A stretch of 51,471 bases of DNA. Source: a virus. The DNA is taken from IMG/VR virus record IMGVR_UViG_3300042463_000920, positions 1 through 51,471 of that record. One strand, 5' to 3'. This document shows, in pieces, positions 1 to 51,471 of the stretch. The notes under the pieces are model-generated. The model ran no database searches, was not told the origin of the DNA, and worked only from the letters and a program-made list of their open reading frames with translations. The position numbers were made by a program, and so were the translations under genes. How positions within the stretch are numbered: position 1 is the stretch's first letter; every line of letters starts with the position of its first letter.

Positions 1-71
1 ATTGATATTAATATATTTCATTGAGTAAGATATAATAAAAAATAACCTAACACTAAATAGTAAAAATAAAA

Positions 72-93
72 AAGAGGGATAAAAAACCCTCTT
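72..93 (-). terminator. Hairpin terminator after the small Gln-rich gene
   Basis: A 7-bp perfect stem (AAGAGGG / CCCTCTT) with an A-rich loop. Read on the minus strand it is followed by a T-rich run. It lies 22 nt past the stop of the gene at 116-259 and probably ends that transcript. Confidence 0.7.
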
Positions 94-115
94 AAGTAAA
101 AATTAATAAGATAAA

Positions 116-259
116 TTACTTATTCTTATTATAGTACTTCTCAACAACTTTTTTAATTGACTCCTGAATATTAGGATTCTTAACTTGTTGTTGTTGTTGT
201 GGCTGAGCAGTTTGTGGCTGAGCAGCTTGTTGACCTTTATTCTTGCAACCGCACCCCAT
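116..259 (-). CDS. Small Cys/Gln-rich protein, 47 aa
   Basis: The ATG at 259 opens a 47-aa protein beginning MGCGCKNKG, followed by a Gln/Ala/Pro-rich middle that includes five consecutive Gln, and a short amphipathic C-terminal helix ending in KYYNKNK. The two early Cys could bind metal or be oxidised, but there is no signal peptide or lipobox. Support for a real gene is the ATG, the terminator just downstream and an ATAAATA box (TATTTAT on the coding strand) 48 nt upstream. The function is unknown. I have an impression that short MGCGCK proteins recur in related phages, which needs checking. Confidence 0.6.
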   Translation of the reverse strand: MGCGCKNKGQQAAQPQTAQPQQQQQVKNPNIQESIKKVVEKYYNKNK

Positions 260-307
260 AATTTATTTTTTTAACGTTTATTTATGTTTATTCCAAGTTT
301 ATATATG

Positions 308-314
308 ATAAATA
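308..314 (-). promoter_or_regulatory. TATTTAT box, minus strand
   Basis: TATTTAT on the minus strand, 48 nt before the ATG at 259. This spacing is longer than in most copies of the box in the window, so it is a weaker example. Confidence 0.35.
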
Positions 315-366
315 TCTCAACACTTCTTTAATTGTCAATAAAACCAATATTTTATTTCTTGTAAAC

Positions 367-373
367 TATTTAT
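367..373 (+). promoter_or_regulatory. TATTTAT box 4 nt before ATG 378
   Basis: TATTTAT lies directly before the start codon with a 4-nt spacer, the commonest spacing in the window. It is a putative late-type promoter core. Confidence 0.5.
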
Positions 374-377
374 TGTT

Positions 378-1772
378 ATGAAACATTTTCTAAGAAAAAT
401 ATTAAAGGAACAGGAAGAAAGTCAATATTATAAGATGACACCCCAAGAATATTTGGATTTAATGAAGTTATCTGGATATCATGGTAGTGTTACAAGATTA
501 AAAAGATTTGAAGGTAAACCAATTTGGATTACAGGACCACTAAATATATCAAATACTCCTACAGATAGTTTAGGTAATGTTGCAAGAATTGAAGGAGGAT
601 TGGATATCTCAAGAACAAATATTTCGGATATTTCAGGTATTGAAATTAAAGGACATGTTTGGGACTCTGATACACCAATAGAAAGAAAAAGAATTGCTGC
701 GGAATTACGTAGAAAAAGAGAAGAAGCCGCGGAAAGAAGAGCTGAAGGAGAGTGGGATTTAGAAAATACAGATGAGGAAGGATTAAGGGCGAACGCCCTT
801 TTCCAATGGTTATTAGTAGAAGGTGAAATAGAAGAACTTAGCGAAGAAGAGAAAGAAAGATTAAACCAACTTAAAATAACACTACAAAATAAAGAAGAAG
901 AACAGGAAAATTTAAGTACTGATATTGATGATTATAGTGAAAAATTTGATGAAATACAAGAAGAAATAGATGAGATAGAAGAAGAAATTCAAGAACTTGA
1001 GTCAAACAATAACGATGTTTATGTCATCTCACCTGAAAGAGGGTCTTTCTATGGATTATCACAGTTTGAAGTAATAGGGATTATTGGATTAAGAAACCAT
1101 ACTTATACCGTTGGTACAGAACAAGAAATGGATGACGCTGCTTTAGTATATGCAAAAAATTACATTGATGATGTTGGAGTCGAAGGGTTTCGAGAATATT
1201 TTATTGAGAATTACATTGACAAAAGTTCTTTAGAAGATTTTGTAAGAGAGGATTACGAGTATGACGTTTGGCAAAATCCTGAAGTTTATTTCAGTGATGA
1301 TGACTTTGAGTTAACCGAAGAACAAGAAAAAAGAATTGAAGAACTTGAATCTTATATAGAAAGTTTGGAAGAATACATTGAGAGAATGGAGGAAGAACAA
1401 AACGATTTAGAGGACGAGATTGAAGACCCAGATGAATACTCACAAAGGTATGATGAGATTCAGAAAATGATTGATGACGCGGAAAGTAAAAAAGAAACTG
1501 CACAGGATGAAATAGATTCTATAGAACCTGATACAGAACCAACTCAAGAAATGGTAGATAGAGTTGTGGATTCACAAGTAGATGAGGCATTGAACAACCC
1601 TTTACAATATATAAAAAATAGAGATTTAAATATAAAAGACTTTATTGATGAGGATGAATTAGCTGAAGGGTTAATTAGTGAAGACGGTTACGGTATTATG
1701 AACGGATACGACGGAACATATGATTCAATTTATTTAGACAACGAAAGTTATTATATAATGAGAGTGAATTAA
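378..1772 (+). CDS. Tagged Glu-rich coiled-coil protein, 464 aa
   Basis: The protein starts with MKHFLRKILKEQEE, a tag whose L-K-E fits a prohead-protease-like cleavage site. Residues about 45-95 contain LNISN, LDISRTNISD and GIEI steps that look like a short beta-solenoid or leucine-rich stretch. Residues about 150-210 and 315-385 are Glu-rich heptad coiled coils separated by a globular part. The C-terminus is acidic. It is transcribed alone, from a TATTTAT box. The most likely role is a structural or internal virion protein; no enzymatic motif is visible. Confidence 0.8.
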   Translation: MKHFLRKILKEQEESQYYKMTPQEYLDLMKLSGYHGSVTRLKRFEGKPIWITGPLNISNTPTDSLGNVARIEGGLDISRTNISDISGIEIKGHVWDSDTPIERKRIAAELRRKREEAAERRAEGEWDLENTDEEGLRANALFQWLLVEGEIEELSEEEKERLNQLKITLQNKEEEQENLSTDIDDYSEKFDEIQEEIDEIEEEIQELESNNNDVYVISPERGSFYGLSQFEVIGIIGLRNHTYTVGTEQEMDDAALVYAKNYIDDVGVEGFREYFIENYIDKSSLEDFVREDYEYDVWQNPEVYFSDDDFELTEEQEKRIEELESYIESLEEYIERMEEEQNDLEDEIEDPDEYSQRYDEIQKMIDDAESKKETAQDEIDSIEPDTEPTQEMVDRVVDSQVDEALNNPLQYIKNRDLNIKDFIDEDELAEGLISEDGYGIMNGYDGTYDSIYLDNESYYIMRVN

Positions 1773-1812
1773 AATATTCATTTATATAAAAACTTTATCT
1801 ATATTTTTTCAA

Positions 1813-2601
1813 ATGGCAATAAGTAAAAAAAATAAAGTAAAGTTCTTAATGAATACCGATTGGTTATTTGAAGGAATAGTTGACGCTGAGGAGAAAGAGT
1901 ATCGATTACTAAGTTATTTTCAAAAATTAAACAAGAATCTTGATGAAATGAAAGTTTACCCGATGTTCACGGAGATTTCTCTACATTTAGGTAATATTCA
2001 AACTTTAATCAATCAAAACAAGATATTATATTCTGAAAGAAATTTATCATCGTTTGACGATGAGTTATTATTGTCTGATTTAAAATTAAAGGATATACCT
2101 GTGTTAGCCGAAGACGAGTATGAAGAATATCAAAAAATTTTAAATTACACACTACCTAAATTAGAATACTATTTTGGTATAACAAAATCAATATGGGTCA
2201 TCGTATATGATTCCATCAAATTAAATGTGAAGAAAAATAAAAATAATTTACAATCTAAAAGCGGTTTTTTTTATTTCACAACCAAAGAGACAAATTATAT
2301 TTGGAGATATAACATCAGAAAAGTCAAAAAAGAAGAGAATACCACAAAAACTACAATTAAATTAATACATAAGGAACCAATTTCAGATTTGACAATCCAA
2401 GAAATTATCTCTAATTTTATGTTATCACAAAATAAACCAAAAAATCATAAATTACCTATTTTTGAAGTTATTTGTGAAGACATCTTCCCACTTGAAGAAA
2501 CTTTGATACCAATCTTTAAAAGGAAAGTAATGTCATATATTTCACAAACGGTAAAAAAAGAAGAAAATACAGTTAAAAAATTAATTACCAATGGGGTTTA
2601 A
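1813..2601 (+). CDS. Unknown protein, 262 aa, first gene of the 1.8-5.6 kb operon
   Basis: A Lys-rich, mixed alpha/beta protein starting MAISKKNKVKFLMNTD. I see no catalytic motif, membrane segment or tag. The C-terminal 50 residues (after about KLPIFEVICEDIFPLEE) look like a compact helical domain. It overlaps the next gene by 11 nt and heads a run of seven overlapping or abutting genes that includes glutamine synthetase and a DNA methyltransferase. Such coupling suggests co-expression rather than a shared pathway. I cannot name a family. Confidence 0.75.
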   Translation: MAISKKNKVKFLMNTDWLFEGIVDAEEKEYRLLSYFQKLNKNLDEMKVYPMFTEISLHLGNIQTLINQNKILYSERNLSSFDDELLLSDLKLKDIPVLAEDEYEEYQKILNYTLPKLEYYFGITKSIWVIVYDSIKLNVKKNKNNLQSKSGFFYFTTKETNYIWRYNIRKVKKEENTTKTTIKLIHKEPISDLTIQEIISNFMLSQNKPKNHKLPIFEVICEDIFPLEETLIPIFKRKVMSYISQTVKKEENTVKKLITNGV

Positions 2602-2797
2602 TAAAAGGTATGTTAGTTTAGATAGTATAAAAAAATTTGTTGATAATGGGTATCCTGTCTGTAAAATATTTGACGTGGATGCCCTTTTTTTTATGGATGA
2701 AAAGTCACATGAAATATATAAACTATGTATTGAAGGTGTTGAAGAAACACAATTAATAAAAATAATAAAAGATGAAACAGAATCCCGAAATCAGTAA
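2591..2797 (+). CDS. Small unknown protein, 68 aa
   Basis: The ATG at 2591 lies inside the end of the previous gene (overlap to 2601), and its own 3' end overlaps the next start at 2772, so it is translationally embedded in the operon. The sequence opens MGFNKRYVSLDSIKKFVDNG and ends in a charged helix. The N-terminus resembles a substrate- or DNA-binding helix but has no diagnostic motif. Confidence 0.6.
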   Translation: MGFNKRYVSLDSIKKFVDNGYPVCKIFDVDALFFMDEKSHEIYKLCIEGVEETQLIKIIKDETESRNQ

Positions 2798-2960
2798 TTT
2801 ACTAGCAAAACTTAGACAACCACTTGGTATTGATTTTATTAGTGAGAATATACTTAAAATGGACGAGTTTAAAACTAAAGAAATTTTAAATGAACTAATT
2901 GAAGACAATATAATTGAAAAAAGTGGAGAGTATTACGTATTGAAAAACAAGAAAAAATAA
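2772..2960 (+). CDS. Small winged-helix-like protein, 62 aa
   Basis: Residues 20-55 (FISENILKMDEFKTKEIL, then LIEDNIIEKSGEYYVL) have the spacing of a winged helix-turn-helix: helix, turn, recognition helix, beta wing. At 62 aa it could be a minimal DNA-binding regulator. It overlaps the preceding gene by 26 nt and ends 4 nt before glutamine synthetase. The wHTH reading is by eye only. Confidence 0.55.
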   Translation: MKQNPEISNLLAKLRQPLGIDFISENILKMDEFKTKEILNELIEDNIIEKSGEYYVLKNKKK

Positions 2961-2964
2961 ATAT

Positions 2965-4173
2965 ATGAATATAAAGTTAGAATATGTTTGGTTAGACGGT
3001 TATCAACCAGAACCAAATTTAAGGAGTAAAATCAAAGTAATTAATACAGACAAATTAATTTTTGATATTCAAGAAATTCCTGAATGGAATTTTGATGGTT
3101 CATCCACACAACAAGCTGAAGGGTCTAAATCTGATTGTATTTTAAAACCTGTAAGAATTTATCATGCTAAATTAAGTGATAGAGTTTATGTTTTCTGTGA
3201 AGTAATGAACCCTGACGGTACTCCACACGAAACAAATTTCCGCTCAAAATTAGAACATGAAGATGAAAATATTTGGTTTGGATTTGAGCAAGAGTATTTC
3301 ATCCAAAGAGGTTTTGGAGAAGGTATTTTAGGGCATGACAGAAGATTTGTGGAACCACAAGGTAAATATTATTGCGGAGTTGGTTCTAATGTTGTTGGAA
3401 GAGATTTAGTAGAAAAACATTTAAACATGTGTTTACAACATGGTATAACCATAACAGGGGTAAATGCGGAGGTTGCTTTAGGTCAATGGGAGTTCCAAGT
3501 TTTCACAAAAGGTAAATTTAAGGCGGGAGATGACCTATGGATGTCAAGGTATTTCCTTTATAAAATTTCCGAAGAGTATGGTTACGAAATTACACTACAC
3601 CCAAAACCATTACAACACGGAGAATGGAATGGTTCAGGATTACATACCAACTTCTCGACTGAAAAAATGAGAAATATTGGAGGTGAAAAATACTTCCAAG
3701 CATTATTCTCAGCACTTGAGTCAAGAAAAGAACAACATATAAAAAATTATGGTTCAGATAACCATATGAGATTGACTGGTAAGTTTGAAACCCAATCAAT
3801 TGATAAGTTTTCTGTTGGGGTTAGTGATAGAGGCGCGTCAATAAGAATTCCCGCTCAAACCGTGTCTAATGATTGGAAAGGATATGTTGAAGATAGAAGA
3901 CCAGCATCTAACGCGGACCCTTATAGAATTATTTTTGAGTTAGTTGAAACTTTAAAAATGACTGATGAATTGAATGAAGCGTTGAATAATATGTATTCAA
4001 ACGTTAACATGAAAAAGTTTGATGAAATTAGAGAAAAATATAATGGAATTCCTAGTTCTGAAGAATTGTTGAATGAATATAGAGACGATAATGATTTTGA
4101 AGTTGATTCTGAAACTATGAACGGATGGAATATGCCATCAGAAGAAATAAAATTTGATGTAAATGGAAAATAA
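2965..4173 (+). CDS. glnA: Glutamine synthetase, class II (GSII)
   Basis: Catalyses ATP-dependent glutamine synthesis from glutamate and ammonia. Landmarks of the eukaryote-like GSII class are in order: EYVWLDG at the N-terminus, WNFDGSSTQQA, FGFEQEYF, YYCGVGSNVVGRDLVEKH, NAEVALGQWEFQV, the ATP/glutamate-site NGSGLHTNFS, NHMRLTGKFET, SDRGASIRIP and DRRPASNADPY. The catalytic and metal-binding Glu, His and Arg positions appear intact. At 402 aa it is a little longer than usual, owing to an acidic tail of about 50 residues. It follows a small gene by 4 nt and overlaps the next start by 11 nt, so it belongs to the phage operon and is not a host insertion. The likely role is nitrogen metabolism of the infected cell. 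Confidence 0.95.
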   Translation: MNIKLEYVWLDGYQPEPNLRSKIKVINTDKLIFDIQEIPEWNFDGSSTQQAEGSKSDCILKPVRIYHAKLSDRVYVFCEVMNPDGTPHETNFRSKLEHEDENIWFGFEQEYFIQRGFGEGILGHDRRFVEPQGKYYCGVGSNVVGRDLVEKHLNMCLQHGITITGVNAEVALGQWEFQVFTKGKFKAGDDLWMSRYFLYKISEEYGYEITLHPKPLQHGEWNGSGLHTNFSTEKMRNIGGEKYFQALFSALESRKEQHIKNYGSDNHMRLTGKFETQSIDKFSVGVSDRGASIRIPAQTVSNDWKGYVEDRRPASNADPYRIIFELVETLKMTDELNEALNNMYSNVNMKKFDEIREKYNGIPSSEELLNEYRDDNDFEVDSETMNGWNMPSEEIKFDVNGK

Positions 4174-4573
4174 AATACCCGAATTTAAAATGTATGAGCC
4201 TCTAAAGGCTAATAGATGGATAATTGAGACTTATCCCACAGTAATAAACCCATATCTTTTTAGAAAGTATCGAATGTTTAATGAAGGGGATAAAATACTC
4301 TTTAAAACTCAATTTTTGGAAACAGTCGCAGAAAGTTTTAACCCGACAGATTTGTTAGAAATTACCGATATTACTTTAAAATATTTAGACCCTGTCGGTG
4401 ATGTCGTTGGAGGATTTAAAATGGTTGTTGGAGGATTAAATTTTGACAAAAAACATTCTTATTCCGATGACGATTTGTTAATAACAAAAATGAGATTTGT
4501 TATTGAACAAATACAACCTATATTTAAACAATCAGAAGAAATATATTCAAGTCATGGACAACCAAAAGAATAA
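4163..4573 (+). CDS. Unknown protein with a tail-tube-like pattern, 136 aa
   Basis: Contains KANRWIIETYPTVINPYLF, then ITLKYLDPVGDVVGGFKMVV, then DDDLLITKMRFVIE. The order (N-terminal strand, central D-P-x-G-x-V-x-x-x, C-terminal strand of alternating hydrophobics) recalls small gp19-like tail tube proteins of myophages. This is a weak by-eye resemblance, and the neighbours are metabolic. It overlaps both neighbours (11 nt with glutamine synthetase, 20 nt with the DUF3310 gene). Confidence 0.6.
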   Translation: MENKIPEFKMYEPLKANRWIIETYPTVINPYLFRKYRMFNEGDKILFKTQFLETVAESFNPTDLLEITDITLKYLDPVGDVVGGFKMVVGGLNFDKKHSYSDDDLLITKMRFVIEQIQPIFKQSEEIYSSHGQPKE

Positions 4574-4787
4574 AGAACATGTTAATCACCCAGAACATTA
4601 TGGTGGCGAAAATAATCCTTATGAAGCGATAAAAGTTATTGACGCTTGGGAATTGGGGTTTAGTTTGGGTAACACCGTAAAGTATATCTCAAGGGCGGGG
4701 AAAAAAGAATCTGATAAGGAATTACAAGACCTTAAAAAGGCTCTTTGGTATTTACAACATCATATTGAAACATTAGAGAAAAAATGA
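4554..4787 (+). CDS. DUF3310 family protein, 77 aa
   Basis: The ATG at 4554 gives MDNQKNKEHVNHPEHYGG followed by EAIKVIDAWELGFSLGNTVK, YISRAGKK and DLKKALWYLQHHIE. The HPxHY motif, the F/Y-x-x-GN-x-x-KY-x-x-R-x-G-x-K block and the C-terminal KAxWYLxxxIE helix define DUF3310, a phage family sometimes annotated as a nucleotide-kinase-like protein. Its biochemical role is not settled. The start is chosen because an in-frame upstream TTG would extend the protein by a non-family sequence. It overlaps the methyltransferase start as ATGA. Confidence 0.88.
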   Translation: MDNQKNKEHVNHPEHYGGENNPYEAIKVIDAWELGFSLGNTVKYISRAGKKESDKELQDLKKALWYLQHHIETLEKK

Positions 4788-5620
4788 TAGAAACTAATAA
4801 AATAATAAACGGAAATTGTATTGAAGTTTTAAAAACATTTCCTGAAAACAGTATTGATTTGATTTGTACCTCACCTCCATATGGTGTTGGGATTAGTTAT
4901 GACGTACATGATGATGATATGGTTTGGGAAGAGTATACCCAGTTTAGTCGTTCTTGGTTAACAGAAGCGTTAAGAGTATTAAAAGATGATGGTAGAATTG
5001 CATTGAACATACCGTATGAAATTAACAGACAATCTAAAGGAGGTAGAATATTCTTTGTCTCTGAAGTATACCAAATAATGAAAGAAGTGGGGTTTAAATT
5101 TTTTGGGGTTGTCGACTTAGAAGAAGACAGTCCACACAGAAGTAAGACAACCGCTTGGGGTTCATGGATGAGTCCATCAAGCCCATACATTTATAATCCT
5201 AAAGAATGTGTAATTCTTGGATATAAAAAACATCATATCAAAAAGGTTAAAGGTGAACCACAATGGAAAGGTGAGGTGGTAGAATTAGAGGATGGTAAAA
5301 AGAAAACTGTTTATTCTGATGAAGATAAAAAAGACTTTATATCTTTAGTATATGGGCAATGGAAATATTTTGCAGACACTAGGTCATTAACGAAAGCCAC
5401 GTTTTCAATGGATATCCCAACTAAAGCAATAAAGATTTTATCGTATAAAAATGATATAATTCTTGACCCATTTAATGGTAGTGGAACAACCTGTGTTGCT
5501 GCAGAAATATTAGATAGGAGATGGATTGGAATTGAGTTGAGTCCAAACTATTGTGAAATTGCTGAAAAAAGGGTGAGAGCCTTTATTGACGATAAAAAAC
5601 AACAAACTATTGAGTTTTAA
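4784..5620 (+). CDS. DNA methyltransferase, N4-cytosine/N6-adenine (beta-class order)
   Basis: A solitary modification enzyme of 278 aa. The catalytic motif IV is TSPPYGVG near residue 27, the SPPY form typical of N4-cytosine enzymes. The AdoMet-binding FxGxG appears late, at about residue 228, as DPFNGSGTTCVAAE, giving the beta-class order of motif IV before motif I. WIGIELSPNYCEIAEKR is the usual motif following it. No restriction endonuclease is adjacent, so it probably protects phage DNA. It starts by ATGA overlap with the DUF3310 gene and is the last gene before a strong terminator. Confidence 0.92.
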   Translation: MIETNKIINGNCIEVLKTFPENSIDLICTSPPYGVGISYDVHDDDMVWEEYTQFSRSWLTEALRVLKDDGRIALNIPYEINRQSKGGRIFFVSEVYQIMKEVGFKFFGVVDLEEDSPHRSKTTAWGSWMSPSSPYIYNPKECVILGYKKHHIKKVKGEPQWKGEVVELEDGKKKTVYSDEDKKDFISLVYGQWKYFADTRSLTKATFSMDIPTKAIKILSYKNDIILDPFNGSGTTCVAAEILDRRWIGIELSPNYCEIAEKRVRAFIDDKKQQTIEF

Positions 5621-5648
5621 AAAGAGGTTAAATGACCTCTTTTTCTTT
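5619..5648 (+). terminator. Terminator after the methyltransferase operon
   Basis: A 10-bp stem (AAAAAGAGGT / ACCTCTTTTT) with a 6-nt loop and a following T-run, starting inside the methyltransferase stop codon. Confidence 0.85.
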
Positions 5649-5655
5649 TTTTAGA

Positions 5656-5662
5656 TATTTAT
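5656..5662 (+). promoter_or_regulatory. TATTTAT box 16 nt before ATG 5679
   Basis: TATTTAT lies just after the operon terminator and before the 5679 gene. It is a putative late-type promoter core with a longer spacer than most copies. Confidence 0.4.
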
Positions 5663-5678
5663 TAGAAAAAATATCATA

Positions 5679-6812
5679 ATGGAAAAAACTCTATTTACTG
5701 AATCTGAATTGAAAAACAGAATCGCTGAGATATACGAAGAAGAAAGACTCAAAATTATAAATGAAAAATGGAACAAACTATCTGGTAAAGATAGAACATT
5801 TGTTTTAGAATTTTTAAAAGCCGTTTACCCTGAAAAGGCTATGTTAGTAACTGAAGCTAGGTGGTATAATACTTTAGGGGATATAGTAGGGATATTTGAC
5901 CCAACAGGGATTGTTGATTTAATTAACGGAATTAGTTATTGGAGACAAGGTGATAAGTTATTCGCCATTTTATCATGGGTTTCAGTGATACCTTACGTTG
6001 GGGATTTAATTGCTAAACCTGTTATTGGATTAATGAAAATGGGTGGAGGTGCTGCTAAAGCATTTAAAGCCGCTGCATTGACAGGGGATGCCGCTAAAAT
6101 AGGTAGAACCGCTAAAACCGCGGGTGGGTCTATTGCTAAAATGGTAGAAAAGTCACCTAGTTGGGGTGATAAATTAATGAACTTGTTAAAAGGTTCAGTT
6201 GGTAAAGTTCCTGGATTAGGAGGACTTATTAAAGTTATTGAGGAGTATGTAAATATATTTAAGGGTGCAAGTAAAGAAATGAAAATGTCTAAAGAAATAA
6301 CAGGTAAATTAGCTGCAAAGGCGGAAAAACAAGCATTAACAAGAAGTGAAAAAGAAACTTTGGCTGCGGAACTTAAAAAACAAGGACAATTTAGAGGGTT
6401 TAGAGATTATGCGGGGGCTGGACAATCTTGGAAGGCAAAATATATTTCAGGAGGTATGGGTAGATTATGGGGTAATAGAGCCACAAGGTCATTAATGAGA
6501 AGAACTAAATGGTATTTAGGATTACTCGATTTCTTGGGGGTTGCAAATTTTGTTGGTCCTGATGAATTAGAACAAAAATATGCTGACTTAGAAGCAAAAA
6601 TAGATGAGTATAACAAGACAGAAAAGGCTCAAGAATATGCCATGGAAGAATTTGGTGATGTGGTAGAAAAACCACAATCCTCAGGAATACCAACCCCACC
6701 AGCATCTAGTGCGGCATCCCCAACAGGAGGAGGTATGGATGTTATCAGTGCGTTAGGTTCACTATTTTCTGGCGGAGGAGCTGGCTCAAAGGCGATTGGA
6801 AGTTTAATATGA
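5679..6812 (+). CDS. Virion-type protein with hydrophobic glycine-rich core, 377 aa
   Basis: The N-terminus MEKTLFTESELKNRIAEIYEE contains F-T-E/S and may be a divergent tag. Residues about 68-130 (DPTGIVDLINGISYWRQGD, WVSVIPYVGDLIAKPVIGL) form hydrophobic helices like those in pre-toxin or membrane-penetrating domains. A long Ala/Lys-rich helical part follows, and the C-terminus has a Pro/Ser linker and a Gly-rich end (SLFSGGGAGSKAIGSLI). There is no signal peptide. A membrane-interacting internal or tail protein fits, but this is inference. The stop overlaps the next start as ATGA. Confidence 0.75.
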   Translation: MEKTLFTESELKNRIAEIYEEERLKIINEKWNKLSGKDRTFVLEFLKAVYPEKAMLVTEARWYNTLGDIVGIFDPTGIVDLINGISYWRQGDKLFAILSWVSVIPYVGDLIAKPVIGLMKMGGGAAKAFKAAALTGDAAKIGRTAKTAGGSIAKMVEKSPSWGDKLMNLLKGSVGKVPGLGGLIKVIEEYVNIFKGASKEMKMSKEITGKLAAKAEKQALTRSEKETLAAELKKQGQFRGFRDYAGAGQSWKAKYISGGMGRLWGNRATRSLMRRTKWYLGLLDFLGVANFVGPDELEQKYADLEAKIDEYNKTEKAQEYAMEEFGDVVEKPQSSGIPTPPASSAASPTGGGMDVISALGSLFSGGGAGSKAIGSLI

Positions 6813-8218
6813 TGAAAAGATTAATAGTTGAAAGTGGGTTAAGAGATATAAACCAACTCGCTAAAAGATACCCTAAGGCAGAAATTTATTTTCACCAAGA
6901 TTTGGATGGTGTTACCACTGCAATTGCGATGAAACATTATTTAGAGAATAACGGTATTAAAGTGGTTGATGCTCACGTAATACAATATGGTGATAAAGAA
7001 TTTGCAGTAAAAAAGAACGATGCTCAAGGGGACACAATGCCTGTTTTGGTTGACTTTGCTCATGGTAAACCAATGTTTATAATTCATACGGACCACCATG
7101 ATAGACAAGCGGGAGCCGAAGATACTAAATCAACCTCATTTAGACAATCAAGGTCAAATGTGGAAACTATTTCACAAGTAGTTTCTCCAAAAGACATTTT
7201 TACATCTGATGACTTACTATTAATTTCTACGGTGGACTCTGCAAACTACGCGGTAAATGAGATATCGGTAGACCAAGTTATAAATTACTTATTTAGATTA
7301 GACACTAATGAGAGTCTAAGAAAAAATAAAATGGCCTTAGGTTTGGTTGCTAATAAATTACTTTTAGCTTTTAAAAACAAACCAGGGTTCTTGGAAGAAT
7401 TGGTGATGGTTACAAAACCATCAATATTAAATTTATTATTAAACATTAAAAGAATAATGTTAGAAAAAGGGTATGCGTCAATACCCGAATTAGAAAAAAA
7501 CAAAGAAGGATATATCGAACAAATGAAATCACACCCAAATGTGAACGTTCAAGATAACGTTATAGTACAATATGGGGGAGGAAAGATGACTTCACCAGGT
7601 TCTTATGACCGATACACACCATTCAAGAATAATCCTGAAGCAGACTTCTTAGTAATTGCATGGCCATTAGGATTAGTACAAGCATCATGTAACCCGTTTA
7701 AAAAAGAGAGAGAATTAAAAGGTGTTAACTTAGGTGAGATAGCCCAAGAAGTTTTAGGTAAATGGAAATCACAACTTAAAGAACGAGAAATACCATTGTC
7801 GACTATTAAATGGATATCAGAGTCATCTAAAGAGTTTGGGGCCGAATCAGTTGGGTTTACATTCAAAGATTTTGTTGCGTTATATGGTAAGAATTTTAAA
7901 ACATTAGAGAACGGAAAAGAAGTACTTACAACTATTGGAGAAATGATGCAAAAACCATTTACTGAATTATCAGAAGAAGAAATGGAAATTCTTGATGAAG
8001 TTACGGTTAACGCTTGGGATTTAATTCAAGCAAATTCAGGAGGTCACAAATGTATAACTAACATATCTGGTTTAAATTATATGGGAAGAAGTAAAAGACC
8101 ACCACAAGGAAAATACAAATACAATCCTGAAAAAGATGACTCTCCCTATGTTAAGTTTACTAAAATGATACAGAATGAATTTGTCAGAGTTTTAAAAGAA
8201 AAAATTAATACTCGATAA
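6809..8218 (+). CDS. DHH/DHHA1-family phosphoesterase, 469 aa
   Basis: Residues about 23-45, YFHQDLDGVTTAIAMKHYL, are the H-x-D-x-DG metal site. HTDHHDRQ near residue 93 is the DHH motif. The C-terminal SGGHKCITNISG matches the GGH motif of DHHA1. The family hydrolyses phosphodiesters (RecJ nucleases, oligoribonucleases, cyclic-dinucleotide phosphodiesterases), and the substrate here cannot be told. The N-terminus MMKRLIVES has I-V-E/S and could be a tag, which would make it a packaged enzyme. Start 6809 overlaps the previous stop by 4 nt; 6812 is equally possible. Confidence 0.87.
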   Translation: MMKRLIVESGLRDINQLAKRYPKAEIYFHQDLDGVTTAIAMKHYLENNGIKVVDAHVIQYGDKEFAVKKNDAQGDTMPVLVDFAHGKPMFIIHTDHHDRQAGAEDTKSTSFRQSRSNVETISQVVSPKDIFTSDDLLLISTVDSANYAVNEISVDQVINYLFRLDTNESLRKNKMALGLVANKLLLAFKNKPGFLEELVMVTKPSILNLLLNIKRIMLEKGYASIPELEKNKEGYIEQMKSHPNVNVQDNVIVQYGGGKMTSPGSYDRYTPFKNNPEADFLVIAWPLGLVQASCNPFKKERELKGVNLGEIAQEVLGKWKSQLKEREIPLSTIKWISESSKEFGAESVGFTFKDFVALYGKNFKTLENGKEVLTTIGEMMQKPFTELSEEEMEILDEVTVNAWDLIQANSGGHKCITNISGLNYMGRSKRPPQGKYKYNPEKDDSPYVKFTKMIQNEFVRVLKEKINTR

Positions 8219-8546
8219 AATCACCTTCTTGAATATTTGAACCTTTACAAGTACCTCCAGCAACTTCTAATACATAGTTACCTGAAGAACAATAATTATC
8301 ACAATCGTCTTGTAAACATGGAGGACAGTCGTGATATATCTTAACAATTTCATCGTCTTGTATAAAGATAATATCTAATGGTATAATACAATTTTTCATC
8401 CAAAAACAATGTTCACCGTCACGTAACATGAAGAACATTCCATTAAATGTCGAATCAAAATTTCTTTTCATCATACCATTTTGAATGTCTTTTTCAGAAA
8501 ATACGGTTTTGACTTTAAAATTTATTCCATTTATATTTAATACCAT
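8205..8546 (-). CDS. DUF192 family protein, 113 aa
   Basis: Contains the DUF192 (COG1430) core: an N-terminal strand, NGMMKRNFDSTFNGMFFML (GLM-R / GMLF motifs), HCFWMKNCIIPLDIIFI, then DEIVKIY. Family members are usually exported. This one has no signal peptide and has a Cys-rich insert (CPPCLQDDCDNYC), possibly a metal-binding loop. The function of the family is poorly defined. It converges with the DHH gene (14-nt overlap) and has a TATTTAT box 4 nt before its ATG. Confidence 0.85.
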   Translation of the reverse strand: MVLNINGINFKVKTVFSEKDIQNGMMKRNFDSTFNGMFFMLRDGEHCFWMKNCIIPLDIIFIQDDEIVKIYHDCPPCLQDDCDNYCSSGNYVLEVAGGTCKGSNIQEGDFIEY

Positions 8547-8550
8547 ACTT

Positions 8551-8557
8551 ATAAATA
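8551..8557 (-). promoter_or_regulatory. TATTTAT box 4 nt before ATG 8546 (minus)
   Basis: ATAAATA on the plus strand, TATTTAT on the coding strand, with a 4-nt spacer to the DUF192 start. It lies in the 28-nt divergent gap shared with the Nudix gene. Confidence 0.5.
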
Positions 8558-8574
8558 CTATAACAACGTTAAAA

Positions 8575-8997
8575 ATGGAGAAAACTAAAAGATATGGGGG
8601 TATTATTGTAAAGTGTAAGGATGAAGTTCTTTTGTGTAAAAGAAATAACGAAGGAGACTTACCTGGTGTGTGGTCAATACCTGCGGGTAAATTAGGAAAA
8701 ACCGAAAGTGCCTTAATAGGTGCTAAACGAGAATTTTTTGAGGAAACTAATTTAAAGATAGATAATGGTATTGAGTTAGTTGGTTTTATTAATAGAAAAA
8801 CAAGAGATGGTGAATCAACAAAAGGTTTAATGTATGTTTTTTTACATAATGTAAATGAAAAAATTTATCCTGACTTACTGAATGCAATTGATGGTGAAGA
8901 ACATACCGAATGTGGATATTTTACTGAATATGACTTACCTATGGACAAAAATGACCAACTTTATTATCTAATTAAAAATATTTTTAAGAAAAAATAA
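8575..8997 (+). CDS. Nudix hydrolase, 140 aa
   Basis: The Nudix box at residues about 37-59 reads GKLGKTESALIGAKREFFEE and continues TNL, matching GX5EX7REUXEEXGU except for Asn at the usual Gly. The preceding GGIIVKCKDEVLLCKRN and PGVWSIPAGK are typical strands. Nudix enzymes hydrolyse nucleoside diphosphates linked to another group; the substrate here is unknown. The ATG at 8575 is chosen because the in-frame upstream extension runs antisense through the DUF192 gene. Confidence 0.92.
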   Translation: MEKTKRYGGIIVKCKDEVLLCKRNNEGDLPGVWSIPAGKLGKTESALIGAKREFFEETNLKIDNGIELVGFINRKTRDGESTKGLMYVFLHNVNEKIYPDLLNAIDGEEHTECGYFTEYDLPMDKNDQLYYLIKNIFKKK

Positions 8998-9067
8998 GTT
9001 TTTCGTAAACAAGGATATATTTATTTTTCATAAAGCCCAACAACCCCTTTCATAGTTGGTTGATATT

Positions 9068-9110
9068 AACCCTAACAAATGTAAAAATTTGTTGGGGTTT
9101 TTTATTTTTT
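9068..9110 (+). terminator. Long hairpin terminator between Nudix and SmpB genes
   Basis: A 13-bp stem (AACCCTAACAAAT at 9068-9080 with ATTTGTTGGGGTT at 9087-9099, one G-U pair) is followed by T-rich sequence. The SmpB promoter's TTG (9092-9094) lies in its 3' arm, so terminator and promoter overlap. Confidence 0.85.
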
Positions 9111-9122
9111 TTTATATCTTTG
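9092..9122 (+). promoter_or_regulatory. Bacteroidota-type promoter for smpB
   Basis: TTG at 9092-9094, a 20-nt spacer and TATCTTTG at 9115-9122 match the TTG/TAnnTTTG consensus of Bacteroidota housekeeping sigma factors. The ATG is only 5 nt further on, so the mRNA is probably leaderless or nearly so. Confidence 0.8.
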
Positions 9123-9127
9123 TCGTT

Positions 9128-9556
9128 ATGAAGAATAAAGTCCGTATTGAGAACCGTAAAGTTAAGTTTGAATATTTTATAGAAGAAAAATTTTCTGCGG
9201 GTATTAAGTTAACTGGCGTTGAAGTTAAGAGAATTCGTGACGGTAAAATATCCATGACCGACTCATTCTGTTATTTTAATAACGGAGAATTGTATATTAA
9301 AGGAATCCTTATTCAAGGTATTGGTAACGATAATATTGGTAGAGACCGAAAGTTGTTATTAAAGAAAAAACAATTACGGAAACTCGAAACTGAATTGGTT
9401 AAAGGTTATACAATCATACCTCACGTTCTTTATGAAAATGAACGAGGGTTATTAAAAGTTGAGATTGTATTGGCTAAAGGGAAAAAACTTTGGGACAAAC
9501 GTAACACAATCAAAGAAAGAGATTTAGATAGGGAAATAAAAAAATCTGATAGGTAG
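9128..9556 (+). CDS. smpB: SmpB, tmRNA-binding protein
   Basis: SmpB binds tmRNA and brings it to stalled ribosomes. The 142-aa protein matches throughout: NRKVKFEYFIEEKFSAGIKL, TGVEVKRIRDGK, the MTDSF and FNNGELYIKGILI strands, RKLLLKKKQLRKLE, then VEIVLAKGKKLWDKRNTIKE and the basic tail RDLDREIKKSDR. The GKKxxDKRxxxKxRD tail is the part that enters the ribosomal A site. The length is normal. The ATG at 9128 is chosen over an upstream in-frame codon because it begins the family homology and sits 5 nt after the promoter. I found no tmRNA gene in the window, so it would act with host tmRNA or one encoded elsewhere. Confidence 0.93.
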   Translation: MKNKVRIENRKVKFEYFIEEKFSAGIKLTGVEVKRIRDGKISMTDSFCYFNNGELYIKGILIQGIGNDNIGRDRKLLLKKKQLRKLETELVKGYTIIPHVLYENERGLLKVEIVLAKGKKLWDKRNTIKERDLDREIKKSDR

Positions 9557-9565
9557 ATTATTTTT

Positions 9566-9595
9566 TTGTATTGTCGTTTTTTTATGTTATCTTTG
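9566..9595 (+). promoter_or_regulatory. Bacteroidota-type promoter for the 9625 gene
   Basis: TTG at 9566-9568, a 19-nt spacer and TATCTTTG at 9588-9595. The ATG follows 29 nt downstream, leaving a short leader rather than a leaderless start. Confidence 0.78.
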
Positions 9596-9624
9596 TAAAA
9601 CAAACAATTACAAATACCCCCACT

Positions 9625-10398
9625 ATGACACAAAAAGAATCACAACAAAGGCACATCAAAGATACTGTTGAATCAGTACAAAGATTGGCTGACAATTTTA
9701 AATCTGAAAAGACAAAAATTGAGTCTGAGTGGGATAAGTATTTTAAAGAAATCCAAAAACATTCTAATAAATTTGAGTTGGTTAAAACTCAAAAAACTAG
9801 TACATGGGACGTACAAGTGTACATGGTAGATTCTGAAGGTAAATACAACTATAACTCCCAAAGAGTTAAAGTGGGTAATATTTCACAGGACTATAATGAA
9901 ATGAGTATTGTCTATAAAGGAGAATTACCTGAAGGATGTAACGCTCACCGCATTAATATTTATGTCGAGGAACACATCACAACACCAAGAGGAGGATGGA
10001 GAAGTAAGAGTAATGGTTTTAAGTTAAGAGTTAGTGTCAATCATGATGATAACAAGACTTATTATAAGACTGGTAGACCTGTAGTTAAAATTGTTGAAGA
10101 ATACGCTCAAGGATTGTGGAATGAACATAATCGTAAGGTTAAAGAGAATGAACTTAGAATGAAAGCATTTAGCGAGGCTTTCAAAAGGTATAGAAATTCT
10201 ATCGTTGATTTTGGTGGTAACAGAGTTAATAATATTAACACAAACAGAAATCAAATTGTTGTAAAAAACCTTAATGGAAGTATGGTCATTCTTAATTACT
10301 CAGAAATCAATGGTGAAATTGAGTTTAATGTACAACAAGTTTATCTCGGACCTAATAGTGCTGATTCTGTAATCGAAGCATTAGGAAATATGAAATAA
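9625..10398 (+). CDS. Unknown protein, 257 aa
   Basis: The start at 9625 (MTQKESQQRHIKD) is preferred because upstream in-frame sequence contains the promoter. An N-terminal Lys/Glu helix (residues about 10-50) is followed by a beta-rich middle (WDVQVYMVDSEGKYNYNSQR, NAHRINIYVEEH) and a second helical stretch, ending in a small beta region (GSMVILNYSEINGEIEF). There is no tag, membrane segment or catalytic motif. The use of a host-type promoter suggests early or middle expression. Confidence 0.75.
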   Translation: MTQKESQQRHIKDTVESVQRLADNFKSEKTKIESEWDKYFKEIQKHSNKFELVKTQKTSTWDVQVYMVDSEGKYNYNSQRVKVGNISQDYNEMSIVYKGELPEGCNAHRINIYVEEHITTPRGGWRSKSNGFKLRVSVNHDDNKTYYKTGRPVVKIVEEYAQGLWNEHNRKVKENELRMKAFSEAFKRYRNSIVDFGGNRVNNINTNRNQIVVKNLNGSMVILNYSEINGEIEFNVQQVYLGPNSADSVIEALGNMK

Positions 10399-10404
10399 TT
10401 TGTT

Positions 10405-10412
10405 TAACTTTG
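10405..10412 (+). promoter_or_regulatory. TAACTTTG box before the 10430 gene
   Basis: TAACTTTG fits TAnnTTTG and lies 17 nt before ATG 10430. I see no TTG at the expected distance upstream, so it is weaker than the others. Confidence 0.5.
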
Positions 10413-10429
10413 TATCAAATAATAAAATT

Positions 10430-10705
10430 ATGATAACAGTATATTACAATATCAAAATAGAACACGAGAAATTTGGAGTTTTGGTTAGTGAGTCTTTTGC
10501 GGACCAAACACAGTTCAAGTTATTCCTAAAAATGGTTAACGGGTGTTTGGAATTGAAGAACGACTTGACGTTTTTTAACGGAGTGGATTTTTTAGTTCAC
10601 GTTCCTTACAAATATTTGGTTGATTCAATCGTGTTAGCTTCAAGTTCACAATACAGTTTGTCGGACTATGCTAAAAGTAAGATAGAGGCGTTAGTAACTA
10701 AGTAG
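10430..10705 (+). CDS. Unknown small protein, 91 aa
   Basis: ATG 10430 begins MITVYYNIKIEHEKFGVL; an upstream in-frame TTG would place coding sequence across the promoter box. The pattern is beta-alpha-beta with a central LKKD-type loop (LELKNDLTFFNGVDF) and a C-terminal helix. No known motif is visible. It is followed after 20 nt by a small membrane protein. Confidence 0.65.
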   Translation: MITVYYNIKIEHEKFGVLVSESFADQTQFKLFLKMVNGCLELKNDLTFFNGVDFLVHVPYKYLVDSIVLASSSQYSLSDYAKSKIEALVTK

Positions 10706-10725
10706 TAACATAAAAATAATTTAAA

Positions 10726-10899
10726 ATGATACAGTTAATTTTATTGGGGGTTGGAATATATTTGGTGTATAAATTTTGGGCGGTCATTGTTAAATGGGTT
10801 CTAATCTTTTCTTTGTGTTCGTTTATTTTTGTTATGTTTAAAGACACTGTAGTAGAAAAAATTAAAGAATTACCTATTATTTCTTATATTATTAGTTAA
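10726..10899 (+). CDS. Small membrane protein, 57 aa
   Basis: MIQLILLGVGIYLVYKFW opens directly with a membrane helix. A second hydrophobic stretch (residues about 20-37) follows after a short Trp/Lys turn, and the tail is amphipathic (VVEKIKELPIISYIIS). It sits 20 nt after the previous gene on the same strand and just before structured 3' RNA and a terminator. The function is unknown; small phage membrane proteins often modify the host envelope. Confidence 0.55.
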   Translation: MIQLILLGVGIYLVYKFWAVIVKWVLIFSLCSFIFVMFKDTVVEKIKELPIISYIIS

Positions 10900-10903
10900 G
10901 GTT

Positions 10904-10951
10904 CCTTGTTATCCATAAAACAAGGTGGTGGATTCGCTGACATAAGTCGGC
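10904..10951 (+). ncRNA. Two strong hairpins in the 3' region before the terminator
   Basis: Hairpin one pairs CCTTGTT (10904-10910) with AACAAGG (10919-10925). Hairpin two pairs GCTGAC (10936-10941) with GTCGGC (10946-10951) around an ATAA tetraloop. The terminator follows directly. This may be an mRNA-stabilising 3' UTR or the body of a processed small RNA. I see no promoter of its own. Confidence 0.4.
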
Positions 10952-10954
10952 CCC

Positions 10955-10985
10955 AAAAAGGAGACAGTTGTCTCCTTTTTTTATT
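10955..10985 (+). terminator. Strong terminator
   Basis: GGAGACA / TGTCTCC stem extended by A/T pairs (10955-10966 with 10969-10980), followed by T-rich sequence. Confidence 0.85.
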
Positions 10986-10991
10986 TTAAGA

Positions 10992-10998
10992 TATTTAT
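10992..10998 (+). promoter_or_regulatory. TATTTAT box that decides the start at 11012
   Basis: The box overlaps a possible ATG at 10997, so the real start is more likely the next in-frame ATG at 11012, which also begins the tag sequence. Confidence 0.5.
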
Positions 10999-11011
10999 GT
11001 TAAAAGAATCC

Positions 11012-11317
11012 ATGAAAAAAATTGTTATATCTGAAGACCAATTAGAAATGTTAACCAATAACATACAAGAGTCACCTGAAAAAGGTTCTTATATGGCTAA
11101 ACAACAATTATTTGTAATTGCAACTTTGGCTTATAAAATGTGGGAGTCTATGGAAGAGGGTGAACAATTAGAAGATTGGATGGAAACCAAGATTGCTCAA
11201 TCTGAACAAAGTATTACGTCAGTGGTTAAAAGTTTCATGTATGACGAATTTAAAGAAACTCCTGAAAATGACGGTATGGGTAAACTTAATTTTGAAGATT
11301 TGATAATAGGTAAATAA
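11012..11317 (+). CDS. Tagged small protein, 101 aa
   Basis: From 11012 the protein begins MKKIVISEDQLEML, a tag with I-S-E. The rest is mostly helical (MAKQQLFVIATLAYKMWESM, LEDWMETKIAQSEQSITSVV) and acidic. An ATG five codons earlier (10997) lies inside the TATTTAT box and is rejected. It is monocistronic between a terminator and rmlB. Its function is unknown; the tag suggests packaging into the virion. Confidence 0.7.
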   Translation: MKKIVISEDQLEMLTNNIQESPEKGSYMAKQQLFVIATLAYKMWESMEEGEQLEDWMETKIAQSEQSITSVVKSFMYDEFKETPENDGMGKLNFEDLIIGK

Positions 11318-11372
11318 CCTAACTAGTTTACATATACTTTTTTTTACACTATTTTTAAAAAAAAAAGTTTTT

Positions 11373-12293
11373 ATGAGTAGGATTATTGTTACTGGCGGTT
11401 TAGGTTTTATAGGTTCACATTTCGTTAATTACATAAATGACAACACTAACCATGATATTTTAATTGTGGATAAATTAACATATGCCGCTAATAGAAAAAA
11501 TGTTAAAAAAAATACTTCACTATTAGATAAAGATATTTGTGATTTAACCCCTGAAGATTTGGGAGAGTATGAATATATTGTACATTTTGCGGCTGAATCA
11601 CACGTAGACAACTCAATACAAAACGGGTTACCATTTGTTAAAAGTAACGTTCAAGGTACGTTCAATTTGTTAGAAGTTGCAAGAAAGAATAAGAAACTAA
11701 TTAAATTCTTACATATATCTACTGATGAGGTGTATGGTGATATGAATGATTACGTTCATATATCTGAAAATTATAGTGCAAACGAAGGTTGTAACCTTAA
11801 TCCAAGTTCTTATTACTCATCAACTAAAACGGCTTCTGATTTATTAGTGGTGTCTGCAAACAGGACATTTGGTTTACCGTATTTAATTACAAGAACATGT
11901 AATAATTATGGTGAGAACCAGCATTACGAAAAGTTTTTACCTAAGATTATCCACTCAATCAAAAATGATTTAGAAGTCCCTGTATACGGAGACGGTAACC
12001 AAGTTAGAGAATGGATTCACGCGGACGATAATTCTAAGTCAATCTATAAATTATTAATGTCTGATAAAATTAATGGAATATATAACATAGGGACTGGTGA
12101 ATCCTACACCAATAATCAAATTATTAAAATGATTAGTGAGATTATAGGTAAAGAGGTCAAATTCAAATATGTTGAAGATAGGTTAGGTCACGATAAAAAA
12201 TATTCTTTAGATTGTTTTAAGTTCAAAACAGAAATTGGTGAAATCCAAACTATCAAACTAAAAGAATGGTTAACACAATATATTAATGGATAA
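11373..12293 (+). CDS. rmlB: dTDP-glucose 4,6-dehydratase (RmlB-like)
   Basis: Converts dTDP-glucose to dTDP-4-keto-6-deoxyglucose. It is an extended SDR enzyme: the NAD-binding GGLGFIGSHFVNY at the N-terminus, VHFAAESHVDNSI, HISTDEVYGD holding the Asp-Glu acid/base pair, and the catalytic Y-x-x-x-K in SSYYSSTKTASD. REWIHADDNS and GIYNIGTGES follow in the substrate domain. At 306 aa it is slightly short (usually about 340). It overlaps rmlC by 8 nt. No rmlA or rmlD is in the window, so the phage would draw on the host precursor. Confidence 0.94.
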   Translation: MSRIIVTGGLGFIGSHFVNYINDNTNHDILIVDKLTYAANRKNVKKNTSLLDKDICDLTPEDLGEYEYIVHFAAESHVDNSIQNGLPFVKSNVQGTFNLLEVARKNKKLIKFLHISTDEVYGDMNDYVHISENYSANEGCNLNPSSYYSSTKTASDLLVVSANRTFGLPYLITRTCNNYGENQHYEKFLPKIIHSIKNDLEVPVYGDGNQVREWIHADDNSKSIYKLLMSDKINGIYNIGTGESYTNNQIIKMISEIIGKEVKFKYVEDRLGHDKKYSLDCFKFKTEIGEIQTIKLKEWLTQYING

Positions 12294-12804
12294 AATGGAG
12301 AATCCTGAGATTTTTAAAGGTAAATATTTCGAAGATAAGAGAGGTGTATTTGCACCACTACAATTAACATACGATGAGGGAGTTTTGAATAAAAAATGGA
12401 TTCAGAGTAATATAAGCTACAATCCTAAACCTTATACGCTTAGGGGTTTACACTTCCAAATAGGAGAGTACTCACAATCAAAACTAATTAAAGTTATTAG
12501 TGGAAAGATTATAGATTTTGTTGTGGACATTAGACCAACATCACCTGATTATTTAAAGGTCTACAAATATGAAATGATGGACGGTGATGAGTTATTTGTC
12601 CCTAAAGGATTTGCCCACGGATTTATAACATTAGGATTTGATGTTATTGTACAATATTTGGTTGATAACATTTATTCACCAGAAAACGAGGGGTCTATTT
12701 TTTGGAAAAGTTTTCCTGAAATTGTTGAAGAAATATCTAAGTACACTGAAGAAAAATTAATTGTTATCTCAAATAAAGACCTGTTGACTAAAAATTTTAT
12801 TTAA
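12286..12804 (+). CDS. rmlC: dTDP-4-dehydrorhamnose 3,5-epimerase (RmlC-like)
   Basis: A cupin epimerase acting on the RmlB product. Landmarks are FEDKRGVFAP, QSNISYNPKPYTLRGLHFQ with the catalytic His, KLIKVISGKIIDFVVDIR, then LFVPKGFAHGFITL and VDNIYSPENEGSIFW. The length (172 aa) is normal for the family. The start at 12286 (MDKMENPEIF) overlaps rmlB; the ATG at 12295 is also possible. The product could be a sugar for modifying virion proteins, phage DNA or host surface polysaccharide. Confidence 0.92.
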   Translation: MDKMENPEIFKGKYFEDKRGVFAPLQLTYDEGVLNKKWIQSNISYNPKPYTLRGLHFQIGEYSQSKLIKVISGKIIDFVVDIRPTSPDYLKVYKYEMMDGDELFVPKGFAHGFITLGFDVIVQYLVDNIYSPENEGSIFWKSFPEIVEEISKYTEEKLIVISNKDLLTKNFI

Positions 12805-13061
12805 TGCAACATTTTTCTAAATTGTATGAAAAAAATATGGTCCTCATCCAGGTTCCGTCCACTAAAAATGAAAGACTTAAAGTTTTTGTAGATGAAATAA
12901 CCGATACTGAATACAATATAAATTTTAAAGTTGAAGTTAAAAATATTGATGAGTTTAAATATCTTACAAAAAATATAATCCAATTTTACATTAAGTCTTA
13001 TTTTGAAACATGTCTGAAAATGTTTTCGTTAGATAGAGATGTTAAAGTAATTTTTATCTAA
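12804..13061 (+). CDS. Unknown small protein, 85 aa
   Basis: The start overlaps the rmlC stop by one nucleotide (TAATG), implying coupled translation. It has a short amphipathic N-terminus, a central strand-rich part (NINFKVEVKNIDEFKYL) and a C-terminal helix with one Cys. I recognise no family; by position it might be an accessory of the sugar genes. Confidence 0.6.
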   Translation: MQHFSKLYEKNMVLIQVPSTKNERLKVFVDEITDTEYNINFKVEVKNIDEFKYLTKNIIQFYIKSYFETCLKMFSLDRDVKVIFI

Positions 13062-13067
13062 ACTGTA

Positions 13068-13074
13068 TATTTAT
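13068..13074 (+). promoter_or_regulatory. TATTTAT box 15 nt before ATG 13090
   Basis: A TATTTAT copy in the 28-nt gap before the Dps-like gene, with a longer spacer than the usual 4-7 nt. Confidence 0.4.
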
Positions 13075-13089
13075 TATAAAATATATACG

Positions 13090-13530
13090 ATGGACGATAA
13101 ATTTAAAAAAGCCATATTTGAAGAAGTAAAAAAAAGAGGAATTATTTTAGAACAAAAAACAAAAACATCTGATTTTGTTGAAATGATATCTTTATTACTT
13201 CATTCAAGAACACAAATTCACACACTTCATTTACAAACAAAATCATATCCTGAACACATGGCGTTGAACGAATACTATGATGGAATAGGAGATTTAATTG
13301 ACGGTTTGGTTGAGTCATACCAAGGTAAGTATTCTATCCTAAAAGGATATAAAAACTATGATATTGATGGATATAAAGACACCACTGCAACTATAAACTA
13401 TCTTAAAGAACTTTGTGGTAAGGTAGAAGAATTACGTGATTGTTGTGAAGACTCATACATCCAAAATCAAATTGATAATGTATGTCAGTTAATTAATTCA
13501 ACTCTGTATAAATTGAGATTCTTAAAGTAA
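13090..13530 (+). CDS. Helical ferritin/Dps-like protein, 146 aa
   Basis: The protein is almost entirely helical. Residues about 35-75 (LLLHSRTQIHTLHLQTKSYP, EHMALNEYYDGIGDLIDGLV) resemble the first two helices of Dps-like proteins, with H/E/D residues in the W-H-x-x-x-x-F and H-x-x-x-D/E positions of a ferroxidase-type site, as in phage families such as DUF5856. Iron binding is inferred only. It is followed by a terminator and preceded by a TATTTAT box. Confidence 0.7.
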   Translation: MDDKFKKAIFEEVKKRGIILEQKTKTSDFVEMISLLLHSRTQIHTLHLQTKSYPEHMALNEYYDGIGDLIDGLVESYQGKYSILKGYKNYDIDGYKDTTATINYLKELCGKVEELRDCCEDSYIQNQIDNVCQLINSTLYKLRFLK

Positions 13531-13548
13531 AAGAAAATATTTTTTTAG

Positions 13549-13576
13549 AACCCTCACAGAAATGTGGGGGTTTTTT
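13549..13576 (+). terminator. Terminator, copy 1 of a 28-nt repeated element
   Basis: AACCCTCAC / GTGGGGGTT stem with loop AGAAAT and a T-run. The same 28 nt recur exactly at 32006-32033. Confidence 0.85.
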
Positions 13577-13578
13577 AT

Positions 13579-13586
13579 TATATTTG
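13579..13586 (+). promoter_or_regulatory. TATATTTG box 3 nt before ATG 13590
   Basis: TATATTTG fits TAnnTTTG and sits immediately before the start codon, implying a leaderless message. No clear TTG lies 19-20 nt upstream because that space is the terminator. Confidence 0.55.
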
Positions 13587-13589
13587 GGT

Positions 13590-13934
13590 ATGAATGAAAA
13601 GATACATCCTAAAAGGTTAAGATTATTCATAGAAGAAATTTATAAGAATTATCCTGAAACTGAGAATAACGAAAACTATAGGTTTTATTATCTTTACACT
13701 GATTATCAAGAAGAACAAGAATTCCTATTAGTTATAGTCTCACCACACGCATTGGCGAGAGAAGCAAAACTAGTCAATCAATCCATACAACTGTGGAATG
13801 GGATGTTTGGTTTTAAAGAATCAACAATATTATCCGAGGAGGATTTCCAAAGGATAATTGAAACCCAAGTTAGGGAATTACAAAATACAATTAGAGGGAC
13901 CAAATATACCTCAGTTTTTTATGAAGTATGGTAA
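13590..13934 (+). CDS. Unknown protein, 114 aa
   Basis: ATG 13590 gives MNEKIHPKRLRLFIEEIYKN. The two in-frame codons upstream (from a TTG) overlap the promoter box and are rejected. The protein has a helical N-terminus, a beta pair (YRFYYLYTDYQ, EFLLVIVSPH) and a helical C-terminal half. It has no tag and no known motif. Confidence 0.65.
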   Translation: MNEKIHPKRLRLFIEEIYKNYPETENNENYRFYYLYTDYQEEQEFLLVIVSPHALAREAKLVNQSIQLWNGMFGFKESTILSEEDFQRIIETQVRELQNTIRGTKYTSVFYEVW

Positions 13935-13950
13935 TAATCTAATTAAAGTA

Positions 13951-13957
13951 TATTTAT
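13951..13957 (+). promoter_or_regulatory. TATTTAT box 7 nt before ATG 13965
   Basis: TATTTAT with a 7-nt spacer to a tagged gene. Confidence 0.5.
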
Positions 13958-13964
13958 ATATACA

Positions 13965-14936
13965 ATGAAAGATTTAATCATAAGAATATTAAAAGAACAA
14001 TTAGAAGGTGCTGGTGATAATCCTCTTTCTGAAAAAGAAATTAGGATGTTTAAGTATGTGAATAAAGTTAAAAATTCTGTTAAAACACAAACCGAATATT
14101 TAAACTTATTTAAAACTTTAATGAAGATGGTAGGAAGACCTGATTCAGATGCTAAATTTTATTATGAAATTTATACCGCAAATTACAGACCAGAAGGTGA
14201 TTATGAAAATCTAAATAAAGATAACTTTAAACATTATAGAGAATTTAAACAAAGGAGAACCCCTAATAATAGTGCATATGAATATGCTTCAGGTAAACTA
14301 CCTTTTAAAGGTTCTAATTTAGAGGGAATTTGGGATGTGAATGATAATAATGAATGGTATTATGTTGTAAAATCATATGAGTGGTACCCGATATACCTAT
14401 TTATAAATAATCAGTGGTACAGAGTAAGTAATTCATACTCATCTAGTACCGCGAAACATTTAGCAGGAGCTAATCCGATGAGAAAGGCTACTTATGACCC
14501 TAACATTAAAGAACCAATTATTAAAGTAACTCCTGAAGAAATTAAGAATATCATGAATGGTAAGTCTATGGAAACTATTAAAACAAATAGACTAACATCC
14601 TTTATGTCTAGATTTGGTAGAGAAATGAATATGGGTAATCCATCAAGAATGATTACAATTGGATGGGGTAATGATAGAAAGAAAGTAAAATTTACAATTA
14701 AAAATGTTGAAGAGAAAAACGGTAAGATAAATTTTAACATTAGAATTGACAAGGCGGGTACTGTTGAAGGTACTAATAAAATGATTGTAAATCCTGAAGG
14801 GTATGTAGTACCAAGTCCTTTTTCTGAAGATATTGAAAATGGTATTAAAGAAAGATTACTAATGGACTATAGTGATTATCTAAAAACTGACAACACAAAT
14901 TTCGAATTTTATCACCCTAAAAATGATAAACAATAA
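13965..14936 (+). CDS. Tagged protein, 323 aa
   Basis: The N-terminal tag MKDLIIRILKEQLEG has L-K-E. The body has a Tyr/Asn-rich part (residues about 60-160: EWYYVVKSYEWYPIYLFI, NQWYRVSNSYSSS) and a C-terminal beta-rich half (VKFTIKNVEEKNGKINFNIR). No catalytic motif is visible. It shares a transcript with the next gene (14-nt overlap). Confidence 0.75.
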   Translation: MKDLIIRILKEQLEGAGDNPLSEKEIRMFKYVNKVKNSVKTQTEYLNLFKTLMKMVGRPDSDAKFYYEIYTANYRPEGDYENLNKDNFKHYREFKQRRTPNNSAYEYASGKLPFKGSNLEGIWDVNDNNEWYYVVKSYEWYPIYLFINNQWYRVSNSYSSSTAKHLAGANPMRKATYDPNIKEPIIKVTPEEIKNIMNGKSMETIKTNRLTSFMSRFGREMNMGNPSRMITIGWGNDRKKVKFTIKNVEEKNGKINFNIRIDKAGTVEGTNKMIVNPEGYVVPSPFSEDIENGIKERLLMDYSDYLKTDNTNFEFYHPKNDKQ

Positions 14937-15486
14937 TATTAAGAAAGCCATATTGAGTTACTCCCAATTGGAATTTCCTGGGGTTGAGTTTGATATTGAG
15001 GTTCATCATAACGAACCATATTTAATGCTTGTTGTGGATTGGAGTAAAATGGATAAAAACAGTCCAAATTTTGACGAATCTTATAGAAAAAAAATATACA
15101 AGGAACGACCCGAAAATTATGAGGGCGTTTGGATTTCACAACCACTTAATAAAATTATTAATATTAACAATGAGATTTATAAATTTTTTAATGTTCAATT
15201 AAAAGCAGCTTATAAATTTAGTAACTATTCTTTTTTAGAACCAATTGAAAAAAAAATTAGAAAAGCGGTCACCGAATCTGAGTTACCACATTTAGAGTTT
15301 GAATTCAGAGGAGATGCAAACAAACCAATATTAGACGCGTGTTTTTATAAATTTAATAGTGAATCTGACAAAAAAAAATACCCAAATTTAGGACTGTTTG
15401 TAAAAGATTTAGAGGAAATACTGAACAATGAGTTGATAATTAAAAAAAACTATCAGACGGTGTTTTCATCGATTAAAAGAAAATAA
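14923..15486 (+). CDS. Two-repeat unknown protein, 187 aa
   Basis: The ATG at 14923 lies inside the end of the previous gene. The sequence seems to be an internal duplication: IKKAILSYSQLEFPGVEFDI near the start and IRKAVTESELPHLEFEFR near residue 105 share the pattern IxKAxxxxxLxxxEFxx, each followed by a strand and a D/P-rich loop. The second copy ends in a clear amphipathic helix (LGLFVKDLEEILNNEL). The function is unknown. Confidence 0.7.
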   Translation: MINNNIKKAILSYSQLEFPGVEFDIEVHHNEPYLMLVVDWSKMDKNSPNFDESYRKKIYKERPENYEGVWISQPLNKIININNEIYKFFNVQLKAAYKFSNYSFLEPIEKKIRKAVTESELPHLEFEFRGDANKPILDACFYKFNSESDKKKYPNLGLFVKDLEEILNNELIIKKNYQTVFSSIKRK

Positions 15487-15494
15487 TATTTTTC

Positions 15495-15525
15495 TTGGTT
15501 TATTGTTTTATGTTTTGTATCTTTG
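15495..15525 (+). promoter_or_regulatory. Bacteroidota-type promoter for the 15547 gene
   Basis: TTG at 15495-15497, a 20-nt spacer and TATCTTTG at 15518-15525; ATG is 21 nt downstream. Confidence 0.78.
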
Positions 15526-15546
15526 TGAAACAAATACAGAAACATT

Positions 15547-16281
15547 ATGACAACAGACATCACCACCCAAGTAAAAAATTATCAAGGAAACAACTCATTT
15601 ATCCTTAAAATGAAGGATGCTTTGACTAAGTACGGTTCACTTACTGTAAATCAAAGAACTGCCGTGACAAAAATATTGTCAACCCCTACCGAAGCAAAAA
15701 AAGTAGAACTAACAGGAGACCTTAAAGTTATCTCTGAATATCAGGGGACTAACTCATTCGTGAATGAATTGAAGGGTAAACTTGAGAAATACGGTAAACT
15801 CTCTGACAAACAAGTTGCTGCGGCAATTAAGACAATCAAGTCTGACGAGAATAAAGAAAACACCGTAAAACTAAACCTCCCTACTGTTGGAGAAACAGTT
15901 AAAGTTGGTCGTTCAGTTGGACAAAGAATGAAAGACACTTACGGATTACAGTTCAACCCAATCCTTTTGGACATCACTAAAGTTTTGGCAGTGTCACCAA
16001 AAGCGGTTAAGTTCGCAGGTAAAATGACGGTTAAACGTGGAGATGTTTGTGTGTGTTGTGCTAAAACACTTACTGACGAGTTCTCAATGTTGACTAAGAT
16101 GGGTAAGACATGTGCTAAACACATGGGTGTGGAGTACATCACAGACGCAAGTCAGGCAGAACGTTTCCGTAACGAATACCTTGCAAAGGTTGAGGAAATC
16201 GGTGAGATGGAGTTTTGGGTTCCTAAATCTAAAATCATCAAATGGGATGGTAAGACTGAAGTCATCTTGAAGATGATTTAA
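15547..16281 (+). CDS. Zinc-finger protein with two helical repeats, 244 aa
   Basis: Residues about 9-43 and 65-98 are a duplicated helical unit (YQGNNSFILKMKDALTKYG and YQGTNSFVNELKGKLEKYG, each followed by an L-x-x-x-Q-x-x-A helix). Residues about 165-200 hold a zinc-ribbon pattern, CVCCAKTLTDEFSMLTKMG then CAKHMG, similar to the small DUF6011-type finger of phage and plasmid proteins. The protein may bind DNA or RNA through the finger. It has a strong host-type promoter and its own terminator. Confidence 0.78.
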   Translation: MTTDITTQVKNYQGNNSFILKMKDALTKYGSLTVNQRTAVTKILSTPTEAKKVELTGDLKVISEYQGTNSFVNELKGKLEKYGKLSDKQVAAAIKTIKSDENKENTVKLNLPTVGETVKVGRSVGQRMKDTYGLQFNPILLDITKVLAVSPKAVKFAGKMTVKRGDVCVCCAKTLTDEFSMLTKMGKTCAKHMGVEYITDASQAERFRNEYLAKVEEIGEMEFWVPKSKIIKWDGKTEVILKMI

Positions 16282-16289
16282 TCTAAAAG

Positions 16290-16314
16290 GGGGAGAGGTT
16301 GACTCTCCCCATTA
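16290..16314 (+). terminator. Terminator after the zinc-finger gene
   Basis: GGGGAGAG (16290-16297) pairs with CTCTCCCC (16303-16310) around a 5-nt loop. The T-run is short. Confidence 0.7.
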
Positions 16315-16346
16315 TTATTACTAACATTAAACAAAAAATATAGATT

Positions 16347-16571
16347 ATGCAAACTTTAGTTTTTAATACTACAGAAAAATCAATCACGTTATACTCAGGA
16401 CATAAAGGTTGTACTGGGACAGTTATTGTAAATATATTACAAAACGTGCCAACTGTTAAAGTGACACCTGAAGGTTTCTATGAGGTAATGCAAAGACAAA
16501 ATGAAGGTAGTAATGGTATTCCTGTAATGAGACTCCCAATTGCAAATACGAACATGCTCATTGAGAAATAA
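16347..16571 (+). CDS. Small beta-rich protein, 74 aa
   Basis: MQTLVFNTTEKSITLYSG leads into KGCTGTVIVNILQNVPTVKV, giving alternating strands throughout and a short helix near FYEVMQRQNEG. Codon use matches the neighbours. There is no family I can name; it could be a small DNA-mimic or virion-decoration fold, but nothing supports either. Confidence 0.6.
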   Translation: MQTLVFNTTEKSITLYSGHKGCTGTVIVNILQNVPTVKVTPEGFYEVMQRQNEGSNGIPVMRLPIANTNMLIEK

Positions 16572-16625
16572 TTTGACTTTTAGGGAATATTACCTATCAT
16601 TGAATAGTAAATCAAAAAACAACAT

Positions 16626-17063
16626 ATGACTGTAAAACAAGCATTAAAGTTGAAGAATAAATTGGTTAAAGAAATCACCGAAGAACTACAAAAGGCTCAG
16701 TCCTATAATAGTGTTGAAGTGGGGTCAAATAGACCATATTCTTCATCTGAATCGTTAGAAAAGGTTTCAACCCTAACCAATGAGTTGATTGAATTGAAAA
16801 CAAAGATTCATCAAGCGAATTCACCTGTGTATGATAAGATTTTCAGATTGTCTGAATTGAAATCATTGGTGTCAAAAATTAAAGTGTTGAATTGTACTGA
16901 AGGTACATCAACTGATTACTACTCAAGACGTAGTGAGAATCCACCTGTAATGACCTCAGAAATCTCAATCGTAGAGAGAGATGGGATGGTAAAAATTATG
17001 GAGGACGAGATTGAGTCAATCCAAGACGAATTGGATACACACAACGCTCTAACCCAAATTTAA
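16626..17063 (+). CDS. DIP1984-like helical protein, 145 aa
   Basis: The pattern KQALKLKNKLVKEITEEL, then STLTNELIELKTKIHQANS, then RLSELKSLVSKIKVLN matches the helical-bundle proteins annotated DIP1984 (septicolysin-like), in which A-x-x-L-R-x-x-L and L-x-x-L-I-x-x-IN-x-x-N are typical. A C-terminal helix follows a Ser/Tyr loop. The function in phages is unknown. Confidence 0.7.
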   Translation: MTVKQALKLKNKLVKEITEELQKAQSYNSVEVGSNRPYSSSESLEKVSTLTNELIELKTKIHQANSPVYDKIFRLSELKSLVSKIKVLNCTEGTSTDYYSRRSENPPVMTSEISIVERDGMVKIMEDEIESIQDELDTHNALTQI

Positions 17064-17228
17064 TATCTGGGATAGTCGAGTGATGATGTATACACACTAT
17101 TGTTCTGAACAGATGTTATGAAGTTGATATAGTACGGTCCTTTAGTCAAGATTCAAGCGTTCAACAGTTATCAATTAAAACTTAAAACTCTGTTTTCGAC
17201 ATTATGACCTCACTTGAACAGATATAAG
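17064..17228 (+). ncRNA. Candidate structured RNA upstream of a terminator
   Basis: This 165-nt gap has no plausible ORF. It contains a bulged hairpin (ATAGT-cga-GTG ... CAC-ACTAT, about 17073-17101), a TGTTC-T-GAACA palindrome near 17101-17111, and ends at a perfect terminator. No promoter box is seen, so it may be the 3' UTR of the 16626 gene or a processed RNA. Confidence 0.35.
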
Positions 17229-17256
17229 AAACCCCTCTTCGGAGGGGTTTTGTTTT
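17229..17256 (+). terminator. Terminator with UUCG tetraloop
   Basis: AAACCCCTC (17229-17237) pairs with GAGGGGTTT (17242-17250) closed by C-TTCG-G, followed by T-rich sequence. Confidence 0.88.
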
Positions 17257-17607
17257 TTAATCAATATTTAATTCCATTGTTCTCATCATCCACATAGGTT
17301 TTTCTTTAGCCTCTAACGCCATTAACCATTCTTTGGCACATGGGATATGATTATAACAGTCTTCTTTAACGTGTTGTTCACCAACATATCTTGTATAAAC
17401 GGTTTTCCCTTCACTATTGATGAAAGACATACCAAATATCTTTTCACATTCAAATATCCCCTCAGAATGGTGTCTAAACATCCTGTGGGTTGAATGACCA
17501 TACCATCCCTTAGTCTCATCAAACCAGTTGTGGATATGGATATAATCTTCCCAATTTCCCCCGAATTTTTTTGCCGAACTTTTTGAATGTTGTATAGGAT
17601 GTGCCAT
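17257..17607 (-). CDS. DUF6915-like protein, 116 aa
   Basis: The sequence MAHPIQHSKSSAKKFGGNW, EDYIHIHNWFDETKGWYG, HRMFRHHSEGIFECEKIFG, then VGEQHVKEDCYNHIP and the C-terminal EKPMWM is the conserved pattern of a small phage/bacterial family (DUF6915 as I recall). Many conserved His, Asp and Glu suggest a metal site, but no activity is established. It converges with the plus-strand terminator. Confidence 0.8.
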   Translation of the reverse strand: MAHPIQHSKSSAKKFGGNWEDYIHIHNWFDETKGWYGHSTHRMFRHHSEGIFECEKIFGMSFINSEGKTVYTRYVGEQHVKEDCYNHIPCAKEWLMALEAKEKPMWMMRTMELNID

Positions 17608-17639
17608 CTTTTTTAGTTAAATATAATTTTAATATTTTA

Positions 17640-17670
17640 TTGTTAAATACTTTGTTATTTCTTACTTTTG
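17640..17670 (+). promoter_or_regulatory. Bacteroidota-type promoter for the HD gene
   Basis: TTG at 17640-17642, a 20-nt spacer and TACTTTTG at 17663-17670; ATG follows after 4 nt. Confidence 0.75.
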
Positions 17671-17674
17671 TATT

Positions 17675-18199
17675 ATGAAAACAATGAAAGAAAAAATTGA
17701 TTGGGTTATCGAACAACATAAAAATACCAATCATATGTACGATATTTATTTACCATACGAATTCCATTTAAGAATGGTTGTTGGAGTTTATGAACAATTT
17801 AAACACTTGGTAGAAGACGTTAAAAGGGATGAAGTCAAATTAGCATGTTTTGGTCATGACTTAATTGAGGACACTAGAGTTACTTATAACGATGTTAAAG
17901 AAATTTTAGGTTATGAAGTTGCTGATTTGGTCTACGCATTAACTAATGAAAAAGGTAAGAACCGTAAAGAACGTGCTAATGACAAATATTACGAGGGTAT
18001 CCGTAATTTAAAATACGCCTCATTTATTAAAATGTGTGACCGAATCGCGAATGTGCAGTATTCCAAGATGTCTCGTAGTAGAATGTTTGAAATGTATAAA
18101 AAAGAAAATGAAGAGTTTACCAAAAAACTTGGAATAACTCAATATCATGTTTGTCATTCTATGAAAGAATATTTGGATAAGATTTTTGACGAGAACTAA
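17675..18199 (+). CDS. HD-domain hydrolase, Rel/SpoT (MESH1)-like, 174 aa
   Basis: The order is EFHLRMVVGVYEQF (first His), FGHDLIEDTRVTYNDVKEIL (HD-x-x-EDT), GYEVADLVYALTNEKGK and SFIKMCDRIANVQYSK (distal Asp). This matches the hydrolase half of RelA/SpoT and stand-alone small alarmone hydrolases, which remove the 3'-pyrophosphate of (p)ppGpp. The synthetase domain is absent. A phage copy might lower alarmone levels or act on another nucleotide. Confidence 0.82.
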   Translation: MKTMKEKIDWVIEQHKNTNHMYDIYLPYEFHLRMVVGVYEQFKHLVEDVKRDEVKLACFGHDLIEDTRVTYNDVKEILGYEVADLVYALTNEKGKNRKERANDKYYEGIRNLKYASFIKMCDRIANVQYSKMSRSRMFEMYKKENEEFTKKLGITQYHVCHSMKEYLDKIFDEN

Positions 18200-18214
18200 A
18201 CTTCATAGTCATAA

Positions 18215-18221
18215 TATTTAT
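18215..18221 (+). promoter_or_regulatory. TATTTAT box 4 nt before ATG 18226
   Basis: TATTTAT with the canonical 4-nt spacer to a tagged gene. Confidence 0.5.
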
Positions 18222-18225
18222 TATT

Positions 18226-18759
18226 ATGAAAGTTAGAATCACAGAAGAACAGTTTGAAAAATTACAGGAGATAGACTCCTATAAGAATATGATATTCAAG
18301 TATTGGGATAAGTTTGGACCTGGTATTAGTAAAGAAATGATTAAACTGTTTGGTATAAGTTTCGGAAAGTCTTCTATCAGAATGACCGACTTACAAAGAT
18401 GGCTTAGAGAATATTTAGGAGAAGAAAAAATTAAAGAATTCTCCAAAAGGTTTTTAGAAAACAAAGAACATCATATTAATGATTGTGGTGGTTATGATTT
18501 TTATTTCACTTTTAACCACTCATTTGAAGATGGACAATATTTGTTTGATATCACAGTCGACGATATTAGAGGTACTGTAATTTTAATTATGACAGATGGA
18601 ACTATTCATAAGATTAAAGACGCAAGAAACGAAGAGTTTGGATGGGAAATTGAGAATGAAGTGGAAGATTGTATTCATGATTACATATCTAAAAATTTAG
18701 AAGATAAAACAGGAGTTCCATTTGTATTTGAGAAATTAACATATAAATCAGATATGTGA
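18226..18759 (+). CDS. Tagged protein, 177 aa
   Basis: The tag is MKVRITEEQFEKLQE (I-T-E). The N-terminal half is helical (MIFKYWDKFGPGISKEMIKL) and the C-terminal half beta-rich with an acidic segment (YFTFNHSFEDGQYLFDITVD, then a final DKTGVPFVFEKLTYK). That last stretch resembles the x-x-PVxx-x-x-F end shared by the smaller tagged proteins at 44-47 kb. It overlaps the next gene by one nucleotide. Confidence 0.72.
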   Translation: MKVRITEEQFEKLQEIDSYKNMIFKYWDKFGPGISKEMIKLFGISFGKSSIRMTDLQRWLREYLGEEKIKEFSKRFLENKEHHINDCGGYDFYFTFNHSFEDGQYLFDITVDDIRGTVILIMTDGTIHKIKDARNEEFGWEIENEVEDCIHDYISKNLEDKTGVPFVFEKLTYKSDM

Positions 18760-19382
18760 TGGAATCTGAAAAGTACTTTAACTTATTTAAAAAATATACT
18801 AACGGTAAAATTAATATTCACGGAGTTTATTTAATACCAATAGAGATTAGTGATAATTATGAAATTTATTATGACTTGCATAATCCTGATAAAAAATCAT
18901 ACTCTAAAACTTCTCTAACAGGTTGGTTGAATGAGATAAGACAAAAATTCCATGAAGCTTTAGGTTTAGATTTCGTAGAAAATTTAAATTATCTTGACGT
19001 AGAAAATTTTTATTTAAGTAAAGATTTGTTAGATAAGTTATCCAATTATTTGAATACTGTTAAAGTTATAAAAGTAGGTTCTATTGAAATACATGTTGAG
19101 CATTTGTATTTTACCTATGGTATCAGACGAGATGATAGTTTTGTTGTGACTAATTATGTAAAACCAATTAAATCATTTATTGAAACTAAGGAAAATAAAA
19201 AACGTTCTATTGAAATGGATTTTGCAATTAAACGTTATAAAAACGCCCAAGAGCTAAGTAAGTATGATGAAACAGAATTATCATATCCTAAATTTGACGA
19301 AATAATTGATGAAAATCCTGCGTTAGTTGATAATGATTGGATGGTTCAATATGTGATTACTGAGTTTGATTTAAACTCTTAG
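18759..19382 (+). CDS. Unknown protein, 207 aa, paralogous to the 22060-22296 gene
   Basis: ATG 18759 overlaps the previous TGA (ATGTGATGG). Residues about 17-50, INIHGVYLIPIEISDNYEIY then DLHNPDKKSYSKTSL, match the small minus-strand protein at 22060-22296 in pattern (HG-V/I-x-LIP ... Y-x-I-x-x-D-x-x-NP-x-x-x-SYS). The remainder is alpha/beta with a basic helix near residues 150-165. No function is assigned. Its 3' end overlaps a convergent gene by 26 nt. Confidence 0.68.
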   Translation: MESEKYFNLFKKYTNGKINIHGVYLIPIEISDNYEIYYDLHNPDKKSYSKTSLTGWLNEIRQKFHEALGLDFVENLNYLDVENFYLSKDLLDKLSNYLNTVKVIKVGSIEIHVEHLYFTYGIRRDDSFVVTNYVKPIKSFIETKENKKRSIEMDFAIKRYKNAQELSKYDETELSYPKFDEIIDENPALVDNDWMVQYVITEFDLNS

Positions 19383-19758
19383 ACATTCTTTCCCATTGTG
19401 TCTTACCCATAGTACCTGGGTTCATTACCATCAAATCTTCTAACCAATCAAAAATTTTAATACCACTTTTATTGTATATCTCAACTTGATAGTCTCCAGA
19501 ATTAATGGGTAGATGTTTAAAAGGGATTAGTTTTGTAATATAATTCTGAACATGATTATCAATTAACCAAAATGGGTCAACATGTTCGTATAAATCTTTT
19601 TTAGTTACATCTTGATTTAAATACATTTTATAAACTAAAAAAGGACTCTCACCTCCGATTAATGAAACTTCCATTTTATCTAAGTCAGCGTAAGTGTCTT
19701 TAATTAGACTAGAATTTAATAATTTATTAAGGGAAGTAAGTTCAGATTGTATGTCCAT
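19357..19758 (-). CDS. Unknown protein, 133 aa
   Basis: Starts MDIQSELTSLNKLLNSSL, with a helical N-terminus, then a strand-rich middle with a conserved-looking GGESPFLVYKM and a hydrophobic FWLIDNHVQNYITKL. It follows the tagged gene at 19761-20114 with 2 nt spacing on the same strand, so the two form a mini-operon. It has no tag of its own. Confidence 0.65.
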   Translation of the reverse strand: MDIQSELTSLNKLLNSSLIKDTYADLDKMEVSLIGGESPFLVYKMYLNQDVTKKDLYEHVDPFWLIDNHVQNYITKLIPFKHLPINSGDYQVEIYNKSGIKIFDWLEDLMVMNPGTMGKTQWERMSKSLNQTQ

Positions 19759-19760
19759 TT

Positions 19761-20114
19761 TTAAAATATTACGGTTTTAACAGGTAATTTATATTTATCC
19801 TCAAACCAATTTTTTACGAATTCCTCAAAATTATCACCAAACATTTCTTTAATTTTTAAATCAGCATTCATTTTAAGTATTGGTTGAGATTCTAAATCAA
19901 CCTCATTCCAACCCTCAATGTTTGATTGTAATGGGTAGTACTCCATCATTGGAAAATTAGGTTCACTTTCAAAAAATATTACATCAACTGACACTCCTTG
20001 GTCCCAATCAAAAAAATTATCCTCGACCAAAGTTAAGTTATTTAATTCTGGTAGTGAATCTAAATAAGACATAACGTAAGATTCTAACTTAGACTCTAAA
20101 ATTAAGAATTTCAT
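19761..20114 (-). CDS. Tagged small protein of the W..PV family, 117 aa
   Basis: ATG 20114 gives MKFLILESKLESYV (I-L-E/S); the alternative ATG at 20120 falls inside the promoter box. The end, FVKNWFEDKYKLPVKTVIF, carries the shared C-terminal motif W-[FLI]-x-x-[KH]-[YF]-x-x-PV-[KER] seen in the 44-47 kb cluster. The middle is acidic and strand-rich. It is the 5' gene of a two-gene transcript. Confidence 0.72.
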   Translation of the reverse strand: MKFLILESKLESYVMSYLDSLPELNNLTLVEDNFFDWDQGVSVDVIFFESEPNFPMMEYYPLQSNIEGWNEVDLESQPILKMNADLKIKEMFGDNFEEFVKNWFEDKYKLPVKTVIF

Positions 20115-20118
20115 ATTC

Positions 20119-20130
20119 ATAAATATTTAT
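20119..20130. promoter_or_regulatory. Overlapping divergent TATTTAT boxes
   Basis: ATAAATA (20119-20125) and TATTTAT (20124-20130) overlap in a near-palindrome. Each lies 4 nt from its ATG (20114 minus, 20135 plus), so the whole 20-nt gap is promoter-like sequence. Confidence 0.55.
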
Positions 20131-20134
20131 CATT

Positions 20135-20521
20135 ATGGAAACCGATAATAATTTAAACAAAACATTAAATTTAATCCATTCTTTCTTAAAAGGTAAACAT
20201 TGGTATGAAGATTGGTATAGTATGCCGTACTCAGATTCTAATGACGATGTTGTAGATTTTAAAATACAATATCGGATTGAGAAAGTTTCACTTTGGAAAT
20301 CAAAAGAAGATTTAGATTGTTTATACGAAGGAACCGTTTATATAGAACCAATTAGTTTGTCTTTGGGGGTTAATGATGAATGGGAACATGGTTTCAAACA
20401 ACATGATATCTATGAAAGAAATTGGGATGATTTGGGTGATAAATTAGTAGAAGACATATTGACGTATTTACCGCATGTCTGCGTTGACTACAGTTTCAAT
20501 TTCTCTACCTTAAACAAATAA
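20135..20521 (+). CDS. Unknown acidic protein, 128 aa
   Basis: METDNNLNKTLNLIHSFLKG opens with a helix. The body is Trp/Asp/Glu-rich and beta-leaning (WYEDWYSMPYSDSNDDVVDF, YEGTVYIEPISLSLGV). The end (LVEDILTYLPHVCVDYSFNF) recalls the helix-strand end of the tagged family, but the start carries no tag. Its function is unknown. Confidence 0.68.
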   Translation: METDNNLNKTLNLIHSFLKGKHWYEDWYSMPYSDSNDDVVDFKIQYRIEKVSLWKSKEDLDCLYEGTVYIEPISLSLGVNDEWEHGFKQHDIYERNWDDLGDKLVEDILTYLPHVCVDYSFNFSTLNK

Positions 20522-20526
20522 TAATT

Positions 20527-20631
20527 ATGAATTATATCGAATCAGTTATTCAAATTTTTGGGATTTCAATAACAGTAATTTTAATAGGTTTACATTTAAC
20601 TCTAAGATTTTTTAAAAAAATAGAGGATTAA
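20527..20631 (+). CDS. Small membrane protein, 34 aa
   Basis: MNYIESVIQIFGISITVILI continues into a single hydrophobic helix and a basic end (RFFKKIED). It lies 5 nt after the preceding gene. Such single-span peptides are common in phages, but their role cannot be read from sequence. Confidence 0.45.
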   Translation: MNYIESVIQIFGISITVILIGLHLTLRFFKKIED

Positions 20632-20634
20632 AGA

Positions 20635-20883
20635 TTACTTCAAACGAATCCTTTTACCGTCAGAATAGAAAGGCGTAATACTATTATTAATGTACATATA
20701 TGTGGTGTCAATAAAAGTCGGCATATTCCAAAAGTAAGAGCTTATTGGGTGGGATAGAGTATATTCATAATCGGTTACAAAATCATCATCTAAAAATATT
20801 TCAGAAATAACATCTGAGAATTTAGATTTTGGGTATTCTTGACCATTTGATTTATTCCAACCTTGTAAAAAGGTTATGTCCAA
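20635..20883 (-). pseudogene. Possible remnant gene without ATG
   Basis: An open frame of about 82 codons (from a TTG; up to 93 codons to the upstream stop) reads DITFLQGWNKSNGQEYPKSK then WNMPTFIDTTYMYINNSITP. It has convincing amino-acid composition but no ATG, no box and no leader, and looks like the C-terminal part of a lost gene. A TTG-started short gene is the alternative. Confidence 0.4.
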
Positions 20884-20956
20884 TTCTATACTTAATTCAT
20901 CATGATAGAAAGATAATTAAAAATCTACAATTGAAATCATTTTCTAATTTATAATG

Positions 20957-20963
20957 TATTTAT
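20957..20963 (+). promoter_or_regulatory. TATTTAT box before ATG 20978
   Basis: TATTTAT with a 14-nt spacer; followed by AAGG before the ATG, one of the few possible ribosome-binding purine stretches. Confidence 0.42.
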
Positions 20964-20977
20964 AAATAAAATAAGGT

Positions 20978-21586
20978 ATGAAAAAAGTTATAAGATTAAC
21001 TGAATCAGATTTATCAAGAATTGTTAAACGTGTTATTAAAGAACAGTCATTAAGTGATTTGGGTAGACTACCCGATAAAACAACAACACCTAAACCATCA
21101 GGTGTAGAGACAACCACTAAAATAAGTGGTAACGGACAATCACTGTTAGATAACAGTTCCGAAACTTACAACTCCTCAATCGGAGTAAAAACATTACCCG
21201 CTTGTTTTAATAAAACATTGTATCCTGGGTCTACAAATTTTGACCAAATTGGTGTTAGTAGTTCTGAAGTTACTGATATTGTTAATTTGATGGACTGGCC
21301 AATGGATTCTAGTGATGCACAACAAGTATTACAATGGGCACAAGGAAATGGAATGACGGCATCTTTGGGTGGTAACTATAATGAGTTTGGTAGTATTAAA
21401 GATAGAGTTGTCCAAATTAATGGAAAATGGTATCCAGCCATTGAACAATTAAGAGTTGAATATAACAAAGATGAGTACTTTGAAACTTTGGGTTCAATAA
21501 CTAAAAAAGATTTATTAAAAAACGTACGTAATAATTTTGTTGAAGCTTACAACTATTGGGTACGATGTGTAAACGGTGGTAAATAA
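20978..21586 (+). CDS. Tagged protein, 202 aa
   Basis: The N-terminus MKKVIRLTESDLSRIVKRVI ending KEQ contains two candidate sites, L-T-E/S and I-K-E/Q. A Thr/Pro/Ser linker follows (residues about 25-60). The C-terminal domain has a repeated Trp/Gln pattern (VLQWAQGNGMTASLGGN, VQINGKWYPAIEQLRVEYNK) and two Cys (ACFNKT, VRCVNGG). It is followed after 8 nt by a second gene with the same tag. Confidence 0.78.
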   Translation: MKKVIRLTESDLSRIVKRVIKEQSLSDLGRLPDKTTTPKPSGVETTTKISGNGQSLLDNSSETYNSSIGVKTLPACFNKTLYPGSTNFDQIGVSSSEVTDIVNLMDWPMDSSDAQQVLQWAQGNGMTASLGGNYNEFGSIKDRVVQINGKWYPAIEQLRVEYNKDEYFETLGSITKKDLLKNVRNNFVEAYNYWVRCVNGGK

Positions 21587-21594
21587 AAAATATT

Positions 21595-22035
21595 ATGAAA
21601 AAAATTATAAGATTAACTGAATCTGATTTAACAAGAATTGTTAGACGAGTTATTAATGAAAAAGAGGAGGGTGAAACTTCTTTTGATTTTAGTCAAATCA
21701 ATAATAAATTGTTGAGTGATTTCTTTACCGTAAAAAATGATTTCAGATATTTGAACAACCATAATGGTATGGAAATATACGTTCTTAAGAGAAATGGGTT
21801 TAGTGTTATGGTTGCAGTAAAACCATCCAACGAACCGTCCAAGATATCAATGGTCATTTTCCTTAAATTCCCAATGGGAAAAAGTATCAATTACTTACAG
21901 GAGGTTAAAGGTATGGAAAGTGTTACAATACCTATGGATGATTTTAATGGTATGACTCGACTAATACAAGGAGCAGTTGATTTTGGTAAAGCTCAAAATG
22001 ATTATGATAATCTTCCACCACTACCAAAATATTAA
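21595..22035 (+). CDS. Tagged protein, 146 aa
   Basis: The tag MKKIIRLTESDLTRIVRRVI ending NEKEE is nearly identical to that of the upstream gene, although the bodies are unrelated. The body is a beta-rich domain (MEIYVLKRNGFSVMVAVKPS, ISMVIFLKFPMGKSIN) with an acidic helix at the end. It is second in a two-gene transcript closed by a terminator. Confidence 0.78.
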   Translation: MKKIIRLTESDLTRIVRRVINEKEEGETSFDFSQINNKLLSDFFTVKNDFRYLNNHNGMEIYVLKRNGFSVMVAVKPSNEPSKISMVIFLKFPMGKSINYLQEVKGMESVTIPMDDFNGMTRLIQGAVDFGKAQNDYDNLPPLPKY

Positions 22036-22045
22036 TATGATACTT

Positions 22046-22079
22046 AAACCCCACCTTTATTAGATATGGGGTTTTTTTG
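22046..22079 (+). terminator. Terminator after the two tagged genes
   Basis: AAACCCCA (22046-22053) pairs with TGGGGTTT (22067-22074) with a T-run. The stop codon of the convergent small gene falls inside it. Confidence 0.75.
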
Positions 22080-22296
22080 TTAGAATAAGATTACGTGTTC
22101 CAACATATCTTGTTGTAGGTATGGTTTTTAAAGCCTCAACCGAATATGATATGTCATTAGGATTATATATATCCCAAATTATTCTATAATCTGATTCATC
22201 AATACCGTATAAATCAGGTATTAATTTAATCCCATGAAAATCGTATTTAGGTTTTAAAAATTTGTCATCGTAAAATTTTATCTTGTCTCTACTCAT
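22060..22296 (-). CDS. Small paralogue of the 18759 protein, 78 aa
   Basis: ATG 22296 begins MSRDKIKFYDDKFLKPKYDF. The stretch FHGIKLIPDLYGIDESDYRI then WDIYNPNDISYSVEAL matches residues about 17-50 of the 18759 protein. The rest of the longer protein is missing, and the copy ends with a short basic tail. It is a truncated or minimal paralogue. A TATTTAT box lies 4 nt before the ATG. Confidence 0.65.
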   Translation of the reverse strand: MSRDKIKFYDDKFLKPKYDFHGIKLIPDLYGIDESDYRIIWDIYNPNDISYSVEALKTIPTTRYVGTRNLILTKKPHI

Positions 22297-22300
22297 AATG

Positions 22301-22307
22301 ATAAATA
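22301..22307 (-). promoter_or_regulatory. TATTTAT box 4 nt before ATG 22296 (minus)
   Basis: ATAAATA on the plus strand with the standard 4-nt spacer to the minus-strand start. Confidence 0.5.
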
Positions 22308-22317
22308 CAATAACGTT

Positions 22318-22347
22318 TTGTAATATAAGAATAATTGTGTATATTTG
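22318..22347 (+). promoter_or_regulatory. Bacteroidota-type promoter for the 22353 gene
   Basis: TTG at 22318-22320, a 19-nt spacer and TATATTTG at 22340-22347; ATG follows after 5 nt. Confidence 0.78.
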
Positions 22348-22352
22348 CAACT

Positions 22353-22964
22353 ATGATAGATAATATAAATGTGATTAAAGGTTTACTTAACTTCGAAAAA
22401 GAAGGGGATTTTTATATGCTTTATGTGTTTAAAAGGAAAAAAGACCAACCCGAAGGAGAACGAGATAATCATCAATCAGTTAGAACTATTAAAACTTATT
22501 GTGTTAGTAGTGTTGAATACCTTGAAAAAAGGTATGATGAGGTTAAGAAGTTATGTGAATTGTTCAACGCTCGGGCATATATCCATGTACAGAAACAAAA
22601 TCATATGGATGTTTCGTTGGATATGTTAGCAACACTTGCCGAGAGGATTAAGAATGGTGTTCACAATCAGAAAGGATTATTTGATAGTGTTGTTGGACAA
22701 ATTAAAACAAATGAAAAAAGGTGGATTGTGGACATTGATAATGTATCAATGGACTCTTTTAACCATGACCCATATTACATCTCTATGAGAGGGTATATTA
22801 CTGAATTACAACTTGAGGCAAATAAAACATTAGGTATGACTTTTATCAAGACTAAATCAGGTTTTCATATTGTTACTCAACCATTCAATGTTATGAAGTT
22901 TAAAGAAAGATATCCTGATGTCGATATCCAAAAGAAAAACCCGACATTATTATTTGTACCATGA
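22353..22964 (+). CDS. Unknown protein, possible primase-fold, 203 aa
   Basis: Starts MIDNINVIKGLLNFEKEGDF. Two blocks stand out: RWIVDIDNVSMDSFN near residue 127, with an h-x-D-x-D core, and TFIKTKSGFHIVTQPFNVM near residue 168, with a T/S-G-x-H-I pattern. Archaeo-eukaryotic primases share D-x-D followed later by s-G-x-H, so an AEP-like fold is possible. This is inference from two short motifs. The ATG at 22353 is set by the promoter box. It overlaps the next gene (ATGATAA). Confidence 0.7.
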   Translation: MIDNINVIKGLLNFEKEGDFYMLYVFKRKKDQPEGERDNHQSVRTIKTYCVSSVEYLEKRYDEVKKLCELFNARAYIHVQKQNHMDVSLDMLATLAERIKNGVHNQKGLFDSVVGQIKTNEKRWIVDIDNVSMDSFNHDPYYISMRGYITELQLEANKTLGMTFIKTKSGFHIVTQPFNVMKFKERYPDVDIQKKNPTLLFVP

Positions 22965-23563
22965 TAACACAAGAATTAACAATAAAGGAATTAAGAGTTC
23001 CTCATTCACACGATAAGAGGACTTTAATGTTAAATGATATTTTAAACAATATTGTTGGTGCTAAAAATTACCAAAAACATAATGTGTTTTGTGAGTTTAG
23101 GTGTAACTATCCAGGTCGTGATTATTATTTCTTCATAAAGACAAATCCATATAACAACTCTGATATTTTATGTGAGTCGGTTTATTATTTGATTGAAGAA
23201 ATTTTGAATTGGTATGATTTATCGGACATTGAAAATTTTGAAGTTAAATTTGAGGAAGGTAACAATAGAATGAAATGTACTTATTATGATTTAGCTTGGT
23301 GGGGTTATAGTAGAAGTAACTCACCTTGGGGAAGAAAACCATCATACAGTGATGAAAAACTTGATAAATTACGTAAGTGGATGGAACATAAAATGGAAAA
23401 CGAGAAAAAAGAGTATGATGAAAAGATGAAGAGGGCTTTAGGTGGTGGAAGAGCGTTTTGTGAAAATAAGGACCTAATAATTATCCATAAACCTGAAGGT
23501 TTTATTATGAAAATCAAAAATAAATTTGTAAATTTGTGCCATGGGATTATTTACTATGTTTGA
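22961..23563 (+). CDS. Unknown protein, 200 aa
   Basis: The start overlaps the previous stop by 4 nt. A mixed fold with a Tyr/Trp-rich middle (YYDLAWWGYSRSNSPWGR) is followed by a long charged helix (MEHKMENEKKEYDEKMKR) and a hydrophobic C-terminus. The last 23 nt overlap the start region of the nucleotidyltransferase. No family is recognised. Confidence 0.68.
   Translation: MITQELTIKELRVPHSHDKRTLMLNDILNNIVGAKNYQKHNVFCEFRCNYPGRDYYFFIKTNPYNNSDILCESVYYLIEEILNWYDLSDIENFEVKFEEGNNRMKCTYYDLAWWGYSRSNSPWGRKPSYSDEKLDKLRKWMEHKMENEKKEYDEKMKRALGGGRAFCENKDLIIIHKPEGFIMKIKNKFVNLCHGIIYYV
23521..23536 (+). promoter_or_regulatory. Doubled TAAATTTG box before ATG 23541
   Basis: Two adjacent copies of TAAATTTG (23521-23528 and 23529-23536) lie inside the preceding gene; the second is 4 nt before the ATG. 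No TTG is seen at the expected distance. Confidence 0.5.
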
Positions 23564-24278
23564 GGTGGGAGGTAAAGTAAGGGATGAACTTTTGGGTTTA
23601 GAATCAAAAGACGTTGATTATGTTGCAGTACCCAATGATTCATTACTTGAAAAATATAAAGGGGCTCACGAAATGTTTGTGGTCTTAGAATCATATCTTC
23701 ACGGTGAAGGGTTTGAGATATTCCTCTCAACACCAAACTGTTTTACTATCAGGGCTAAGTTTCCTAAAAATCACAAATACCAAGGTGTTGCAGATTTTGT
23801 TATGGCTCGTAAAGAGGTTGGTTACATTCCTGAAACTAGAACACCAATTGTTAGACCTGGTACTTTATTTGACGATTTGGAAAGACGAGACTTCACATTA
23901 AACTCACTTGCAAAAGATGAAAATGGGAATATAATTGATTATTTTAATGGTTTAGAAGATTTAAAGAATGGTATTTTAAGAACACCATTACCAACCGAGA
24001 GAACCTTCAATGACGACCCACTCAGAATTTTAAGGGCAATTCGATTTTCAATTACCAAAGGATTTAAAATTACTGCAACAATGGCAATCACCATTGATTG
24101 TTACAACTATGAAAAAAATATGGGGGTAGTTTCCGTTGAAAGGATTAGGGAAGAATTATTCAAATGTTTCAAACATGATACCCTTGAGACGTTGAAAGTA
24201 TTAAATGAATTTCCTATGCTTAAGAACTATATCTTCAAAAATAATATTTTGTGGTTAAAACCAACATTAGAACAATAA
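23541..24278 (+). CDS. Class II CCA-adding / poly(A)-polymerase-like nucleotidyltransferase, 245 aa
   Basis: FEVGGKVRDELLGLESKDVD is the signature G-G-x-V-R-D ... D-x-D active site. DLERRDFTLNSLAKDENG and DDPLRILRAIRFSITKGFKI follow in family order. CCA enzymes rebuild tRNA 3' ends. At 245 aa the C-terminal body and tail domains of normal enzymes (about 400 aa) are mostly absent, so the substrate could differ. ATG 23541 is 4 nt past the promoter box; ATG 23556 is possible. No tRNA lies nearby. Confidence 0.88.
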   Translation: MGLFTMFEVGGKVRDELLGLESKDVDYVAVPNDSLLEKYKGAHEMFVVLESYLHGEGFEIFLSTPNCFTIRAKFPKNHKYQGVADFVMARKEVGYIPETRTPIVRPGTLFDDLERRDFTLNSLAKDENGNIIDYFNGLEDLKNGILRTPLPTERTFNDDPLRILRAIRFSITKGFKITATMAITIDCYNYEKNMGVVSVERIREELFKCFKHDTLETLKVLNEFPMLKNYIFKNNILWLKPTLEQ

Positions 24279-24279
24279 T

Positions 24280-24447
24280 ATGGATAAAAAATTTATAATC
24301 ACCAATAACCAAGATGAAGTTCAGTCTTGGTTAGATTTAGGTTATGAGATTGAAAAAATGGAACCTTTACATATTACTGCAGGTACCCATCAATCTTACA
24401 GTAAATACGATGGAAAAATTGCGGTATACTTAATTAAAAAAAAATAA
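24280..24447 (+). CDS. Small protein, 55 aa
   Basis: MDKKFIITNNQDEVQSWLDL resembles the tag proteins superficially (FIITN), but it lacks the Glu of the cleavage pattern. A beta-alpha-beta layout ends with DGKIAVYLIKKK. It lies 1 nt after the nucleotidyltransferase stop. Confidence 0.5.
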   Translation: MDKKFIITNNQDEVQSWLDLGYEIEKMEPLHITAGTHQSYSKYDGKIAVYLIKKK

Positions 24448-24452
24448 ACAAA

Positions 24453-24611
24453 ATGGATGAAAAAGAAAAAGAATACGTTGAAATTTGTGTGGGTATTGGT
24501 TTAGACCAATTTACTCCCGAGTACATTAAAATTCCTGTAGAAAGCGAACCAATTAAGGAATCTAAAAAAACTAAGAAAAGTAATGAAATCGAAATTGAAC
24601 GGGAAAAATAA
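24453..24611 (+). CDS. Small charged protein, 52 aa
   Basis: MDEKEKEYVEICVGIGLDQF then TPEYIKIPVESE and a Lys/Glu tail. It is packed between neighbours on the same strand (5 nt after one, overlapping the next by 29 nt). The function is unknown. Confidence 0.45.
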   Translation: MDEKEKEYVEICVGIGLDQFTPEYIKIPVESEPIKESKKTKKSNEIEIEREK

Positions 24612-25149
24612 TGTTACTCCTGAAGAAATTCAAGAGATTGAAAGGTTAACAGGGGGAAAAATTGGGACGTACACATTCGGTCCAAACAACGAACATACAT
24701 TGGAGAACTCATTTTTATCTCCTGATGGAATATACATTGGAAGTATGGATGAAGCTCGTTGGTACGTCAAAAATCAAATGATGATTGACGAAGATTACCC
24801 ACACGGAGTTGCGGCGGTTATCGCTCCTGAAACATATGGAACAGACAAACCAGTAATTGAAGGGATGTATGGTTATACTCACAGAGGTGGAAATATGTTT
24901 AGAATTGGTGACAGATTATTTAATGAAAAATACAAACCTGTTAAAGAGGATTACGAAGAGGAACAATGGAATGAGTGGGAAAAACGATTCAATGAACTTT
25001 ATGAAGGTGAAGATGAATTAGGTAGAAGATGGATGGATGCTGATGGTATTTCATATGTTATACCATTTAAACTACGAGGACCAAAGTTAATTGAAATAAT
25101 GGAAGACGCATTCACCGCGGCAAAAAATATGTCAAATTATTTAAGTTAA
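24583..25149 (+). CDS. Unknown protein, 188 aa
   Basis: Begins MKSKLNGKNNVTPEEIQEIE. Central residues include GTYTFGPNNEHTLENSFL, GMYGYTHRGGNMFRIGDRLF and a helix YEEEQWNEWEKRFNELYEG. The Gly/Tyr/His-rich middle suggests a binding fold, but no catalytic motif is clear. The ATG at 24583 overlaps the previous small gene. Confidence 0.65.
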   Translation: MKSKLNGKNNVTPEEIQEIERLTGGKIGTYTFGPNNEHTLENSFLSPDGIYIGSMDEARWYVKNQMMIDEDYPHGVAAVIAPETYGTDKPVIEGMYGYTHRGGNMFRIGDRLFNEKYKPVKEDYEEEQWNEWEKRFNELYEGEDELGRRWMDADGISYVIPFKLRGPKLIEIMEDAFTAAKNMSNYLS

Positions 25150-25150
25150 T

Positions 25151-25849
25151 ATGAAAATAATCGCTTTAGGGGACACTCACGGAAGAAGTAAGTGGAAAGA
25201 TATAGTTGAGAAAGAAAAAGATTCCGATAAAATAGTTTTTATTGGTGATTATTTTGACGCTAAAGACGGTGGATATAGTGCTAACCGACAAATAGAAAAT
25301 TTTAAAGAGATTGTGGAATTCAAAAGACAGAACCTTGATAAAGTAATTCTTTTGTTGGGTAACCACGATTTCCATTATTTAACTGATGCTGGGGAACATT
25401 ACTCATCATTCCAATTTGGATATAAGGATGATATAAACAAAGTATTACAACCTGTAGTTGATGAACGATTAATCCAAATGTGTTATAAAGATGAAAGATA
25501 CGTTTTCACTCATGCTGGTGTAACCAAAACATGGTGTGGAAATAACAACATCACCACAGATAATTTAGAAAACGATATTAATAATTTGTTTTGGGACGAT
25601 TTAACTAAATTTAGATTTACAATGGGGGATAATGGTAGTTATGGTGGTAATGACATAACCCAAACACCAATATGGGTTAGACCTCAGTCTTTGGTTAAAG
25701 ATATGGTTGATGGTATTGTTTGCATAGTTGGACACACCCAAGTAAAGGAAGTAACAGTGTTAGAAGAAGACAATTTAATTTTAATTGATTGTTTAGGAAG
25801 TTCTGATGATTATTTGGTTATTGAAAATAACATAGTTAATAAGAAATGA
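25151..25849 (+). CDS. Calcineurin-like metallophosphoesterase, 232 aa
   Basis: All five motifs are present in order: GDTHGR, VFIGDYFDAKDGG, LLGNHDFHY, FTHAGVTKTW and VGHTQVKE. These form the dinuclear metal site of PPP-type phosphatases and diadenosine-tetraphosphatase relatives. The compact size (232 aa) resembles lambda phosphatase and bis(Nuc)tetraphosphatases. The substrate is not readable from sequence. It starts one base after the preceding stop and overlaps the next by 4 nt. Confidence 0.9.
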   Translation: MKIIALGDTHGRSKWKDIVEKEKDSDKIVFIGDYFDAKDGGYSANRQIENFKEIVEFKRQNLDKVILLLGNHDFHYLTDAGEHYSSFQFGYKDDINKVLQPVVDERLIQMCYKDERYVFTHAGVTKTWCGNNNITTDNLENDINNLFWDDLTKFRFTMGDNGSYGGNDITQTPIWVRPQSLVKDMVDGIVCIVGHTQVKEVTVLEEDNLILIDCLGSSDDYLVIENNIVNKK

Positions 25850-26190
25850 AAATAAATTTTTATAAAGAATCTGATAATAGGTGGTACGCAGATTTACCTG
25901 AATGGGAAGGACCTAAAGAAGCTTTGGAAATGGTTATGGGTGCAGATACCATGTTAGATATATTATCACAAGGAGAAGGTTTGGTAAGTTTAGATATGGA
26001 CACCAATCATATCGATGGGTATGAAAAGTTGGTTTTCCTAAATGAAACTCCTGATTTTGGTGAAGGAGCGTATTATCACATGGAAACCTACATGGGATTA
26101 GAATTTAATTTAGACATTTGGTTATGTGACGTAACCAAGTTTGTTTTTGGAGAATTCCCTAATATTATATATTTTAATAAAATATCATGA
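25846..26190 (+). CDS. DUF6717-like protein, 114 aa
   Basis: NRWYADLPEWEGPKEALEMV, GADTMLDILSQGEG and the end IWLCDVTKFVFGEFPNIIYF match a small family I recall as DUF6717. It has a conserved W-Y-I/A-DLPE start and a LCDVTxFVFGxFP end. The function is unknown. Both ends overlap neighbours as ATGA. Confidence 0.75.
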   Translation: MKINFYKESDNRWYADLPEWEGPKEALEMVMGADTMLDILSQGEGLVSLDMDTNHIDGYEKLVFLNETPDFGEGAYYHMETYMGLEFNLDIWLCDVTKFVFGEFPNIIYFNKIS

Positions 26191-26363
26191 AAGTATTCAA
26201 ATTAATGTATGATTTTTTTAGATTATGGATTATGTGGGGTGACAGAAAGGAGGCCTGGCAAGACGCCAAATATAAAAATGACCCTAAGTTCCAAAAGGAA
26301 ATGAAAGAGTTGGACAAATCGATGAAAAAATATTTTGATAATTGGGATAATGGAGTACATTAA
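26187..26363 (+). CDS. Small helical protein, 58 aa
   Basis: MKVFKLMYDFFRLWIMWGDR gives an aromatic N-terminal helix that could touch a membrane, followed by a charged helix (KNDPKFQKEMKELDKSMKKY). It is coupled to the previous stop by ATGA overlap. Confidence 0.5.
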   Translation: MKVFKLMYDFFRLWIMWGDRKEAWQDAKYKNDPKFQKEMKELDKSMKKYFDNWDNGVH

Positions 26364-26376
26364 AGATAAATCAAAA

Positions 26377-26724
26377 ATGAGTAAATTAGAAATCAAAAAA
26401 TGTGTTTTAGAAATCATAGATTCATTGTGTGATAGAAATGGATTTGATGATTGGTGGTATAACTTGGATGATGATATTGAAAAAGAAATAACCACAGAAC
26501 TTGAATCTATAATTGAAAGAAGATTAAACAAAGACAAAGACGATAGAACAATGGATAAAATTGTTGATTTTACATCTAACTCAAAATGGGTACAAGTTGA
26601 AAAGATTAAGTCACAAATTGAGGTATTACAAGAGTTATTAACTGCGGATGTGAATAAAATAAACTTACAGTTAATAATGCTAAGACTAGGCATAGAATTA
26701 AAACAACTAGAAAATGAAAAATAA
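26377..26724 (+). CDS. Helical protein, 115 aa
   Basis: ATG 26377 starts MSKLEIKKCVLEIIDSLCDR; ATG 26350 would add nine residues and overlap the previous gene. The protein is nearly all helix, with a Trp-rich turn (DDWWYNLDDDIE) and a C-terminal coiled-coil-like segment (VEKIKSQIEVLQELLTADV). No known family. Confidence 0.6.
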   Translation: MSKLEIKKCVLEIIDSLCDRNGFDDWWYNLDDDIEKEITTELESIIERRLNKDKDDRTMDKIVDFTSNSKWVQVEKIKSQIEVLQELLTADVNKINLQLIMLRLGIELKQLENEK

Positions 26725-26815
26725 AATGAAAGATTTTAATGAAAAATGGTATTTCATCGGGACTGCCGTTGGAATACTAGCAGGAATCACAATTGGTTGG
26801 TTAATGTTTGCGTAA
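26714..26815 (+). CDS. Small membrane protein, 33 aa
   Basis: MKNKMKDFNEKWYFIGTAVG continues as one glycine-rich membrane helix ending FA. It overlaps the previous gene by 11 nt and is followed after 1 nt by the next ATG. Confidence 0.45.
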   Translation: MKNKMKDFNEKWYFIGTAVGILAGITIGWLMFA

Positions 26816-26816
26816 T

Positions 26817-27158
26817 ATGGATAAGAAAGAATATATCTTATGTGCGGCAGTTTGGTATAAAGATTTACCAATGAAAAAACCTGAGATATTAGAACCAAGA
26901 GGGTTCCGACCATACAACATTGATAGAGGTGTGGTGGTATCAGGATGGAGACATGGTAACTGTATTTATCAGATGGTAGCTATTACAGGACTAAGAAGTA
27001 TTCCTGCTGAATCGGGTGAAGAGGAACAAGGGTTCCTAACAAATTTGAATCGTTTTGTTGATAGACAAGAAGGATATGATATTGCCGAAGCTGCAGGCCA
27101 GTTAAATGATAGGCCAAGAGGTGGAAGTCGAACTTTATATAGTGAAGACTTATATTGA
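26817..27158 (+). CDS. Conserved phage/plasmid protein, LYSEDLY family, 113 aa
   Basis: ILCAAVWYKDLP, RGVVVSGWRHGNCIYQMVAI, QGFLTNLNRFVDRQEGYDIA, EAAGQLNDRP and the C-terminal TLYSEDLY form a pattern I have seen in many phage and plasmid proteins of unknown function. Conserved His/Cys/Asp suggest a metal or nucleotide site. The start at 26817 is preferred over an in-frame upstream TTG. Confidence 0.82.
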   Translation: MDKKEYILCAAVWYKDLPMKKPEILEPRGFRPYNIDRGVVVSGWRHGNCIYQMVAITGLRSIPAESGEEEQGFLTNLNRFVDRQEGYDIAEAAGQLNDRPRGGSRTLYSEDLY

Positions 27159-27177
27159 TTTATTTTATCCTACTTAG

Positions 27178-27184
27178 TATTTAT
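27178..27184 (+). promoter_or_regulatory. TATTTAT box 4 nt before ATG 27189
   Basis: TATTTAT with the canonical 4-nt spacer to the 661-aa gene. Confidence 0.5.
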
Positions 27185-27188
27185 AAGT

Positions 27189-29174
27189 ATGAATTTGTCT
27201 TCTTGGGAAAAAAACGCATCTAATTTATTAACATCGATAGTTGAAAAACCGTCAGACAACTTCCATAGTGTTGTTGTAGATGTTACACCTGACAAATATG
27301 GTGGTTATGATATACACGTAACATTCCTTTTTAAAACTTTTTTTAAAATGGCCGATTCTGATATGGTTCATTCTTACAGACCTAAAATTGGTTATTATCT
27401 AAAAGAGTTTTTACCAAAGTTAGGAGATAGAGTTCACATTAGCCAAGGCTCTTCAACAGTAGAGAATTATGAAACGGTTAATAAGCCATGGTATGAAGAT
27501 ATGAAAAATAAAAAAATCGACGAATCAGTTCTTAATATTTTAAAAGAATTAAATAATCAATTACTTACCGAAGCATCAAAGAAAAAAGTCCTTATGGATA
27601 AAGTAGGGCTTAGTGAAGAAAACGCTGATTTCCTTGATAAAACTTGCGGTTCATTGGCGGTTTGGATGGCTAATAAAGTCATCGACTATCAGATGAAAGC
27701 TATGAAAAGTTGGGTTGGATTTAAAGATGAGGACTTAACAAAAGAAAAAGCTTTAGAGAAAATCAACTCTGGTAACATGAGAAATTATTATGGTTCTAGA
27801 GTTACTGAAATAATGGATTGGATTAGGATTGGACTTAACGGTAATGTTAACGAATATAAAAATCTTTCATTAACAGAATTAGGTGAGGAATCAAAAAGAT
27901 GGCATGATTCATTAGGTATTGGTGGAGGTGTAATTAATTACAACGAAGAGAATCCAATCATTAAAGATTTCAGGGATAAAAATGGTATAGGTTTTTATTG
28001 GGCCGACTTACAAACTAACGACTCAAGAGAAGAGTGTGAAAGAATGGGTCACTGTGGTAGAACAGGTTACGGTAATATAATTTATTCATTAAGAGAAACA
28101 AAAAAATTACCAAATGATAAATACACAATTAACAAAAGTCATTTAACCGCATCTATAGGTAGAGACGGTACTTTATATCAATTAAAAGGACCTAAGAATT
28201 CAAAACCCAAAGAAGAATATCACAACTACATTCTACCATTATTTTTTGTTCAAGATGAAGATGATAATGGGGAATACCTCATCCAAAGTTTCGGAAGTGA
28301 ATATGCTGCCGATAGAGATTTCAAATTAACAGACTTACCTAACGATGTATTAGTTAACTTATATCAGAATAGACCTGATTTGTTTAATACTAGGTCTTTA
28401 CAAAGAAAATTAGCTGATTTAGGGGTAATTGAATTACCAAAGATAAATTATAATATTAAAATTGAAACAACACCTGAAGATTTAGGTAGATATGTTGATG
28501 GTGATTGGGTTTATCGAAGATATAAAAGAAAAGTTAAAACACCTGCAGGTCATGAAATTGAAAAAACTGAAGAAGTTACAATGTTTGAAATAATTTTAGC
28601 AGGTGATACATGGGGTTTGTGGGATAATTATGATGTTGACTGGAAGTCAGCGCTAGATTATCACGTTAATAAAGAAAATGAACAAAAAATTAGAAGTATT
28701 GTTAGATTCATTGCTTCAAAAGATAATGAAAACTTTAATGAGGAAGAATTTAATTCAACAGACACTGAGGATTTAATTAATGAATGGGATGATGACGGTG
28801 AAATCACAAGAGCAATCTCAAATGCCGTAAATAACGCTGAAGCTGACGACTATTCAAATTACCTTTATAAAGAGTTAAAAGATGCGATTGAAGAATACGG
28901 AACAATTGAAAAAATGGACGATAGTGGTGTCATTATTAATGTTGATGCTGAACCATACATAAACGATATAGATGAAAGATGGCTTGATGATTATATGGAA
29001 AGGTGTGATGATGATATTAAATGTGTATTTGAGGAATTAGTGTACGGTGGGGATATTGACAAACCTAAATTCAGACCTGATGAAAGATGGTATCCGAGCG
29101 TTGACGATAGATACTTTAATGAAATGTTGAGTAATTATTTATCAGAAGCGGAATACCACTACACAAAAAGTTAA
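27189..29174 (+). CDS. Large protein with PcfJ-like region, 661 aa
   Basis: An N-terminal beta domain (residues 1-105) is followed by VLNILKELNNQLLTEASKKK near residue 120, which contains two internal L-x-E sites like the N-terminal tags elsewhere and may mark a processed propeptide. Residues about 270-350 carry REECERMGHCGRTGYGNIIY, SLRETKK, LTASIGRDGTLYQLKGPKN and SKPKEEYHNYI, the order seen in PcfJ-like plasmid/phage proteins (HC ... SLR ... G-x-x-x-Q-x-x-G-x-x-N-x-x-P). The C-terminal third is acidic. It is probably a virion or injected protein of unknown activity. Confidence 0.78.
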   Translation: MNLSSWEKNASNLLTSIVEKPSDNFHSVVVDVTPDKYGGYDIHVTFLFKTFFKMADSDMVHSYRPKIGYYLKEFLPKLGDRVHISQGSSTVENYETVNKPWYEDMKNKKIDESVLNILKELNNQLLTEASKKKVLMDKVGLSEENADFLDKTCGSLAVWMANKVIDYQMKAMKSWVGFKDEDLTKEKALEKINSGNMRNYYGSRVTEIMDWIRIGLNGNVNEYKNLSLTELGEESKRWHDSLGIGGGVINYNEENPIIKDFRDKNGIGFYWADLQTNDSREECERMGHCGRTGYGNIIYSLRETKKLPNDKYTINKSHLTASIGRDGTLYQLKGPKNSKPKEEYHNYILPLFFVQDEDDNGEYLIQSFGSEYAADRDFKLTDLPNDVLVNLYQNRPDLFNTRSLQRKLADLGVIELPKINYNIKIETTPEDLGRYVDGDWVYRRYKRKVKTPAGHEIEKTEEVTMFEIILAGDTWGLWDNYDVDWKSALDYHVNKENEQKIRSIVRFIASKDNENFNEEEFNSTDTEDLINEWDDDGEITRAISNAVNNAEADDYSNYLYKELKDAIEEYGTIEKMDDSGVIINVDAEPYINDIDERWLDDYMERCDDDIKCVFEELVYGGDIDKPKFRPDERWYPSVDDRYFNEMLSNYLSEAEYHYTKS

Positions 29175-29560
29175 GTTGAGAATACAGTCTTAACTTCATT
29201 ACCAATAACTCCCTCAAAGAATTTAGGAGAATATCGATTGATAATCTCTTTACCAAATATCTCCTCCATTTGTTTGTAAATTTCCCAATCTAATTCTACC
29301 ATTGGAAAATCAGATGGCATATATTCCTCGAAAACGGGTGGTAATCCATGATAGTCTAAGTAGTCTTTTCTTGTAGAATGATATACAAATATACAAGGAG
29401 CTGGTTCGTAATCACCTTCATCATCTATATCATACCATTCAATTGGATAATAACAACCATCAAACCCATTACCATGTGGCATTACCTTATCTAAATCTTT
29501 TGATTTAAGATATAACTCTATTGATGAGTATATTTTATTTTCAGTAATTATATATTTCAT
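29171..29560 (-). CDS. Tagged small protein, 129 aa
   Basis: The tag MKYIITENKIYSSIELYL (I-T-E/N) is followed by an acidic, aromatic middle (CYYPIEWYDIDDEGDYEP). The end RYSPKFFEGVIGNEVKTVFS is a relaxed version of the C-terminal strand motif of the W..PV family. It lies 14 nt after the upstream minus-strand gene, so they are co-transcribed, and it overlaps the 661-aa gene's stop. Confidence 0.75.
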   Translation of the reverse strand: MKYIITENKIYSSIELYLKSKDLDKVMPHGNGFDGCYYPIEWYDIDDEGDYEPAPCIFVYHSTRKDYLDYHGLPPVFEEYMPSDFPMVELDWEIYKQMEEIFGKEIINRYSPKFFEGVIGNEVKTVFST

Positions 29561-29574
29561 AACAAAATTAATCC

Positions 29575-30078
29575 TTATAGTCTTTCATACCACATTGCAA
29601 TGTCATCAGTATCAAAAGATTTATTAAGTTCATTATGAATCTCCTCAAAATTTTTATCACTGAAACTATCGTCTATTTTTATTGATAAATCAGGTACATA
29701 AGTACTATAGTTAACCGCGAAAGGAATTTTTAATTCACCCATCAAATCAAATAAGGGTTCATAAACATCAGTACCTGAATGCTCCCAAACAATATTAACC
29801 ACAATCTCATCGGTTATAACATATTGAGATAAAGAATAAACCTCATCCTCTAAATAGGTACTCAGATTGGTTATCATTTCATAATACTCTTCAGAATAAT
29901 TAGGAGAGCTTTTCCAATATTTTGAATGGTCATTATCTATTGTAACATATATAGTGTACGTTTTTTCAGAGTAACTATTAAAGTATTCAGAAATCTCAAC
30001 TGAGAAATCAATCCTACCTTTTATAACTAATGAATCAATAAGTTTATGTAATGCTTTTTCAAGTTCTTTTTCTGACAT
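29575..30078 (-). CDS. Unknown protein, 167 aa
   Basis: ATG 30078 gives MSEKELEKALHKLIDSLVIK; a longer frame upstream would cross the divergent promoter. The body alternates strands and helices, with YTIYVTIDNDHSKYWKSSPN and EIVVNIVWEHSGTDVYEPLF. It has no tag, but it is co-transcribed with the tagged gene downstream. Confidence 0.68.
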   Translation of the reverse strand: MSEKELEKALHKLIDSLVIKGRIDFSVEISEYFNSYSEKTYTIYVTIDNDHSKYWKSSPNYSEEYYEMITNLSTYLEDEVYSLSQYVITDEIVVNIVWEHSGTDVYEPLFDLMGELKIPFAVNYSTYVPDLSIKIDDSFSDKNFEEIHNELNKSFDTDDIAMWYERL

Positions 30079-30082
30079 ATTT

Positions 30083-30089
30083 ATAAATA
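30083..30089 (-). promoter_or_regulatory. TATTTAT box 4 nt before ATG 30078 (minus)
   Basis: ATAAATA on the plus strand with a 4-nt spacer to the minus-strand start. Confidence 0.5.
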
Positions 30090-30115
30090 TAAAGACATAT
30101 ATTAATATTATAAGG

Positions 30116-30122
30116 TATTTAT
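30116..30122 (+). promoter_or_regulatory. TATTTAT box 7 nt before ATG 30130
   Basis: TATTTAT with a 7-nt spacer; it forms a divergent pair with the box at 30083-30089. Confidence 0.5.
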
Positions 30123-30129
30123 ATTGAGA

Positions 30130-31824
30130 ATGGGAAAATTTATAATAACCGAAAACGAAAAACAACATATTTTAGGATTGTACGGATTGATTAGTGAACA
30201 ACAAACTAATGAAACCTTACCTTCTATGAATGTTACTGTAAATTTTAAAAGTGGGTGTCACTCAAATAAAGGAGGTAATAAATGCCCCGCTAATCAAGTT
30301 AGTACAAACATTGACCCTCAAATCGAAAAGATTAAAACTTTTTTGAAAAATGCCCCTAAAGGTAAATTAATAGAAGTTGTTTTATCGGCAGGTGAGTCAC
30401 AAGTACCAAATAAAGATGCTGAAAAGACTGAGTTACCAAGACTAAATCCTGGAGAGTTATCAAAAATGAGATATCAATCTTTGGAAAGTTATTTAACCCA
30501 AAAGTTCCAAGAGTGGATTAAAGAGGGAATAATAACTTCTATGCCAAGATTTACAAAAGTAGAACCTGTTATTGGACCTACAAAATGGGACCCCGCTAAA
30601 GGTGCGAGTCACTCCGATTATACCAAAGAACAATACTTAGGTGTTGTTATTAGAGTAACCAATGAACCCGTAACAATTCAGACAACAACAGTGCCGCCTA
30701 AAACAACTACAATTCCTGACCCAGGATGTGCTGCAGGATTGAAGATACAAATTTATGTTAAAACACACAACTGTCAAAATGCTGAATTTTTTGTATTTGC
30801 AAATAACACGTTATTGTATAATACACAAGGAGGAATGACTGCAAACCTAAATAATTCAAATGTATCTTTAGGAATACCAACAAGTACTGCTACCAAATTT
30901 AGTTCCAAAGCTTTAAACCCTGGTTATGGAAGATTACCAAATGGGGATGGTAAATTTGGTGGTTATACATATGGTACTAAAAACAATGATGGGGATATTA
31001 GTGGTGGAAGGTCAGACACATTTATAGTTACTGAAGAACAATCAAGACAAATAGTTGCAGATGGTGGAGGTAAAATTGTTATATGGATGATTTGTACTAC
31101 AAAAGTTGCACATAGAGATTTACCTTTTGTTAGAATAACTAAAAATGTTAGTGGTAAAGAAACTGTTGTTTATCCTGACCAAAAACCTGGTAAAACTGAA
31201 GGTAAACTTTTAGTTTTAGATGCGTGCGGAAATAAATTATCAGATGGAGGAAACGACCAAAAACCTGACGCAACTCAATATCTTAACCAATTAAAGTCTC
31301 AGAAAAATAGTATACAAAAAGAAGTAGGTACACCTGAACAAAATAATGAACAATCGGATACTAAACAAGTTTTACTTGAAAGAAGTGGGGAATTAAGAAA
31401 TAGTTCATATCAATTAATGAATACTATCTTGAGCGAAAAATATTCAAAAGAAAAATTTAGTGTTAACGAAAAAGACCCTAAATATGATTTTGGAGTCTAT
31501 AAAGAATTAGCGACATTACTAAAAACATATTTTGCTAATTTTAATACTTTATTAGACCAACAACCTTCCTTACGAAGAAATAGAAATGGTAGATATGAAA
31601 GTAATTTTATTAATCCTGGTATTGTTAGAATTAATAACCAAGACATGTATGGGGATGTCAGGTATGATATGGATGATTTTTATGCGATATACGACGCAGT
31701 TTACGTAAATGATGAAGGAAATCTTGAACCTGATGGTATAAAAAATAACCAAAACAGTATATATCTTTCTAAAATGATTACAAGATTAACAAAAGTAAAA
31801 AGAGATAGATTTACGCTTGGATAA
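30130..31824 (+). CDS. Tagged multidomain protein, 564 aa
   Basis: ATG 30130 starts MGKFIITENEKQHILGLYGL then ISEQ, with two candidate sites (I-T-E, I-S-E). Residues about 45-180 have an OmpA-like layout (LIEVVLSAGESQVPN, ELSKMRYQSLESYLTQKF, GVVIRVTNE). A Thr/Pro linker follows, then a beta-rich domain (residues about 200-365) with several Cys and a Gly-rich loop, and a helical C-terminal domain. I infer a structural or injected protein, perhaps binding peptidoglycan. The TTG six bases upstream is rejected. Confidence 0.75.
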   Translation: MGKFIITENEKQHILGLYGLISEQQTNETLPSMNVTVNFKSGCHSNKGGNKCPANQVSTNIDPQIEKIKTFLKNAPKGKLIEVVLSAGESQVPNKDAEKTELPRLNPGELSKMRYQSLESYLTQKFQEWIKEGIITSMPRFTKVEPVIGPTKWDPAKGASHSDYTKEQYLGVVIRVTNEPVTIQTTTVPPKTTTIPDPGCAAGLKIQIYVKTHNCQNAEFFVFANNTLLYNTQGGMTANLNNSNVSLGIPTSTATKFSSKALNPGYGRLPNGDGKFGGYTYGTKNNDGDISGGRSDTFIVTEEQSRQIVADGGGKIVIWMICTTKVAHRDLPFVRITKNVSGKETVVYPDQKPGKTEGKLLVLDACGNKLSDGGNDQKPDATQYLNQLKSQKNSIQKEVGTPEQNNEQSDTKQVLLERSGELRNSSYQLMNTILSEKYSKEKFSVNEKDPKYDFGVYKELATLLKTYFANFNTLLDQQPSLRRNRNGRYESNFINPGIVRINNQDMYGDVRYDMDDFYAIYDAVYVNDEGNLEPDGIKNNQNSIYLSKMITRLTKVKRDRFTLG

Positions 31825-31846
31825 TCAAAAAAAAGTTGTATATTTG
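31817..31846 (+). promoter_or_regulatory. Promoter of the 31.9 kb small RNA
   Basis: TTG at 31817-31819, a 19-nt spacer and TATATTTG at 31839-31846. No start codon with a usable frame follows before the terminator at 32006. Confidence 0.72.
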
Positions 31847-31849
31847 TAT

Positions 31850-32033
31850 TGTTGAATTGAGAGAATTAAATCTTAACCGAAAACAAGTGAGCCGAGTCTC
31901 AGAACGGAGCAGCGAGTACGTCAAAGACGGTGGTTAAGTGGGTGTCTTGGATGTCCCTACCAAGCGTAATTACAAAGGTACAACACGAGAGGTATTTGTA
32001 TCGCCAACCCTCACAGAAATGTGGGGGTTTTTT
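31850..32033 (+). ncRNA. Small noncoding RNA with own promoter and terminator
   Basis: About 180 nt lie between a good promoter and a strong terminator with no ORF worth calling. Predicted pairing by eye: a long-range stem CTTAACC (about 31872) with GGTTAAG (about 31932); a short hairpin CGTC-AAA-GACG inside it; CTTGG / CCAAG near 31948-31966; TACAAA / TTTGTA near 31972-32000; then the terminator. It is GC-richer than the surroundings. I see no tRNA-like half, so it is not a standard tmRNA. It could be a regulatory RNA or a decoy. Confidence 0.65.
32006..32033 (+). terminator. Terminator, copy 2 of the 28-nt repeated element
   Basis: Identical over 28 nt to 13549-13576, with a 9-bp stem, loop AGAAAT and a T-run. 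Confidence 0.87.
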
Positions 32034-32034
32034 G

Positions 32035-32646
32035 TTATCTTGGAGAATTAAGTCTAACTTCTTTATCCGATGTATAGAAATGTAACCCTTTACCTTTAAT
32101 TTGATTAATAAGTACTAAATTATAAGACATATCCTTTTTACTTTTTGAAGAATCATTAAACGTAACTAACATTTGATAATTACTACCATCTTTAGTCTCT
32201 ATTCTTACTAAATCGTTATGTCTAATCCTTTTTGTAAATATTTCTTGAGCTAATCTATCCTTATTATATAATAGTAAATTGACACCTTCATATGGAGAAG
32301 GGTTAACAACCCTTTCATCATTAGAGTATTTCGGGTCTTCTTTGCGAAACATACGCTCAACATAGTGGTATCCAGGGATTATGTTAAATTCAATAGTTTT
32401 TTCTACCCCCGTAAATTTATCAGTAAAAGAACCTGTGAAAGGATTAATAATTTTTAATTTATCTTTAAGATATTTGTATTCTAAATCAACTTGTTTTTTA
32501 ACTTCAGGAGAAAATTTAATATCCGCACTATAGACATTTTCACGAAGTAACTTTGATTGTTTTTCAGATAAATTACCAACAACCTGTATATTGACCCATT
32601 TAGAATCTACAAATTCTTTAAGAATATTCCTAATTAAATTTTTCAT
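32035..32646 (-). CDS. Tagged protein, 203 aa
   Basis: The tag MKNLIRNILKEFVDSKWV has L-K-E. A beta-rich body follows with VNIQVVGNLSEKQSKLLREN, a central EFNIIPGYHYVERMFRKED, and a C-terminal barrel-like run (LVRIETKDGSNYQMLVTF, YNLVLINQIKGKGLHFYT). No catalytic motif is seen. A TATTTAT box lies 7 nt before the ATG; the 3' end abuts the small-RNA terminator. Confidence 0.75.
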   Translation of the reverse strand: MKNLIRNILKEFVDSKWVNIQVVGNLSEKQSKLLRENVYSADIKFSPEVKKQVDLEYKYLKDKLKIINPFTGSFTDKFTGVEKTIEFNIIPGYHYVERMFRKEDPKYSNDERVVNPSPYEGVNLLLYNKDRLAQEIFTKRIRHNDLVRIETKDGSNYQMLVTFNDSSKSKKDMSYNLVLINQIKGKGLHFYTSDKEVRLNSPR

Positions 32647-32653
32647 TACTTCT

Positions 32654-32660
32654 ATAAATA
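32654..32660 (-). promoter_or_regulatory. TATTTAT box 7 nt before ATG 32646 (minus)
   Basis: ATAAATA on the plus strand with a 7-nt spacer to the tagged gene. Confidence 0.5.
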
Positions 32661-32673
32661 TACGAAAAAAGAT

Positions 32674-32704
32674 TTGGCAGATAAATCAAAACACAGTATC
32701 TTTG
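32674..32704 (+). promoter_or_regulatory. Bacteroidota-type promoter for the 32747 gene
   Basis: TTG at 32674-32676, a 20-nt spacer and TATCTTTG at 32697-32704. The 42-nt leader is unusually long for this genome. Confidence 0.78.
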
Positions 32705-32746
32705 TGTAACAAAACTGATAGATATAACCCCTTAAAATATTAGACA

Positions 32747-32899
32747 ATGAAAACTTACGACCAACATAAGATGAAAAGAACTCAAATCAGACAAGACCAA
32801 ATGAACGCTGGCTTCTTTGACGGGAGATTCGTAGCGAGAACTCAAACTCCTAAGAACGTGTACTCACGAAAAAATAAACATAAAAAAGATTGGAACTAA
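32747..32899 (+). CDS. Small basic ArfA-like protein, 50 aa
   Basis: MKTYDQHKMKRTQIRQDQMN then FFDGRFVARTQTPKNVYSRK and NKHKKDWN. The spacing F-x-x-R ... K-x-x-Y-x-RK-x-KH ... W matches the core of ArfA, the peptide that recruits RF2 to ribosomes stalled on non-stop mRNA. ArfA is usually 55-70 aa. The gene has its own strong promoter and terminator, consistent with a highly expressed small factor. The similarity is short and rests on memory; a basic nucleic-acid-binding peptide is the alternative. Confidence 0.6.
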   Translation: MKTYDQHKMKRTQIRQDQMNAGFFDGRFVARTQTPKNVYSRKNKHKKDWN

Positions 32900-32912
32900 A
32901 CCAATCTTAAGT

Positions 32913-32942
32913 AAACCCATCGGATTCGATGGGTTTTTTATT
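32913..32942 (+). terminator. Terminator after the ArfA-like gene
   Basis: AAACCCATCG (32913-32922) pairs perfectly with CGATGGGTTT (32927-32936) around GATT, followed by T-rich sequence. Confidence 0.88.
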
Positions 32943-32967
32943 TTTAAGATATTTACTGTAAAAGAAT

Positions 32968-33597
32968 ATGTCTTATTTAAATTCAAATATACCAATCATC
33001 AACTGTTTAATCAGAAACGAATTTTTATTTAATCACAAAAAAGGAAAAGGTGAATTCACACCTTGTGATGTTCATTCAGTGGCATCAATTCAGGGAAGAA
33101 CGCCTTTGTTTGAAGCTTTTTTAGAGAATGGAGTTAATTGGACAAGAAGACCAATACACGCATTTGTTTGGAAAGAAGACGCTGAAACATTACCACTAAC
33201 TGAATACATTTATTGGGACTGTTTTAGTTCTTATATTGACGTTAAAGTTAGAGAAAGACTGTCAGGGTTAAGAGCCGATTTAATATCAATCACAGGGGTT
33301 AAAAGACAAGGAACATATATGTTTACATTAGATTGGTCCCATGAGAACAGAAACAATCTTGATTTAGGTTTTTCTGAAACACCTGAGCATAAATGTGGGC
33401 ATGTGTTTAAAATGGATAATGGTAATTATTTTATATATCCTAATAACAGGATAATTTGGTTTGACAGAGCTTGGACATTCAACAGAATAGATAAAAATCC
33501 AGGGTATGAAATTGATTTAAACATATATTCAGTTGAAAACAAAACTTACCACTCAACTGATTATTCCTATATGACAGAATTTAAAAAAGAGGATTAA
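32968..33597 (+). CDS. Unknown protein, 209 aa
   Basis: Starts MSYLNSNIPIINCLIRNEFL and reads as a globular beta-rich protein with many aromatics (YIYWDCFSSYIDVKVRERL, MFTLDWSHENRNN, YFIYPNNRIIWFDRAWTF). A near-match TATTTAC box lies 11 nt upstream. It has no tag, membrane helix or catalytic motif that I can defend. Confidence 0.7.
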   Translation: MSYLNSNIPIINCLIRNEFLFNHKKGKGEFTPCDVHSVASIQGRTPLFEAFLENGVNWTRRPIHAFVWKEDAETLPLTEYIYWDCFSSYIDVKVRERLSGLRADLISITGVKRQGTYMFTLDWSHENRNNLDLGFSETPEHKCGHVFKMDNGNYFIYPNNRIIWFDRAWTFNRIDKNPGYEIDLNIYSVENKTYHSTDYSYMTEFKKED

Positions 33598-33615
33598 AGT
33601 TTGAATTTTTTTTCC

Positions 33616-33623
33616 TATCTTTG
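33616..33623 (+). promoter_or_regulatory. TATCTTTG box 5 nt before the uvrC start
   Basis: TATCTTTG precedes a GTG start by 5 nt. A TTG at 33601 is too close to be the upstream element. Confidence 0.6.
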
Positions 33624-33628
33624 TATTT

Positions 33629-34900
33629 GTGATAGTAGAAAAACTTAAAAATATTCCTCAGTTCCCTGGTTGTTACTTATTCAAGGATGACAAAGAACAG
33701 ATTATTTATGTGGGTATGTCAAAGTACCTACCAAAAAGAGTTTCATCGTACTTTCAAAAAAATCATACTGATAGTAAAACAATTACTCTTGTTGAAAATA
33801 TTAAAGATGTCGAGTTTATTATATCTTCATCAGAACAAGAAGCTTTATTGTTAGAAGAAGACTTAATCAGAACTTACAAACCAAAATTCAATATTAAAGG
33901 TAAAGATGATAAATCAAGAAAGTGGTCTATCTGTTTAACCGAAGAAGAGTTTCCCAAATTAGAAATTGTAAGAAATAAAACTGATGAGAGAAAATCTTTA
34001 GATTTTACAAATGGACTTATTTGTAAAGAAGTTCATGACATGATTGGTAGAGTACTAAATTTGAGAACTTGTTCATATGATTTGTCTGAAGAAAACATCC
34101 AAAAAAATAAATTCAAAGAGTGTTTGGATTTTCATTTGAAAAAATGCGACGCACCGTGCATTTCAGGTATTGGTAAATTTCAATATTCCATAATTCTAAA
34201 ACAAGTTTACAAAATTTTTGATTTGGATTTTTCAGGTTTGAAAAAAGACTTAAAAAAGTTAATGAAAACTCTATCAGATAATCTTGAGTTCGAAAAGGCT
34301 AATATGGTTTTACACAAAATCAAAACTATTGATGAACTTGAAAAAAAATTAGAGGTTGTTAGAATTAGAAAGTATAATAAAGTTGCTTTTGAAATCAAAA
34401 AAAGTTTAGGTTTAAATAAAATACCAAACGTAATTGAAGCATTTGATAACTCACACAATCAAGGAGATTCAAACGTCGCGGCTTCAGTTAGATTCGTTAA
34501 TGAAAAACCAAACAAATCTGAATACAGAAAGTATAACATAAAAACATTCAAAGGAGTTGATGATTATGCTTCTTTTGATGAGGTACTTAACAGAAGATTT
34601 AAAAGACTTTTAGAAGAAAAACAAACACTACCTGATTTAGTATTAATTGATGGTGGTAAAGGTCAATTAAATGTGGTTAAAAGAGTGTTTGATAATTTAG
34701 GATTAACAGGTAAAATAGATTTAATATCTATATCTAAAGATAAGAATCATAAAAGTTCTATTATTCACACGACGAATGGTAGTACTATTGAAATGAAAAC
34801 TGATAAAGTTTATTCTGTTTTAGGTAAAATACAAGAAGAAGTACATAGATTTGCAATTAAATTTCACAGGGAAAAACAAACTAAAAAATTACTTAATTAG
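33629..34900 (+). CDS. uvrC: Compact UvrC-like excinuclease subunit, 423 aa
   Basis: UvrC makes the two incisions of nucleotide-excision repair. The GIY-YIG nuclease is at the N-terminus (PGCYLFKDDKEQIIYVGMSK, then the Arg and Glu positions SYF ... LEEDLIRTYKPKFN). The Cys cluster LRTCSYDL ... KKCDAPC follows, then the UVR-like helix. The RNase-H-like nuclease is complete: IEAFDNSHNQGDSNVAASV, DDYASFDEVLNRRF, LVLIDGGKGQLNVVKR and EEVHRFAIKFHREKQ. The tandem helix-hairpin-helix domain that normally ends UvrC (about 600 aa) is missing. It starts with GTG at 33629, 5 nt after the promoter box. Confidence 0.92.
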   Translation: MIVEKLKNIPQFPGCYLFKDDKEQIIYVGMSKYLPKRVSSYFQKNHTDSKTITLVENIKDVEFIISSSEQEALLLEEDLIRTYKPKFNIKGKDDKSRKWSICLTEEEFPKLEIVRNKTDERKSLDFTNGLICKEVHDMIGRVLNLRTCSYDLSEENIQKNKFKECLDFHLKKCDAPCISGIGKFQYSIILKQVYKIFDLDFSGLKKDLKKLMKTLSDNLEFEKANMVLHKIKTIDELEKKLEVVRIRKYNKVAFEIKKSLGLNKIPNVIEAFDNSHNQGDSNVAASVRFVNEKPNKSEYRKYNIKTFKGVDDYASFDEVLNRRFKRLLEEKQTLPDLVLIDGGKGQLNVVKRVFDNLGLTGKIDLISISKDKNHKSSIIHTTNGSTIEMKTDKVYSVLGKIQEEVHRFAIKFHREKQTKKLLN

Positions 34901-35398
34901 TCTTACTGAATCCTTATCAAACCTCACTTCGGTAGTCTCACCATCGTAGTAATCAACGTCTATTTCTTCTCCTTCATAATACTCAAGAGAACCTTCTCTG
35001 TCCATACTTTCTGCGGTAGTTAAAACTAAATCTTTTGAATATGAAGTTAAATAATGTTTATATGTCCTTCTAACATATTCGGTTCTATGCTCATCAATAT
35101 CAAATGAATATTCATGAGGTTCAGGTCTTATAAATTTAGATGAAGGTCTGTTGGAATCAAAATCCATATCACTATTAAGTCTTATTATTGCCGCTAAGTA
35201 ATTTGCGTCAATCGGGAACTCAGAATCTATACCAACTATCTTACACGCGTTTTCACAAGAATCTAAAAAAGAACTGTCTTCCATTATTGTTCTATCCTTA
35301 ATAAGTGTTTCTAAAGTATAGTCGTATTCCAATAATAAATTTTTTATTAAGAAAAATAATTGTACATCACCAATATTTTCTAATTTTGATTTCTCCAT
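34889..35398 (-). CDS. Unknown acidic protein, 169 aa
   Basis: ATG 35398 gives MEKSKLENIGDVQLFFLIKN. It has an N-terminal helical part, then SFDIDEHRTEYVRRTYKHYL and a C-terminal acidic beta section (YYEGEEIDVDYYDGETTEVR). It converges with uvrC (12-nt overlap). A TATTTAT box lies 6 nt before the start. No family is recognised. Confidence 0.68.
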   Translation of the reverse strand: MEKSKLENIGDVQLFFLIKNLLLEYDYTLETLIKDRTIMEDSSFLDSCENACKIVGIDSEFPIDANYLAAIIRLNSDMDFDSNRPSSKFIRPEPHEYSFDIDEHRTEYVRRTYKHYLTSYSKDLVLTTAESMDREGSLEYYEGEEIDVDYYDGETTEVRFDKDSVRLIK

Positions 35399-35404
35399 AT
35401 AATC

Positions 35405-35421
35405 ATAAATATTATATTTAT
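35405..35421. promoter_or_regulatory. Divergent TATTTAT box pair
   Basis: ATAAATA at 35405-35411 serves the minus gene (6 nt to ATG 35398). TATTTAT at 35415-35421 serves the plus gene (5 nt to ATG 35427). Confidence 0.55.
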
Positions 35422-35426
35422 AATAA

Positions 35427-35753
35427 ATGAAACACCTAATAAAAAAAATACTTAAAGAAGAAACTGAAGATTTTGATAAATCCGTATTCAATTTCTTGAT
35501 TAGAAGAGCAAAAATATATGATAGAGAACTAGGACATGCAGATTTTAAAGTTAGAGAAGTCACTTTTAATATTGAAAATGAGTATTATTTATTAAACTCA
35601 TTTATGTCCAAAAAAGATATGACATGGAAAATATTAAACATGTTACAAGATGAAAATGTTATTGATTTGGGAGAATATAATCCAAATGTGTTAAATACGG
35701 ACAGACAAAAAGTTGTTAGAGCCATAAGAAAATTTATAAATTCAGTGTTTTAA
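35427..35753 (+). CDS. Tagged small protein, 108 aa
   Basis: The tag MKHLIKKILKEETEDFDK has L-K-E. The rest is helix-rich (SVFNFLIRRAKIYDRELG, MTWKILNMLQDENVIDLG, VVRAIRKFINSVF). The tag is almost the same as that of the 378 gene, although the bodies are unrelated. It is followed after 5 nt by the next gene. Confidence 0.74.
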   Translation: MKHLIKKILKEETEDFDKSVFNFLIRRAKIYDRELGHADFKVREVTFNIENEYYLLNSFMSKKDMTWKILNMLQDENVIDLGEYNPNVLNTDRQKVVRAIRKFINSVF

Positions 35754-35758
35754 ATGTT

Positions 35759-36154
35759 ATGCAAATGAATATAGAAATTAAAAATAATATTAAAAAAACT
35801 ATACCTAAAATTAAAAATTTGATTTATTTATCTGAACCAAATTTAATTGGGTTACCCGATGTTAAACTTGTTGATTATGATTATAGTGAAGAAGGTTTAA
35901 TCATGGTCCTGATTCAAGTATCTTTTAAAGTTGATACTGACCAAACTTTATCTGGAATAATTGACCATTTAAACGATATCGACACTAAACTTAATCAATT
36001 AATGGATAAAATATCTTTTGATGAAAATGGTAATTTGTTTTCGGCTAAAGTAGGTAGAGGGTTAACTAATAATGGAATCTCTTTAGTTACTAAACTTGAG
36101 TATACTTTTAGAGGTGAAGAGATAGATTTAGAATTAGACTTTATGTTCGCATAA
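35759..36154 (+). CDS. Unknown protein, 131 aa
   Basis: MQMNIEIKNNIKKTIPKIKN starts with a basic helix; an alternative ATG at 35765 exists. The remainder is a beta-rich domain (LVDYDYSEEGLIMVLIQVSF, VTKLEYTFRGEEIDLELD). It shares a transcript with the tagged gene upstream and ends at a terminator. Confidence 0.66.
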   Translation: MQMNIEIKNNIKKTIPKIKNLIYLSEPNLIGLPDVKLVDYDYSEEGLIMVLIQVSFKVDTDQTLSGIIDHLNDIDTKLNQLMDKISFDENGNLFSAKVGRGLTNNGISLVTKLEYTFRGEEIDLELDFMFA

Positions 36155-36184
36155 AAAAAGGAGGTATAAACCTCCTTTTTTATT
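36155..36184. terminator. Bidirectional terminator
   Basis: AGGAGGT (36159-36165) pairs with ACCTCCT (36170-36176), flanked by A and T runs, between two convergent genes. Confidence 0.85.
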
Positions 36185-36788
36185 TAATATCTGTTGATTC
36201 TATTAGAGTGTAAGTAAACTTGTTACCCCATATCTTAGAAGCCTTTTTACAAATAGACATAAAGACATCAAAATCCTTAACTCGTTTAAAAACTTGACAT
36301 CCTTCAGACCAATTCTCAACCCAAGTCGAATCTTGACCTGCCTTGTGAATGTTAATCCCAAACATTCCTGTGTCGGTAACCTTTTCTTCAAAGATTAAAT
36401 CTTTATTAGCGTCTCTCCATACAGTAACATTACCATTTCTTTGACAAAGAGCCTCATACTTTCCTTGATGTAAATCAATTTTCCAAACACCTCTGTATTG
36501 ACCTGGTACAAGTCTTGCAACACCTTTTTTATTATGGAATTCCATAACACCTTTTTTACCTGGGTCACAAGTACCATTCCAAATGTAATACTGCCAATTA
36601 CCTGACTCATCTTTAAAAGACAACGTAATAAAATCGTCAAATACGTTAGTTACTTTATCCGCAACACTTGGAGCGTTATTCCTAACCCCAATTATATTAA
36701 CGTCATAACCTTTATTACCTGAATCTTCAAACCAAACGTAACCTTTGGCTTTTACGGCAGCCTCGACCTGTTCTCTTGTGTAACTCAT
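36180..36788 (-). CDS. L,D-transpeptidase-like cell-wall enzyme, 202 aa
   Basis: The C-terminal block GMFGINIHKAGQDSTWVENW then SEGCQVFKR gives the order H-x-x-x ... S-x-GC of YkuD-type L,D-transpeptidase / carboxypeptidase folds, with Cys as the nucleophile. The N-terminal half (TREQVEAAVKAKGYVWFED) resembles a small substrate-binding region. It has no signal peptide. Next to the endolysin block, a lysis-related or peptidoglycan-modifying role is likely, though the exact family is uncertain. Confidence 0.72.
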   Translation of the reverse strand: MSYTREQVEAAVKAKGYVWFEDSGNKGYDVNIIGVRNNAPSVADKVTNVFDDFITLSFKDESGNWQYYIWNGTCDPGKKGVMEFHNKKGVARLVPGQYRGVWKIDLHQGKYEALCQRNGNVTVWRDANKDLIFEEKVTDTGMFGINIHKAGQDSTWVENWSEGCQVFKRVKDFDVFMSICKKASKIWGNKFTYTLIESTDIK

Positions 36789-36803
36789 ATTATTAATTTT
36801 AAT

Positions 36804-36810
36804 ATAAATA
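36804..36810 (-). promoter_or_regulatory. TATTTAT box before ATG 36788 (minus)
   Basis: ATAAATA on the plus strand, 15 nt from the minus-strand start. Confidence 0.4.
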
Positions 36811-36842
36811 TGTTTATATTTTAAAAGTAAAGAGTTAGGGTA

Positions 36843-36849
36843 TATTTAT
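36843..36849 (+). promoter_or_regulatory. TATTTAT box 4 nt before ATG 36854
   Basis: Canonical spacing before the histidine kinase, the first gene of a four-gene run ending with the endolysin. Confidence 0.5.
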
Positions 36850-36853
36850 TAAT

Positions 36854-38452
36854 ATGAATCAAAAACGTAAACTATTACTAATACCATCGTTAGTTTTGAT
36901 GGTGACTTTTCTTTTAACTAAAATTTTTATTTTAGCGGGTCTTATCGATGCTACTGATATAACAAGAATTATTGAGATATCTTGCTTTTTATTATTTTCC
37001 CCATTATTTTATTTCTTAATGAAATTTCAAAACACCGAATTAAAAAGTGGTTTATTAAAACAAATTAAAGATAGTGAAGAATTTATTGATTCAGCAACAA
37101 TTGTTTCTGTTGCTGATAAGTACGGTAAAATTACATACGTTAATAAAAAATTTGAAGAAGTCTCGGGATGGTCTTTAGAGGAGGTTAAAGGTAAGGACCA
37201 TGTTATTGTAAACTCTGGATTACAACCTGATGGATATTGGGGTAAGATGTATGAAACCGTAATGAAAGGTGAGATATGGAATGACGTTGTAACCAATAAA
37301 GGAAAGTCAGGAGAGTTATACTATGTTGATACATACATCAAAGCAAAATTTGATAAGTATGGTAAATTAGAAGGGTTTTCATCAATTAGACAAGATGTAA
37401 CTGAACTTAAGAAAAAAGAAGTTGAAATCCGTAATAGAATGAATGCTATAAATAAATCTAACGCAGTTATTGAGTTTGATTTACAAGGAAACATTATTTT
37501 CGCTAATAATTTGTTTTTAGAAACTATGGGGTATTCTTTACAAGATGAGATAGTTGGTAAACACCACAGAATTTTTATTGAGGAAGAACATTTAAATAGT
37601 GACGAGTATCGTCTTTTTTGGGAAAAATTAAATGAGGGTATTCTATTTACAGGTGAAATAACTAGAGTAAAAAAGAATGGGTCTTTAGTATATCTACAAG
37701 CGACGTATAACCCAATTGTTGGTTTAGACGGTAAATTATATCGTGTTATGAAAATAGCGACAGATATTACCAATTCTTACGAACAAAGAAGAGAAATAGA
37801 AAAGAAAAACACTTATTTAGAACACGCGGCAAAGATATTAAGACACGATATGCACTCAGGTATTAATACGTATATGCCAAGAGGATTAAGTTCGTTAGAA
37901 CGAAGATTAAAACCTGAAGACATTACAGATTTAAAAATCGAGGCACCTATTAGAATGATTAAGGAAGGACTTAAACATTCACAAAAAGTATATAAAGGAG
38001 TTTACGAGTTTACCAATTTGGTTAAAAAAGATGTTGTTTTAAATAAGGCGGAATGTGATTTAAAATTAATCCTATCTGACTACCTATCTTCAACCGCATA
38101 TAGTAGTCAAGTTATTATAGATGAGTTACCAACAATAGAAGTAAACGAACCTTTATTCTGTACCGCAGTTGATAATTTAATTAGAAACGGTTTAAAGTAT
38201 AATGACTCAGATACCAAATTTGTTAAAATAACTTCGGATAATAATTATGTATTTGTACAAGATAATGGTAGAGGAATTACACAACAAGATTTTGACCATT
38301 TATGTAAACCATATACAAGAAAAGAAGGACAAACAGAATCGGGTACAGGTTTGGGATTAAATATTTGCGTTGCAATTTTAGAAGAACACGGTTTTAAAAT
38401 TACCTGTGAGAAAAATGAAATAGGAACTAAAATGAAAATAAAAATAAAATAA
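36854..38452 (+). CDS. PAS-domain membrane sensor histidine kinase, 532 aa
   Basis: Two membrane helices at residues about 8-28 and 38-57 anchor the protein. PAS domain one (about 75-190) has ATIVSVADKYGKITYVNKKF; PAS two (about 195-310) has NAVIEFDLQGNIIFANNLFL. The phosphoacceptor region is AAKILRHDMHSGINTYMPRG. The ATPase has an N-box (TAVDNLIRNGLKYN), G1 (VFVQDNGRGITQQ) and G2 (ESGTGLGLNICVAILEEHG), all apparently intact. It is followed by a receiver gene after 6 nt. A complete two-component pair in a phage lysis block is unusual. Confidence 0.9.
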   Translation: MNQKRKLLLIPSLVLMVTFLLTKIFILAGLIDATDITRIIEISCFLLFSPLFYFLMKFQNTELKSGLLKQIKDSEEFIDSATIVSVADKYGKITYVNKKFEEVSGWSLEEVKGKDHVIVNSGLQPDGYWGKMYETVMKGEIWNDVVTNKGKSGELYYVDTYIKAKFDKYGKLEGFSSIRQDVTELKKKEVEIRNRMNAINKSNAVIEFDLQGNIIFANNLFLETMGYSLQDEIVGKHHRIFIEEEHLNSDEYRLFWEKLNEGILFTGEITRVKKNGSLVYLQATYNPIVGLDGKLYRVMKIATDITNSYEQRREIEKKNTYLEHAAKILRHDMHSGINTYMPRGLSSLERRLKPEDITDLKIEAPIRMIKEGLKHSQKVYKGVYEFTNLVKKDVVLNKAECDLKLILSDYLSSTAYSSQVIIDELPTIEVNEPLFCTAVDNLIRNGLKYNDSDTKFVKITSDNNYVFVQDNGRGITQQDFDHLCKPYTRKEGQTESGTGLGLNICVAILEEHGFKITCEKNEIGTKMKIKIK

Positions 38453-38458
38453 AAAAAA

Positions 38459-38890
38459 ATGATAGATTCAATTTTATTAGTGGATGATGAGGATTTGTTT
38501 CACTTAGTTTTTGAGGACAGTTGTTCCTTATTAGACATTACGTTGTCATTAAAAAGTATAAATAGTTCTGACGAGGCGGCTAAATTATTTGCGGATTGGC
38601 AAAAAAATTCAGAGGGCAAACCTGAATGTGTGTTTGTCGATTTAAATATTATAGGCTCATCATTTGATGGTATTGAGCTTATCCGTAAGGTTAATTTTGA
38701 ATACGGTAATAATGTTGTTATAGGTATTATATCTTCAAGTAATGAACCTGAAGAACAAGCTAAAGCGATTCAATCGGGAGCTCAATTTTGGATAATTAAA
38801 TCTGATGATATTGAACCAAGGTTAGAAGAGTTTAGAAAAGATTATGAGGGGTATAAAAATAGAACCTTACCATTTAAAGTTTACAAATGA
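38459..38890 (+). CDS. Single-domain response regulator, 143 aa
   Basis: A receiver domain: ILLVDDEDLFHLVF (acidic pair), CVFVDLNIIGSSFDG (phosphoacceptor Asp), VIGIISSSNEPEEQ (Ser/Thr switch) and FWIIKSDD (conserved Lys). No DNA-binding output domain follows, so it acts by protein contact or as a phosphate sink. The nearest candidate partner is the membrane protein downstream, whose start overlaps its stop (ATGA). Confidence 0.9.
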   Translation: MIDSILLVDDEDLFHLVFEDSCSLLDITLSLKSINSSDEAAKLFADWQKNSEGKPECVFVDLNIIGSSFDGIELIRKVNFEYGNNVVIGIISSSNEPEEQAKAIQSGAQFWIIKSDDIEPRLEEFRKDYEGYKNRTLPFKVYK

Positions 38891-39564
38891 TAAAAATAGA
38901 TAGTAATACTAAAAAAATCTTGATGGACCTATACGTTAAAAAAGGTATAGGTCTTGAAGGCAATATTACTAAACTTATTGATGGTGAAGATGACGAAGAC
39001 TTTAAAAAATATCTAAAAGAATGTGAAACCAAGGATAGTGATAAAAGACGTAAACGTCTTGAAATGACTAAAAAAATCCAAAAACAAAATGATGACTTAA
39101 TTAAGTTAAATGATGAAAATCAAAACATACTTAATGAACTCCAAACAACCTTAAATGAAGTTGAGGAAAGTAAATTAACTTTTGAAGTTCAAAATAAAGA
39201 ATTAAATGAATGGAAAAAAGATAATCTCACATTAACTGAAAAGTTACAAAATGAGATGTTTAAATCTGAGTCAGCGAGAATTAATGCTGAAAAGGCTAAA
39301 GAAACCGCACTAAACGACTTAGACATAGTTCAAAAAAGGAATCAAACAGAACTTATCTCTACCATAGTTAAAGTTGCCTTATGGGTAATAATGGGTGTTG
39401 GATTTATAACAACGGGAGTTTATGTTTTAACTCTATTCTTAGGTAAAGACACTCAAGTAATAGGTGCCGCTTGGGCAAATATCTTCGGTATATTATTAAC
39501 GAATGCGTTCTCAATAGTTGGTACTATTATGGGTATAAAATATGCAACAGAAAATAAACAATAA
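38887..39564 (+). CDS. Coiled-coil protein with two C-terminal membrane helices, 225 aa
   Basis: Residues about 45-155 form a long coiled coil (KKIQKQNDDLIKLNDENQNI, LNELQTTLNEVEESKLTF). Two hydrophobic helices follow at about 162-186 and 194-217 (VALWVIMGVGFITTGVYVLT and GAAWANIFGILLTNAFSIVG), with a short polar end. The layout (cytoplasmic coil, hairpin of two helices) fits a holin or a receiver-controlled membrane protein. It lies directly before the endolysin, which favours a holin-like role; this is inference from position. Confidence 0.75.
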   Translation: MIKIDSNTKKILMDLYVKKGIGLEGNITKLIDGEDDEDFKKYLKECETKDSDKRRKRLEMTKKIQKQNDDLIKLNDENQNILNELQTTLNEVEESKLTFEVQNKELNEWKKDNLTLTEKLQNEMFKSESARINAEKAKETALNDLDIVQKRNQTELISTIVKVALWVIMGVGFITTGVYVLTLFLGKDTQVIGAAWANIFGILLTNAFSIVGTIMGIKYATENKQ

Positions 39565-39576
39565 AAAACAATAATT

Positions 39577-40413
39577 ATGTTATTAAAAGTAGGTTCAAAA
39601 GGAGATGACGTAAAAAAACTCCAAACAAAATTAGGATTAACTGCCGATGGTTCATTCGGTCCTAATACGGAAAATAAAGTTAAAGAATGGCAACAATCTA
39701 ACGGTTTAACTGCCGATGGAATTGTTGGTGATGGTACTTGGTCTAAAATGTTTGGGGTAACAACCCAAGAAACACAAGTCATTAAAGAGGATGTTGTGAT
39801 AACACCTGTTGAAGGTTTAGACATTGAAAAATTAAAAGGGACAATTCCTGATTCAGTTTTAGCTCAAATCCCTGAGACTGCTAAAAAGTTTAACATTACA
39901 AACAAATTAAGATTAGCTCACTTCCTATCCCAATGTGCTCATGAGTCAGGTAATTTTAAATCAATAAATGAAAACTTAAATTACTCGGCTGACGGTCTTC
40001 GTAAAATATTTGGTAAGTACTTTCCTGGCAACCTTGCTGAATCATATGCAAAACAACCTGAAAAGATTGCTTCTCGTGTTTACGGAGGAAGAATGGGTAA
40101 TGGAGACGAATCAACCAAAGAAGGTTATAAATTTAGAGGTAGAGGATATATACAGTTAACAGGTAAATCTAACTACACTAAGTTTACCCAATTTATTGGT
40201 GAAGACTGTGTTAGTAATCCTGATTTAGTCGCGACTAAATATCCATTAGCTTCTGCGGCATTTTTCTTTAACTCAAATAGTTTATGGGCAATATGTGATA
40301 AAGGTTCTGATGATACTACAGTGACTGCGGTTACTAAAAGAGTTAATGGAGGAACAAATGGACTCGCAGATAGGATTGAAAAATTCAAAAAGTATTATAG
40401 TCTATTGAAATAA
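39577..40413 (+). CDS. Endolysin: peptidoglycan-binding domain plus GH19 lysozyme/chitinase-like domain, 278 aa
   Basis: Residues 1-60 are a PG_binding_1 repeat (VGSKGDDVKKLQTKLGLTAD, then GSFGPNTENKVKEWQ and the repeated GLTADGIVGDGTW). Residues about 105-278 are GH19: RLAHFLSQCAHESGNFKSIN with the catalytic Glu, ENLNYSADGLRKIFGKYF, ASRVYGGRMGNGDES, FRGRGYIQLTGKSNY and VTKRVNGGTNGL. It cleaves the glycan backbone of host peptidoglycan. There is no signal peptide, so a holin is needed for export. Confidence 0.95.
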   Translation: MLLKVGSKGDDVKKLQTKLGLTADGSFGPNTENKVKEWQQSNGLTADGIVGDGTWSKMFGVTTQETQVIKEDVVITPVEGLDIEKLKGTIPDSVLAQIPETAKKFNITNKLRLAHFLSQCAHESGNFKSINENLNYSADGLRKIFGKYFPGNLAESYAKQPEKIASRVYGGRMGNGDESTKEGYKFRGRGYIQLTGKSNYTKFTQFIGEDCVSNPDLVATKYPLASAAFFFNSNSLWAICDKGSDDTTVTAVTKRVNGGTNGLADRIEKFKKYYSLLK

Positions 40414-40425
40414 TTTAACTAAGTA

Positions 40426-41295
40426 TTAATAATTTACATTGAATTTACTTTCGTTAAATCCTAATTCTTTTAGTTTTTCTATTACAGAGTCCCTAATATC
40501 GCCTCTACTTGGACCTCGTCTAGAGCTCCAACTATAGTAATTCATTTCCGATTTAAAAGATAAAGTAATATGTAACCCTTTATAAGTGGTTTGAATTTTT
40601 ATTGAGTGTATCTTATCACCACTAGGGACTGATTTAATTTCGGACTTAAGTTTTTGAATGAACTTTTTATCTAAAAATCTTTCATTGTTTTTTAATATAA
40701 TATCATCGGTAATTTCAAGCTGACCATGAGAAGGATACCCAAATTCAATACCCATATAAGTTTCTAAATATTCTTTAAATTCCTCAAAGAAATCATGAGC
40801 GTCTTTTTCAGTATAGTCAGAGACCATTAATTTTTCAAAATCAACAGTTAAACGAACATGAATTACGTAAGGATTTTCTTCAGTAAATGAAAATGTTAAC
40901 CAATCGGGTAATCTAAGAGATTTTATTATGGAATTTATTTGTTTTGCAAACTTTTCTGTGAATTTATGAGATGGAAGTAATGTAGGTAATTTATGTTGAC
41001 GATTTCCAACAAACCATTTACCAATTTCAACTAATTGTCTTGTTGACCAATATTCATCATCATAGATATTAGTATTAATATCGTAAGACTTTATAAATTC
41101 AAGATAGTATTTCTTTAAAAGATAAGACAAAGGAAATTTACCAATATCTTCACCATGATTTTCTCTAACCCAAGGTCTGAAATACTCGAAGAATACCTCA
41201 ATGAAGTCCTCATCATCATAATAATTTAAATTATCTGATTCAGAAATTACTTTAATATAGTGTTTAAAATGAGATTCGGTAATTATAAATTTCAT
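40426..41295 (-). CDS. Tagged protein, 289 aa
   Basis: The tag MKFIITESHFKHYIKVIS is of the IITE/S class. The N-terminal half is helical and acidic, and the C-terminal half (residues about 150-280) is beta-rich (YVIHVRLTVDFEKLMVSD, HSIKIQTTYKGLHITLSF) with a final helix. It is the largest member of the IITE/S class in the cluster. A TATTTAT box lies 5 nt before the ATG. The 3' end faces the endolysin. Confidence 0.76.
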   Translation of the reverse strand: MKFIITESHFKHYIKVISESDNLNYYDDEDFIEVFFEYFRPWVRENHGEDIGKFPLSYLLKKYYLEFIKSYDINTNIYDDEYWSTRQLVEIGKWFVGNRQHKLPTLLPSHKFTEKFAKQINSIIKSLRLPDWLTFSFTEENPYVIHVRLTVDFEKLMVSDYTEKDAHDFFEEFKEYLETYMGIEFGYPSHGQLEITDDIILKNNERFLDKKFIQKLKSEIKSVPSGDKIHSIKIQTTYKGLHITLSFKSEMNYYSWSSRRGPSRGDIRDSVIEKLKELGFNESKFNVNY

Positions 41296-41300
41296 ATAAT

Positions 41301-41320
41301 ATAAATACCATGATATTTAT
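41301..41320. promoter_or_regulatory. Divergent TATTTAT box pair
   Basis: ATAAATA at 41301-41307 (5 nt from ATG 41295 minus) and TATTTAT at 41314-41320 on the plus strand. The plus box is 12 nt before an ATG (41333) opening an 8-codon ORF that ends just before the real gene at 41363. Confidence 0.48.
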
Positions 41321-41362
41321 TATTGTGACTCCATGCTCACAAACAATTTTAAATTGTAACAC

Positions 41363-42355
41363 ATGTCAGAAAGATTAAATAATGTTGTAAGAGATTACAT
41401 TAATAAATTCGGATATTGGGAAACCCAACGCATGATGGGGATTTCTTATACTAAATTGGCAAAACTTTCAGGTATGTTAATATCTGAAGATTGGGCTTAC
41501 GAAATTATACAAGAAAACATTAATAAAAATAGACTACCAACGAAATACAAAGAATTTAGGATAGCGACTAATTTTGATGGTATTGTTTATTGGGAGACAA
41601 ACATAAAGACAGGGTATTTTCCATCATATTTAATTGAATCTATGACTGTTTATGCAACCCCATTTTGGGATGCAAATAACTATACCCCCGTTGATGTTGA
41701 TTTTTATGAGTTAGTTGATAAAGACAAAGATGTATATGTCCAAATTACAGGGGATGGAGATTTCTTCAAAACATATAGAGATAGGTCACTATTTAACAAC
41801 GTTGACGATTTATTCGAATGGTATAAAGAAAAATATTTACCAAACGTTTACGATATTATAATGAACATTCTTTTACCTGAAGTACAAAAAGCGGCGGATG
41901 AAGAATTAGATGATTTATCTGATGAAGGTAAATTAAGAGAAAACACAATCATTGAGAGTTCTGATGAAAAATTCATAAAAACTGTACAGGACAGTATAAA
42001 CAAAAATGATTTATTGACAACTATAAAGATTTTTGGAGCTAAAAAAGTTTTAAGTAAAATATTGGAGCTCAATATTGGAATTAAAGATAAAATTAATTTT
42101 ATTAGATATGTTGTAAAAGATGTTGGTGGAGTTAGTTTATTTGACATTGATGAAACTCCTATAGAATATATGAAAAAAGGTGATGAATACCATGAAATTG
42201 TATATTTGGGTACTAATTTCGTATATATAGACGTATGGAATTATAAAAAATATGACGGTGAATATGAAGTACATTATCATAATTTAAATGATGACATGAT
42301 TAATGAAATATTTTGGATTGTTAAGAGTATAGCAATACAAAATGATGTTTTTTAA
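41363..42355 (+). CDS. Unknown protein, 330 aa
   Basis: Begins MSERLNNVVRDYINKFGYWE then QRMMGISYTKLAKLSGML, a short helical segment with helix-turn-helix spacing. The middle (WETNIKTGYFPSYLIESMTV, VYVQITGDGDFFKTYRDRS) is beta-rich and the C-terminus mixed. It lacks an obvious N-terminal cleavage site, although GMLISED near residue 35 has I-S-E. The leader contains an 8-codon ORF from 41333. It is followed by a tagged gene after 12 nt. Confidence 0.7.
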   Translation: MSERLNNVVRDYINKFGYWETQRMMGISYTKLAKLSGMLISEDWAYEIIQENINKNRLPTKYKEFRIATNFDGIVYWETNIKTGYFPSYLIESMTVYATPFWDANNYTPVDVDFYELVDKDKDVYVQITGDGDFFKTYRDRSLFNNVDDLFEWYKEKYLPNVYDIIMNILLPEVQKAADEELDDLSDEGKLRENTIIESSDEKFIKTVQDSINKNDLLTTIKIFGAKKVLSKILELNIGIKDKINFIRYVVKDVGGVSLFDIDETPIEYMKKGDEYHEIVYLGTNFVYIDVWNYKKYDGEYEVHYHNLNDDMINEIFWIVKSIAIQNDVF

Positions 42356-42367
42356 TTAATATATTAG

Positions 42368-43006
42368 ATGAATTTAAGAGAAAGTATAAAGTTAATATTA
42401 GAAGAAGAGGTAAATAAAAAATACCCCAAGCCAACACCAAACGTTGAAAAATTAATCTATAAATGGTTAAATAATTATTTTTCAGGTGCTCAAATGTATC
42501 ACAATAAATCATGGGAATCTAGACATGATTTTGAGTTTTGTAATAAAGGTAAAGAAATACTAAATGTTATTTTATTTTTTAACCATAACGATGAAGTTTG
42601 GAGTGACGATAGAACTACAGAAGAAAGAGATTTTGAAAGTGGAACCTTACAAATTCCTAAAGATATTATTAATGAATTGGCGTCAGTTATTCCTGTAAGA
42701 AGAACTTTTTTAAGATATGTTATTGAAGAATGGTTTGAGGATACTTATTTGGGTGAGATACAAAGTAAGATGAAAAGAAATGATATATCAATAGATGAGT
42801 TTGATGAATATCCTGATAAATCTCAAATATGTGTCCCACCAATGACAAAACCTGATGATGTCAGTCTTGACGATATGATTGATTTTGTGGTTGCAAATAC
42901 TTTATTCCGTAGAGCTGAATTAGAAAAAAGAAGTCCTGAATTTATTGAAAAAACTTATTTAGAAAAACTTCGTTCACAAGAAATGGATAGAGTAAGAGGT
43001 AATTAA
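42368..43006 (+). CDS. Tagged protein, 212 aa
   Basis: The tag MNLRESIKLILEEEVNKK (I-L-E / L-E-E) links the ILKE and MNLQEQ classes. The body has a Trp/His-rich start (KWLNNYFSGAQMYHNKSW), a strand region (KEILNVILFFNHNDEVWS), and a long helical C-terminus with RRAELEKRSPEFIEKTYL. The function is unknown. It converges with the nine-gene minus cluster. Confidence 0.74.
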   Translation: MNLRESIKLILEEEVNKKYPKPTPNVEKLIYKWLNNYFSGAQMYHNKSWESRHDFEFCNKGKEILNVILFFNHNDEVWSDDRTTEERDFESGTLQIPKDIINELASVIPVRRTFLRYVIEEWFEDTYLGEIQSKMKRNDISIDEFDEYPDKSQICVPPMTKPDDVSLDDMIDFVVANTLFRRAELEKRSPEFIEKTYLEKLRSQEMDRVRGN

Positions 43007-43009
43007 AAA

Positions 43010-43420
43010 TTAACAGTCACCAGTATTCATAATCTCAATATTATGACCTCTAATAATATCACCATTTAATTTATATAGAAGATGACTAACATGTTCGTAT
43101 ACAGTGTTACGAATTGCTTTGTCGAACATGTAACGACCTTCATAACCTGCTAATGGTTTAGGGATATAAATAATTAAATCCATAGAATAACGAGTAGGAA
43201 TGATATTATAATTACAATATTTCATGGTGGGACCAATATCCTTAGTAAACAATATATTTGTTAGATAAATGATATCCTCTCTTGTTCCCTTAAGACCAAT
43301 CTCATCAACAACTTCCTTCGGCATCTTACCTGTCATAGTACATAAAATCTTCATACCAAATTTTTCTAATAAAGCTTTAAGAGTTTCTTGTTGTTGATTT
43401 TCTGAGATTAGATAGTTCAT
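43010..43420 (-). CDS. Tagged protein, GG subfamily, 136 aa
   Basis: ATG 43420 gives MNYLISENQQQETLKALLEK (I-S-E/N). A TTG two codons upstream is rejected, because ATG 43420 overlaps the upstream stop by one base. The stretch FGMKILCTMTGKMPKEVVDE aligns in pattern with residues 20-45 of the 44787 and 45905 proteins, suggesting a subfamily. The end is strand-rich with a terminal Cys. It is the last gene of the minus-strand run. Confidence 0.73.
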   Translation of the reverse strand: MNYLISENQQQETLKALLEKFGMKILCTMTGKMPKEVVDEIGLKGTREDIIYLTNILFTKDIGPTMKYCNYNIIPTRYSMDLIIYIPKPLAGYEGRYMFDKAIRNTVYEHVSHLLYKLNGDIIRGHNIEIMNTGDC

Positions 43421-43788
43421 TACCAATTAGTATTAGTTTTATTATGTATGGTATCATTATGAACTAATTTAACTGTATTTTTTCCTACGTAAGATTGTAT
43501 TTGGTATTGTAGTTCCCATATTAAATTATCAACACTCTGGTATTGGTGTATAGATTCAGTATAGAAATCTAAAAATAATATTATGAAACCCTTATCAATT
43601 TTAACATCAATAACTTTAATAGAGCCAGTTGTTTCCAATTCGTCACAAGCGTCAAAATTAATTATTTCTCTTGCTTCAGCACCTAACTCATGTTGCTCAT
43701 CACACTTTTCCTGAAGTAAAGACAATGACATATTCAGTATTTTCTGAAATGTTTGTATTTGTTGACTCTCTGTTATAATAAACTTCAT
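43420..43788 (-). CDS. Tagged protein paired with 45224, 122 aa
   Basis: The tag is MKFIITESQQIQTFQKIL. The body SLLQEKCDEQHELGAEAREI then IKVIDVKIDKGFIILFLDFY parallels the 45224 protein (LRDWCDSISEYGNDEADSI, IEVKSLTPNEKDGGIYIN), so the two are paralogues. The C-terminus is a Thr/Asn-rich tail. Its start overlaps the upstream gene by 4 nt. Confidence 0.74.
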   Translation of the reverse strand: MKFIITESQQIQTFQKILNMSLSLLQEKCDEQHELGAEAREIINFDACDELETTGSIKVIDVKIDKGFIILFLDFYTESIHQYQSVDNLIWELQYQIQSYVGKNTVKLVHNDTIHNKTNTNW

Positions 43789-44135
43789 AAATAAATCTCA
43801 ATAAATTGTTCCATGGTTAATCCAAGAGGTTCTATACCCAAAAGGTCCATGAAATAAGATTCATCAAGTGGGGTACAGTCATTAGTAATAATCCAATCTT
43901 TACCATTGTCCAAATTTTTTTGGTATAATATTTTAACTTTATCTGACATGTCAATAAGATACATCGGACCAAAATTATTTAATCTTCGGTTTATATAAAC
44001 ATATGAAGCACATTCATCAAAATAGTTCAATAAACTATATGCACTTGTAACCTCTTCTATTTTACCTGAAAAGTCTATATCAAACCTATTTTTAATTAGG
44101 TCTTTCATTCTTGATTCTGTGATGATATATTTCAT
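43785..44135 (-). CDS. Tagged protein, 116 aa
   Basis: The tag is MKYIITESRMKDLIKNRF. The middle has an aromatic strand pair (CASYVYINRRLNNFGPMYLI) and a W-I-I-T loop. The end FMDLLGIEPLGLTMEQFIEI resembles the end of the untagged 49214 protein (FNYFGVKTSGLSFEGFSP), hinting at shared ancestry. It is separated by 1 nt from its upstream neighbour. Confidence 0.73.
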   Translation of the reverse strand: MKYIITESRMKDLIKNRFDIDFSGKIEEVTSAYSLLNYFDECASYVYINRRLNNFGPMYLIDMSDKVKILYQKNLDNGKDWIITNDCTPLDESYFMDLLGIEPLGLTMEQFIEIYL

Positions 44136-44136
44136 A

Positions 44137-44448
44137 TTACATTATATAAGTACTTTTAACAGGAACATCAAACTTAGTTTCAAACCAATTTTTTAGTCTA
44201 TCCATACTTTCCTCATACTCTAAAGGAAAGAACGAGGACAGTTCTATAATCAAACTTGGTAATACACCAAATTCTTGTGTTATCCCATAATAAGAGAACA
44301 CAGGACGTTCACTATTCCCCCATGATTCTTTAGATGACCAAACATACCCATCCGTCCCATCTCTAACAACATACATATTAGGGAAAAGACCATTAATGTA
44401 GTCATTTAATAATTTATCTATATGTGATTCTGTGATAATGTATTTCAT
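44137..44448 (-). CDS. Tagged protein of the W..PV family, 103 aa
   Basis: ATG 44448 starts MKYIITESHIDKLLNDYING; the in-frame extension upstream runs through the previous gene out of phase and is rejected. The end RLKNWFETKFDVPVKSTYIM is the shared C-terminal motif. The middle (VVRDGTDGYVWSSKESWGNS) is a Trp-rich strand-turn. It is 1 nt downstream of its neighbour. Confidence 0.74.
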   Translation of the reverse strand: MKYIITESHIDKLLNDYINGLFPNMYVVRDGTDGYVWSSKESWGNSERPVFSYYGITQEFGVLPSLIIELSSFFPLEYEESMDRLKNWFETKFDVPVKSTYIM

Positions 44449-44449
44449 G

Positions 44450-44785
44450 TTAGTATACGTATTCTTCTTCACCTCGGGAAAATGTGGCGATGTTTGATTC
44501 TTCCACAGGTAAGTGATAATGTTTATGTAACCATTTAGATAACACGGACTGCATACTTGTAAAACGTTCCATGGAGAACATCCAAAACCCACTTCTCCAA
44601 ATATCATCCAATACCCAAACAAAATAAGTATTATCTTTATCAATAACCATAATCATGGGTTCACCATCATCATTAACCAATGTAAGTTTATCACCGTCTA
44701 ATTGATGATGTAACTTACCAAATTGTTTTGTGATGAAACTATCAATCGTAGCATTAAGTTTAGATTCTGTTATAATGTATTTCAT
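44450..44785 (-). CDS. Tagged protein of the W..PV family, 111 aa (duplicate A)
   Basis: MKYIITESKLNATIDSFITK then FGKLHHQLDGDKLTLVNDDG and the end LSKWLHKHYHLPVEESNIAT plus FSRGEEEYVY. It is a near-duplicate of the gene at 45582-45902: the first 47 residues differ at only a few positions, the middle diverges, and the end is again conserved. This copy keeps the full C-terminal EEEYVY. Confidence 0.76.
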   Translation of the reverse strand: MKYIITESKLNATIDSFITKQFGKLHHQLDGDKLTLVNDDGEPMIMVIDKDNTYFVWVLDDIWRSGFWMFSMERFTSMQSVLSKWLHKHYHLPVEESNIATFSRGEEEYVY

Positions 44786-44786
44786 A

Positions 44787-45221
44787 TTATTGGTCTAAAT
44801 GTTGTTTATGAGGTGCTCTATAAAATTGACTAACATTTGTCATGTTATAATTGTATGTCTCGTTAAACCATTTCATTATGATAGGGTTGTAATCGTTACC
44901 TGTCATACCAATACCCTCAGAAAAGAATCTTAAGAAGTCAACATAACTAACCGAGAAGTGGGGATAACGTTTTAATAGTTTATTTGTAAAGCGAATTATA
45001 ATACGATTATTTTCAGTAATCATATAAACTTCTTTTCTAGAACCAACAACCTTTCTCAAATTAGAAAAAGAGTTTAAGTATTCATAAGGGTCACCATTGT
45101 AAGCATCAACTACTTTACCAATGTCACCACCAAAAAACTTAATGGTATAATCCAAACCTTGTTTAGATACCATGGATTTAACGACATCATTTAATTTATT
45201 TTCTGTTATAAGATATTTCAT
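44787..45221 (-). CDS. Tagged protein, GG subfamily, 144 aa
   Basis: The tag is MKYLITENKLNDVVKSMV. The segment DYTIKFFGGDIGKVVDAYNG then YEYLNSFSNLRKVV parallels the 45905 protein (VASSFVGGHENLFSIIG). The C-terminal IIMKWFNETYNYNMTNVSQF carries a W-F-x-x-x-Y variant of the common ending. It is 2 nt from the next upstream gene. Confidence 0.74.
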   Translation of the reverse strand: MKYLITENKLNDVVKSMVSKQGLDYTIKFFGGDIGKVVDAYNGDPYEYLNSFSNLRKVVGSRKEVYMITENNRIIIRFTNKLLKRYPHFSVSYVDFLRFFSEGIGMTGNDYNPIIMKWFNETYNYNMTNVSQFYRAPHKQHLDQ

Positions 45222-45223
45222 AG

Positions 45224-45562
45224 TTACTCTTCAATTATATTAACGTCACCCAAATTAAACATATCACTAATGGTCCCATTAATACATATGTCAAGTTCGT
45301 GGTAGATAATGTATATGTTGTCAGACTCTTCGGTAGTGTAGACATTAATGTTAATATAAATACCACCATCCTTTTCATTAGGGGTTAAAGATTTAACCTC
45401 AATCCTTGATATAGTACTTAAAGCATAACAAATACTATCTGCTTCATCATTCCCATACTCGGAAATACTATCACACCAATCACGTAGTTCATTAAGACAG
45501 TTGTCAATGACATTCTGAACCATTAATAATTTATTTTGATGTTCTGTGATAATGTATTTCAT
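45224..45562 (-). CDS. Tagged protein paired with 43420, 112 aa
   Basis: ATG 45562 gives MKYIITEHQNKLLMVQNVID; the longer upstream frame is the shadow of the duplicate gene. It shares the CD ... GN(D)EA ... strand layout with the 43420 protein. The end (YIIYHELDICINGTISDMFN) is strand-rich. A 19-nt gap separates it from the duplicate B gene, and that gap is former coding sequence. Confidence 0.74.
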   Translation of the reverse strand: MKYIITEHQNKLLMVQNVIDNCLNELRDWCDSISEYGNDEADSICYALSTISRIEVKSLTPNEKDGGIYININVYTTEESDNIYIIYHELDICINGTISDMFNLGDVNIIEE

Positions 45563-45581
45563 ATTAGTATACGTATTCCTC

Positions 45582-45902
45582 TTAACCTCGGGAGAACGTT
45601 GATATATTCGATTCTTCCACAGGTAAGTTATAATGGTTATATAACCATTTAGATAATACGGACTGTATATCCTCAAAACTTTTCATAGAAAACATATGGG
45701 ATACAATATCCCAAACCTTATCCAATACCCAAACAAAATAACCATTATTTTTTAATGGATAAACCATAATCATGGGGTCACCATCATCATTAACCAATGT
45801 AAGTTTATCACCGTCTAACTGATGATGTAACTTACCAAATTGTGTTGTGATGAAATTATCAATCGTGGAGATAAGTTTAGATTCTGTTATTATGTATTTC
45901 AT
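45582..45902 (-). CDS. Tagged protein of the W..PV family, 106 aa (duplicate B, truncated end)
   Basis: MKYIITESKLISTIDNFITT then FGKLHHQLDGDKLTLVNDDG and the end LSKWLYNHYNLPVEESNIST plus FSRG. Relative to duplicate A, a GAA codon has become TAA, so translation stops five codons early. The remaining codons for EEYVY and the old stop are still readable in the gap to the next gene. This is a recent tandem duplication followed by trimming of the tail. Confidence 0.76.
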   Translation of the reverse strand: MKYIITESKLISTIDNFITTQFGKLHHQLDGDKLTLVNDDGDPMIMVYPLKNNGYFVWVLDKVWDIVSHMFSMKSFEDIQSVLSKWLYNHYNLPVEESNISTFSRG

Positions 45903-45904
45903 TT

Positions 45905-46339
45905 TTAATTAAGTTCAAATTTATCAAGTGCTTTATATCGTCCCGAATCTACAAATACAGTTACCTTATCTGAATACATTTCAGGAAAACGTTTAACTAA
46001 TTCTTTGATTACGTCTCTTCGATATAAAGCATACAAATACGAAAGATTATCATCAATACGTGAAAGCATATAAGAATCGTAAGCATTTAAACCAACAAAA
46101 CCTATTTCAAGAAGAGGAAGACCTTTATCCATTAATAACAAACCACCACCTCTTTTTTCTATATGTAAATTACGAAAATAACTTAGAATAAATGGTACAA
46201 CAGTCTCTTTTGATTCACCGATAATGGAAAAAAGATTTTCATGACCACCAACAAAAGAAGATGCGACATCCCATCCATTATTTTTAATTAATTCTAATAC
46301 CATTTTTTGTTGCTGGCTTTCGGTGATGATATACTTCAT
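45905..46339 (-). CDS. Tagged protein, GG subfamily, 144 aa
   Basis: ATG 46339 gives MKYIITESQQQKMVLELIKN; the upstream in-frame stretch crosses the divergent promoter. NGWDVASSFVGGHENLFSII then TVVPFILSYFRNLHIEKRGG matches the 44787 and 43010 proteins in pattern. The end is helical with a Lys/Phe tail. As the promoter-proximal gene it heads the nine-gene minus-strand run. Confidence 0.75.
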   Translation of the reverse strand: MKYIITESQQQKMVLELIKNNGWDVASSFVGGHENLFSIIGESKETVVPFILSYFRNLHIEKRGGGLLLMDKGLPLLEIGFVGLNAYDSYMLSRIDDNLSYLYALYRRDVIKELVKRFPEMYSDKVTVFVDSGRYKALDKFELN

Positions 46340-46345
46340 ATGAAT

Positions 46346-46366
46346 ATAAATATATTGTATATTTAT
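46346..46366. promoter_or_regulatory. Divergent TATTTAT box pair driving both halves of the cluster
   Basis: ATAAATA at 46346-46352 (6 nt from ATG 46339 minus) and TATTTAT at 46360-46366 (4 nt from ATG 46371 plus). The entire 31-nt gap is promoter-like. Confidence 0.58.
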
Positions 46367-46370
46367 TAAT

Positions 46371-46859
46371 ATGAACTTACAAGAACATATAAGGAAAGTT
46401 TTAATAGAGACTCTTGAATCCAAATGGAACGAGGGTAACTATGACTATCAATATGGGTTCTGTCATTATTTTGCATATAACATCATAGGTAAGATTAAAA
46501 AACGTTTCCCAAATAAGAAAGTGAATTACTACCTTTTACTGGCAAACGAAACGGACAAAGACACAGGAGAAGTGGAACAAGAACATCTTTTACATGTTTA
46601 TATTAAAATTGATAATATGTTATTAGATTCCAATGGATTCACAACAATGGATAAGGTAGAAGAAAGAATGGATGATTGGTACGAAAGACAATTACGTATT
46701 ATTCCTGAAGATTATGAAATTAATATGTGGACGGAAGAATCAGATACAATACCTGAGTATTTTTTCAATAATAGATTTTGTAATCCAGGTAGAGTCAAAA
46801 AAGACATTGAAACATTTCTATCAAATCCAATAGTTCAAAGAATATTAAAAAATAAATAA
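46371..46859 (+). CDS. Tagged protein with papain-like C/H/D layout, 162 aa
   Basis: The tag is MNLQEHIRKVLIETLESKW (L-I-E). The body reads YGFCHYFAYNIIGKIKKRFP, then EQEHLLHVYIKIDNMLLDSN and G. A Cys at the start of a helix, a His at the start of a strand and an Asp on the next strand is the arrangement of papain-like / transglutaminase-type folds. Family members include proteases and effector deamidases. With the tag, an injected enzyme is plausible. The fold assignment is by eye. Confidence 0.74.
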   Translation: MNLQEHIRKVLIETLESKWNEGNYDYQYGFCHYFAYNIIGKIKKRFPNKKVNYYLLLANETDKDTGEVEQEHLLHVYIKIDNMLLDSNGFTTMDKVEERMDDWYERQLRIIPEDYEINMWTEESDTIPEYFFNNRFCNPGRVKKDIETFLSNPIVQRILKNK

Positions 46860-46876
46860 ATAAATAATTATAAAAT

Positions 46877-47197
46877 ATGAAACTTGTTATAACTGAATCT
46901 CAATTACAAAGAGCCTACATTAATTACTTAAATTTGTTAATGGGAGATATTAAATTAAATTTTGAAAAATCGGACAAAGGTTATAAGGTTTTTTATAACG
47001 GACCAATTAGAACTTTTACTTATAGTGTTAGAAGTGAAGATGTGTATTTTTTAGAGAGTACTATTAGAGATTTTCATAGTATGTTTTCTGATTTAGAATG
47101 GGAAGAGGTATTAAATATTATTGGTAAATGGATTCAATATAAATTTGGATACCCTGTAAGGGAGGTACACTCGGTAGAAAGAATGAGTGAAAATTAA
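46877..47197 (+). CDS. Tagged protein of the W..PV family, 106 aa
   Basis: The tag is MKLVITESQLQRAYINYL (I-T-E/S). The body is DKGYKVFYNGPIRTFTYSVR, and the end VLNIIGKWIQYKFGYPVREV then HSVERMSEN carries the common C-terminal motif. It is the plus-strand counterpart of the minus-strand WxxPV genes, showing the family crosses the divergent promoter. Confidence 0.75.
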   Translation: MKLVITESQLQRAYINYLNLLMGDIKLNFEKSDKGYKVFYNGPIRTFTYSVRSEDVYFLESTIRDFHSMFSDLEWEEVLNIIGKWIQYKFGYPVREVHSVERMSEN

Positions 47198-47198
47198 T

Positions 47199-47570
47199 AT
47201 GAACCTACAAGAACAAATATTAAGAATACAATCAATGATGGGAGGTATTAACGAATCCCATATACCTTTAGTTATTAGAAGAAGAGTATCGGATGAAGAT
47301 ATTGAAGAGGCGTTTGAACACGCATTAGATAGAATGGGAAATTCAATGGAAAACCCAAATTCGGTCATATATAAAGAAAAAGGAACCACTCTATGGTTAT
47401 TTGCGAAATTTGTTATTGACGAGATGGTAACATATTTAGAACAAGATTATTTCACCGATGATAACCGTATATATTTTGAGGACGACGATTTCTATTATGA
47501 TAAAATTAGAAAACCACTTCTTAGACATTATGGTGGTAGAATAAAAGAAAGATACAATGAAATAATATGA
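47199..47570 (+). CDS. MNLQEQ-tagged protein, 123 aa
   Basis: ATG 47199 gives MNLQEQILRIQSMMGGINES (I-N-E/S); a GTG four codons upstream is rejected because the tag defines the start. The remainder is acidic and helical (VSDEDIEEAFEHALDRMGN) with a Phe/Asp-rich strand and a basic end (RHYGGRIKERYNEII). It starts 1 nt after the previous stop. Confidence 0.75.
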   Translation: MNLQEQILRIQSMMGGINESHIPLVIRRRVSDEDIEEAFEHALDRMGNSMENPNSVIYKEKGTTLWLFAKFVIDEMVTYLEQDYFTDDNRIYFEDDDFYYDKIRKPLLRHYGGRIKERYNEII

Positions 47571-47923
47571 ACCTGCAAGAACAAATATCAAGAATGAAGT
47601 CAATGATGGGGACTATTACTGAAAGTAATAAAATGTTAAATACCATAAAGTTATATATGACTATGAACTACCCTGACTTTACAAAAGATAATACGCTAAT
47701 AAAATACGGGGAACATTCAGGGATTAAAGAATATTTTAGTAAAGACACCAATGAATACTTTTGTACTTATTGGTCCGACGATAAAGATTTAGGTTTAAAT
47801 AGTAAAATATTTAATTCACTTTATTCCATGTTTGGTGAAGATGGAATGACATATATTTTAGATTGGTTTAATAAAGAATTTGATGAAGACGCGGAAAACG
47901 CGTCATTTGTATTAGTAAGATGA
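47567..47923 (+). CDS. MNLQEQ-tagged protein, 118 aa
   Basis: The tag is MNLQEQISRMKSMMGTITES (I-T-E/S). The body GIKEYFSKDTNEYFCTYWSD then MTYILDWFNKEFDEDAENAS has the W-F-x-x-x-F ending seen in the W..PV family, so this protein combines the MNLQEQ tag with that domain. The start overlaps the previous stop as ATGA. Confidence 0.75.
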   Translation: MNLQEQISRMKSMMGTITESNKMLNTIKLYMTMNYPDFTKDNTLIKYGEHSGIKEYFSKDTNEYFCTYWSDDKDLGLNSKIFNSLYSMFGEDGMTYILDWFNKEFDEDAENASFVLVR

Positions 47924-48810
47924 AACTACAAGAACAAATATCAAGAATCCACTCAATGATGGGGTTAATCATTGAAGAAAAACAAGATAAATCAGTTGTT
48001 CTTTTAGATGGTACATCATCGGCGGGTAAATCACATACCTTAAAACATTTAAGAGCGGTTCCATACTACAAAGCAAATGACCCGAATCGATGGGTCGTTA
48101 TTGGTACCGATGATTTTAGTGGAACAGGAGATGGTGACGGTAGAGAGGGTGAAGAAAGAAGACTAAAATTAGACCATCCAAATATAAGACAATGGGCAAA
48201 AGAAAATCAGGATGTGGGTATAGTATCAGGATTATACCGTGAAGACGGTAAAGATGTTCCTAAAAATCCATATGAAAATGAATACATAAAAGGAACTGAC
48301 GCAAGATTGTGGTATGTTGCACAAGAAATTAAAACAGGTCCTTGGAAAAAGATTGCAATTGATGATATTGGTAAAGGAATATTACAATACTTACCTGGTG
48401 TTAAAATAAAATACATTCTATTACATACACCATTATATGTTCTTTTAAAGAATGTTTATGAGAGAAATGAGAGAGCAAAAAATGACCCCAATTTTAAAAA
48501 CGATAATAGGGATGTTAAGATGGTGTTAGACCAATACTCCGAAAAATATGAAGCAACAAAATCTAAACCTGACATTAATGAAGGAGACCCTACAACAGTA
48601 TTAACCAAAGGTGGGGTAACTGACTTACTTCAAAAAAATGGGATGAGTGATAAACATATAAATGAGTTTTTAAATAATATTAATTTAACTGATGATGGTG
48701 ACTATTATATTAAAGTTAGAGATACATATATGACACCCGAAACACAATTAGTAAATGTAGATAGTGAAAGGACTGTCTATTTAAAAGATATTGATAAAGC
48801 ATTAAAATGA
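47920..48810 (+). CDS. MNLQEQ-tagged P-loop kinase, 296 aa
   Basis: The tag is MKLQEQISRIHSMMGLIIEE (I-I-E). A Walker A motif follows directly, VVLLDGTSSAGKSHTLKHLR, then VIGTDDFSG as a candidate substrate-binding Asp pair and AIDDIGKG. GTSSAGKS with a following DD resembles chloramphenicol-phosphotransferase and zeta-toxin-like kinases. A capsid-delivered kinase acting on a host small molecule or protein is a reasonable hypothesis. It overlaps both neighbours by 4 nt. Confidence 0.82.
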   Translation: MKLQEQISRIHSMMGLIIEEKQDKSVVLLDGTSSAGKSHTLKHLRAVPYYKANDPNRWVVIGTDDFSGTGDGDGREGEERRLKLDHPNIRQWAKENQDVGIVSGLYREDGKDVPKNPYENEYIKGTDARLWYVAQEIKTGPWKKIAIDDIGKGILQYLPGVKIKYILLHTPLYVLLKNVYERNERAKNDPNFKNDNRDVKMVLDQYSEKYEATKSKPDINEGDPTTVLTKGGVTDLLQKNGMSDKHINEFLNNINLTDDGDYYIKVRDTYMTPETQLVNVDSERTVYLKDIDKALK

Positions 48811-49205
48811 ACCTACAAGAACAAGTTAATAGGATACATGAAGTGATGGGGATTAAAGATATCTTCGGAAATCTTTTTGGTAAAAAAGAATTAACCAAGG
48901 ACGAGAAATTAATTAATGTTATTGCGAATTTTGTTAAAAAGAACTATGATATAGAAGAACGAAAGTCCCTTCATATGAAAGGTGATTACGCTTATTGGTT
49001 AATGCCAGAGAACAGAATTGTTTTTTACTATGATAAACAATATAAAAGATTACAATATCCATGGTGGTTTGCTGAAGACATTCATAGATTTATCGGTGAT
49101 GATAGATTAATACATCTTAACAGTGAAATGATAGGTAAGGTCTTCGAAAAGTTATATAAACATAAAGTTAACGACGCTCAAGGATATAGTAGTATAACAG
49201 TATAG
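48807..49205 (+). CDS. MNLQEQ-tagged protein, 132 aa
   Basis: The tag MNLQEQVNRIHEVMGIKDIF lacks a perfect I-x-E at the usual place (KKELTKDEKL follows), so cleavage, if any, is less certain. The body has ADYAYW-type aromatic strands (GDYAYWLMPENRIVFYYD) and the end MIGKVFEKLYKHKVNDAQGY resembles the W..PV ending without the Trp. It is the last gene of the plus-strand run. Confidence 0.73.
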   Translation: MNLQEQVNRIHEVMGIKDIFGNLFGKKELTKDEKLINVIANFVKKNYDIEERKSLHMKGDYAYWLMPENRIVFYYDKQYKRLQYPWWFAEDIHRFIGDDRLIHLNSEMIGKVFEKLYKHKVNDAQGYSSITV

Positions 49206-49213
49206 GATAAAGT

Positions 49214-49549
49214 TTAACCGACAAGTATTACATCAATAGTAAGACCATTATAAACATATGGGGAGAAACCTTCAAAACTTAACCCTGAGGTCTTAACACC
49301 AAAGTAATTAAAGATATCTCGTCTTATGGAATACTCCATTCTTTTTTCTTTATGTTTTTTTATGTCAGAGGATTGGGGGTTGATTATATAGATATCACTG
49401 ATAGAATCAAAGTATAATGATATAATAGTTTCGATATGAGAGGAATCACTTCCTTCCCATACATCACGTTTATCTATTATAATCTTTTCAGGATTGTACA
49501 GATGGTCGATGTACTTAACAATCCCATTTAATAACTCAGGTGATTCCAT
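49214..49549 (-). CDS. Untagged small protein, 111 aa
   Basis: ATG 49549 gives MESPELLNGIVKYIDHLYNP; the longer frame from 49597 crosses a TATTTAT box 6 nt upstream of this ATG. The end FNYFGVKTSGLSFEGFSPYV is similar to the tagged 43785 protein. It may be a relative that lost the tag. It is the first gene with the more G-rich codon use of the right end. Confidence 0.65.
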   Translation of the reverse strand: MESPELLNGIVKYIDHLYNPEKIIIDKRDVWEGSDSSHIETIISLYFDSISDIYIINPQSSDIKKHKEKRMEYSIRRDIFNYFGVKTSGLSFEGFSPYVYNGLTIDVILVG

Positions 49550-49555
49550 ATAAAG

Positions 49556-49562
49556 ATAAATA
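49556..49562 (-). promoter_or_regulatory. TATTTAT box 6 nt before ATG 49549 (minus)
   Basis: ATAAATA on the plus strand, fixing the start of the 49214 gene. Confidence 0.5.
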
Positions 49563-49654
49563 TAGTGAAATAATATAACCCAATCATTCACTCCCATTTT
49601 TTTACTTCGTAACGTTCCCCCATCTTCGATGAGGTCACTAAAAAACTCCGTTCA

Positions 49655-50323
49655 TCATTGTGTTATATCATTTCCCCTAAGAACCTCATTTACATTTATG
49701 GTGGGATGACCCGACCATTTTATGGCCATCTCTACTTTATGTTCAAGAACCTCACCCACCGTAGAACTACTAGGTAATACCCTATAGTCAGTTGATGATA
49801 CCTTATAATTTAAAACCTGCTTCACCATTATAGGGATAGAAGATACTACTTCTTCAGTTTTGTTTACCCTATAATTAAGGACTTCTTCCACCCTTGATGC
49901 TGACCAAACGTTGGTGAACTGGGTTGTGTTTACCCTACAATTTAAGACCTCTTCCACCCTAATGTTTTCTAACTCAGCGATGTCTTTAGTTGTGTTTACC
50001 CTACAATTTAAGACCTCTTCCACCTTTTCTTGGAAATCGTTGCAGTGAAAAATAGTTGTGTTTACCCTACAATTTAAGACCTCTTCCACCCAAGAAGAAA
50101 TAACGGGGGTAAATTCCTTATCAGTAAGACTAAATAACTCAAAGAAAGTTCTAAAGAAACCATACTTCCACCATAGAGTTCCGTCAGAACAAAAGATAAA
50201 ATACCAACACTTATTTTCTCTATCAACAAACCATATCTCTTTTTTGTAGGGAACAATCTCTACACAAGACAAATCCTTATATAGTTTCTTAAATATAATC
50301 TCTTTTAATCTATCACTAACCAT
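49655..50323 (-). CDS. Small-protein family member whose 3' half is a repeat-spacer array, 222 aa
   Basis: Residues 1-90 (MVSDRLKEIIFKKLYKDLSC, NKCWYFIFCSDGTLWWKYGF, FELFSLTDKEFTPVISSW) align along their length with the 45582 and 44450 proteins, but the IITE/S tag is missing. Where relatives end with W-x-x-x-x-[YF]-x-x-PV, this one has SWVEEVLNCRVNTT and then repeats the 12-residue VEEVLNCRVNTT unit at an exact 22-residue period, separated by unrelated 10-residue segments. Three units are identical; four more degrade toward the C-terminus while keeping V1, V4 and L5 (V9 in all but the last). Whether it is expressed as protein, RNA or both is open. Confidence 0.68.
   Translation of the reverse strand: MVSDRLKEIIFKKLYKDLSCVEIVPYKKEIWFVDRENKCWYFIFCSDGTLWWKYGFFRTFFELFSLTDKEFTPVISSWVEEVLNCRVNTTIFHCNDFQEKVEEVLNCRVNTTKDIAELENIRVEEVLNCRVNTTQFTNVWSASRVEEVLNYRVNKTEEVVSSIPIMVKQVLNYKVSSTDYRVLPSSSTVGEVLEHKVEMAIKWSGHPTINVNEVLRGNDITQ
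49659..50090 (-). CRISPR. CRISPR-like array: 36-nt repeats, 30-nt spacers, 66-nt period
   Basis: Repeats at 50055-50090, 49989-50024 and 49923-49958 are identical. 49857-49892 matches at 31/36, 49791-49826 at 26/36, 49725-49760 at about 20/36, and 49659-49694 is barely recognisable. On the plus strand the repeat starts GTTGTGTTTACC and ends CTCTTCCACC; on the minus strand it starts GGTGGAAGAGG and ends GGGTAAACACAAC. The six 30-nt spacers show no similarity to each other, and one (49893-49922) is 50% GC in an AT-rich genome. Decay toward low coordinates is the polarity of a real array with its leader near 50.1 kb. No cas gene lies in the window. The array is also an open reading frame. Confidence 0.62.
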
Positions 50324-50349
50324 AATAACAAAGATAATAATTTAATTTT

Positions 50350-50431
50350 AATAATACTATACAATTACTCACTCATACCTACCGTTCATTTCATTCACTA
50401 CGGTTCTCCTTCGTAATCATATAGTATTATT
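50350..50431. repeat. 12-bp inverted repeat, long stem-loop
   Basis: AATAATACTATA at 50350-50361 is the exact complement of TATAGTATTATT at 50420-50431. A shorter ACCG / CGGT pair lies inside. Confidence 0.7.
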
Positions 50432-50447
50432 GTTCATTATTTTGTCG

Positions 50448-50466
50448 TGTTCAGTGTCACTGAACA
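50448..50466. repeat. 9-1-9 perfect palindrome
   Basis: TGTTCAGTG-T-CACTGAACA, an operator-like dyad. Half-site words (GTGAAC, GTTCAC) recur at about 50478-50484 and 50602-50610. Confidence 0.7.
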
Positions 50467-50951
50467 TTAGATTATAGTGAACAGTTCCCCCATTATATGT
50501 GGGTGTTTACAGTAAACTGTTTAGTGTAAACTTTCCCCATTTTATAATACGGTGGTCACTGACCCCCATATATGAAAGACATATAGAGTAAATGTTATGG
50601 TGTTCACTAATCATGTATATTGTTTATACATTAGAAACCTTTCAGGTATAATAAATATAATAATTTATACATGATATGAATGAACATATAGTGGGGAATT
50701 GTGGTAAGTATGTTTCATATCTGTATGGTCAGGTGAAACCTGATTAGAATGATATAAATGATTACTTTATTAGTTCCCCTTATTATATTTGTTATGGTAT
50801 GTCTAAGTGAAGGGGAGTTATGGTGGTGTATAATATCGGACAAAATGTCCCCTCGTTGAACCTCCTGTTAGTCGGGTCTTTGAAGGTTAATTAATGACTC
50901 TTCTAACACACTAACGTGTTTCCCCGCTTTATGTACCATAAATAGAATAAT

Positions 50952-51239
50952 TTGCTGGGAATTATATATAGTAAAAAAACTGGTCCTAATGGTACCACTA
51001 GAGGGGAAAAATCCTCATTCTTACTATCAGGAAGACCAATAGTGGTGGTAAAAGGTGGGGGAAAATATACTAAAGGTGGGAGTAAAAACCCTGTGAAGGG
51101 ATTATCCCCATCACGAAACACGACTGACATTTTGACATTTCCAAATTTTTTAACACTTTTTTTTATAAAAAAGTTATCAACAATCCCCTCTGACACTATG
51201 TCAGTAAGGGATACTTATAAAAAGATATTAACAATTTAA
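50952..51239 (+). CDS. Uncertain ORF, 95 aa, coupled to the gene at the right edge
   Basis: The frame opens at a TTG (50952) with MLGIIYSKKTGPNGTTRGEK and contains a Gly/Lys-rich middle (VVVKGGGKYTKGGSKNPVKG). Its stop overlaps the next ATG by one base (TAATG), as real neighbours do here. An opposite-strand ATG frame (50903-51196) competes, but it is Pro/Phe-rich and less gene-like. Confidence is low, and the true start may lie elsewhere. Confidence 0.4.
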   Translation: MLGIIYSKKTGPNGTTRGEKSSFLLSGRPIVVVKGGGKYTKGGSKNPVKGLSPSRNTTDILTFPNFLTLFFIKKLSTIPSDTMSVRDTYKKILTI

Positions 51240-51471
51240 TGTGTAAAAATATGTACCAACAAAGTCGGGTCAAGTACCTAAAAAACTTATCAACAGAAAT
51301 TAACAAGGAAGGGAACCATATAACTGTAGAGTACAGTATGAATAAGAAGAAGGGGACCTGTAAGTATATAGAGAAACCTTCAATGAGTAAGATACAACCA
51401 GGAGTTCACCTACTATTAATGGAGGTGGGAATGTCAGATATAATAGATGAGATAAATAAAATATCCCCACT
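51239..51471 (+). CDS. Partial gene at the right edge, 77+ aa
   Basis: ATG 51239 begins MCKNMYQQSRVKYLKNLSTE and stays open to the last base, with GNHITVEYSMNKKKGTCKYI then VHLLLMEVGMSDIIDEINKI. Codons favour AAG, GAG, CTA and GGG, unlike the AAA/GAA/TTA preference of genes before 49 kb. The C-terminus is outside the window. No family is recognised. Confidence 0.62.
   Translation, partial: MCKNMYQQSRVKYLKNLSTEINKEGNHITVEYSMNKKKGTCKYIEKPSMSKIQPGVHLLLMEVGMSDIIDEINKISP

Follow-up and report, generated by a model that had tools for sequence, protein, structure and literature searches.

A phage protein gene whose 3′ half is organised as a CRISPR-type repeat-spacer array and may grow by CRISPR adaptation

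Near one end of the window (the whole 51,471-nt stretch analysed, positions 1 to 51,471 of IMG/VR virus record IMGVR_UViG_3300042463_000920), the minus strand carries a 222-codon gene whose 3′ half is laid out as 36-nt repeats separated by 30-nt spacers. The array gene is a real protein-coding gene with a domain under purifying selection, and the reading favoured here, with a probability of about 0.5, is that an adaptation integrase extends the CRISPR-type array that forms the 3′ half of this authentic phage protein gene, in-frame units being kept. The broader proposal, that Bacteroidota phages use CRISPR adaptation, probably by host Cas1-Cas2, as a protein-writing device that converts 30-bp pieces of foreign DNA into 22-residue modules screened for an open frame, is advanced a shade more tentatively. 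The features of the locus are as follows (all on the minus strand).

49655–50323: whole gene, 222 amino acids plus stop codon, N-terminal domain followed by seven repeat units (ORF list; same family in other viral contigs)
50323 and 49655–49657: ATG and stop codon, the limits of the ORF (ORF list)
50090–50323: N-terminal domain, residues 1–78 (AlphaFold2 model; dN/dS)
49659–50090: array of seven units (repeat matching)
50055–50090: repeat 1, 36 nt, encoding the end of the last helix of the domain, VEEVLNCRVNT (repeat matching, AlphaFold2 model, equivalent tail in repeat-less paralogues)
50025–50054: spacer 1, TATTTTTCACTGCAACGATTTCCAAGAAAA (no viral-contig match to 23-nt core)
49989–50024: repeat 2, same as repeat 1 (repeat matching)
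49959–49988: spacer 2, TAAAGACATCGCTGAGTTAGAAAACATTAG (no viral-contig match to 24-nt core)
49923–49958: repeat 3, same as repeat 1 (repeat matching)
49893–49922: spacer 3, CCAGTTCACCAACGTTTGGTCAGCATCAAG (no viral-contig match to 24-nt core)
49857–49892: repeat 4, 31/36 identical to repeat 1 (repeat matching)
49827–49856: spacer 4
49791–49826: repeat 5, 26/36 identical to repeat 1 (repeat matching)
49761–49790: spacer 5
49725–49760: repeat 6, 20/36 identical to repeat 1 (repeat matching)
49695–49724: spacer 6
49659–49694: repeat 7, terminal, 17/36 identical to repeat 1, followed by the stop codon (ORF list, repeat matching)

The repeat GGTGGAAGAGGTCTTAAATTGTAGGGTAAACACAAC occurs on the minus strand in three mismatch-free copies, one start per 66 nt, and no further copy was present in the window at up to three mismatches (35-base query; 0 expected from 100 shuffles). 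A recount bore out the sequence-only reading, which had described seven units at an exact 66-nt period, each with a 36-nt repeat and a 30-nt spacer, within an open 222-aa minus-strand frame; the last unit has no spacer and ends at the stop, and Tandem Repeats Finder likewise reported the 66-nt period. Matches to repeat 1, previously given as 36, 36, 36, 31, 26, about 20 and then barely recognisable, came to 36, 36, 36, 31, 26, 20 and 17 of 36. The spacers are mutually unrelated, as had also been stated, the six in the window agreeing with one another at 5–13 of 30 positions (mean 8.3, vs 8.0 for shuffled spacers). Some 900 nt upstream of the gene (window positions 50324–51238) contain no convincing gene, together with many G-runs and palindromes such as GTTCAGTGACACTGAAC; a search of positions 49500–51300 against Rfam returned nothing at E up to 1.

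The same gene was detected in five other contigs with a degenerate repeat pattern, two of which showed multiple matches spaced 66 nt apart, and two scans of viral contigs (33 loci with a profile and 55 with the N-terminal region only, the contig sets overlapping) place the family in dozens of viral contigs. LR745206.1 (634,780 bp) is a relative of the window phage by one short match. A repeat-like motif follows the domain in every relative examined past the domain, and array size ranges from one or two degenerate units (L041, L189, L206) to 16 units (L039). Three or four array genes lie near each other in L005, L010, L012, L014 and L019, and in such multi-gene contigs each array gene is homogenised to its own repeat variant. 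The third array gene in a row in L012 (6842–7474) has repeats decayed almost beyond recognition and an open frame. A very long array in L211 (3001 onward) reads as a protein of 493 residues. Arrays are not confined to the C-terminus: in L207 (3001 onward) one of four units sits mid-protein and is followed by a Cys/Lys-rich domain (GPWVNICRKDKDGKHPPCGRSE...).

Evidence that the product is a protein comes from both halves of the gene. AlphaFold2 models residues 1–85, i.e., the domain and the start of the first repeat, with confidence (pLDDT about 90; elements H4-17, E22-26, E29-34, E39-45, E49-53, H54-62, H68-84), the last helix of the domain (residues 68–84) continuing into the first repeat in the model; residues 86–192 are not modelled confidently. 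The dN/dS of the N-terminal domain is 0.11–0.29 in four subgroups. Not one in-frame stop occurs in the 1467 codons of 163 distinct 30-nt spacers, where about 6.7% per codon would be expected and the other five frames have 4–11%. Decayed units, called at fixed 22-codon steps, retain V1 at 0.88, L5 at 0.97 and V9 at 0.87, vs only 0.27 and 0.31 for residues 10 and 11. The absence of stops in the spacers, the dN/dS of the domain and the retention of V1, L5 and V9 make it very probable that the tail is translated and of importance. As in a tandem-repeat protein, the frame is open and the repeat is constrained at the protein level, a constraint that the sequence-only reading had allowed for and that now extends to an open frame in every spacer. 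A fixed 66-nt unit with a stop-free repeat may read open by chance, and translated CRISPR arrays are known to contaminate protein databases (PMC7673337); a genuine CRISPR array that is spuriously translated has virtually no chance of being the explanation here, however, and was rejected on the stop count and on the conserved, confidently modelled domain.

It is also conceivable, if very unlikely, that the units are a by-product, the host adaptation machinery mistaking the end of the gene for an array and the phage tolerating in-frame insertions from which it gains nothing. Geometry, polarity and frame selection would all be explained without a new function, as would arrays of anything from one to 16 units. 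If the tail were useless, however, a stop soon after repeat 1 would be harmless, and none of the 163 distinct 30-nt spacers has one; nor would such a by-product account for old units that keep V1, L5 and V9, or for the three to four adjacent array genes of some contigs.

Small proteins beginning MKYIITES or MNLQEQ, encoded in the same region of the phage, resemble the array gene in the end of its domain (W, last helix and tail) but terminate after the tail and have no repeats. Similar single-domain folds were found in other uncultured phage proteins. The domain is probably an old one that naturally ends in the first repeat, since the repeat-less paralogues have an equivalent helix and tail and similar single-domain folds occur elsewhere. 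The small paralogous proteins form a cluster at window positions 40426–49205 with common N-terminal peptides (MKYIITES.., MNLQEQISRIxSMMG), and starts resembling these peptides (MKKVIRLTESDL) also occur elsewhere in the window; as a guess, the shared peptides might be a sorting or capsid-targeting tag. For the 222-aa protein itself, Pfam and PHROGs gave no credible family, a PDB fold search gave no match under E 0.8, and tblastn gave weak Bacillus phage matches (E 0.08–0.5). The 22-residue FNIP-type repeats of Crov588 (PDB 6NYR) have the 22-residue period and an E-x-V-L stretch in common with the array tail, and the whole profile matched this protein at E 1.2e-15; homology was rejected because the match is one of repeat against repeat, its four best single stretches are weak (E 0.003–0.26) and the array tail has no confident fold.

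The repeat is nevertheless a unit of DNA and not only of protein. Exactly 30 nt separate the repeats in 185 of 191 distinct spacers, and across 209 distinct units from the window phage and its relatives conservation begins and ends abruptly: position 1 carries 1.70 bits and the preceding base 0.20, position 36 carries 1.65 bits and the following base 0.08. Position 1 is the third codon base of a variable residue and position 36 a second codon base, and it is because these edges are out of codon register that the unit is regarded as one of DNA. Among 25 divergent genes, synonymous codon identity is 1.54 times expectation in the repeat, vs 1.02–1.36 in stretches of the domain. At the repeat edge, threonine 11, which lies within the repeat, is encoded by ACA in all 18 cases, while the codon of threonine 12, the third base of which lies outside, is ACT, ACA, ACG or ACC in 9, 6, 3 and 2 cases. 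The combination of 36-nt repeats with unrelated spacers of about 30 nt is that of type VI-B CRISPR arrays.

These edges bear on the explanation that the locus is a repeat protein only, in which recombination or gene conversion homogenises a helix motif and shuffles units, the linkers drift and no CRISPR machinery is involved. Such an account, which we consider unlikely, draws on the persistence of the motif V-E-x-(V/I/L)-L-N in distant clades as the DNA changes, on V1, L5 and V9 being kept in old units, and on the first repeat being the natural end of a domain known without repeats; gene conversion, however, is unlikely to end at 36 nt out of codon register. Unit shuffling of the kind that it invokes is seen. 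In L039 (5992–7311) one spacer, VSINKFIPRD, is present twice among the 16 units, and in L004 (840–1856) two tandem paralogous array genes have their last spacer in common (THMYNNGEI/THMYTNGEI), which suggests gene duplication after gain of that unit.

Turnover of whole units is apparent when spacer content is compared between related phages, a comparison that the sequence-only reading had put forward. Close relatives, compared in four groups, share spacers that are 93–100% identical (mostly 96–100%) and conserved in order, while other units of the same arrays have no counterpart; neighbouring units are unrelated, which a repeat protein with drifting linkers does not explain. The first spacers of L018 and L024 differ despite 99.6% identity of the N-terminal DNA. 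Pairs whose N-terminal identity is 93% or more together have 113 unshared units on the 5′ (N-terminal) side, 78 internally and 9 on the 3′ side, vs 47.5, 106.7 and 45.8 expected from random placement (within-clade pairs are not independent), so that 113 of 200 unshared units lie on the 5′ side, a polarised gain of whole units as in CRISPR arrays. As some of the unshared units are internal, either units also enter away from the 5′ end or recombination is common. In 35 of 37 arrays divergence from the first repeat tends to increase with unit number (mean mismatches, 2.9 in unit 2 and 8.2 in unit 6), in agreement with the one-sided decay, as in arrays with a leader, noted from the window alone. 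The units have only 36 nt in common, which is not what duplication of whole units followed by substitutions would leave; spacer acquisition or cassette exchange had been preferred to tandem duplication at the outset, and the ordered sharing of whole units, with unshared ones mainly at the 5′ side, upholds that preference.

The spacers are of foreign composition. Their GC content is 0.396, vs 0.326 in phage 30-mers open in the same frame (p 2e-20), and because this exceeds the value expected in a phage of 31% GC they do not appear to be drifted phage linkers; linkers that had drifted, as the repeat-protein explanation holds, should be AT-rich and variable in length, whereas the spacers have 40% GC and exactly 30 nt. 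Spacer peptides contain more A, D, E, G and R and less I, K and L than open phage 30-mers, and mean spacer GC varies by phage, from about 0.30 to 0.53. Searching for protospacers, as the sequence-only reading had suggested, produced no hits: none for 167 spacers in 2.8 Mb and then 208 in 3.1 Mb of phage DNA, where the remaining exact matches fell inside array genes or, at the edge of a locus, inside an array, none for subsets of spacers in INPHARED or PLSDB, and none in IMG/VR for the 23–24-nt cores of the first three spacers of the window.

In sequence, the repeat is related to those of type VI-B (Cas13b) arrays from Flavobacteriia. Published repeats of Flavobacterium branchiophilum (GTTGTAACTGCCCTTATTTTGAAGGGTAAACACAAC) and F. 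columnare (GTTGGGAAAGCCCTTATTTTGAAGGGTATCTACAAC) are accompanied by spacers of 29–30 nt (PMC5395568); the table concerned gives no subtype names, and assignment of the F. columnare array to type VI-B fits its repeat length and leader-distal end (PMC8092290). The window repeat equals that of F. branchiophilum at 27 of 36 positions, and when the latter was scanned against 2.4 Mb of phage DNA no sites but the three repeats of the window reached 27. With the F. columnare repeat as query, 57 of 61 sites at ≥24/36 in the same DNA lay inside these arrays, which type II-C and V-A repeats never hit. The window repeat also exceeded all 2000 of its synonymous recodings in similarity to each VI-B repeat, and did not do so for the II-C or V-A repeats. 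The VI-B comparison comprises three repeats, the two published ones and that of L008 (Chryseobacterium), the sole array found in genome contigs by a Cas13b-repeat pattern, where a Cas13b gene (PADLOC E 9.6e-36) stands beside a related 37-nt repeat. No genuine VI-B repeat of Flavobacterium type was found in viral contigs with the pattern used. The VI-B-like repeat sequence is seen in the window clade and the HKVSTT clade and is weaker in distant clades (L192, L195–L204; mostly 14–20/36), which keep the 36/30 geometry and the edges; that the repeat is specifically VI-B-like in the window clade is a further difficulty for the repeat-protein explanation.

The transcript might, as a rather doubtful alternative, act as an RNA decoy or hijacker, a pre-crRNA mimic whose repeats are bound and processed by host Cas13b and which loads it with useless guides, in the manner of the RNA anti-CRISPRs (Racr), or with guides against competitors. 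The 36/30 geometry and the VI-B-like repeat in sense orientation are those that a mimic would need, and in the type VI-B2 system of Porphyromonas gingivalis overexpression of one extra crRNA that titrates Cas13b gave ∼1000-fold more plaques (PMC13187072). The survey that described Racr masked ORFs, dropped array-clustered repeats and found no type VI units, and would have missed such a case (PMC10651486). The lack of spacer matches in the phage DNA examined is as if self-targeting guides had been purged; counting against this reading, no spacer matched a known phage or plasmid in the collections searched. Cas13b moreover recognises a hairpin into which the entire repeat folds (PMC13187072), and whereas VI-B repeats fold at −10.6 to −12.2 kcal/mol, the phage repeats reach 0 to about −7 (L197, −10.0) and are no more structured than their synonymous recodings, except in L197 (p 0.048). 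The stable hairpin recognised by Cas13b is therefore not a feature of these repeats, and a crRNA role is made less likely by the lack of a maintained VI-B-like hairpin. An RNA decoy would also fail to account for the strictly open frame or for decayed units that still keep V1, L5 and V9; these constraints on frame and residues favour the protein over a crRNA.

In 33 phage records no cas1 or cas2 was found, nor any cas13b (the query being one divergent, partial Cas13b and the records fragments) or reverse transcriptase (RVT_1). A diversity-generating retroelement was rejected, no RVT_1 having been found in these records.

Under the favoured reading, the codons of the last helix of the domain would double as the 36-nt repeat, and the domain's own coding sequence would occupy the position of a leader. 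A CRISPR adaptation integrase would place 30 bp of foreign DNA beside the first repeat and copy the repeat, each insertion adding one 22-residue module to the protein. Copying 36 bp and inserting 30 bp at one end is the action of Cas1-Cas2. As none of cas1, cas2, cas13b and reverse transcriptase was detected in the phage records, we infer that the enzyme is most likely host Cas1-Cas2 acting in trans. Provision in trans has a precedent in F. columnare, where the type II-C Cas1-Cas2 serves the type VI-B array, the shared motif being the leader-distal end, ACAAC on this strand (PMC8092290). Selection would retain only in-frame, stop-free insertions, and older units would decay towards the 3′ end, recombine or be lost. 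We likewise infer the source of the spacers and the benefit to the phage, the best guess for the latter being a translated modular tail of repeated V-E-x-V-L helices and variable linkers that serves in counter-defence; the tail might possibly also act as a sink for the host adaptation machinery.

Repeat proteins are explained by duplication and recombination. Viral CRISPR arrays and mini-arrays have been described as sources of guides. Here one stretch of DNA behaves in both ways, gaining units like a CRISPR array and strictly keeping its frame, in dozens of viral contigs, and no earlier description of such a protein-coding array was found in the literature searched, which lay mostly outside subscription journals. 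Should the adaptation machinery indeed insert the units, new protein sequence would arise from CRISPR spacer capture. The arrays would also be a record of DNA present in the cell. Such loci would escape published surveys for viral CRISPR repeats in which predicted genes are masked.

Several known systems share some of these features. Like the phage array, viral CRISPR mini-arrays are carried by viruses without cas genes; they have one or two spacers, mostly against related viruses, and repeats identical to those of the host (PMC11656645), whereas the phage arrays comprise as many as 16 units with repeats only resembling known ones, and no targets turned up in related phages. Racr are also phage-encoded mimics of a host CRISPR repeat, and consist of solitary, intergenic repeats with no type VI representative (PMC10651486). 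In contrast to such solitary, non-coding repeat transcripts, the phage arrays are coding and multi-unit, with a selected open frame and weak hairpins. The type VI-B arrays of Flavobacteriia differ in that the phage array lies inside a translated gene and its spacers are always frame-compatible, while neither cas genes, a matching stable hairpin nor a protospacer was found. Since the hairpin and the cas linkage were looked for and not found, and no protospacers were detected, the array gene is not classed as a type VI-B array, but it grows like a CRISPR array and has in common with those of type VI-B the 36-nt repeat and its ACAAC end, the 30-nt unrelated spacers, the sense orientation, a variable 5′ end and decayed 3′ repeats.
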